A stretch of 33,075 nucleotides of DNA from contig CAIYDY010000453.1 in assembly GCA_903925015.1 (NCBI GenBank), positions 1 through 33,075 on the forward strand, given 5' to 3'. Source of the stretch: an uncultured Acidobacteriia bacterium. Its GTDB lineage: Bacteria > Acidobacteriota > Terriglobia > Bryobacterales > Bryobacteraceae. The notes beneath the pieces were generated by a model. That model was given only the letters and a program-made list of their open reading frames with translations. It had not been told where the DNA came from and made no database searches. Numbering within the stretch: position 1 is the stretch's first letter; the number at the start of each line of letters is the position of its first letter. Positions 1 to 33,075 of this stretch are shown in pieces. A program made the translations under genes and the position numbers.

Positions 1-1
1 G

Positions 2-1390
2 AACGCCGGGTTGGCGTCGTCCGCATCGAGCGGGAGCGTGTCGCCGACCGCCGACGCGACGTATACAGTGAGCGGCACCCACGCGGCGGGCCCCGGCGCG
101 GTGGCCTCGGCATCCGTGACAGTGAACCAGCCCCCGACCTGCACCCTGTCAGCCTCGCCATCCACCATCAACCTGGGCAGCTCGACAACGCTGACCGTAA
201 GTTGCTCGCCCTCGGCGACATCGTACACGTGGACCAACGCAGGTTTTGCGACGTCCGCTTCCAGCGGCAGCGTGTCCCCGACCTCGACCTCGACCTACTC
301 GGTGGTGGGGCACAACGCGGTGGGCGACAGTAGTTCGGCATCGGCGACAGTCACGGTGAACCTGCCCCCGACCTGCACGCTGACCCCGTCGCCCTCCACG
401 ATCAACCTGGGCGGGTCCTCCACGCTGACAGCGAGCTGCTCGCCCGCCGCGACGTCGTACACGTGGACGAACACCGGTTTCGCGGCATCGGCTTCCAGCG
501 GCAGCGTGTCGCCAAATTCCACGACGACCTATACGGTGACGGGCACGAATGCGGCGGGCACGGGCGTGTTCGCTTCAGCCACGGTGACGGTGAACCAGCC
601 GCCGTCGTGCACACTGGCGGCCTCGCCCACCACCATCAACCGGGGCGAGTCCGCGACCCTGACGGCAACTTGCACTCCTGCGGCGACTTCGTACAGCTGG
701 ACCAACTCGGGGTTCTCGGCATCGGCTTCCACCGGGAGCGTGAACCCGACGACAACGACAACTTACACGGTTTATGGCAGCAACGTCGCGGGGACCGGCC
801 TTGCCGCAACCGCCACGGTGACCGTAACGCAACCGGCGGTGCCTGTCTGCACTTTGACGGCGTCGCCGACTGCGATCAACCTGGGCGATTCCTCGACATT
901 GGCGGCAAGCTGCACTCCGGCAGCGACTTCAGATGTGTGGACGAATGTGTCGTTCCCGTCCTCGGCGTCGGGCGGCAATGTGTCGCCCTCGTCGACCACG
1001 TCGTATTCCGTGGTGGGACGCAATGCGGCGGGCGACGGCGTTTCGGCGTCGGCCACGGTGACCGTGAACGGACTGACGGAAGTTACCAGCGGGACCCAGG
1101 TGAACGCCTCTGCGCTGTCATTGAACCGCGCTACGGGCAAGTATTCCGGCACGATTACGGTGACCAATACGGGCGGTGCCTCGCTGTCGGGGCCGGTGTA
1201 TGTGTTCTTTACGACACTGCAGGCCGGAGTGACTTTGCCGACACTTCCGACATCGGGGGGCGTGCCCTACATCAGCGTCCAAGGCGGCTTGGCACCGGGA
1301 GCGACCAGCAGCCCGGTTCCGCTCACGTTCACCGATCCAACCAACGCCCGCATCGCATACACCACGAAACGCTACATCCCGGCGAACTAG
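2..1390 (+). CDS. Exported Ig-like tandem-repeat protein, 3' end only
   Basis: The reading frame is already open at the window edge, so the N-terminus, including any signal peptide, is missing. The visible part is one partial and four complete repeats of about 78-80 residues. Each repeat starts with a Cys-Thr-Leu motif followed by SPS/TxINLG, has a second Cys about 21 residues later, then TSYTWTN and a closing TYTVxGxNAAG strand. The cysteine spacing suggests one intradomain disulfide per repeat, as in bacterial Ig-like/PKD-type beta-sandwich modules. The last 105 or so residues form a different, non-repetitive beta-rich domain ending in RYIPAN. No PEP-CTERM, LPXTG or type 9 sorting tail is visible. 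An extracellular adhesive or structural role is inferred. The Thr/Ser-rich composition fits a surface protein. No partner gene follows within 400 bases. Confidence 0.8.
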   Translation, partial: NAGLASSASSGSVSPTADATYTVSGTHAAGPGAVASASVTVNQPPTCTLSASPSTINLGSSTTLTVSCSPSATSYTWTNAGFATSASSGSVSPTSTSTYSVVGHNAVGDSSSASATVTVNLPPTCTLTPSPSTINLGGSSTLTASCSPAATSYTWTNTGFAASASSGSVSPNSTTTYTVTGTNAAGTGVFASATVTVNQPPSCTLAASPTTINRGESATLTATCTPAATSYSWTNSGFSASASTGSVNPTTTTTYTVYGSNVAGTGLAATATVTVTQPAVPVCTLTASPTAINLGDSSTLAASCTPAATSDVWTNVSFPSSASGGNVSPSSTTSYSVVGRNAAGDGVSASATVTVNGLTEVTSGTQVNASALSLNRATGKYSGTITVTNTGGASLSGPVYVFFTTLQAGVTLPTLPTSGGVPYISVQGGLAPGATSSPVPLTFTDPTNARIAYTTKRYIPAN

Positions 1391-1790
1391 ACCAGCGTCG
1401 GAAAACAGAGATTGCCAAGGTGCCTGGAACATCCCATGCACCTTCGTCCAAGTTGTGGACTGCGTTGCGGGTACCGGTACCTTGGAACTTGAAACTTCGG
1501 GAAACAGCTGGCTAAGATGGTAGAAAGTTTGACTACAATGCCACCCTTCGACAGAAGGTGTCGGCAGTACCGGAGGGCTAAAACCACTTGAAAACCCCAG
1601 AGGTGACGGAGTGCTGCATGCCTTGCAGCATGATCCTGAGAAACTCCAGAGGATCGGGTCGTCGAATTGGAGCATCCTCCCCAGTATTGTCGAGGCGATG
1701 TTGCTTCTCCCGTAATCAGTGGTTGCCCTACACGGACGGAGTTTGCGGTAATTGGGCATTCGGAAGAAAGACTAAAGGAACAACAACGAC
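1391..1790. other. 400-base non-coding stretch with hairpins
   Basis: No convincing gene is seen here. It contains a 12-base palindrome GGTACCGGTACC (1470-1481), a -10-like TACAAT (1534-1539), and three local hairpins between 1541 and 1655 upstream of the PEP-CTERM gene. Confidence 0.6.
1534..1655 (+). promoter_or_regulatory. Possible promoter and structured 5' leader of the PEP-CTERM gene
   Basis: TACAAT at 1534-1539 matches a -10 box in five of six positions; no good -35 is seen. Downstream are three inverted repeats. The first has a CCTTC/GAAGG stem (about 1544-1557). The second pairs TGCTGCA with TGCAGCA around a 5-base loop (1612-1630). The third pairs GATCCT with AGGATC (1632-1655) and has an inner GAG/CTC pair. 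A start near 1546 would give a leader of about 245 bases. This matches no riboswitch family I know. Confidence 0.35.
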
Positions 1791-2417
1791 ATGAAATTGA
1801 TTCTCCTCCCGCTTATCGTTCTGGGCTCGATTGCGACCCTGGCAGCCGCTCCGGTCAGCTACACGGTGTCGGTGGACAGCTCGTCGATCTCGCACTCCAC
1901 GGCGGGTTACATCGAGATCCAGTTCAACCAAGCGAACGCTCTGACGTCGCTGGCGGCAACGGCGTCTGTGTTCAACTTCAGTGCCACCGGGTTTACATTC
2001 GACCACTCGTTGGACGGGAGCCTTGGCGGCGTGACGGGGTCGTTGTGGGCACCGCCGGTGGAGTTCGACAACACGGTGGGCGGCAGCAATTACTACGACG
2101 CCGGGGTGACGGCTTTCGGGACGGGCTTCAGTTTCGTGGTGACACTGGATGGTGCCGCGCTGGGTACGTCCTCGACCGACGGCAGCGAGTTTTTCGTGTA
2201 TCTGCTGGACACCAACTACAGTAACTTGCTGGGACCCGACGGGACGATTGCGGCCGCTGTGACGATCAATGGCGATACCACGATCACGACGAATCCGGTT
2301 TCTGGACGTTCCACAATCAACAGCTATACCGCGAGCGAGACTCCGGAACCGTCGACCGTGCTGCTGTTCGGCATCGGCGGGGCGATGGTGGCGATTCGGC
2401 GTCGACGCACGGCGTAA
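1791..2417 (+). CDS. PEP-CTERM sorted exported protein
   Basis: A 208-residue protein with an N-terminal signal peptide (MKLILLPLIVLGSIATLAAA, cleavage expected near residue 20). The central domain is beta-rich and Ser/Thr/Gly-rich. The C-terminus is a textbook PEP-CTERM tail: TPEPST, a hydrophobic helix, and a terminal RRRR cluster. Such proteins are exported by Sec, processed by an exosortase and delivered to the cell surface or extracellular matrix. No exosortase gene is in the window. The purine-rich AAAGGA about 12 bases before the ATG is a plausible ribosome-binding site. The function of the central domain is not recognisable. The gene faces the MurG-like gene and ends 22 bases from it. 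Confidence 0.88.
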   Translation: MKLILLPLIVLGSIATLAAAPVSYTVSVDSSSISHSTAGYIEIQFNQANALTSLAATASVFNFSATGFTFDHSLDGSLGGVTGSLWAPPVEFDNTVGGSNYYDAGVTAFGTGFSFVVTLDGAALGTSSTDGSEFFVYLLDTNYSNLLGPDGTIAAAVTINGDTTITTNPVSGRSTINSYTASETPEPSTVLLFGIGGAMVAIRRRRTA

Positions 2418-2442
2418 GTGAATCGCGACCGTATTTCGCTTA
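2415..2442. terminator. Hairpin between convergent genes
   Basis: TAAGTGAA (2415-2422) pairs with TTCGCTTA (2435-2442) over 8 base pairs including one G-T pair, with a 12-base loop. Both stop codons of the converging genes sit at the base of the stem. There is no U-tract, so bidirectional terminator function is only inferred. Confidence 0.4.
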
Positions 2443-3528
2443 GTTGTGCGAAGGGTTGATACCGTCCAACAACCTTTCGCACGCCAGCACCAGTGCCACG
2501 GCGGCAGGCTGTTCGGAGCCGCCACTACCTTGCCGCGACGGTTGGCCTTCTTTCTTCGCGTTGTTCAAAATAGCTTCAATGTGGGATGCAAGTGTACCCG
2601 GGTCCCACGGACCTGGCGGCACGGTGAGTGCTCCGGTCTGTTGAGAATAGAATCCGGCGTTGGAGAGTTGGTGTTCACGCGCGGTGCCTGGGGTGGGAAC
2701 CAGAAGACAAGGTATACCGCAAGCCGACAATTCCGCCAACGTGAGTGCCCCTGCGGCAGCGAGTGCGAATGTGGCAGTGGCGTAGACCGGGCCCATATCA
2801 TCCACGAAGCCATCCACGCGGGCGTCCAACCCGGAAGTATCATAGGCGCGCTGAACCACGCCAGGATCGCTGAAACCTGTCAAATGGCGGACGGTGAACC
2901 GGAGACCACGCCGCTGCAATTCCGAGAAGAGGCGCGGCGCCTCCGTATTCAGAACAGGGGATCCTTCCGAGCCGCCCAAAACGATGAAATTGGGGATTGA
3001 GGGCAGACTGCGCACTACCGGCCGGGCTGGTATTCCGGTGATTACGGCACGCGGCCCGAGGGTACGTCGCGTCTCTTCGAAACCAACTCCGACCAAGTCC
3101 GCGAAGGTCGAGATCAGGCGGTTTGCCAGCCCCGGCTGCACGTTGGACTCATGAATCGCGACCGGCAGACCGAGCGTTTTGGCGGCGATGCAGGTACCCA
3201 GGGATGCATAACCGCCAGTGCCGATCACTAGTTCTACCTTCTCCCGCCGCAGAATCCGCCGTGCGGCAACAATTCCCGGCGGAAGACTGGCCAATGCGTT
3301 TATGCGTCCGAGCCAGCCCTGGCGCTCCCATGGCTTCCCGGGGATAGTTTCCAACCGTACCGAATGGGCCGGAACAAGCTGCAGTTCCATGCCGCCGTGG
3401 CACCCGACAAAGAAGCCCTCGGCACCGGCGTCGCGCTGGTAAGCCTCGAGGAAGGCCAGTGCTGGCAGGATGTGCCCCGCGGTGCCACCACCGGTGACGG
3501 CAATCCGGCGTCGTGGCTTCGATCCCAT
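2440..3528 (-). CDS. murG: MurG-type UDP-GlcNAc:lipid I glycosyltransferase (divergent)
   Basis: Family GT28 protein of about 362 residues. MurG adds GlcNAc to undecaprenyl-PP-MurNAc-pentapeptide on the inner face of the membrane to make lipid II. Visible landmarks are the N-terminal loop GGGTAGHILPAL, GTGGYAS, HESNVQPGLANR (usual form HEQNxVPGLxNR), GIPARP, the UDP-site LGGSEG, and C-terminal AGALTLAELSACGIPCLLVP followed by EHQLSNA. I chose the ATG at 3528, which puts the first strand directly at the start; a longer frame to 3573 adds 15 unlikely residues. The gene is not surrounded by other mur/fts genes, unlike the usual division and cell-wall cluster. Several motif positions also drift (HESN; AAAGALT where most have SRAGALT). 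It could therefore be a second MurG or a GT28 enzyme acting on another lipid-linked acceptor. Family assignment is firm; the exact substrate is less so. Confidence 0.8.
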   Translation of the reverse strand: MGSKPRRRIAVTGGGTAGHILPALAFLEAYQRDAGAEGFFVGCHGGMELQLVPAHSVRLETIPGKPWERQGWLGRINALASLPPGIVAARRILRREKVELVIGTGGYASLGTCIAAKTLGLPVAIHESNVQPGLANRLISTFADLVGVGFEETRRTLGPRAVITGIPARPVVRSLPSIPNFIVLGGSEGSPVLNTEAPRLFSELQRRGLRFTVRHLTGFSDPGVVQRAYDTSGLDARVDGFVDDMGPVYATATFALAAAGALTLAELSACGIPCLLVPTPGTAREHQLSNAGFYSQQTGALTVPPGPWDPGTLASHIEAILNNAKKEGQPSRQGSGGSEQPAAVALVLACERLLDGINPSHN

Positions 3529-3606
3529 CCAGTTTCTAGCGTACAACGTTCGCTGAAACCTGGTTCCTTTCATGGAAAAGGATTCAGCCTTCGTGGTGCC
3601 GCCGAC

Positions 3607-4467
3607 TCAGGGGCGTTGGTTCAGGTCATGGTAGTGCCGACCCCGACCGAGCCTTCCATGGTCGGCGACACCCATGGTGAGATCCCGTTCCACACGGAAT
3701 GTGACCAAGGTTTCCGGGGGAATCCGAACCTCGCGGCCGCTGGTGGCGATCTGACCGACCGCACCTCCGGCAGCACCGACGCCCGCGCCTATCGCCGCAC
3801 CCTTTCCTCCCCCTGCGATGGCGCCAATGATCGCCCCAAGCGCCGCCCCGCCCCCAACAAACTTGCCAGTTCTACCGTTCGCACCAATGCCATCCCGACC
3901 ATCCCGAGCTTCAATGCGCTCCGGCGAGGCATCAATTCCGTAGCGCCGATCATCGACAACGACGGATTCCAGATCCAGAATCAAATCCTGGTCATGCGCC
4001 ACGCGAACGATCAGTTCGACGCTTGAGCCCTGCGGGATCGCGAGTTGGCCATTGCTTCCGAAGACGTCCGCATTCACGACCCCTGTAAAAATCCGTCCGT
4101 CGGCCCGCTTGGATCGGATCGCCTCGTTGGTGCGGACCGACAAGTTCATCCCTTGCTCGATACGGGTGGTGGCGTCGACGGGACGCCGTGCTTCGGCCAG
4201 GGTCTCAAATTCAGCGCGGCAACCGCGATCGACCCAGACGCCGTCGCGCTCACTGCCCCACGTGTAGCCCTCGACACAGCGAACGTTGCCCAGTTGCCGC
4301 CGGAATCGCGGGTTGCCGCGGGCGGAATCGACCGGACAAAAAGTACGTTGCCCGTTGGACGAGCACGAAAATACTAGATTCCGGTCACTCTGCGCGACGA
4401 CTGCGCCGGAAAACGGGATCAGCAGAAATATTCCAAAGCCGATGGCTTTTCCTAATTCACGATACAT
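3607..4467 (-). CDS. DUF3011 and glycine-zipper envelope protein
   Basis: About 286 residues from the ATG at 4467, which begins a normal signal peptide (MYRELGKAIGFGIFLLIPF, ending near VVAQ); a longer frame upstream to 4518 would bury it. The first mature domain matches DUF3011: four cysteines, a TWG turn, and WVDRGCRAEF at its end. The middle (SVRTNEAI to DDRRYGIDA) looks like a small beta domain. A glycine-zipper segment of about 35 residues follows (GAALGAIIGAIAGGGKGAAI and onwards), of the kind that inserts in or packs against membranes. A short RIPPETLVTFRVERDL tail closes it. DUF3011 has no known biochemical role. Location in the periplasm or outer membrane is inferred from the signal peptide and zipper. 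It is transcribed toward the MurG gene with a 78-base gap. Confidence 0.75.
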   Translation of the reverse strand: MYRELGKAIGFGIFLLIPFSGAVVAQSDRNLVFSCSSNGQRTFCPVDSARGNPRFRRQLGNVRCVEGYTWGSERDGVWVDRGCRAEFETLAEARRPVDATTRIEQGMNLSVRTNEAIRSKRADGRIFTGVVNADVFGSNGQLAIPQGSSVELIVRVAHDQDLILDLESVVVDDRRYGIDASPERIEARDGRDGIGANGRTGKFVGGGAALGAIIGAIAGGGKGAAIGAGVGAAGGAVGQIATSGREVRIPPETLVTFRVERDLTMGVADHGRLGRGRHYHDLNQRP

Positions 4468-4548
4468 AGCCTGTGGGCCCCCTGGCCCACACAGCAAGGA
4501 GCACGCGGAGGTCCACATGTTGAATTGCAGGAATTGGCGGACGGCGGA

Positions 4549-5334
4549 TCAGTTCTTGGGGCGAAGTTTGTTGGCGTCGGCGATCAGGAGGCGGAGCAGG
4601 GCGAGGGCTTTTTGGCCCCGCTGGTAGGGGCGGCCGTCCGGCGTGCGGACTCCCTGGCGGAACTCCAAAGCGTCCTGGATGGGGCCGTGCCACACGTCCG
4701 GAATGACGGAGAAGCCATGCTGGCAGGCACCGGACTTGGATGTGACGTCACCAACGGCGATGCCGTAATGGGCGCGCAGGAGGCCGGGCATGCAGAACAG
4801 GAGGGCTTGGGCCGTCATCGGCTTATCCTCGTTGCGGGACATCCAACTGCGCCAAAACGTGTTGATGCGGTCCAAGTTCCAGCGTTTGAAGACCATGGGA
4901 TCGGCCCAAACTTCGGGCGATTCCGGTCCCCGGATGGCCAGCGGGTGACTCCGGAGCGTCATCCAGACGGCCGGATTGGCATCGGCGGAACCGACGGTAC
5001 CCCAGTGACCCTCGATTTGGCCGTGGATTTTGGAGCTGAGGGCCGGGTCGCGGGCAAGGTCGGCCCAAGTGACGTAGATGCCCGAGAACCAGGGTTGCGG
5101 GTATTCCGTACGCAAAGCCTTGTGGACTTCGCCGAGAAGTAGAAGCTCCTCGCGCGGCGGCGGGTCCTGGTTGACTGCGACGAAGTTGATGTTGCTCAGG
5201 CCCTCCCGGAAGTCGTCCAACGCGACGGAACCGGTGAGGTAGAGTGCGGCTGGAGCGACGCCTGCCTCCTGTGCCAGTTCCAGATAGCGTTCAGTGATTT
5301 CGGCAACGGTGTCGGGAATTTGGAATTTTGTCAT
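4549..5334 (-). CDS. Aminoglycoside-nucleotidyltransferase-like protein, catalytic Asp replaced
   Basis: The layout resembles AadA/ANT(3'')-type adenylyltransferases: an N-terminal nucleotidyltransferase fold (LYLTGSVALDDFREG) and a helical C-terminal half with a VTSKSGA-like segment. In active relatives the GS motif is followed by S-D-I-D, whose aspartates bind the metal ions. Here that segment reads S-N-I-N, so both are asparagine. The later carboxylate strand (EVTIV in AadA) reads FSGIYV and has no acidic residue. Catalysis therefore looks lost, and a binding or regulatory role is possible. The start is uncertain: ATG 5334 gives a family-like N-terminus, while ATG 5400 adds 22 residues and has a better upstream AAGG. 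The fused efflux gene ends 32 bases upstream of the longer start, so co-transcription with the TetR-efflux operon is plausible. Confidence 0.7.
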   Translation of the reverse strand: MTKFQIPDTVAEITERYLELAQEAGVAPAALYLTGSVALDDFREGLSNINFVAVNQDPPPREELLLLGEVHKALRTEYPQPWFSGIYVTWADLARDPALSSKIHGQIEGHWGTVGSADANPAVWMTLRSHPLAIRGPESPEVWADPMVFKRWNLDRINTFWRSWMSRNEDKPMTAQALLFCMPGLLRAHYGIAVGDVTSKSGACQHGFSVIPDVWHGPIQDALEFRQGVRTPDGRPYQRGQKALALLRLLIADANKLRPKN

Positions 5335-5432
5335 TGGTTGGCGCGCCCCGTTGGGCAGCTCCAGAAAGGCGGAGTTGTTGCACGGGGCGACCGGGTGCAT
5401 GTACGAATATACCTTGAACAGGCCACAAACGC

Positions 5433-8400
5433 CTATTTGAGGGTGATGTTGCGCACTTCGATGGTCCGGGCGAGTGCGCGGTCCAAATTGGCTTGGGCAT
5501 CGCCGAAATCGGCCTCGGAGCGGGCCTCGCGGGTGCGGGCGGCGATCAGTTCGGTTTGGCGCTGCAATACCAGGAAAACCGTTGTGGTGCCGGCTTGGAA
5601 CTGGCGCTCCTCGCTGGCGTACTGGGCTTCGGCGCTCTTGCGCGCATCCACCGAGGCACGTAGCCTGGAGGTTGCCGAAACAACCGCCTGCAGGGCGTTG
5701 CGGACATCCTGCTCGACGGCCATTTCCACCTGCTGTTTTTGCGTCTTGAGTCGGCGTCCGTCAGCAGCGGAAATGGCTGCGGCGGCGGTCGCGGTGCGGT
5801 TGCGGAGGGGCAGCCCGACGGTTACGCCAATGACGGCGGTGTTGTAGTTGCCGGTACCGAGGGCGTTGAGGGACTGGCCGTAGCCACCGATGAAGGCCGA
5901 TGGGACGGACCCGCCTCCAAATGAGATGGGGGCCAGGGGCGGAAGGCCGGCTTGGGCGGAGAGTTGGTTGATCTGGCTCACCAAGGGTCCAAATGCGGCG
6001 GAAAACGGATTCGCGCCCGTCTGTGGAATGACTTTTCCAGCCAAACCGGTGTAACCGATGGTTCCGTATGCGTCGATCTGCGGCTTGGTCTGCTCCTTGC
6101 TAAGCTTTGCGTCCAAGCGGTTCACGTCCAGAGCGAGCTCGCTTTCCTTGAGCTCGGGACGGGATGCGAGGGCGGCCTTCACGGCTTCGTCCAAGGTGGG
6201 CATGGCGGCGGGTGAATCGGGAGTGTGGTCCGGCGTAAGGGACATGCCCCACATCAGGTCCGAGCGGTCTGCCAGCATGAGTACCTTGAGTGCGTTTTCG
6301 GCGGTGGTCAGGGCGCTTTCGGCGGCGAAGAAATTCTGTTCGAAGGTGGCGACCTGGGTCTGTGTCTGGACAATATCGACCGGCGCGAGCAGGCCCTGTT
6401 CCACCTGGCGGCGAATACTGGCCTCCTGCTCCCGTACGAGGCGGACGGCTTCTTTCTGGACTTCCAGATTGCGGACGGCGAATTCCAACTCGCGGTAGGC
6501 CTGCACCGACAAGGTGACCGTTTCAATCACGCGCTGGCGGAACTGTGCTTCGGACATCTCGATGTTCTTGCGGGCCACTTGGATCCGGTGGCGGTTGTCG
6601 TCGTACATCAGGCCGCGCAGCAACGGTTGGTTGTAGTTGAAGGTCAGTGACGTGGGGAACTGGGGGTTCAGGGTGTTGAAGGTGCTGTCACTGGCGGTCC
6701 GCTGGGAAGAAAAGTCGATCTTGTAGGTGCCGCCGCCCCATGGAGTTGTACCGGAGAGCTGGGGATCCACAAGAAGATCCTTGGTGGTGAGCTTTCCGTT
6801 GGTGGCGCCGCCCAGGGAGGAGCTGACCGGAGTCACGGTACGGGAATCGTGGAAGTTGAAGCCGAGCCTGGGGTCGTAGGCCCCGCGCGCACCACGGAGG
6901 GACAGGACCGCTTCCTCGCGGGCGATTCGGGAGACGGCAATGTTGCGGTCGTTGGCCAGAACACGCTGGATCACCTCGTTGAGCGTGATTTTGGCGGAAC
7001 CGAGGATGCCGATACGGACGGTCGGGTCGGCGGCCTGGACGGGCGTGGCGCACATGGAGAGTGCGAGCCCGACGGCCAGGAGGACGACCGTCACATCGGG
7101 GATTGGGTTTGCCTTGTTCCGGGCGAAGAGGCCCGAGACCTTGGCGAACATCCGGGAAAGGAACGTGGAGTTCCCCAAGTCTTCAAAGTAGGAGTAGAAT
7201 ACCGGCACCGCCAACAGCGTCAGCAGCAAGCAGAGCGATTGCCCGCCGACCACAAGGACGCCGATGGAGCGGTTGGTGGCCGAACCGACACCGTTCGAAA
7301 GCACGAGGGGTGCCATACCCGCAACCAGGGCGATCGTGGTCATCAGGATAGGCCGGAGACGGTCGCGGTTGGCCTGGATGATGGCATCGTACTGGGACAT
7401 GCCGGTTTTGCGCAGTCCGTTCATGTGGTCGATTTGGAGAATCGCGTTCTTCTTCACGATGCCGAAGAGCAGCAGGAGGCCGAGGCCGGAGAAGATGTTC
7501 ACGGTCTGCCCGGTCACCAGCAGCGAGAGGATGCCGAACGGGATCGCGAGGGGCAGGGTCATCAGAATCGTGATCGGGTGGATGAACGATTCGAACTGGG
7601 CCGCCAGCACGATGTACATGAAGATAAAGGTGAGCGAGAAGGCGAGGCCGAAGTAGTAGCCGGTGCGTCCCAGTTCCTTCGAGGTGCCCGCGGTGCCGTA
7701 GCGGTAGTCCGAACCCATGTGGAGTTCGTCGGCAGCCGCGGTGATGCCCTGCAGGATTGCGGCTTGCGAGCCGCCTGGAAGGGTATTCGCGCTGATGGTG
7801 ACCTGGCGTTGGCGGTTGATGCGGTTGACGGACGAGGGTCCCGAACCGGGCCGAATCCGGACCACTTCGTCCAGACTGACGGTGCCGCGCTTCTGGGACG
7901 GAATCGTGAGAGCCGCCAGCTGTTCCTGTGTGGTGCGGAACTTTTCCTGGGCGCGAACGCGGACGTCGTATTGCTCGTCCCCGGCGTTGAAGGTGGAAGC
8001 AACCTGGCCTGCTACGAGGGTATTGAGGGCCTGTTCGATATCGAGGACCGAGACGCCGAGGTCTGCGGCGCGGTCGCGGTCGATGACGAGGCGGAATTCC
8101 GGCTTGCCGGTGCGGAGCGTGGTGTCCGTGTCTGCGACGCCCGGAAGAGCGCTCAACTTGGCCATGAGAGCTGCCGAGTATTGCCCCAAGCGCTCCAGAT
8201 CCGGACCTTGGACGTAGAACTGGATTTCGGCGTTGCTGTTGCCACCGCCGACAGCCGAAACGAGCTCGACACCGGCGTGGATCTCCTTGGGATAGCTCTT
8301 GAGAAGCTTCCGGGTCAGTTGCATGACGTCGGTCTGGTTGACTTGCCTCTGCTCGATATCGCTCAACTTGACGAAGATGGCCGAGTTGTTGGCCGAATGG

Positions 8401-10214
8401 TCCTGGCCGCCACCGACTGTTGAAAGGGTGTGGATCACGCCTGGCAGCTTGCGGATGTCGCGGGCGATTTGTTCCGTCATCGCAGTGGTGGCGGCGAGTG
8501 AAGTACCCTCGGGAGTCCGGACGAGGACGTTGAACTGGGATTGGTCGTCACCCGGCAGGAAGTTCTTTCCGACGAACATGAACAAGGGCACGATGCTCAT
8601 GATGACCAGTGCGCTGAGGCCGAGCATGATGCCGCGGTGGGCCATGGCCCAGCGGAGCATGCTCGTATACGAGCGGTCGATGACCCGGAAGACCGGCGAG
8701 TCCTTGGAGGAGTGGGCGTCCTTGCCGTGCTTGGACGGCGGTTTCACAAAGCGCGAGGTCAGCATCGGGGTCAGGGTGAACGAGACCAGGAGGGAGACGG
8801 CAATCGCGAATGCCGACGTAAATCCGAACGAACTCATGAATCGACCGACGATGCCGCCCATGAAGCCGACCGGCAGGAATACGGCGAGCAGGGAGAGGGT
8901 GGTTGCCATAACGGCAAGGCCAATTTCGCCTGTGCCGTGGATGGCCGCCTCGACCGGGCTCATCCCCTTTTCCTCCATGAAGCGGTAGATGTTTTCGAGC
9001 ACGATGATGGCGTCGTCGATGACAATGCCGACCATCAAAGTGAGTGCCAGCATGGTGATCTGGTTCAGCGTGAGGCCCATGGCCGCCATCAGGGCGAAGG
9101 ACGAGATGATCGACGTGGGGATGGCGATGGACGCGATGAGGGTGGTTCGCCAATTCGCGAGGAAGAGGAAAATCACGATGGATGCGAAAAGGCTGCCGAG
9201 CACCAAGTGGTGCTTGATGTTGTCGACGGCTGCCACGATAAAGACGGACTGGTCGGCAATGATGCTGGCTTTTACATCCTTCGGCAGGGTGGCTTCGAGC
9301 TCCTTCAGGCGCTGCTTGACTCCATCGGCGGTCGCGACGGTGTTTTCGCCCGATTGCTTGGAGACGATCAGCGTCACAGCAGCTTGGCCGTCGAGACGCG
9401 CTGTGGTTTCGGGCTCCTCGTAGCTGTCCTCGGCATAGCCAATGTCGGAAACCTTGACGACATAGCCATTGCGGTTGGCGACGGCAATTTGGTTGAACTG
9501 TTCGGGTTTCACGACGCGGCCTTCGGTGCGGACGGTGAAATCCAGCTGGCCCTGGCGGAGGTCGCCGCCTGGCAGTTCGAGGTTCTGGCTCTTGATGGCG
9601 TTGAACAGGTCGTTGATGGTGAGGTTGTAGGAGCGCAGTTTTTCCGGATCGGCGTAGACATGGATTTCACGTTTTGCGCCGCCGACAATGCGGATCTGGC
9701 CGACGCCGGGGGAGCTTTCCAGCTTCTGCTTCAAAAGCTTGTCGGCGATCATTGTCACGTCGCGCAGGGACCGCTGGGCGGAGAGGCCGATTTGGAGGAC
9801 CGGAGCTGCGTCGGGGTCGAACTTTTGAACTTCCGGGCGCTTGGCTGTGGCGGGCAGGTCGTTCAGGATCTGGTTGACCTTGTTCTGGACTTCCTGGGCG
9901 GCGATGTCACCGTTCTTGGAGAGCAGGAAGGTGACTTGGACGAACGCGCGGCCTTCGGACGAGATGGAACGGAGTTCGTCGATCTCGCTGATGGTGTTGA
10001 CGGCTTCCTCGATCTTCTTGGTGATCTCGGTCTCGATTTCCTCGGGGGAGGCTCCGGGATCGGCCACCACGATTTGGACCGTGGGGATATCGACCTTCGG
10101 GAAAAGGTCGACGCCGAGGGTGTTGTAGGAGAACGCACCGATCACGACCAGGGTCATGATCAACATCGTGGCGAAAACGGGGCGTTCGATGCAGAGTTTG
10201 GCTAGCGCGTGCAT
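5433..10214 (-). CDS. RND (HAE1) efflux permease fused to a TolC-type outer-membrane channel
   Basis: One uninterrupted frame of 1593 residues from ATG 10214; a longer frame upstream adds 30 residues inside the adaptor gene. Residues 1 to about 1020 are a complete hydrophobe/amphiphile RND permease: the LFPKVDIPTVQI start, two large periplasmic loops, the TM4 proton-relay pair (GIVIDDAIIVLENIYR, D400/D401), and TM10 KKNAIL. TM12 ends at AVPVFYSYFEDLGN. A short linker leads to a signal-peptide-like helix (VTVVLLAVGLALSMCATPVQ, then AAD), followed by about 530 residues of outer-membrane efflux protein with paired TolC-like helical halves and coiled coils. The permease C-terminus is cytoplasmic, so this helix would carry the channel part across the membrane, and signal peptidase could release it. 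An in-frame ATG at 7151 would also make a secreted channel alone. The gene starts one base after the adaptor stop. Drug or solvent export is inferred from the HAE1 type. Confidence 0.92.
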   Translation of the reverse strand: MHALAKLCIERPVFATMLIMTLVVIGAFSYNTLGVDLFPKVDIPTVQIVVADPGASPEEIETEITKKIEEAVNTISEIDELRSISSEGRAFVQVTFLLSKNGDIAAQEVQNKVNQILNDLPATAKRPEVQKFDPDAAPVLQIGLSAQRSLRDVTMIADKLLKQKLESSPGVGQIRIVGGAKREIHVYADPEKLRSYNLTINDLFNAIKSQNLELPGGDLRQGQLDFTVRTEGRVVKPEQFNQIAVANRNGYVVKVSDIGYAEDSYEEPETTARLDGQAAVTLIVSKQSGENTVATADGVKQRLKELEATLPKDVKASIIADQSVFIVAAVDNIKHHLVLGSLFASIVIFLFLANWRTTLIASIAIPTSIISSFALMAAMGLTLNQITMLALTLMVGIVIDDAIIVLENIYRFMEEKGMSPVEAAIHGTGEIGLAVMATTLSLLAVFLPVGFMGGIVGRFMSSFGFTSAFAIAVSLLVSFTLTPMLTSRFVKPPSKHGKDAHSSKDSPVFRVIDRSYTSMLRWAMAHRGIMLGLSALVIMSIVPLFMFVGKNFLPGDDQSQFNVLVRTPEGTSLAATTAMTEQIARDIRKLPGVIHTLSTVGGGQDHSANNSAIFVKLSDIEQRQVNQTDVMQLTRKLLKSYPKEIHAGVELVSAVGGGNSNAEIQFYVQGPDLERLGQYSAALMAKLSALPGVADTDTTLRTGKPEFRLVIDRDRAADLGVSVLDIEQALNTLVAGQVASTFNAGDEQYDVRVRAQEKFRTTQEQLAALTIPSQKRGTVSLDEVVRIRPGSGPSSVNRINRQRQVTISANTLPGGSQAAILQGITAAADELHMGSDYRYGTAGTSKELGRTGYYFGLAFSLTFIFMYIVLAAQFESFIHPITILMTLPLAIPFGILSLLVTGQTVNIFSGLGLLLLFGIVKKNAILQIDHMNGLRKTGMSQYDAIIQANRDRLRPILMTTIALVAGMAPLVLSNGVGSATNRSIGVLVVGGQSLCLLLTLLAVPVFYSYFEDLGNSTFLSRMFAKVSGLFARNKANPIPDVTVVLLAVGLALSMCATPVQAADPTVRIGILGSAKITLNEVIQRVLANDRNIAVSRIAREEAVLSLRGARGAYDPRLGFNFHDSRTVTPVSSSLGGATNGKLTTKDLLVDPQLSGTTPWGGGTYKIDFSSQRTASDSTFNTLNPQFPTSLTFNYNQPLLRGLMYDDNRHRIQVARKNIEMSEAQFRQRVIETVTLSVQAYRELEFAVRNLEVQKEAVRLVREQEASIRRQVEQGLLAPVDIVQTQTQVATFEQNFFAAESALTTAENALKVLMLADRSDLMWGMSLTPDHTPDSPAAMPTLDEAVKAALASRPELKESELALDVNRLDAKLSKEQTKPQIDAYGTIGYTGLAGKVIPQTGANPFSAAFGPLVSQINQLSAQAGLPPLAPISFGGGSVPSAFIGGYGQSLNALGTGNYNTAVIGVTVGLPLRNRTATAAAAISAADGRRLKTQKQQVEMAVEQDVRNALQAVVSATSRLRASVDARKSAEAQYASEERQFQAGTTTVFLVLQRQTELIAARTREARSEADFGDAQANLDRALARTIEVRNITLK

Positions 10215-10215
10215 G

Positions 10216-11529
10216 CTATTTGCCGCTCCCCGCCGAAGCGTTGACGGTGAGCTGCGCGCCGTCGAAGAGATCGCCAAGGTTGGTGGTGGCGATGGTTTCC
10301 CCACCCTTCAGACCAGAGACGAGGCGGATGGACTCGCCGCTGCCCGGGCCAAGCGGTGCATCGCCAACCTGGACCACGCGCAAGCGGGCCGTGCCGTTTT
10401 CAACCACAAAGACTTGGTTGGAATCAGTGGTTTTGTCTCGAATAACGGCCAGTTTGGGTACGAAGACGGCTTGGACGCCGCCTGGTTGCATGACGCGGGC
10501 GGTGGCGAACATGCCCGGCTTCAAGTCATTGCCGGGGTTTTCAAATTTGGCTTCGAGGAGGAAGATGCGGGAATTGGGGTCCACGGACTGGTTGATGGCG
10601 GTTACCCTCCCGGTGAATTCCCTGCCCTGATAGGCGGATACAAGGGCCGTGACCTTGTCGCCGAGGTGCGCGAGCGAAGCTTTCTGTTCGGGAGTCTGGA
10701 GTTGCAGTTTCAGCGTGCCGATGCGGACGATGGTGGCGATCTTGTTGGTGAGCGCCACGTACTCGCCGGCTGCGACCGGGCGCGCCGTGATGTAGCCGTC
10801 GAACGGGGCGCGGATGGTGGTGTCGGCGAGGGCCTTTTCCGCCTGGGCGACCTGCGCCTTGACGCTGTCGAGCGAGGCACGCTGGGTGGAGATGATTTCG
10901 AAGCTTTGACGGGCGGCGTTGGCGGAGGCCTCGTACTGCTGGCGGACGGCGTTGGTCTGTGCCTCGGCAGTCTCCTGCTGGGTTCGGGCCCGCTCGTAGG
11001 CGGTCTTGGAGACGTCACCTGTTGCCACCAGATTGGCGTAGCGCTGGGCGTCGGCGGCGGCCAGCTTGGCCTGTGCCTTGGCGGATTCGAAATTGGCTTG
11101 TGCCGCAGCGACTTCCGGGACTTTGTTGGGGTCGAAATTGCCGGCGGTCCAGCCGATCCTGGACTGCGTTTGGCGGACTGCGGCGGTGGCCTCGGCCAGC
11201 AGCGCCTTCACCTGGTCGAGCCGCAGTTGGGCATCGCGGTGGTCCAGTTCGCAGACCACCTGGCCCTGTGTGACATGGTCGCCCACGTTGACCGGGGTCG
11301 AGAGGACGCGGCCCGCAACCATGGGGGCGATGTCTGAACTTTCGTCGGCTACAAAGGTGCCCGTGACTTGGAAGTCGGCAGGAATTTCTTTGGATTCGGC
11401 AATCGCGGTTGCCGTGGAAACGGGTTTCTGGACAGCGGTGGGAGCTGTTTCGACCGGGCTGGCCTTCGACCCGCAGCCGGTGAGCAGCAGGATCGGGAAG
11501 ATAAGTGCGCTGGTAAGTATGATTTTCAT
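10216..11529 (-). CDS. Periplasmic adaptor (HlyD/AcrA family) lipoprotein of the RND pump
   Basis: A 437-residue membrane-fusion protein. The N-terminus is a lipoprotein signal (MKIILTSALIFPILLLTGC) with an LTGC lipobox, so the mature Cys would be lipidated and anchored to the inner membrane. The domain order is typical: beta-barrel/lipoyl half (GRVLSTPVNVGDHVTQGQVV), a long alpha hairpin with many Ala/Gln/Lys heptads (about residues 100-200), the second lipoyl half (TIRAPFDGYITARPVAAGEY), beta-barrel (VTALVSAYQGREFTGRVTAI) and membrane-proximal domain. It bridges the RND pump and its outer-membrane channel. The start codon overlaps the TetR stop by four bases (ATGA), and the fused pump gene begins one base after its stop. 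All three are therefore translationally coupled. Confidence 0.93.
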   Translation of the reverse strand: MKIILTSALIFPILLLTGCGSKASPVETAPTAVQKPVSTATAIAESKEIPADFQVTGTFVADESSDIAPMVAGRVLSTPVNVGDHVTQGQVVCELDHRDAQLRLDQVKALLAEATAAVRQTQSRIGWTAGNFDPNKVPEVAAAQANFESAKAQAKLAAADAQRYANLVATGDVSKTAYERARTQQETAEAQTNAVRQQYEASANAARQSFEIISTQRASLDSVKAQVAQAEKALADTTIRAPFDGYITARPVAAGEYVALTNKIATIVRIGTLKLQLQTPEQKASLAHLGDKVTALVSAYQGREFTGRVTAINQSVDPNSRIFLLEAKFENPGNDLKPGMFATARVMQPGGVQAVFVPKLAVIRDKTTDSNQVFVVENGTARLRVVQVGDAPLGPGSGESIRLVSGLKGGETIATTNLGDLFDGAQLTVNASAGSGK

Positions 11530-12176
11530 TCGGTGGCTCGATTCGGGGCTGCGGGTCGCAGGCCGTCCATTACAATCCTTACGAAATTTTCAACAACTTG
11601 TTCGTCCGTGCCACCAATCAAAGGCGATTGGTAGACGTATTTTTGCAGTGCGTAAAACTGGGGAATTCCAACCAAAGCGAGTAGAATGACGATGGGCTGG
11701 CCGGAGCGCATGGCACCGGCTTCCTGTCGCCGGGCGATATAGGAGATCAGCTTTTCCACGATGGGGAGCTTGGTGCGGGTGTGGTGCAGGAGCGCCAGTT
11801 CATTGCCTTCGAGTGCTGCAAACAGCAGCAGGCGTTCGAAACGCGGGTCCTCGCGCAGATGCTGGATGATTTTGGTCACCAGCAGCCGGACCAGGCCCTC
11901 ATCGTCGTCCACCTGGGTGAGGGCTTCGAGCTCCAACAACCAGTTGTCCATCAAATCGGCACCGCATTTGTAGTCGAGAATGGCGGTGTGGAGATCCTGT
12001 TTGGTGGCGAAGTGGCGGAAAATAATCGCCTCGGTTACACCGGCGGCAGCGGCAATTTCCTTGGTGGTGGTGCCGTCGAAGCCCTTGCGGGAGAAGAGGT
12101 CTATGGCGACCTCGATCAGCTGGCGGCGGCGGTCTTCGGCCGACATGCGGTGTGTCGGGGTATCGTTGGAAGCCAC
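11526..12176 (-). CDS. TetR-family repressor of the efflux operon
   Basis: A 216-residue TetR/AcrR protein. The N-terminal helix-turn-helix is clear: RRQLIEVAIDLFSRKGFDGT, then TTKEIAAAAGVTEAIIFRHF. The C-terminal all-helical half is the ligand-binding and dimerisation domain. It is the first gene of the efflux operon and presumably represses its own promoter until a pump substrate binds. Two starts are possible. GTG 12176 coincides with the transcription start predicted from the -10 box, giving a leaderless message. ATG 12146 gives MSAEDRRRQ, a normal family N-terminus, with a 30-base leader but no clear ribosome-binding site. The family is certain; the ligand is unknown. Confidence 0.92.
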   Translation of the reverse strand: MASNDTPTHRMSAEDRRRQLIEVAIDLFSRKGFDGTTTKEIAAAAGVTEAIIFRHFATKQDLHTAILDYKCGADLMDNWLLELEALTQVDDDEGLVRLLVTKIIQHLREDPRFERLLLFAALEGNELALLHHTRTKLPIVEKLISYIARRQEAGAMRSGQPIVILLALVGIPQFYALQKYVYQSPLIGGTDEQVVENFVRIVMDGLRPAAPNRATE

Positions 12177-12182
12177 GAAACC

Positions 12183-12212
12183 AGTGTAAGTAAGTACTTA
12201 CTTATTTGTCAA
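12183..12212 (-). promoter_or_regulatory. Promoter with embedded TetR operator
   Basis: On the minus strand a perfect -35 TTGACA (12212-12207) and a -10-like TACACT (12188-12183) are 18 bases apart. The spacer is almost entirely filled by a perfect 18-base palindrome, TAAGTAAGTACTTACTTA (12187-12204). A repressor dimer bound there would block RNA polymerase. It lies just upstream of the TetR start, so it is the expected autoregulatory operator. Confidence 0.75.
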
Positions 12213-12269
12213 GGCCCCCAGAGAAGCGGAGGGTCGAGCCCCTAGCTGGGAAGCCCCAAGCGGCGACTA

Positions 12270-14009
12270 TCAATGGCCCTTGGCGGTGGGGTCCGGGGCC
12301 GGGGTTGGGATGCGGGGCAGCATTTCGGCTCGGGCGGCCGCGTTGTAGGCAAACCAGGCTTCGATCATGGAACTCTGCATGACGTCGTCCTTCTGGACAC
12401 GGTCGTACGTGTCAGCGTTGGAGTGGTGGGTGCGGGTGCCGTACTCGAGGGGGTCCTGCTGGAAGCCGATGCCGTTAAGGCCGATCCAGGAGAAGGCGCT
12501 GGAGTCGGTGCCGCCGGGGCTGGTGGTAGGGCGGAACTGGTCGCCGCCGGAGACCGCGACCATGTGTTGGTCTTTGAGGGGCTCGATCCAGGACTTGAAG
12601 ATGGCGGCCATTTGGGGGCTGCCGCCCGCCGATACGCCGCGGAATCGGCCGGAGCCGCCGTCGTCGTTGAAGTAGACGTCGAGCTTGTCGTATTCGGGGG
12701 TTTTCACCATGGTGGCGCGCGGGGCGAAGTGCTGTTGGACGTAGGCGGTTGAGCCGTAGACGCCCTGCTCCTCGCCGCCCCAGAGGGCGACGCGGACGGT
12801 GCGGGCCATCGGCTTGATCGAGCCGGACTTTTGGAGTGAAGCCAGAATGCGGACGGCTTCCATGGCGACGGAGGATCCGGTGCCGTTGTCGGTGGCGCCG
12901 GTGCCGCCCTGCCAGCTGTCGAAATGGCCGCCGAGCATGACGATCTCGTCGGCTTTGGTGGTTCCGGGAATTTCGCCGATCACGTTGAAGGCGTTTTGGT
13001 CTTCCTTTTGATAGTCGACCGCGATGTCGAAGTTGAGCTTGGGGACGACACCGTGCTGGAGCAGGCGGACCAGGCGGTTGTACTGCTCGGCACCGATGGC
13101 GACGATGGGGGACGGAACGGGTGCGCTGGGGTTTTCGGACCCGCCATAGGTGGAAAAGATGGTGCCGCCGTCGCCGTTGTAACCGGGGGTGAGGCAGATG
13201 GCGACGCCCTCGTCGCGCAGGAAGGTGTTTACCTCGTTGCGGAGGAGGCCGTTCTTTTCACTGGCGAGGGCGAGCGAGGTCGGGGTGTACTCCCATTCGC
13301 CTTCGCCGGGGCGGCCGCGTCCGCTGGGGTCGCGGTTGAGCGTGGCATTGGCCCCCGCATTGGCTCCTGCAGCACCTCGTCCGCCGCCGGGTCCGCCGCG
13401 TCCGCCGCCGCGTGCGAGGATTTCCTCATCGGTGGGGGAGGGCTGGGCGTCGGCTCGGGTGTGGAGCGTGAGGGGGGCGGGGTCGTACATCAGGAGCGCC
13501 TTGCCCTTGAGTTTGCCGCGGTACTTGGCGAAATCGGCTTTGGAATGGATGGGGGCCCAGACGGGCTCGACGGTGATGGGGCCGTTGGTGCCGGGGGTCC
13601 ATGCGAGCGGGAAACCGGGAAATGCGGCGTAGACGGGCGTTTCCATGGCGGCGTAGAAATGCTTGATTTGCCAGCCGTAGCCGAAGGGCCACTTTTCGAG
13701 GTGGACGTTCTGGAGTCCCCACTCCTTCATCTGCTTCATGGCCCATTCGGCGGCGAGCTTGTGGTTGCGGCTGTTGGTGACGCGGGGACCGTAAACCTCG
13801 GACATCCAGAAGAGGTTTTCCATGACTTGGGAGTGCTGGAAGGCCTCGGACTTGATCTGGGCGAGGGCGGAGAGGTCGACTTTGTCGCCTGTTTCCTGGG
13901 CGGGGCTTGGCTGGGCGGAGGAGGGCTGGATCAGTAAGAGGGCCGCGAGCAGTGCCGCAGCGATTGATGAAGGCAGTGTTGGGGCGTGCCGGAAGCGGAG
14001 CAGATTCAT
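12270..14009 (-). CDS. Secreted M28-family zinc aminopeptidase/carboxypeptidase
   Basis: 579 residues from ATG 14009, whose N-terminus is a signal peptide ending near PSSAQ; the frame stays open upstream to 14174 but would place 55 residues before it. The fold is M28 with an inserted PA-type domain (about residues 130-310). Zinc-ligand motifs in order are GGHFDSWQGGTGATDNGTG (H362, D374), GGEEQGVYGS (E413/E414), FNDDGG (D449/D450) and THHSNADTYD (H528/H529). It should hydrolyse peptides one residue at a time in the periplasm or outside the cell. An oddity is a Gly/Arg/Ala-rich insert at about residues 200-235, probably a flexible loop. Exact specificity cannot be told. The TetR promoter follows downstream, so the gene is probably transcribed alone. 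Confidence 0.88.
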   Translation of the reverse strand: MNLLRFRHAPTLPSSIAAALLAALLLIQPSSAQPSPAQETGDKVDLSALAQIKSEAFQHSQVMENLFWMSEVYGPRVTNSRNHKLAAEWAMKQMKEWGLQNVHLEKWPFGYGWQIKHFYAAMETPVYAAFPGFPLAWTPGTNGPITVEPVWAPIHSKADFAKYRGKLKGKALLMYDPAPLTLHTRADAQPSPTDEEILARGGGRGGPGGGRGAAGANAGANATLNRDPSGRGRPGEGEWEYTPTSLALASEKNGLLRNEVNTFLRDEGVAICLTPGYNGDGGTIFSTYGGSENPSAPVPSPIVAIGAEQYNRLVRLLQHGVVPKLNFDIAVDYQKEDQNAFNVIGEIPGTTKADEIVMLGGHFDSWQGGTGATDNGTGSSVAMEAVRILASLQKSGSIKPMARTVRVALWGGEEQGVYGSTAYVQQHFAPRATMVKTPEYDKLDVYFNDDGGSGRFRGVSAGGSPQMAAIFKSWIEPLKDQHMVAVSGGDQFRPTTSPGGTDSSAFSWIGLNGIGFQQDPLEYGTRTHHSNADTYDRVQKDDVMQSSMIEAWFAYNAAARAEMLPRIPTPAPDPTAKGH

Positions 14010-14176
14010 GGGGATTCTCGCTTTCAATGGGATTCCGACCGGGCTGAACATGTGTTCGACAGGGAAACCGCAGCGTTCCGGGAACAAGGAATATTCTCGC
14101 ACGCTGAACCTCCCACTCAGAGGCGACGAGCAAGGAAGGCCGGGGGCGGTTGTTTCAATTCCCACGATCCACACTT

Positions 14177-14188
14177 GGTACCGGTACC
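14177..14188. repeat. Second copy of palindrome GGTACCGGTACC
   Basis: Identical 12-base palindrome to 1470-1481. Each copy lies 145-310 bases upstream of a plus-strand PEP-CTERM gene. It may be a regulatory site or chance. Confidence 0.25.
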
Positions 14189-14261
14189 GGAACTGCTAAC
14201 GGTGCTGGATTTTCGCGCGGAGGCCTTCTTACACTGATTTTATAGCTTCAGCGCCGTAATT

Positions 14262-14304
14262 GGTGGTTCCCACATGATTCGCGGGAACGACATTCCACCG
14301 GTGG
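14262..14304 (+). promoter_or_regulatory. Structured leader with competing hairpins
   Basis: GGTGG (14262-14266) can pair with CCACC (14295-14299), enclosing a second stem GTTCCC/GGGAAC (14266-14271 with 14283-14288). The same CCACC can instead pair with the adjoining GGTGG (14300-14304 region) as part of CCACCGGTGG. A TTTATAG-like -10 is near 14239-14245. The structure lies 30-70 bases before the first gene of the collagen-like operon, so translational or transcriptional control is possible. Confidence 0.35.
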
Positions 14305-14331
14305 CACTACCTGGAGTCGGAGAAAACTTCT

Positions 14332-15300
14332 ATGCAGAGCCACAAGCCACTCGTGTGCGCAACATCCTTATTGATATCGCTGGCCGCCGCCGCGGCTCAA
14401 GCGGGCACCGTTTCCTTTACAGGCGCAATCGTCGACTACACCATCTCCGCGGCGGGAACCTATGACATTGTTGCGGCCGGAGCGCAGGGCGGCGCTGGAT
14501 ATTTGGGCACGGGCGGTCTGGGGGCGGTGGCCGACGGGACTATTTTTCTCAATGCGGGCACGCTGCTGAAAATCGTGGTCGGAGGCCAAGGCGTCAGCGG
14601 CTATTTCGGTTCCAACTATGCCGGTGGCGGCGGTGGTGGCACTTTCGTCTACATCAGCGGGGCGTCCAACCCGCTCATCGTGGCGGGCGGCGGCGGCGGC
14701 GCTGGCTATTACGCGGTGAACGGCGATGACGGGCAGGCGGGCACCTCGGGCAGCAGCACCGGTTATGACGGCGGTGCCGGCGGTACGGGTGGACTCGGCG
14801 CCGCGGGTGGTTTCAGCACGGACAATCCAAGCAACGGCGGTGGTGGCGGCGGCTGGGTGGGCAACGGCGGCGACGGCTTCGGCGGCAGCTATCTGGCTCC
14901 GTACGGTGCCGGACTGGGCGGTGCGGGAGCCTTCACGTTCCTCGGCGGCTTGGGTGACGGCGGCGATGGGGCGCCGGGCCAATTCGCGAACGGCGGTTTC
15001 GGCGGCGGCGGTGGCGCGGGCTTCGGCGGCGGTGGCGGTGGCGGCGGCTATTCTGGCGGGGGCGGTGGCGATGGCTCCGACAATGGCGGCGGTGGCGGCG
15101 GCTCCTATGTCGACGCCAGCCTGACTGTCAACTCGATTGCGGCTGCCAGCAACAGCGGCGATGGCTTTGTGACGATCACGGCTGTGGATGCCTCGGTGCC
15201 CGAGCCGGCTGCATTCCTGCTCATGGGCTTGGGTATGGCAGGAATCGGCTTGGGCAGGTGGCACCGATCGCGCAGCACCGGGGTTCCGGCAAAAGTTTAA
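14332..15300 (+). CDS. Glycine-rich PEP-CTERM surface protein
   Basis: 322 residues. The signal peptide is MQSHKPLVCATSLLISLAAA, with cleavage expected near AAQAG. A short beta domain (TVSFTGAIVDYTISAAGTYD) is followed by about 200 residues of repeated Gly-Gly-Gly blocks separated by aromatic or Asn/Asp turns. This resembles the glycine-rich domain that follows beta modules in many bacterial surface proteins and in the ALK-type receptor family. The tail is PEP-CTERM: VPEPAAFLLMGLGMAGIGL, then RWHRSR. It is therefore probably exosortase-processed and surface-displayed. GGAG about 13 bases before the ATG serves as ribosome-binding site. It is the first of five consecutive plus-strand genes and ends 12 bases before the first collagen-like gene, suggesting one extracellular-structure operon. 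Confidence 0.85.
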   Translation: MQSHKPLVCATSLLISLAAAAAQAGTVSFTGAIVDYTISAAGTYDIVAAGAQGGAGYLGTGGLGAVADGTIFLNAGTLLKIVVGGQGVSGYFGSNYAGGGGGGTFVYISGASNPLIVAGGGGGAGYYAVNGDDGQAGTSGSSTGYDGGAGGTGGLGAAGGFSTDNPSNGGGGGGWVGNGGDGFGGSYLAPYGAGLGGAGAFTFLGGLGDGGDGAPGQFANGGFGGGGGAGFGGGGGGGGYSGGGGGDGSDNGGGGGGSYVDASLTVNSIAAASNSGDGFVTITAVDASVPEPAAFLLMGLGMAGIGLGRWHRSRSTGVPAKV

Positions 15301-15312
15301 AGGACAACAACT

Positions 15313-16221
15313 TTGAAATCCAGCTTTGTGGGCATATTCGTTTATCGCCGGGCCTTCGGTCTGGGTATTGCTTTGCTCGCCTCGGCATGCGGTGCGGCGG
15401 CGCAAACGGGCGTTCTGTATGCATGCGTCACCTCGGCCAGCGGCGGGAATCCCGTCGGCCAGGTGCGTTTTGTGGCGTCGGGCACGCCTTGCAATTCGGG
15501 CGAAACGCAGGTTGCGTGGAATGTGAGCGGTCCGCAAGGACCACAGGGCGCGGCGGGGAACACCGGCCTCACAGGACTTGCGGGAGCTGCGGGACCAGCT
15601 GGGCCTGCCGGCTCCACCGGTCTTGCGGGTCCAACAGGCGCAACTGGCTCCGCAGGTGTACCAGGCCCGACTGGGCTCCCTGGAGCCACGGGTGCGGCTG
15701 GAACCACGGGCGCTGCGGGCGTGTCTGGAACAACCGGAGCAGTGGGCGCGACCGGAGCGGTGGGACCGACCGGTCCCGCGGGAGCGACCGGCGCGGAGGG
15801 TCCGGCTGGCGCAGCGGGGGGGGCGGGTGCGACCGGAGCGCAGGGGCCGACCGGACCAACCGGGGCACAGGGCACGGCAGGGGCCGCAGGCGCGACTGGC
15901 GCAACGGGCTCGGCGGGCGCGGGCGGTGCGACTGGACCGGACGGTCCAGCGGGTCCAGCCGGTTCGACGGGAACATCGGCTCCGTCGGGAGCGGTCTCGG
16001 GCAACGTCTTCACTGGCGGAAACCCGGTGGTGGGCGCGCTTGTGTACATTCCCGGATACAGCTACACCGGTTACACGGGTCCGGGGGGCGCTTTTCAGTT
16101 CGACAACCTGCCGGCGGGCACCTACACAATTGTCGTATCCGTGGGCGGAGCGACGAAGGTGACCACATCAGTCACGGTTGCAAGCAGCCTTGTGGTGCTG
16201 CCCTCCGTGCTCAGTTACTAA
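15313..16221 (+). CDS. Collagen-like exported protein 1
   Basis: 302 residues from a TTG start preceded by AAAGGA; no ATG fits the signal peptide. Domain order: signal peptide (cleaved near GAAAQ); a short Cys module with C38, C60, W69 and RFVASG between them; about 50 uninterrupted Gly-X-Y triplets from G73 to about residue 222; then a beta-sandwich of the carboxypeptidase-regulatory type ([20 protein letters not shown] to VLSY). The X and Y positions are mostly Ala, Thr and Pro with almost no charge, as in other bacterial collagens where Thr-rich triplets replace hydroxyproline. It should form an extracellular trimeric rod. The two cysteines are candidates for disulfide locking by the DsbA-like protein encoded downstream. 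A C26 near the end of the signal peptide does not make a good lipobox. Next gene: 14-base gap. Confidence 0.85.
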
Positions 16222-16235
16222 AGGGCCCTACGAAG

Positions 16236-17126
16236 ATGATGAAACCAGGAAAAGCGTTACAGGCCGCTACGGTAGCCGCCGGGTGCTTCGGAATAGCCTC
16301 GACGGCTTGGGCGCAGGCGACAACTCCGATCTACGTTTGTGCTCCCCAGACCGGCACCGGTACCCAGGTTCGGTTCGTGACGGCGAGCCAGGCATGCACT
16401 AGTGCCGAAACGCGCTATCAATGGAATGTTGCCGGCGCCAAGGGTGCGACGGGCGGGGTGGGTGCGCGCGGAGCGAGCGGGCCCACGGGACCTGCCGGAG
16501 CTACGGGTGCCCGTGGGGCCACGGGCGTACCCGGTGCCGCCGGAGCCCTCGGGCTGGCAGGCGCGCAGGGTCCGATGGGACCGGTCGGCGCAACTGGCTC
16601 GACGGGGACGCAGGGTGCGACTGGTGCCAAGGGCGCAGCGGGATTGCAAGGCCCGCAGGGGCCGGCCGGAGCGTCGGGACCGCAGGGGCTACAAGGACCG
16701 CAGGGTCCACAGGGTGCGGCGGGGTTGGCCGGAACCGCCGGAGTGAGCGGACCGCAGGGTGCGCAGGGAGCGACAGGGCCGGTGGGAGCCACCGGCAACA
16801 ACGGGGCCGCCGGCACAGCGGGTCTGCAGGGAGCCACCGGCAACACCGGTCCACAGGGACTGCAAGGCGCAACCGGAACTTCGGCTCCCTCGGGAGGCGT
16901 GACGGGTTTTGTGTTCACGGGCGGAGCGGCCGTGGCTGGTGCTCAGGTATCGCTCCAAGGGCATGGCTTCACGGTCTACACGACTGCGACCGGCGCGTTC
17001 CAGATGGACACAGTACCGCCCGGCAGCTACACGGTACTGATCTTCAATCCTGCCGGCACACAGGTGGCCGTGTCAGCCGTGGTGGTTGGAAGCACTTACG
17101 CGAGCATGGGCACGGTGAGCTACTAG
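16236..17126 (+). CDS. Collagen-like exported protein 2
   Basis: 296 residues with two adjacent ATG codons (16236 and 16239). It shares the architecture of the preceding protein: signal peptide to about AWAQ; Cys module with C35, C54 and W63; 50 Gly-X-Y triplets from G67; the same TSAPSG hinge; and a C-terminal beta-sandwich ([20 protein letters not shown] to TVSY). The Cys-x8-Trp-x3-Gly spacing into the helix is identical in both. The triplets include more Gln and a few Lys/Arg than protein 1, which could allow charge pairing between different chains. The stop TAG is directly followed by the ATG of the DsbA-like gene without a gap. Confidence 0.85.
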
Positions 17127-17927
17127 ATGCCGCCGTTCGGATGGACGCGCCGGAGCCGGGAATTGGCTCGGGGGGCGTCCCGAACCCTGCTGCTCGGGGC
17201 CGCCATGGCGCTCGGAGCGGCTGTTGTTTGGGCGGCGGAGGTTCCAGCCCCGCAGACCGGGAACGCGGAAATACTCTCCGAATTGAAGGCGATCCGGGCG
17301 CTGATGGAGAAACTCGTGGCCGCTTCGGAAAGCGGCGGGCGCGCACTTCCGGCCAGCACACGAGCCTTGCTTCCGGTTATTCCCTCGCCCTATGCCGACG
17401 GCTCGCCCACGGCACCGGTTACGATCGTGGAATTTACGGATCTGCAGTGTCCATTTTGCCGACAGTTCCGAATGACCACATTCCCCGAGTTGAAGAAGCA
17501 GTACATAGACACGGGCAAGGTTCGTTTTCTCAGCTTCGATTTCCCGCTGGAAGCCATTCACCCGATGGCGATACCCGCGGCGAAGGCCTCGCGGTGCGCG
17601 GTGGAACAGGGCAAGGGCCTCCAGATGCGGGAGGCGATTCTGACGAACAACGAAAATCTGAGCGCCGACATTTTTGTCACACTTGCGGGGGACCTTGGCA
17701 TGGACAAAAAGTCCTTTCAGGCCTGTGTGGCGGACCCGGCCCGCTTCGGCGATGAACTGAAGGCAAACCAAGCCTACGGGAAGGCGGCGGGTGTGGACGG
17801 CACACCGAATTTCGTGGTTGCGCCCACCTCGGCTTCGAAGATCGAGGGTGAGAAGATTCCCGGCGCGCTGCCCTTGGATGCGTTCCGAGCAGAGATTGAA
17901 AAGCTGTTGGCGGCGAAGGCCCGCTGA
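17127..17927 (+). CDS. DsbA/BdbD-type thiol-disulfide oxidoreductase
   Basis: 266 residues. An Arg-rich n-region and hydrophobic helix (LLLGAAMALGAAVVWAA) export or anchor it in the periplasm. A short coiled segment (NAEILSELKAIRALMEKLVA) precedes the thioredoxin fold with the inserted helical domain of DsbA-like proteins. The active site is CPFC (C108, C111) after VEFTDLQ, and the cis-proline loop is VDGTPNFVV. Such proteins oxidise or isomerise cysteine pairs in exported substrates. The gene starts at the base after the stop of collagen-like protein 2 and precedes collagen-like protein 3. All three collagen-like proteins carry a conserved Cys pair next to the helix, so they are its likely substrates; this is inference from context. 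Confidence 0.87.
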   Translation: MPPFGWTRRSRELARGASRTLLLGAAMALGAAVVWAAEVPAPQTGNAEILSELKAIRALMEKLVAASESGGRALPASTRALLPVIPSPYADGSPTAPVTIVEFTDLQCPFCRQFRMTTFPELKKQYIDTGKVRFLSFDFPLEAIHPMAIPAAKASRCAVEQGKGLQMREAILTNNENLSADIFVTLAGDLGMDKKSFQACVADPARFGDELKANQAYGKAAGVDGTPNFVVAPTSASKIEGEKIPGALPLDAFRAEIEKLLAAKAR

Positions 17928-17947
17928 GTGAGGAAATTGATAATTCT

Positions 17948-19009
17948 ATGAACCATTCCTACCGTTTCCCCCGGACTGTCCGGTTTCTGCCCGCGCTGCT
18001 TCTGGCAATTGTGCCGACGACTGAGGCGCAGACCACGTCAGGCACGATCTCGGCCTGTGTGGATGGGGCGACCGCCCAGATGCGGATCCTGCCAACGGGC
18101 GGCCAGTGCGCTGCGGGCGAGAGTCTGCTGCAGTGGCAGGCAGCCGGAATTTCAGGCGCGCAGGGTGCCACCGGGGCGAACGGGCTGCCGGGGGGACACG
18201 GTCCGATGGGTGCGACAGGTACGGCGGGTACAACCGGTGCGCAAGGCCCGGCTGGCAACATGGGCTCTGCGGGAGCCACAGGCGCGCCCGGGCCGCAGGG
18301 ATTCGCGGGCGCAGCGGGTCCTGCAGGTCCCGGCGGGGCGACGGGAGCGACGGGTGATGCGGGACCCACCGGATTGACGGGACTAGCAGGAGCGGCCGGT
18401 GTGGCCGGCGCAATCGGGCCGACAGGTTTGGCCGGTCCCACGGGGACGGCGGGTGCCATCGGTGCGGCCGGTCCGGCGGGTTTGGCCGGAGCAGCGGGAG
18501 CCACGGGAGCGCCCGGTCTTGCGGGTGCGGCGGGGGCGGCCGGATTGCAAGGCCCGCAAGGGCCCGCCGGACCGACCGGCGCACAAGGGGTGGCCGGAAC
18601 ACTGGGCCCGGCAGGCTCCATTTCGGGCGTGGCAGCGTGCAGCGGAACGCCGGTTTCGGCTGGAACGTTGGTATATATACCGGGCCGGGCGTTTACGGCC
18701 TATGCCGACAGCAGTGGCAACTTCCAGTTCAACCAAGTCCCGGACGGATCGTATACGGTTACGGTTGAACGGGGCGGGACCACCTTGGGCACCGCGAGTG
18801 CCACGGTGGCTGGGGGGGCGGTGGGGCCTCTATCGATCTCGGCATGCAGCGGGGGCACCACGTGCGGAGCCCTAACCTGCAGCGGAACCACGCCCTATTG
18901 CAAAACGACAGCGACGACGAACACATGCGTTCAGTGTCTTACCGTTTCTAATTGTCTCCCGGGCCAAAAGTGCTCATCCGCCAAGTGCATTGGGACGCCC
19001 TTGGTTTGA
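17948..19009 (+). CDS. Collagen-like exported protein 3 with Cys-rich tail
   Basis: 353 residues; AGGA 13 bases before the ATG. It has a signal peptide (to about TTEAQ), the same Cys module (C37, C54, W63), and about 53 Gly-X-Y triplets from G67. A regulatory-type beta-sandwich follows (SGVAACSGTPVSAGTLVYIP to VGPLSISAC). Unlike its two siblings it ends in an extra 50-residue cysteine-rich module (TTCGALTCSGTTPYC to KCSSAKC) with spacing like small disulfide-knot domains of extracellular proteins. It is the last gene of the operon. The module could be an adhesive cap or a site for cross-linking. The DsbA-like gene directly upstream would suit its many disulfides. Confidence 0.85.
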   Translation: MNHSYRFPRTVRFLPALLLAIVPTTEAQTTSGTISACVDGATAQMRILPTGGQCAAGESLLQWQAAGISGAQGATGANGLPGGHGPMGATGTAGTTGAQGPAGNMGSAGATGAPGPQGFAGAAGPAGPGGATGATGDAGPTGLTGLAGAAGVAGAIGPTGLAGPTGTAGAIGAAGPAGLAGAAGATGAPGLAGAAGAAGLQGPQGPAGPTGAQGVAGTLGPAGSISGVAACSGTPVSAGTLVYIPGRAFTAYADSSGNFQFNQVPDGSYTVTVERGGTTLGTASATVAGGAVGPLSISACSGGTTCGALTCSGTTPYCKTTATTNTCVQCLTVSNCLPGQKCSSAKCIGTPLV

Positions 19010-19189
19010 CAACTCAGTAACTGCCCGAAAGCTGACCGCCCCGGACAATGCCCTTTGGGGGCGGCGAGCCAAACCTTCAGTTTGTGTATTTTGGGATTCG
19101 GCGTGGCGTCCATGGCGAGTGTATCAGTTTTTCCGGTCGCGGAATGTATTTCCGGCAAATCGCTTCGGCGGTCATGAGCCAATATACGG

Positions 19190-19617
19190 GATATAGGCGT
19201 CTCGACGGTCACGCCTGGGTACGGGTGAAAGCCAGCGTCAAACGTTACGAACCGGATGGAACTCCCGATGGCGAAGGCGGCTAGGTAGGCATCGCTGATG
19301 AGCTTGGCAGTGGGCTCGCGCTGCCCTGAAAAGCAGGGGAAGCAGGGAGTCGAGCTTTGCTGGTTCCTGAATGAATTCCACGCGTTCATCCTCCAGGAGT
19401 TGTTCGAGAAGGACCCAGGCCGAGGATGCCGGGATGGCCCGCGCACCAATAAATGGCGCGATTTCCAAGGGGGCGAAGGAGCGCCAACTGGACATATCGG
19501 CACAGGCAAGCGTCACCTGCGGACAACCGGTCAAACCACTGCAGGGCTGCGTAGTGGTGTTCGTAGTCTCTGACCAATTAGGGAAAGGAAGTTGACATCG
19601 ACCAAACATCGCTGCAT
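19190..19617 (-). pseudogene. vapC: vapC toxin (PIN domain), multiply frameshifted
   Basis: Reading the minus strand across frames rebuilds a whole VapC. MQRCLVDVNFLSLI starts at ATG 19617 behind GAGG. A second frame gives EHHYAALQWFDRLSAGDACL and onwards. A third gives SSAWVLLEQLLEDERVEFIQ. The last gives SDAYLAAFAIG and VTFDAGFHPYPG. At least three frame changes are needed, so no active toxin can be made. The PIN-domain acidic positions (VDVN, SDAY, TFD) are still visible. The end near 19190 is approximate because no in-frame stop marks it. Confidence 0.8.
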
Positions 19618-19658
19618 CAATTTCCTCCGGGGACGGACTCGTGATGGTGGGGCCCGGA

Positions 19659-19823
19659 TCACCACCCAAACACAGGCGGAGGACGTCGGAACTTGCGCCG
19701 TTGCGGGGAGAGGTGGCTCTGTACCGCGTCTATGAAGAACTGCCGGAGGGTGATGCCGTTTGAGAATGAAGCCGCGCGGGCTTGGTCGAGGAGTTCGGCC
19801 TCCAACTCAACCGTGGTGCGCAT
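19659..19823 (-). CDS. vapB: VapB-type antitoxin
   Basis: About 54 residues from ATG 19823 (MRTTVELEAELLDQARAASF); a frame extending to 19841 adds six residues. The TTVELEAELLDQA start is the beta strand and first helix of a ribbon-helix-helix DNA-binding domain, and GITLRQFFIDAVQSHL is its second helix. The Pro-rich end (RRPPPVFG) is the kind of tail that wraps the toxin. It is directly upstream of the ruined vapC in the usual order. It now has no toxin to neutralise and may persist as an orphan that could still bind DNA or another VapC. Confidence 0.75.
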   Translation of the reverse strand: MRTTVELEAELLDQARAASFSNGITLRQFFIDAVQSHLSPQRRKFRRPPPVFGW

Positions 19824-20061
19824 ATGGCATGAGTATGGCATACCTTGGACCTTGTCGATTCGGGGTGGCTGTGCTGTGGATCGTCCCTAGTCTGGAGACT
19901 GCAAGGCCGCGCCCACACGGCCTTGGTAGCAGGTTGCTAGAGACTTTTGCGACCGAGCCAAATGCGCCGAGGCACCTTACAGCGCGGGAAATCGGCGCAA
20001 CGGCTAGCCGAGAGCCCTTCAAGCATCTCAACGTTGCAGAAACCGATCCGCCGTACTGAAG

Positions 20062-20292
20062 TCATGCACGGACGAGGGCGGTGCGTTCCTCGAGCCGGGA
20101 GATGCGGTCGCCATGGTTGTCGAGTTTGTTCTCGATGCGCTCCAAGCGGCGACCCATTTCGTCCAGCCGACGGTTGACGCCGTCAATTCGGTCATCGAAC
20201 CGCTTGCTCATCTCATCCAAACGCTTGTTCGGCCACCAGCCGATGGTCACGAATCCGATCAGGATCGGCGGCGCGACCTGAACGAAGGGCAT
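20062..20292 (-). CDS. Small membrane-anchored coiled-coil protein
   Basis: 76 residues. One hydrophobic segment at the N-terminus (VAPPILIGFVTIGWW) could span or signal into the membrane. The rest is a charged coiled coil with heptads and a recurring RLDEM/RRLERIE pattern, ending RLEERTALVRA. Similar short proteins are common in genomes of this kind and have no assigned function. It lies 93 bases downstream of the permease gene on the same strand. Real coding is supported by the heptad pattern and the ATG start, but no family name is given. Confidence 0.55.
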   Translation of the reverse strand: MPFVQVAPPILIGFVTIGWWPNKRLDEMSKRFDDRIDGVNRRLDEMGRRLERIENKLDNHGDRISRLEERTALVRA

Positions 20293-20385
20293 GTTGATGA
20301 CGTGGTCACCACCGGATTCATGTTCTGATCATAACCTAGAACGCCCACCCCGGCTTCGGACTTTGGGCGAGCGTCCGCGGAAGAT

Positions 20386-21720
20386 TTATCGAACTTGGGT
20401 TGGTTTGGTGGTCGATCTTGCGGCGGCGAAGTAGGCCACAATTCCGGTGGCCATTACGCCGAGGCCGATGGCGGTGGCACTGACGCCGGAGATTTGGTCG
20501 GAACGGCTGTGGATGCCGGCTGCGACGAGGAGAACCGTGGGGCCGACGCCGACGAGGACGGCTCCGGGCATGCCGCCTGGGACGCGGAAGGGTCGGTGGA
20601 GTTGGGGTTCCTGGATGCGCAATACCACCAAGGCCACGAATTCGAGTACGAGGCTGGCACCGTAGAGGAGGATGACCAACATCAGGAGGCGGTCGAAACT
20701 CAGGCCGAGGGCCGCAGTCCAGGCGAGACCGCAAACAATGATGGAGGCCCAAGGGGTACCGTCAGGCAGACGGCGTGCGAGGAATTTGGGGAGATAGCCG
20801 TCCTCGGCCATCGCAACGGGAATCCGGGAATAGGAAAGCGTCAGGGAATTGAAGGAGCCGAGGGTGCTGACCATGGTCGCGAGCAGCAGAGCCACGGCGA
20901 GGCCGGAACCACCTAGCGATGCCGCGATTTCGACCCAACTCCCGGTAGCCCAGGCGGTCCGGGGAAAACCGGCAAACCAGACTGCGACCACCGGCACAAC
21001 ATAGGCGCATATCGCAAGACCGATGGCGAGGCCCATGACACGGGGGTAGGTGCGGGAGGGTCGTTCCACCTCCCCGGCGATTGTAGAGGCGTTGTCCCAC
21101 CCCATGTAGTTCCACATGGCGACCAGGAGGCCGGCGAGGATGTCCGGCGGTTCGACGGGATGGGGCTTGAAGGCGGCGGGCGGGTGGGGGAAGAGCGTCA
21201 GGGCGATCAGAATGGCGAAGGGGCTTAGGAGGAGGCATCCGGCGACGAGCGCACCTTCGCCCACGGCCCGGGCTCCGAGCAGATTCCAGAGAACGCAGAC
21301 CAGAACCATGGCGGCTCCGATGAAGAAGGCGTTGTGGCCTTGGGAGGCGGGAGGCCAGAGGCGTCCGAGGGAGAGGACGAAAAGGGTCGGGTAGACCGCC
21401 ATGTCGAAGATGCTGGCGAAGAGGGAGAACCACGCTTCCTGGAAACCCCAAAAGGGGCCGAGTGCGCGCCGGACCCAGATGTAAAAACCGCCCTCGGCGG
21501 GAATGGCGGAGGAAAGTTCACCCACCATTAGGCCGACGGGGAGGCTCCAGAAGATGGGGACCAAGATGAGGAGAAGGACGCCGGTGCGGTAGCCGGTGCG
21601 TTGGATGAGCTCCTCGATGCCGTAGGGGCCGCCGGACGACATGAGGTAGGTCGCCATGGCGAGCTGGAGAAGGGTGACCTTGCGTCCGGGACGTGGTGCT
21701 GAGGGTCCGTGGCTAAGCAC
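20386..21720 (-). CDS. APC-superfamily amino-acid permease
   Basis: 444 residues from a GTG start, with about 12 hydrophobic segments. The first helix contains the broken, glycine-rich substrate motif (SSGGPYGIEEL), and TM2-3 carry GELSSAIPAEGGFYIWVRRA, both typical of amino acid/polyamine/organocation transporters. WNYMGWDNASTIAGEVERPS is the family's sixth-helix region. It should import an amino acid or polyamine with protons or by exchange; the substrate cannot be read from sequence. The start lies one base after the osmC-like stop (TAACGTG), so the two are translationally coupled. Confidence 0.87.
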   Translation of the reverse strand: MLSHGPSAPRPGRKVTLLQLAMATYLMSSGGPYGIEELIQRTGYRTGVLLLILVPIFWSLPVGLMVGELSSAIPAEGGFYIWVRRALGPFWGFQEAWFSLFASIFDMAVYPTLFVLSLGRLWPPASQGHNAFFIGAAMVLVCVLWNLLGARAVGEGALVAGCLLLSPFAILIALTLFPHPPAAFKPHPVEPPDILAGLLVAMWNYMGWDNASTIAGEVERPSRTYPRVMGLAIGLAICAYVVPVVAVWFAGFPRTAWATGSWVEIAASLGGSGLAVALLLATMVSTLGSFNSLTLSYSRIPVAMAEDGYLPKFLARRLPDGTPWASIIVCGLAWTAALGLSFDRLLMLVILLYGASLVLEFVALVVLRIQEPQLHRPFRVPGGMPGAVLVGVGPTVLLVAAGIHSRSDQISGVSATAIGLGVMATGIVAYFAAARSTTKPTQVR

Positions 21721-21721
21721 G

Positions 21722-22114
21722 TTAGGCCGCGATTCGCACCGAAAGGTCGAGCTTGCCGCGAAGCGTGTTCATCATGATGCAGCCTCGGTCGGCGATGTCG
21801 ACGATCTTGGAGAGGAGTTCGGAATCCGCGCAGGTGGCGGAAACCACGAGTTCGATCCGGGTGAAAATGGGCGGCGTGCCGGAGATGGTGGCGTCGACCA
21901 GGATGACAGCGTCGGAGACGGCTGCGTTCCGGGCGGCGATGGCGGCGAGGAGGTTGCTCATGAAGCAGCCGCCGATGGAGGTCAGGAACAGTTCGCCACC
22001 CATGGGACCGGCGTCGGTGCCGCCTTTGTCTGTTGGGCGGTCGACGGTAACACGGTGGTTGCGGATGGCGGCCTGGGAGGTGGACGGGCCTGTCTGCCGA
22101 AGTTCGATGGTCAT
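21722..22114 (-). CDS. OsmC/Ohr-family protein
   Basis: 130 residues. The family's two reactive cysteines are present: SIGGCFMSNLLAA (about C50) and DRGCIMMNTLRG near the C-terminus. OsmC-type proteins reduce organic hydroperoxides as homodimers, using dithiols as reductant. The DKGGTDAGPMGGELFLTSIG segment is the usual loop before the first Cys. The ATG lies six bases after the stop of the LamG/TIR-like gene, and the permease GTG lies one base after its own stop. With msrA upstream this makes a likely oxidative-stress operon. Confidence 0.85.
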   Translation of the reverse strand: MTIELRQTGPSTSQAAIRNHRVTVDRPTDKGGTDAGPMGGELFLTSIGGCFMSNLLAAIAARNAAVSDAVILVDATISGTPPIFTRIELVVSATCADSELLSKIVDIADRGCIMMNTLRGKLDLSVRIAA

Positions 22115-22120
22115 GGAGCG

Positions 22121-23104
22121 CTACCTCGCCGAAATAGCTGCCAAGTGCCTTGCCAGATTCTCTTCAACCTCGGCCTTGCCACCTATGGTGTCATTGTAGA
22201 AAACAACCCGATAGCTTCTTATGTCAAAAGGCAACTGGGTTTCGCGGCGAGCCAAGAGAATTGTGGGTTTGTGAAGGGCGTGCGCGTAACCTAGCTCGTA
22301 GAAGACGTTTGGATTGGACGGGGTGATCTCGGCGATCACGATATCGGATTGCTCGATCTCGCGTTGGATTTCCTGAAAGATAATGCCGGGGCCTGCCTGC
22401 TGGTCGATTCGAAAGGGTACGTAGCCAGCTTTTTTGGCTTGGACGTCGATGACATCTCGGAAGAAGGTATCGTAGGGCTCGGCGAAATGCATGGCGACAA
22501 AGGCTCGCGGGTCGCTGCCTGAGGAGGTGAAGCGCGAAAAGGAAACCGTCTTGTTCCCCGCAGCAATGAGTCCAACTTGGCGCCCCTCCAAAGGCTTTGT
22601 CAAGAGCTGCTCCATGACGGGCACATCGTCCACAAACATCCTCAACTCTTGGCCTTGCAGCGAGATGCGGAGATCGTAGTCGCGATCGGCGCGCAGATTC
22701 CCCTGCTCGCCCGTCGAGGCTATCGGGCGCCAGCCGAATCCGGGCTCGTGCTCCCCAACCGTGTAAGCGCTCCTATTGGCTCCCAGTTCGAAAAAGACGT
22801 AGTGCTGGTCCGGCGAATGGTACCCAACCACGATGCCAGCGGCCTGCTCGGTCTCCCCAAAAGAACCGGAGAACCGGACTGCGACGCTGCAGGTGCCGTT
22901 CCTTAACGTTGTGTTGCTGACCGCCAAGCCCATCGCGAAAGTCTCGCCGTGGGCCGATGCCCGCTTGCCCGAACCCAGAAAACTGAGTCCCCGGCGATCC
23001 TTCGGGTTGACGGTTTCGTTAGAGCCAGGAATTTCCCAATTTCCAATGATAGGCACCCATCGATTGGCGTGCCCATTGGTCCCGTTCGTCGTGATTTTCA
23101 GCAT
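22121..23104 (-). CDS. LamG-like domain fused to a TIR/deoxyribosyltransferase-like domain
   Basis: 327 residues, no signal peptide, so probably cytoplasmic. Residues of about 15-193 form a concanavalin/LamG-type beta-sandwich (GNWEIPGS, VRFSG, AAGIVVGYHS, DYDLRISLQGQELRMFVDD, GRQVGLIAAG). Residues 199-310 match the Rossmann-like domain shared by bacterial TIR-like and nucleoside 2-deoxyribosyltransferase-like proteins: RAFVAMHFAEPYD, GPGIIFQEIQREIEQSDIVI, and NPNVFYELGYAHALHKPTIL, then LPFDIRSYRV. E270 in the YELG motif sits where those families keep their catalytic Glu. NAD- or nucleotide-cleaving activity triggered by ligand binding to the beta-sandwich is a hypothesis. GGAAGA precedes the ATG. 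The gene lies between msrA (33-base gap) and the osmC-like gene (6-base gap). Confidence 0.8.
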   Translation of the reverse strand: MLKITTNGTNGHANRWVPIIGNWEIPGSNETVNPKDRRGLSFLGSGKRASAHGETFAMGLAVSNTTLRNGTCSVAVRFSGSFGETEQAAGIVVGYHSPDQHYVFFELGANRSAYTVGEHEPGFGWRPIASTGEQGNLRADRDYDLRISLQGQELRMFVDDVPVMEQLLTKPLEGRQVGLIAAGNKTVSFSRFTSSGSDPRAFVAMHFAEPYDTFFRDVIDVQAKKAGYVPFRIDQQAGPGIIFQEIQREIEQSDIVIAEITPSNPNVFYELGYAHALHKPTILLARRETQLPFDIRSYRVVFYNDTIGGKAEVEENLARHLAAISAR

Positions 23105-23137
23105 CGTCTTCCAACGATATTGTAGCCCGAAGAGGCG

Positions 23138-23689
23138 CTACCCCTTGCGGCGTTCAGCGAACTTCTTGCGGAACTTGTCGAGCTTGGGGCGGACGACGTA
23201 GGCGCAGTAGGGCTGGTTGGGGTTGTTGGCGAGGTAGTTTTGGTGGTAGTCCTCACCGGGCCACCAAGGTTTGGCAGGCTCGACGGCGGTGACGATGGGG
23301 TCGTCGAAGGCTTTGACAGCGGTGAGTTCCGCGATGACGGCGCGGGCGGTGGCTTCCTGCTCCGGGGAGTGAAAGAAGATGACTGATCGGTACTGCGTGC
23401 CGGAATCGTTGCCCTGACGGTTGAGGGTGGTGGGGTCGTGGATGACGAAGAAGATTTCGAGGATGTCGCGGAAGGTGATCACTACGGGGTCGAAGGTGAC
23501 TTGCACGACTTCGACGTGGCCGGTTGCTCCGCTGCAGACCTGCTGGTAGCTTGGATTGGGGCGCGCGCCGCCCATGTAGCCGGAGATTGCGCTGTCGACG
23601 CCCTTGGTGTCGTTGTAGACGCACTCCAAGCACCAGAAGCATCCGCCGCCCAAAGTTGCAATCTCTTGCGTCCCGTTATTTTCAGACAT
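23138..23689 (-). CDS. msrA: Peptide methionine sulfoxide reductase MsrA
   Basis: 183 residues. The active site is GGGCFWCLE near the N-terminus, with the nucleophilic Cys at about residue 17. GYMGG, the family's YSGATGHVEVVQV-like region (here CSGATGHVEVVQV), HDPTTLNRQGND and EDYHQNYL follow in the usual order. It reduces methionine-S-sulfoxide in oxidised proteins, with thioredoxin as donor. There is no signal peptide, so it is cytoplasmic. It is divergent from the MetE-like gene, the two starts being 30 bases apart, so a shared promoter region is likely. It is the first gene of the minus-strand msrA - LamG/TIR - osmC - permease run. Confidence 0.95.
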   Translation of the reverse strand: MSENNGTQEIATLGGGCFWCLECVYNDTKGVDSAISGYMGGARPNPSYQQVCSGATGHVEVVQVTFDPVVITFRDILEIFFVIHDPTTLNRQGNDSGTQYRSVIFFHSPEQEATARAVIAELTAVKAFDDPIVTAVEPAKPWWPGEDYHQNYLANNPNQPYCAYVVRPKLDKFRKKFAERRKG

Positions 23690-23718
23690 GCTGCTTCCAG
23701 AATAGGCCAGGGCATAAA

Positions 23719-24732
23719 ATGGCCACAGTCATGCAGATTCTTACCACTACCGTGGGTTCCTACCCGATTCCCGATTGGCTTGCGGCGCTGCCGAGCGAGC
23801 AGGCCCGTGAGGACGCGACGCGCGTTGTCTTCGATATCCAGCGGCGGGCGGGTATCGACCTGCCAACGGACGGGGAATTGTACCGGTTCGACGTGAACCA
23901 CCCCGATACGAACGGGATGATCGAGTATTTTGTGCGCCCGATGGCGGGTGTCCGCACGCAATTGGGACGGAGCGATTGCGAGGCTTTCGCGAAGTTGGAG
24001 GCGATGCGGTTCCGCCGCAAGCCGTCCGTGGCTGTGGTGGGCGAGCTGGGAGAAGGCGGACTGAACCTCCTGACGGACTGCGAACTGGCCGCGAGATGCG
24101 CCGGCGGGGCGTTCAAGTTCACCGTGACCAGCCCGTACATGCTGTCGCGCACCATGCTGGATTTGCACTACGGGAATTTTGAAGCCCTGACGATGGCCGT
24201 AGCCGGCGTACTGGCGGATCAGGTCCGGGGACTGCCCTGCGACTGCCTGCAGGTGGACGAGGCCAATATTCCGGGCAATCCCGATGACGCGCCGTTGGCG
24301 GCACGCGCCATCAACACGGTTCTGGATGCGGTTACATCGAAAAATAGAGCCGTCCACCTTTGTTTCGGGAACTACGGCGGGCAAACGATCCAGAAGGGTG
24401 AATGGGCCCGGTTGACGTGGTTCCTGAACGAACTGCATGCGGACCATGTGGTGTTGGAACTGGCCAGGCGTCCGGCGGCGGAGCTGGAGGCTCTGAAGGA
24501 TGTGGATGCGAGGATCAAGCTGGGGATCGGCGTGGTGGACGTGAAGGACAACCACGTGGAGACGGCGGAGGAGATCGCGCGGCGGATCGAGGCGGTGGAA
24601 AAGGTGGCGGGTGCGGGCCGCGTGGGCTGGATCCATCCCGATTGCGGCTTCTGGATGCTGAAGCGGAGTGTGGCGGACCGGAAAATCGCGGCGCTGGCGC
24701 AGGGGCGGGATTTGTATTTGGGAATCCGGTAG
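23719..24732 (+). CDS. Cobalamin-independent methionine synthase, C-terminal-domain type
   Basis: 337 residues, corresponding to the catalytic C-terminal barrel of MetE without its N-terminal half. The zinc ligands are all present: H213 and C215 (VHLCFGNYGG), E247 (VVLELARR) and C309 (HPDCGFWML). TTTVGSYPIP at the start and the QVDEANI strand are family hallmarks. Full-length MetE methylates homocysteine with methyltetrahydrofolate. Single-domain relatives may use other methyl donors, so the exact donor is uncertain. ATG 23719 was chosen; ATG 23731 is possible. It ends eight bases before the HemW gene. The neighbouring divergent msrA also concerns methionine, but a functional link is only suggested. 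Confidence 0.85.
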   Translation: MATVMQILTTTVGSYPIPDWLAALPSEQAREDATRVVFDIQRRAGIDLPTDGELYRFDVNHPDTNGMIEYFVRPMAGVRTQLGRSDCEAFAKLEAMRFRRKPSVAVVGELGEGGLNLLTDCELAARCAGGAFKFTVTSPYMLSRTMLDLHYGNFEALTMAVAGVLADQVRGLPCDCLQVDEANIPGNPDDAPLAARAINTVLDAVTSKNRAVHLCFGNYGGQTIQKGEWARLTWFLNELHADHVVLELARRPAAELEALKDVDARIKLGIGVVDVKDNHVETAEEIARRIEAVEKVAGAGRVGWIHPDCGFWMLKRSVADRKIAALAQGRDLYLGIR

Positions 24733-24740
24733 CAACCCGG

Positions 24741-25835
24741 ATGGCTGGCATCTACATTTCCTGGCCGTTCTGCGCCCAGAAGTGCACCTACTGCAATTTC
24801 GCCTCGGGGGTGCAGCCGAAGGGGCTGGAATCCGAGTACTCGGCGGCGTTGGCGGCTGAAATCGCCGCTACGGACTGGGCCTTGACGCCGGATACGGTCT
24901 ACATCGGCGGCGGCACCCCGTCAGCCATTCCTGCGTCGGATTTCGGGGGATTGCTGGAAGGCATCCCCGGAAGGCCGTGGGCTGAGGCGACGCTGGAGGC
25001 GGCACCGGGGTCCTTGACGCCGGAGAAGATCGCTGCGTGGACAGGGGCCGGGATCAACCGGGTGAGTCTGGGGGTGCAGTCGTTCATCCGGGGGGAGTTG
25101 GCCCGGACGGGGCGGAAGCATGACGCGGAGACCGTCCGTGGCGACGTGGCGATGCTGCGGGCGGGGGGGATCGCCAATTTCAATCTGGATCTGATCGCGG
25201 GGTTGCCGGGACAGACCGCGTCGTCGTGGCGGGAATCGCTGGAGGCCGTGGTGGCCTTGGACCCGCCGCATGTCTCGGTGTACATGTTGGAGGTGGACGA
25301 GGATAGCCGGCTGGGGTCCGAGATTATCCTGGGGGGCAAGCGGTACGGGGCGTTCGATGTGCCTTCGGAGGACGCGGTGGCGGGGTTCTACGAATCGGCG
25401 GTTGCGTACTTGGCTGGGTGCGGGATTGAGCGGTATGAGATCTCGAATTTCGCGCGGCCCGGGGCTGAATCGCTGCACAACCTGAAATATTGGCGTAGGG
25501 AACCGTATGTGGGTTTGGGGTCGGATGCGCATTCGTTCGACGGGGTGAAGCGGTGGCGGAATCCGGAGATGGCTGTCGACTACGTGGCCCGGTGGCACCG
25601 GGGCGGGGTCGGCAGGGAGGAGGAAACGGCGGCGGAACCGGTGGAGGAGAAGTTTTTTGTCGGGCTGCGGTTGGCGGAGGGCGTCGAGGCAAATGCGTCC
25701 GACTGGGAACGGTTCGGGGACGTGTTCCAGCGGTTTTTGGAGTCGGGGATTCTGGTCCGGGATGGAGACCGGCTGCGGCTGAGCGCGCGGGGTGTGATGG
25801 TGTCGAACGAGGTGTTCCAGGAGTTTGTGGGGTAG
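24741..25835 (+). CDS. hemW: HemW-like radical SAM protein (coproporphyrinogen III oxidase-like)
   Basis: 364 residues. The CX3CX2C cluster motif is CAQKCTYCNF (C11, C15, C18), directly after the IYISWPF strand. YIGGGTPS, RVSLGVQSF, NFNLDLIAGLPGQT and ERYEISNFARPG follow in the order seen in HemW. HemW binds heme and helps transfer it to target proteins. It is often misannotated as the anaerobic coproporphyrinogen oxidase HemN, which is longer at the N-terminus. The absence of the HemN-specific N-terminal extension and the short length favour HemW. It is the second gene after the MetE-like gene, and its stop codon lies at the foot of a strong terminator. Confidence 0.88.
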   Translation: MAGIYISWPFCAQKCTYCNFASGVQPKGLESEYSAALAAEIAATDWALTPDTVYIGGGTPSAIPASDFGGLLEGIPGRPWAEATLEAAPGSLTPEKIAAWTGAGINRVSLGVQSFIRGELARTGRKHDAETVRGDVAMLRAGGIANFNLDLIAGLPGQTASSWRESLEAVVALDPPHVSVYMLEVDEDSRLGSEIILGGKRYGAFDVPSEDAVAGFYESAVAYLAGCGIERYEISNFARPGAESLHNLKYWRREPYVGLGSDAHSFDGVKRWRNPEMAVDYVARWHRGGVGREEETAAEPVEEKFFVGLRLAEGVEANASDWERFGDVFQRFLESGILVRDGDRLRLSARGVMVSNEVFQEFVG

Positions 25836-25867
25836 CCTCCCTGGCCGCGAATGCCGCCAGGGAGGCT
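25834..25867. terminator. Bidirectional hairpin terminator
   Basis: A perfect 12-base stem, AGCCTCCCTGGC (25834-25845) with GCCAGGGAGGCT (25856-25867), and a 10-base loop. It overlaps the hemW stop and precedes the stop of the convergent PEP-CTERM gene, so it probably ends both transcripts. No long T-run follows. Confidence 0.8.
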
Positions 25868-25882
25868 GTCTGAAGTGGATTG

Positions 25883-26479
25883 CTAGTGCCGTTGCAAGCC
25901 TCGATGTGCCGCTTGTCGGCGCACAAAGGCCGACACGAGGACGCCCGTGGCGAGCAGGAGCCAGCTGGAGGGCTCCGGCGCTCCGGAGGAGCCCGAGGAG
26001 GTTCCAGCACTGCTCGCAGTGATCGTGCCGCCCGTACCGGTGGTGTAGACGAAGTACAGGTTCTGCTGCCCGGAGGTATTGTCGTCGCGACGCTCGAAGG
26101 CATAAGTCACCGCGATAGTGCCACCAGCGTCCGTCGGCCTGCTTGCCAGGAAGATTCCAATTGATTCATCCTGGTTGCCGGAGAAGTAGTCGTAGAAATA
26201 GAGATTGTTGCCCGCGAAAAGGCCGAGTGGGGCGGCGTAGTGCTGACCTGCACTGACGCTTCCGCTTGTGGTGGTGAAAGAAGCCTGGGTGAAACTGTCT
26301 CCTTGGGAGAAGATGCCCGGACCGTCTGCGTCATAAACAAAGCTGCCCGTGAGGGTTCCGCCGTCGTTAAAGGTTGCACCGGACATCGTCCACAGGAGGG
26401 GGCCGGCATTGAGAGTGGCGACTTGACCCATGATGAATAGCAGGGCGGGCGCGAGAAGGATTCGTTTTGTGATCTGCAT
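25883..26479 (-). CDS. PEP-CTERM sorted exported protein
   Basis: 198 residues from ATG 26479, which has AGAGGT at a good distance; a frame five codons longer to 26494 lacks one. The signal peptide is MQITKRILLAPALLFIMGQV, cleaved near LNAG. A beta-rich central domain has aromatic strands (NLYFYDYFSGN, NLYFVYTTGTGG), followed by a Ser/Thr/Gly-rich linker. The tail is GAPEPSSWLLLATGVLVSAF then VRRQ, a PEP-CTERM signal. A surface or matrix role is inferred; the domain is not recognised. It lies 82 bases downstream of the ABC permease gene and may have its own promoter. Confidence 0.85.
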   Translation of the reverse strand: MQITKRILLAPALLFIMGQVATLNAGPLLWTMSGATFNDGGTLTGSFVYDADGPGIFSQGDSFTQASFTTTSGSVSAGQHYAAPLGLFAGNNLYFYDYFSGNQDESIGIFLASRPTDAGGTIAVTYAFERRDDNTSGQQNLYFVYTTGTGGTITASSAGTSSGSSGAPEPSSWLLLATGVLVSAFVRRQAAHRGLQRH

Positions 26480-26561
26480 GTTTGACCTCTGCATTGCTTA
26501 GCGGAAGCGAGGTCGAAAACCGGACACGGGTTGGACAGATTTTTTCGCGGCTGACCGGAAT

Positions 26562-28079
26562 TCATCGGCCAGCGGGCTGGGGCGGGGTCTTCAGGGTGTA
26601 TTCCGATTCGAGGAAAACCCTTTCCACCATCCGGTACAGAAGCAATATCGCTGCTGCCACAAGCCACGGCGCCAGATTGGGGAAGGCGAGTCCGAGCCAA
26701 GCGCTTGTCAGGCCCAGAACATCGAAACGGTTGGGCGAGAGGTTGGCCGAGGCGAGGGCGAGCCATCCGATGGCGGCGACCGAGATGATCGTCCAACGGT
26801 GGGTTCGGCGGAGGCGGCTCCAGGCAGTCAAGAAGAGCACCCAGGTGGATGCAACGGCCATGAGGCAAAGGAACAGCGTGTCCAGAAGGCGGATGCGGGA
26901 GGACAGGCCCCGGCCGTTCGCGAACTCGGCGTGGCGCAATTGCCATTGGAGGAAACGGTCGGAGTTGTTGCAACCCGACGAAAAGGGATTGTAAACAGGC
27001 AGTCCGAGCAGGGTGGAGACTGGGGGTCGGTAGGTTTCCCCCCACGGGGCGCGGATTTCGGGGTTGGAGTTGGATGGGGCGGGCCGCCAAAGGTCGAACG
27101 GGACCGCGACGTCGGCCTGGCCGCAGGAAGTTTCCACCAGCCGGACGACGGGCATGCGGGATTTCTGGAAGGAGACAACCCAGTGGCCGGCCAGAAGCGC
27201 CAGGATTGCCGGCCCGAGCACCGCAAGGAGCAGGGGTCGGCGCGGCACCGGCAGCGACTGGATCCAAAGTGATCTCGGGAGGGCTGCAATCACGGCGAAA
27301 CCGGTCATGATGGCGGGGAAATATCCGGGCTGGCTTGCGCCCTGGGTAAACAGAATCGGGAGCCACATCAGGTATTGCCAGCCGTAGATGGACCGGAGAA
27401 CGGGCAGGAATGGCGTGATCCGGCGGGGCAATATGGCTGGGGCTCCTCCGGGGGATGTCGACGTCCGCTGCAAACGTGGCTGGTGGATCAGTGCCGCGGG
27501 GGCAAGGAACCAGCCGACGGAAACAATGGCGGCGGCGCACAGGATGCTGCCCAGAAGAATGAGGTCTGCTGTCGCCGGCGGTTGACGACGGAGCCAGATT
27601 TCCAGCAGCATCGAGGGTCCGATCTGGATTCCACAGACCAGTGAAATGATCCATTTTGGGAAGCCGGGCCTGTGGAGGTGCCATGCCTGCAAAGCCAGAT
27701 AGGGCAGGATTCCCACGAGAAGTGTACAGTTGGCTGCCTGGAATCCGGGGAGGGTGGAATCCGTCAGGACCAGCAGCGCAAAGCCGAGGATCAGCCCCCA
27801 ACAGACAACGAGGGTTCCCATCACGTTGATGACGCGCGCAAGGTAGAGGGCCCGGATTGGTACGGGTAGGACCGCGATGAGCGGGTCGCATGTCCACTGC
27901 TTCGCCATCCCGAGGAGGCCGGCGAGGGGGACGATCGGGAGAAATATGCCCCAGATGAAAATTTCCTGCCGTATCTGCTTCGGCCCCCCAAGAATGAGGC
28001 AAACGTACGCCGCAGGGATCAGGATGAGCGGCAGCCACTTGAGTGACGGCCGCTCCAGCCGCAGAATCTGGGCGATCAC
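26562..28079 (-). CDS. ABC transporter membrane protein
   Basis: About 505 residues from GTG 28079, whose codon overlaps the ATPase stop (GTGA). A longer frame runs to 28136 but lies inside the ATPase gene. There are around ten hydrophobic segments in two blocks, separated by a non-membrane stretch (about residues 320-400, with PFDLWRPAPSNSNPEIRAPW) that would lie outside the membrane. It is not closely similar to a named permease that I recognise. Its role is assigned from the upstream ATPase and GntR genes, an arrangement like the ytrA-type operons that respond to cell-wall stress. Substrate unknown. Confidence 0.75.
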   Translation of the reverse strand: MIAQILRLERPSLKWLPLILIPAAYVCLILGGPKQIRQEIFIWGIFLPIVPLAGLLGMAKQWTCDPLIAVLPVPIRALYLARVINVMGTLVVCWGLILGFALLVLTDSTLPGFQAANCTLLVGILPYLALQAWHLHRPGFPKWIISLVCGIQIGPSMLLEIWLRRQPPATADLILLGSILCAAAIVSVGWFLAPAALIHQPRLQRTSTSPGGAPAILPRRITPFLPVLRSIYGWQYLMWLPILFTQGASQPGYFPAIMTGFAVIAALPRSLWIQSLPVPRRPLLLAVLGPAILALLAGHWVVSFQKSRMPVVRLVETSCGQADVAVPFDLWRPAPSNSNPEIRAPWGETYRPPVSTLLGLPVYNPFSSGCNNSDRFLQWQLRHAEFANGRGLSSRIRLLDTLFLCLMAVASTWVLFLTAWSRLRRTHRWTIISVAAIGWLALASANLSPNRFDVLGLTSAWLGLAFPNLAPWLVAAAILLLYRMVERVFLESEYTLKTPPQPAGR

Positions 28080-28978
28080 GACCTGCCTCCTCCCACCAGT
28101 TCGATGAACAGCTCCTCCAGCGGCACGGGCAGGCACTGGAATTCGTTCGGCCCCAAGCCGGTCGCAGCCATGATCCGGGTCCGCACGTCGGTTTCGCTGC
28201 CGACGATGACGGCGTGGAAGTTGTCGAACATCGTGCGGGCTCGGAGGCAGCCCGGCAGGTTCGAAAGATTCCGGATGGTTGTGGCGGTGGAGGACACCAC
28301 CGCGACGAAGATGTTTTCACGGAGCTCGGCAACCTGGCGGTCGAGGAGAATCGCCGCGTCGTCAAGCAGAACCACGCGGCCGCCGATGCGCTCAATATCG
28401 CCCATGTGGTGGGACGAGAACAGGATCGCCGTCCCTTCGCGATTGAGGAGTTGGATGGAGGCTTCGAGAAAGTCGCGGCGGGCGGCGGGGTCGAGTCCCC
28501 CGGCGGGTTCGTCGAGGATCAGGAGTTCCGGACGGTGGCAGATGGCGCAGAGCAGGGCGACTTCTCGTGCCTGGCCCTTGCTGAGTTTGCCGATCTTGGA
28601 GCCCTTGGGCAGGGAGAAACGGTCGAGGAGACTGCGCTCCAGCTCCGCGTCCCATTGCGGGAACAGGTAGCGGTGGAATTCGATGAGTTCGGCGATGGTG
28701 GAGCCGGACGGCAGCACCTGGTCCTCGGCGACGTAGCCGACACGCTTCTTCACGGCGATCGGGTCGCCGGTGGGGGAGAGGCCGAATAGACGCACTTCCC
28801 CGCCCTCCGGGTAAAGCATTCCCATCGCGAGGCGGATCAGGGTTGTCTTGCCCGCGCCGTTGCGGCCGATGAGGCCGAGGACTTCACCGGGCTCCATCGA
28901 CCAGTTGATGCGGTCGAGGACCGGCTGGCCGGCTTTGTAGGATCTGGAAACGTTGGAGAATTCGAGGACAGGCTTCAT
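28076..28978 (-). CDS. ABC transporter ATP-binding protein
   Basis: 300 residues with a complete nucleotide-binding domain: Walker A GRNGAGKTT (about residues 38-46), Q-loop region GYVAEDQVLP, signature LSKGQAREVAL, Walker B LLILDEPAGGLD, and switch His in FSSHHM. The C-terminal 90 residues form a small extra domain. It drives the membrane protein encoded next, with which it overlaps by four bases. It also overlaps the upstream GntR gene by four bases (ATGA). Confidence 0.95.
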   Translation of the reverse strand: MKPVLEFSNVSRSYKAGQPVLDRINWSMEPGEVLGLIGRNGAGKTTLIRLAMGMLYPEGGEVRLFGLSPTGDPIAVKKRVGYVAEDQVLPSGSTIAELIEFHRYLFPQWDAELERSLLDRFSLPKGSKIGKLSKGQAREVALLCAICHRPELLILDEPAGGLDPAARRDFLEASIQLLNREGTAILFSSHHMGDIERIGGRVVLLDDAAILLDRQVAELRENIFVAVVSSTATTIRNLSNLPGCLRARTMFDNFHAVIVGSETDVRTRIMAATGLGPNEFQCLPVPLEELFIELVGGGRS

Positions 28979-29367
28979 GGTTCCACCTTTTCGATTTGTT
29001 CCGTGTGGGCTTGCCGAAGGATCGAGACCGCGTCTTCCAAGCCGAGTCCGGCCTGGCGGGAGAGGTCGAGGAAAGTCGTGGCCGCTGCCTTCAGGCGCTC
29101 CCGTTGCTCGAGCGGAGTGCGGCCGGGAGGTTCGGCGCTTACGAAGGTTCCGCGCCCGCGCTGGGTTTCGATGTAGCCGAGCGATTCGAGTTCGTCGTAG
29201 GCCTTCTTGACCGTGAGCGGGGCCACCACCAGTTGTTCGGCCAGTTCACGGTGGGAGCGGAGCTTTTCGCCCGGCGCGAGGCGGCCCTGGAGTATGGCCT
29301 CCTCAATCTGCCGCAGGATCTGGCGGTAGATGGGGAGGTCGGACGATGCATGGATTGCGATATGCAC
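28975..29367 (-). CDS. GntR-family (YtrA subfamily) repressor of the ABC operon
   Basis: 130 residues from a GTG start. The winged helix is clear: DLPIYRQILRQIEEAILQGR, GEKLRSHRELAEQLVVAPLT, and LGYIETQRGRGTFVS. The C-terminal part is only about 55 residues, as in YtrA-type members that lack a large ligand domain. It heads a three-gene operon with the ATPase and membrane protein and probably represses it. A perfect 18-base palindrome ends three bases before its start codon. Confidence 0.92.
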   Translation of the reverse strand: MHIAIHASSDLPIYRQILRQIEEAILQGRLAPGEKLRSHRELAEQLVVAPLTVKKAYDELESLGYIETQRGRGTFVSAEPPGRTPLEQRERLKAAATTFLDLSRQAGLGLEDAVSILRQAHTEQIEKVEP

Positions 29368-29370
29368 TTG

Positions 29371-29406
29371 TAGTGATATATATCACTAGCGCACTATGCG
29401 CGTCAA
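29371..29406 (-). promoter_or_regulatory. Promoter and GntR operator
   Basis: The perfect palindrome TAGTGATATATATCACTA (29371-29388) contains the likely -10 TATATA (29382-29377). A -35-like TTGACG (29406-29401) lies 18 bases further upstream. The predicted transcription start would fall at or next to the GTG at 29367, suggesting a leaderless message. A repressor bound to the palindrome would cover both the -10 and the start. Confidence 0.7.
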
Positions 29407-29426
29407 GGCCATTTCGTGCGGGGGTT

Positions 29427-30671
29427 TCAGGGGCGCAGGAGGGGTTTCAGGAGTGGTAGGAGCCGCTCGCGGAACTTGCCAAAGGAGAAGTAGCCGTGGA
29501 CGCGCTCGTATCCTGCCGCTCCGAAGCGGGCCCGGAGGTCGGGGTCCTGCAGGAGCCTGCTGATGCGGTCCACGATTTGCGCTCGGTTGCTCTGGTCGAC
29601 GAGGAAGCCAGTTGTGCCGTCGACCACCACCTCGCGGCTGGCGTCGGTGGAGGAGGCGATGCAGGGGAGGCTGCGCTTCATGGCTTCGAGGTAGACGAGG
29701 CCGAAGCCTTCGCCGTTGGATGGCATGGCGAAAACTGCGGCGCGGCGGTAGATTTCGTCGAGCGTGGCGTCGTTCACCCATTCGGCAAAGAGAATGGCGT
29801 CGCCGCAGCCGGAGTTCGTGGCCAGTTGCTTGAGGCGGGGGACGTCGTCGCCCCGGCCCACTACGACCAGTTTGGCGGCGGGAACATGGGCTTGGATCGC
29901 GGGCCAGGCACCGATGAGCTGCTCGTGGCCTTTGTGGCCTTCGGCGGCAACCATGCGTCCGACGATGAGGACGTAGTCGCGGCCGAGGCGGTTGAGAACG
30001 TTTTCGTCCAGCGGTTCCGAAGGCGCGGAGACGGGAAGATCAGCACCCGAGCCGCGCGAACCCAACTCGTAGGATCCGGAACCAGCTTCGGCGCGGCTGG
30101 ACGGGTGCGGTTCCTGGAGAACATCCTCTTCGGGACGGAGTCCGAGATGGCAGACGTCGATGCGGCGGGTGATTCCGGGATTGATTTCCAGCGTGCGCTC
30201 GACCGTGAAGTGGGAATTGGCGATGAGGACCGAGGCTTGGTTGAGGGTGCGGAGCTGGAGTGGGCTGAGTTCGCGCCAGACTTCGAGGCTGTGGAGGAAC
30301 ACGCCGTAGGGGCGTCGGACCGGGCCGGGGATCAGGCCCTGGATGCTGGCCGGGCCGACGTGGTCGAAGAAGAGCCAGTCGAAATTGCCGGAGGCTTGGC
30401 CCACGAGGAGGCGGGCGGCGAACTTCAGGCGGTCAACCGGGGATGCGGTGGTGGCGTTGGGGCGAAACAATTGGACCACTTGGGGCGGCGGACCCGATAA
30501 ATCCTGCATGACCCGCAGAATCATGGACGACACGCGGGCGATGCCGCCGTCGCCGGGTCGCTGGTGGATGGTGCAGAGTGCGGGGCTGGACACTCGTCCC
30601 AGTATCGCGCGTGTCGGGGTGCGCGGCCCACCGAGACAGACAATAAGCTGGACGTAATACTTCGATCCCAT
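29427..30671 (-). CDS. Family 4 glycosyltransferase
   Basis: Up to 414 residues with a two-Rossmann GT-B fold. An N-terminal GDGGIARVS loop is followed by the C-terminal donor-binding half: VLIVGRMVAAEGHKGHEQLI, AKLVVVGRGDD, FAEWVNDATLDEIYRRA, and EGFGLVYLEAM with its conserved Glu pair. It would transfer a sugar from a nucleotide-sugar to an envelope glycan; the substrate is unknown. The start is uncertain: ATG 30671 gives an unusual first 26 residues and no ribosome site, while GTG 30593 begins just before the first strand and has GGGA upstream. A charged insert (about residues 180-220) separates the two domains. It is transcribed alone. Confidence 0.85.
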   Translation of the reverse strand: MGSKYYVQLIVCLGGPRTPTRAILGRVSSPALCTIHQRPGDGGIARVSSMILRVMQDLSGPPPQVVQLFRPNATTASPVDRLKFAARLLVGQASGNFDWLFFDHVGPASIQGLIPGPVRRPYGVFLHSLEVWRELSPLQLRTLNQASVLIANSHFTVERTLEINPGITRRIDVCHLGLRPEEDVLQEPHPSSRAEAGSGSYELGSRGSGADLPVSAPSEPLDENVLNRLGRDYVLIVGRMVAAEGHKGHEQLIGAWPAIQAHVPAAKLVVVGRGDDVPRLKQLATNSGCGDAILFAEWVNDATLDEIYRRAAVFAMPSNGEGFGLVYLEAMKRSLPCIASSTDASREVVVDGTTGFLVDQSNRAQIVDRISRLLQDPDLRARFGAAGYERVHGYFSFGKFRERLLPLLKPLLRP

Positions 30672-30684
30672 TTATGATGAAGGT

Positions 30685-30860
30685 GTGCCCGTCGAAGTGG
30701 AGTTTACCGATGAGTTCGCAGACTGGTGGAGCGGTCTCACATCGGTGAGCAGGATTCAGTGCGCGATCATGTCGAACTGTTTCGCCAGTTTGGCGTAGCA
30801 CTTGGATGCCCTTATTCGTCCGGCCTGACGCGTCCCGGTGGTGTCCGCGAAACTGTGTAA
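30685..30860 (+). pseudogene. RelE/HigB-like toxin fragment, frameshifted and truncated
   Basis: The plus strand reads VPVEVEFTDEFADWWSGLT in one frame, then in another DSVRDHVELFRQFGVALGCP followed by YSSGLT, ending at TAA 30858-30860. These match the first strand and helices of phage-Gp49/HigB-type RelE toxins, whose usual form has EVEFTDEF, a Val-rich helix and GxxLGxPYxxxL. The frame change and loss of the second half, which holds the RNase residues, show it is dead. No cognate XRE antitoxin follows. Confidence 0.55.
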
Positions 30861-30916
30861 ACGTCTTCGGGTCTAACTTGCTTTTGGTTGGGCGTGTGCA
30901 GAGTTTTGTGTAAACG
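30854..30916. mobile_element. Possible insertion-sequence end remnant
   Basis: TGTGTAAACG occurs twice in direct orientation (30854-30863 and 30907-30916). The second copy sits in CAGAGTTTTGTGTAAACG, which resembles the terminal repeats of IS256-family elements as I remember them. It lies exactly between a broken HigB and a broken HEPN gene. No transposase is present. Confidence 0.25.
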
Positions 30917-30920
30917 CGGT

Positions 30921-31166
30921 TCAAGATTCATGGAAGGGGTTTGCCTTAGGTTCGGCCAACCGCTTCGATCCGGTCACCCCAGCGGATGGTGAATTGCTGC
31001 GGAATGTCGGGGCTTGGTGCGATGCGAGGCTTTTTTCAGCCGCCTGCTGGCAGTGGAATCCGACGATTTCGTCGGTCACGTTCTCCAAATCCATCACGGC
31101 GTCCACCAATGCAAGGTCTTCAAGGGCGTTGTGGAGGAGCAATCGCGCCTGTTCATGCCGTTTCAT
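30921..31166 (-). pseudogene. HEPN-domain toxin, truncated
   Basis: The first 50 residues match the N-terminal half of MNT-associated HEPN proteins (EQARLLLHNALEDLALV, then IVGFHCQQAAEKSL). After EKSL the sequence no longer follows the family. The C-terminal half, which normally holds the RNase Rx4-6H motif, is absent. It starts six bases after the MNT antitoxin stop, the normal gene order for such pairs. The truncated product should have no RNase activity. Confidence 0.65.
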
Positions 31167-31172
31167 ACAGCA

Positions 31173-31517
31173 TCAGGCTTCGTAGAGAACCAAACCGTCG
31201 GTCGCAGCCTCGTAGTACACGTTCCCGGGTGTATCCCGCCAGTAATCGAACCTATCCTCGCTAACGACGAGCACGTCAATTGGAACCTCGAAGGCGCGCA
31301 GCAATCGTCTCAAGCGAACCATTTCCTTGTGCCGGTCGGCAGGGGCTGCCTCGACCACCATCAAATCGAAATCGCTGTCCACGCCCGCATCCCCCCGCGA
31401 TTGCGACCCAAATAGGATCACGCGCCTAGGCCGGGCTGCATCCACGATGACGTCGGCCATCTTCGATGCGATTTGCCTAGCTTGGGCAAGAGATGCCTGG
31501 CTCATTGGGGGTCCCAT
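31173..31517 (-). CDS. MNT-type minimal nucleotidyltransferase antitoxin
   Basis: 114 residues (110 if ATG 31505 is used). The nucleotidyltransferase motif is intact: ILFGSQSRGDAGVDSDFDLM, that is GSx(n)DxD with both metal-binding aspartates. A later acidic strand, VPIDVLVVS, supplies the third. In MNT/HEPN modules this protein neutralises the HEPN RNase by attaching nucleotides to it. Its partner here is truncated, so it is an orphan antitoxin or may act on another HEPN protein such as the one encoded about 160 bases upstream. Confidence 0.85.
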   Translation of the reverse strand: MGPPMSQASLAQARQIASKMADVIVDAARPRRVILFGSQSRGDAGVDSDFDLMVVEAAPADRHKEMVRLRRLLRAFEVPIDVLVVSEDRFDYWRDTPGNVYYEAATDGLVLYEA

Positions 31518-31679
31518 CCCAGTATATCGATCTCCGCTATCGCCACCTACGGCTAGGAGCGGGTGCGGTTGTCGATGCCGCAGACATCCAGTTGACCAAC
31601 AGCTTGGACGAGTTGTTTGTCAGCGTCAGCTAGGTGACGCTCCTCTGGCAATTCCCGGTCGAGTTCGGAAATTCTTCCG

Positions 31680-32084
31680 TCATCTCAAAGGCGGCGGCTC
31701 AAGTCGGTTGGCTACCCGAGCAAGGAGGACTTCGAACTCACGGGTCTCCTCAAGCTGGCGCTGGACTTGCCAACGGATATCGCCCGACATGTCACCGTAG
31801 TAGTCGGCTTCGATCCGTCGCGCATGCAGGGTAGTACCAATTTCCCCCAATGCCGCGACTTGGGGATCCGGGTAGGACGAATACCACTGCCACATCCGGC
31901 GGTGGACGCCGAGTCTCGACGGCGCATTCGGGTTGTATCCGAGTTTCCGGCCTTCGGCGAGAGCCTCGTTGTACGCGTAGTAGTAGGCACGTCCGACGGC
32001 GGTTCTCTGGTCGGCTTCACTGTGGGCTCCAGCGTGCCGGAGACGGTGGGCGAGAAGTAGGAACTCCCGCCAATCAAAGGCCAT
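31680..32084 (-). CDS. HEPN-superfamily protein of an overlapping gene pair
   Basis: About 134 residues from ATG 32084 (MAFDWREFLLLAHRLRHAGA); a frame to 32117 is longer but overlaps the partner more. It is all-helical, with the HEPN features EADQRTAVGRAYYYAYNEAL in the first half, GVHRRMWQWY in the middle and LHARRIEADYYGDM in the second, corresponding to the conserved Arg-containing C-terminal motif of this group. HEPN proteins of this layout are often RNase toxins or RNA-binding proteins. The ATG lies 11 bases inside the upstream partner gene, so the two are coupled. Activity is inferred, not shown. Confidence 0.65.
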   Translation of the reverse strand: MAFDWREFLLLAHRLRHAGAHSEADQRTAVGRAYYYAYNEALAEGRKLGYNPNAPSRLGVHRRMWQWYSSYPDPQVAALGEIGTTLHARRIEADYYGDMSGDIRWQVQRQLEETREFEVLLARVANRLEPPPLR

Positions 32085-32400
32085 CGGCAATCTCGTAGTC
32101 GAATACGAGCCCGGCATCCGCCCGATGGCAATTCTTGACCCACCAGTTGTTCTTGAATCTCCGCATTCGGGCCGATGGCGGCTCCGGGCCGGATGGCAAT
32201 TGGACTAGGACCCGCAGAATGGTGCCCTCGTCGGATTGCAGGGCCTGAATTTTCGGATATGGAAACCGCGTCAAGTCCCGGCGCATAGGTTCCACAGCTT
32301 CCCGAAGCAGCGGGAAGAGCCCCGGCTGCTCCACGAGGGCGTCCGCCATGATGGCGTCGCTGCAAGTGAAGGCGTAGTGCACGCGGAGTTGTTCCAGCAT
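32074..32400 (-). CDS. Unrecognised partner of the HEPN protein
   Basis: 108 residues from ATG 32400, which has AAAGGG at a good distance; longer frames upstream lack one. No family is recognised. The N-terminus is helical (MLEQLRVHYAFTCSDAIMADAL), the middle has alternating strands (ILRVLVQLPSG) and the C-terminus is rich in conserved-looking residues: RFKNNWWVKNCHRADAG, then LVFDYEIADG. The stop overlaps the HEPN start by 11 bases, with the small gene first, like an antitoxin-toxin pair. An antitoxin or regulatory role is a guess from gene order and size. Confidence 0.6.
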   Translation of the reverse strand: MLEQLRVHYAFTCSDAIMADALVEQPGLFPLLREAVEPMRRDLTRFPYPKIQALQSDEGTILRVLVQLPSGPEPPSARMRRFKNNWWVKNCHRADAGLVFDYEIADGL

Positions 32401-32796
32401 TGTCGTACCCTTTGCTGTTTCGTCCAAGATGGCGGGCATACTTCTACCTCGACCAGAATAGCGTGTTTCCGGTGGTTCTGGAAGCTGGAGAAGGCCCGGG
32501 CGACGTGATCCAGTCAATCTTGTCCCTCAAGGTCGACCCTCCAACGAATCCAAGGTTGCATAGGCCGGTCCAGGGCTGGTACCGTTGCGTGGAGTGAGGA
32601 TGCGAGCGAACGGGCTTTGCGCGAGTTCGGCGCGAAACACGGCGAGTCCGTAGCTGCGCTCGCTGTCTGGAAGCGAATGATCCGGAGCGCGAACTGGAAG
32701 ACGCATGTCGATGTACGGGCATCGTGTCCGAGTGCGGACTTGGTAGGCGAATAGACCGTTTTCAGTATCGCTGCGAACCGCTACCGGTTGATCGCA
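32401..32796. other. No certain gene; weak plus-strand coding signal
   Basis: Nothing firm is seen here. A plus-strand frame ending at 32597 reads YFYLDQNSVFPVVLEAGEGP and further, finishing in GWYRCVE. Its codon use looks gene-like, but it lacks an ATG and overlaps the start of the minus-strand gene at 32400. It may be a degraded small gene. Confidence 0.3.
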
Positions 32797-32871
32797 TTTA
32801 TCAGCTTTCATACCCAGGGTCAGATTTTCCCAACTCGTGAGCGAGTTCCAGCGATTTCCGACACGTTTCAC
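32797..32871 (-). pseudogene. Reverse-transcriptase-like N-terminal fragment
   Basis: From GTG 32871 the minus strand reads KRVGNRWNSLTSWENLTLGM, which resembles the first residues of DGR/group II-type bacterial reverse transcriptases (consensus as I recall: KRxGNLxxxIxxFENLxLAxxKA). The similarity stops after about 25 residues. The frame stays open to 32527, but no catalytic YxDD box or other RT motif is present. It is a remnant if real. Confidence 0.4.
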
Positions 32872-33075
32872 GGCCGGACCAGTTCGCTGGTTTTGCGCCA
32901 GCCGCCTGCCATGCGCCCAATCTCCTCGAGTTTCGTTGGACTGGCCCCCAAGGCTGAGACAACCGGTTAAGACACTACAGCCCGTTCGATGAAACTTCCT
33001 CGACCGGAAGAACTACATTACCGCAAAATGGCATTGGTTGGCGAAGCGGAAGCGGACCCTGCTGGAGAGCAATCC
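32872..33075. other. Window edge, nothing recognised
   Basis: No gene, repeat or RNA could be supported in the last 204 bases on either strand. Confidence 0.4.

Follow-up and report, generated by a model that had tools for sequence, protein, structure and literature searches.

Three collagen-like chains of nearly equal helix length are encoded side by side, together with a thiol oxidoreductase, in the genome of an uncultured Acidobacteriia bacterium of the Bryobacteraceae, raising the question whether the three chains assemble with one another. The locus lies in a 33,075-nucleotide stretch of DNA, analysed here as a whole (the window), and comprises five genes on the plus strand (operon A) in the order PEP-CTERM protein, chain 1, chain 2, DsbA, chain 3. 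The first gene (14332-15300) encodes a glycine-rich secreted protein with a PEP-CTERM sorting signal (PF07589, 25.5 bits versus a cut-off of 20.7), as the first-pass annotation had proposed, and ends 12 bp before chain 1. Chain 1 (15313-16221; TTG start, 302 aa), chain 2 (16236-17126; 296 aa), and chain 3 (17948-19009; 353 aa) all exceed the Pfam PF01391 cut-off of 27.2, with 73.4, 81.9, and 80.2 bits, respectively. The oxidoreductase, claimed earlier to be zero-spaced within the operon, is a DsbA-like protein (Thioredoxin_4; 17127-17927, 266 aa; PF13462 88.9 bits and PF01323 52.3 bits, in each case above the Pfam threshold), and its gene indeed abuts chain 2 with a spacing of 0 bp.

All three chains have the same module order. 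An N-module with two cysteines, which are 22 residues apart in chain 1 (15403-15528), 19 in chain 2 (16314-16433), and 17 in chain 3 (18029-18145), leads into the helix via the Cys-x8-Trp-x3-Gly entry that had been described for each chain and that we find ahead of the helix in all three. The Gly-X-Y helices (15529-15978, 16434-16883, and 18146-18622) contain 50, 50, and 53 uninterrupted triplets, and a recount returned the same numbers as the first-pass annotation. Absent from that annotation is a C-terminal CarboxypepD_reg-like beta domain common to the three chains. In chain 1 (15991-16218) this domain is over the PF13715 cut-off (41.3 versus 32.2 bits); in chain 2 (16896-17123) it scores just under that of PF13620 (31.6 versus 32.3 bits) and aligns with the chain 1 domain; in chain 3 (18614-19006; 30.4 bits, also under 32.3) it is combined with a Cys-rich tail, with 10 cysteines after the helix. 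With signal cuts placed by eye, the mature chains have 2, 2, and 12 cysteines.

Is the length match more than a coincidence? From the first helix glycine to the anchor glycine of the C-domain, the chains of operon A measure 157, 157, and 160 residues. As a reference pool we used 29 of 42 N-module ORFs with at least 10 triplets each (the 42 include one weak match to the module, L070, and a pair, L081 and L105, that look like one gene). Random draws of three from this pool span no more than 3 triplets in 5% of trials, and draws of six in 0.08%, shared ancestry being ignored in both cases. Judged on the three chains of operon A alone, a match beyond chance is therefore borderline; the decisive evidence is a second operon. 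Operon B is a diverged copy with the same five genes, intact in a relative (G017) as one tight run of PEP-CTERM protein, DsbA, and chains 1, 2, and 3, with gaps of 1, 15, 25, and 18 bp for the start codons that we picked. Its helices have 52, 51, and 51 triplets, and the glycine-to-glycine distances are 158, 158, and 160 residues, so that both operons combine different chains with matched helix length, as expected of a heterotrimer. In the genome of the window itself (G000), the operon B ortholog is split across two contigs (C193 and C357; 94% and 91% nucleotide identity), which are separated by about 1.9 kb. The search of relatives proposed in the first-pass annotation thus turned up a conserved three-chain neighbourhood with a DsbA, in G017, with the PEP-CTERM gene retained too.

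The five-gene module is rare, being present in 2 of 237 genomes of the family, which speaks against the co-assembly reading. Matches to an N-module profile occur in 5 of these 237 genomes at E 0.01, strong ones in G000 and G017 only, and at E 0.001 in 6 of 399 genomes of the class and 18 of 396 of the phylum, the genome of the window included. Three N-module matches in one run were found in no further genome of the 237, 399, and 396 searched at the three levels; the first-look search scored only 18 to 30 candidates per genome, so that weak family members may escape. A contig scan with two short chain 1 peptide patterns gave 15 loci, and the operon is present at only one of them (L078, on the G017 contig). 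One candidate two-gene collagen cluster (G011:C40) was discarded, since its two reading frames seem to belong to a single gene.

The order of chains 1, 2, and 3 is constant in operons A and B, with the DsbA between chains 2 and 3 in operon A and before chain 1 in operon B; the three types of chain, all oriented alike and always in this order, have been duplicated as a unit. C-domain identities by type are 66% (A1-B1), 50% (A2-B2), and 40% (A3-B3), and between types 31-43% inside operon A and 28-39% inside operon B; the A3-B3 value equals that of A3-A1 (40%). In a phylogenetic tree, which omits both partial chains of the split operon B, A2 and B2 group at 95/93, and A3 and B3 at 94/89, slightly below the strong-support mark of the tool. 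The pairing of chains by type across the operons indicates that the chain types are older than the operon duplication.

Helix identity at the X and Y positions is not above that of triplet shuffles for A1-B1, A2-B2, and all pairs inside operon A; it is mildly above for B1-B2 and B1-B3 (reached by 16 and 5 of 300 shuffles, respectively) and borderline for A3-B3, A2-B3, and B2-B3 (34, 38, and 46 of 300). From triplet 5 onwards, the chain 3 helix reads GLPGGHGP in both operons. The helix sequence has thus diverged to about shuffle level, yet the length has stayed the same within 3 residues, and for three diverged chains of matched length an ABC heterotrimer fits best. On balance, we favour a secreted-matrix operon in which the three chains co-assemble, a 1:1:1 ABC heterotrimer being the most likely form, with intrachain bonds made by the DsbA and the PEP-CTERM protein as likely surface partner.

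Shared descent from one chain, combined with a low indel rate, could also hold the lengths alike. The genes would then be tandem duplicates of the usual kind, with about 51 triplets passed down from the ancestor and with chains that act independently, in keeping with their clear paralogy and identical module order, and low-complexity X and Y residues can diverge through substitution alone. Collagen tracts in this genus do vary in length, however. In another collagen family used as control (29 loci, of which 21 passed filters; 13 of these are cut by a locus or contig end, leaving 8 complete genes), the longest tracts have between 11 and 67 triplets. Two putative orthologs that are 71% identical differ in one tract, with 22 triplets in one member and 37 in the other, although three further tracts of the same pair hold their length (8/8, 18/18, and 18/16). 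Given that the operon helices stay within 3 residues despite C-domain identities down to 40%, we regard independent tandem duplicates as quite improbable. An unrelated collagen in the genome of the window (C45) likewise has 50 triplets.

Alternatively, the chains could form three homotrimers with rods of equal length, arranged laterally or end to end within a common fibre or layer, their length being matched by the packing lattice and not by a shared triple helix. An N-module and a C-domain are present on every single chain, in keeping with this arrangement, and modelling of Clostridioides difficile BclA, as far as the available text of that report goes, backed homotrimers and not heterotrimers (PMC13188886). 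Packing by itself, however, does not explain why three types recur, and a differently built family also consists of three adjacent matched chains: in G001, from the same genus, three neighbouring genes span 402, 406, and 406 residues, although their other domains are 40-51% identical. Moreover, chains 1 and 2 are equal to the residue in both operons, which seems tighter than packing needs. Co-packed homotrimers are therefore unlikely in our view, if somewhat less so than independent duplicates, and a heterotrimer is the most likely form of co-assembly.

What would select the chains in such a heterotrimer? With 0 to 4 Lys, Arg, Asp, or Glu residues per helix, there are too few charges to fix the chain register by charge pairing; the chain 2 helix is basic in both operons (+4 in A, +3 in B). 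Candidate chain-selection or trimerisation domains are the N-module, which gave no matches in a PDB profile search up to E 1 and none at E 0.001 or better in a fold search, and the CarboxypepD_reg-like C-domain, for which, to our knowledge, no role in chain selection is known. An AlphaFold2 model of the chain 1 N-module has a mean pLDDT of 82.7, with three strands within 50 residues.

The first-pass annotation had based co-assembly on matched rods together with shared Cys modules. The first part has gained strength, the length match being tighter than first known and favouring co-assembly, but the second is not supported: we reject interchain cross-links as the main reading of the Cys modules. 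The N-module is a widespread mini-domain that also occurs on single-chain proteins with 0 to 58 adjacent triplets; of 20 aligned N-modules, 14 belong to loci where only one gene encodes such a module, and 19 retain both cysteines (L082 is without the first). At one locus (L069, where the frame is open at the contig start), two N-modules stand in tandem before just four triplets. In addition, the mature chains of operon B repeat the even counts of 2, 2, and 12 cysteines, with none in the helices and again 10 after the helix of chain 3. Even counts per chain and the frequency of the module on single-chain proteins make the cysteines look like partners in intrachain bonds, so that the DsbA probably folds chain ends instead of cross-linking chains.

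The DsbA-like protein has a signal peptide (assigned by eye) and a CPFC motif at about 17448-17459, which together with its Thioredoxin_4 and DSBA domains places it among the DsbA/BdbD/ScsC-type oxidoreductases. Its best sequence matches in the PDB are the DsbA entries 4pwp and 4pwo; BdbD and a copper-sensitivity (Scs) protein are also among the matches. Entry 4xvw is presumably a trimeric ScsC-type protein, and trimeric ScsC isomerases are described in the literature. Unlike these relatives, the window enzyme is encoded inside a collagen operon; its redox role is predicted. An AlphaFold2 model from a two-row alignment reached a pLDDT of 48.7 and was not used.

Could the DsbA lie beside the chains by chance, serving other secreted proteins? 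DsbA-like matches are common (59 of 61 genomes, including that of the window), none lies near the length-matched G001 triple, and the two-Cys N-module is also found at other loci without one. On the other hand, the DsbAs of operon B in G017 and G000 are the closest group found to the window enzyme (268-270 bits, 55% identity, versus 158 bits and 44% for the next best match), and the gene has been kept within the run in both operons despite its changed position. We thus consider a chance neighbour unlikely. For the earlier claim of disulfides set by a dedicated DsbA, the place of the gene within both runs is a point in favour; as for the disulfides, intrachain bonds are likelier, and the lack of a DsbA-like match near the G001 triple is a point against.

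The PEP-CTERM gene likewise recurs: a homologue lies directly upstream of the DsbA in operon B (58% identity over 299 columns, 62% by search). This glycine-rich protein is also found in places where the chains are absent, a point against our main reading. An exosortase is encoded in the genome of the window (PF09721 at G000:C426, E 2.9e-73), so that both the C-terminal signal and the processing enzyme are present, and a surface location is likely. In the heterotrimer that we propose, chains 1 to 3 would form one rod of about 50 triplets, or roughly 43 nm given the collagen helix rise of 0.286 nm per residue, with a small disulfide-held N-module at one end and the CarboxypepD_reg-like beta domain at the other, and chain 3 would add a Cys-rich knob. 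The DsbA-like enzyme would oxidise the Cys pairs of the N-modules and the chain 3 knob inside each chain, and the exosortase-processed PEP-CTERM protein would be the likely partner at the surface.

Bacterial collagens such as streptococcal Scl1 and Scl2 and Legionella Lcl also have a Gly-X-Y tract between other domains, and the NCBIfam Scl/Lcl models match the operon A helices, far below the model cut-offs; operon A differs in having three distinct chains in one operon and other end domains. The closest precedent is the collagen-like protein (Pcl) triplets of Pasteuria ramosa, a member of the Bacillota and thus of a different phylum. The available text of the report on Pcl (PMC13233619) describes collagen-like genes of three different sequence types that share one orientation, follow a specific order along the DNA, and form triplets that are duplicated, an organisation said there to seem unique to P. 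ramosa; by this description, the gene arrangement resembles that of operons A and B, and that text mentions no DsbA or PEP-CTERM partner.

An operon with three length-matched chains and diverged helices makes heterotrimer formation in bacteria directly testable. Animal ABC collagens and C1q have three distinct chains, matched helix length, and globular ends; the comparison with operon A, known from its sequence, is by analogy. If the proposed assembly is true, operon A would offer, for trial in Escherichia coli, an ABC collagen whose signals for chain selection are natural ones; correct heterotrimers are hard to achieve, according to a review. We give even chances to the broader proposal that the operon encodes a naturally occurring ABC heterotrimeric collagen of bacteria together with a disulfide catalyst of its own, and that length-matched three-chain clusters arose more than once in the genus (the N-module and G001 types), so that heterotrimeric collagen would have evolved in bacteria independently of animals. 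Our analysis points to the possibility that collagens mixed from three different chains are made by bacteria as well as by animals.

The five genes of operon A are co-directional on the + strand, with gaps of 12, 14, 0 and 20 bp by their coordinates: a Gly-rich PEP-CTERM protein (14332-15300), collagen-like chains 1 (A1, 15313-16221) and 2 (A2, 16236-17126), a DsbA-like oxidoreductase (17127-17927) and chain 3 (A3, 17948-19009). After a signal peptide (called by eye, with manually picked cut points) and a small two-Cys unit (N-module), each chain has its helix and then a CarboxypepD_reg-like C-domain, which scores above a Pfam cut-off in chain 1 and slightly below it in chains 2 and 3; chain 3 additionally carries a Cys-rich tail, the knob. 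The first-pass annotation had described uninterrupted helices of about 50, 50 and 53 Gly-X-Y triplets, a common Cys-x8-Trp-x3-Gly entry, a DsbA abutting one chain and a PEP-CTERM gene heading the run. The triplet counts hold in the window, the entry motif is present in 3/3 chains, DsbA follows chain 2 at 0 bp and the PEP-CTERM gene is indeed first, so that the original observation is confirmed; relatives strengthen it. The PEP-CTERM protein also weakly matches structure 7nx0, a leukocyte tyrosine kinase receptor (E 0.007), perhaps through Gly-rich composition alone. Elsewhere in the window, a 1623-aa ORF (5433-10304, - strand) looks by eye like a fusion between an RND efflux pump and an outer membrane factor of TolC-like type, beside an adaptor-like gene (10216-11529, also labelled by eye), and at the left end (122-771) 234-bp tandem repeats lie inside an ORF built from repeated segments.

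Across 61 genomes, the own one among them, DsbA had two close matches besides the window, on contig C339 of the relative G017 (by length and match CAITMP010000339.1, from an uncultured Acidobacteriia MAG) and on contig C193 of the own genome. Each is 55% identical to the window's DsbA (268-270 bits; the next-best match by score has 158 bits, 44%) and each adjoins collagen chains. The G017 contig supplies the conserved three-chain neighbourhood with DsbA that had been proposed as a check: a PEP-CTERM protein, DsbA, and chains of 52, 51 and 51 triplets, separated by 1, 15, 25 and 18 bp. We call this diverged copy operon B; its Gly-rich protein shares 58-62% identity with that of the window, and its DsbA precedes chain 1 rather than lying between chains 2 and 3. 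In the own genome, C193 stops within chain 1 of operon B (94% nt) and C357 begins at the end of chain 3 (91% nt), so this genome has both operons. Operon B was the only one detected in G017, where operon A was not found. Relative to G017, the own copy falls into a ~1.9 kb assembly gap, and collagen operons may therefore be under-counted in fragmented assemblies.

Between operons, C-domains are 66% (A1-B1), 50% (A2-B2) and 40% (A3-B3) identical by type, compared with 31-43% among the chains inside A and 28-39% inside B; A3-B3 equals A3-A1, both 40%. A3 and B3 nevertheless share the Cys-rich tail, and each has 10 Cys downstream of its helix. A tree of the six complete chains pairs A2 with B2 (95/93) and A3 with B3 (94/89, slightly below the tool's strong-support mark). 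By these identities and pairings, the three chain types most likely predate the operon duplication and have been retained ever since.

The distance from the first helix Gly to a homologous C-domain Gly (anchors picked from alignments) is 157, 157 and 160 residues for the chains of operon A; for those of operon B it is 158, 158 and 160. Helix X/Y identity, taken as the best of 13 ungapped registers and compared with 300 triplet shuffles, is inside the shuffle range for A1-A2, A1-A3, A2-A3, A1-B1 and A2-B2, borderline for A3-B3, A2-B3 and B2-B3 (34, 38 and 46 of 300 shuffles as high), and mildly above it for B1-B2 (16/300) and B1-B3 (5/300); since the comparison is ungapped, compensating indels could also produce near-shuffle values. 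Locally, the sequence GLPGGHGP is an exception: chain 3 has it from triplet 5 onwards in A and B alike. By these alignments, helix length is held in operons A and B while helix sequence is not.

Having 50 triplets is not in itself remarkable, because the own genome's C45 gene, from another collagen family of the genus, also has 50 triplets. In that family 21 of 29 loci passed filters, 13 of them incomplete, and the longest tracts of the eight complete genes are 50, 67, 15, 27, 24, 16, 62 and 11 triplets. Tract length changes do occur, though not in every tract: in a putative ortholog pair (71% identity) one corresponding tract has 22 versus 37 triplets, and three others have 8/8, 18/18 and 18/16. 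N-module proteins outside the operons carry 0-58 triplets beside the module (42 ORFs, some incomplete at contig ends). Random draws from the 29 ORFs among them that have 10 or more triplets gave a span of at most 3 triplets in 5% of trials for three values and in 0.08% for six values, figures that are only a guide because common descent is ignored.

The N-module profile matches 5/237 family genomes at E 0.01 (strongly in 2) and, at E 0.001, 6/399 class and 18/396 phylum genomes, own included; among all of these, three N-module genes form one run only in G000 (the own genome) and G017. No DsbA-profile match was found near other N-module genes (flanks of ~1.5 kb at many loci). The Gly-rich PEP-CTERM protein occurs in 10/237 family genomes, own included, and nine of its ten places outside the operons (G013:C279 left out) showed no N-module or DsbA-profile match. 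One locus (L069, G246:C26) has two tandem N-modules in a 118-aa frame that runs off the start of the contig and stops after four Gly-X-Y triplets.

A different collagen triple, of three adjacent genes, lies on contig C24 of G001 (L171, 130000-142000; stop-to-stop frames 2243-4915, 4888-7527 and 7293-10241 of that locus, + strand); its helices span 402, 406 and 406 residues. By eye, its proteins comprise an N-terminal domain, a long collagen tract, interrupted several times in the first and not in the second, and beta-propeller-like repeats. Identity is 41-48% between the N-domains and 40-51% between the C-domains; for the helix X/Y residues it is close to that of shuffled triplets (68, 17 and 40 of 200 as high). 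Nothing in the 12 kb of this locus matched a six-protein DsbA-like profile. The N-domain occurs in 27/237 family genomes at E 1e-22, three together in G001 only. Separately, G152:C151 (L176, 1-5955) has four adjacent same-strand collagen-like ORFs with short tracts (14, 15, 13 and 10 triplets).

In A and B alike, the mature chains contain 2, 2 and 12 Cys, all of them outside the helix. The N-module is predicted as a small three-stranded unit (AlphaFold2, pLDDT 82.7, 20-row alignment), had no PDB match in sequence-profile or fold searches, and occurs singly on proteins from records titled Chloroflexi, Myxococcota, Actinomycetes and others. By these counts and single occurrences, DsbA most likely closes bonds within modules and the knob; it would oxidise Cys pairs inside N-modules and inside the chain-3 knob, and its role is probably intrachain, not interchain. 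Of the earlier proposal that the chains co-assemble with DsbA-set disulfides, the co-assembly gains from the matched lengths and the second operon, while interchain bonds are disfavoured by an N-module common on single proteins.

In the open-licence PMC literature, among the papers listed for bacterial heterotrimers, Acidobacteria collagen-like proteins and prokaryotic heterotrimeric co-expression, no title or opening of an abstract dealt with a three-chain collagen operon of this kind. Pasteuria ramosa collagen genes form ordered triplets (PMC13233619, PMC10329263), an organisation seemingly unique to that species (PMC13233619, whose main text lacks the word 'heterotrimer'), and BclA heterotrimers are unsupported by modelling (PMC13188886). 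Homotrimers leave the relative lengths of different chains unconstrained, while chains sharing one triple helix should match. The main rival, equal rods packed in a fibre, also involves chains of one length; types that diverged, stayed together and remain closely matched in two architectures fit best with a heterotrimer, in which chains 1, 2 and 3 would join 1:1:1 in one triple helix. Co-assembly of the three chains is likely, and a heterotrimer probable but unproven. The PEP-CTERM protein and the genome's exosortase point to the cell surface.
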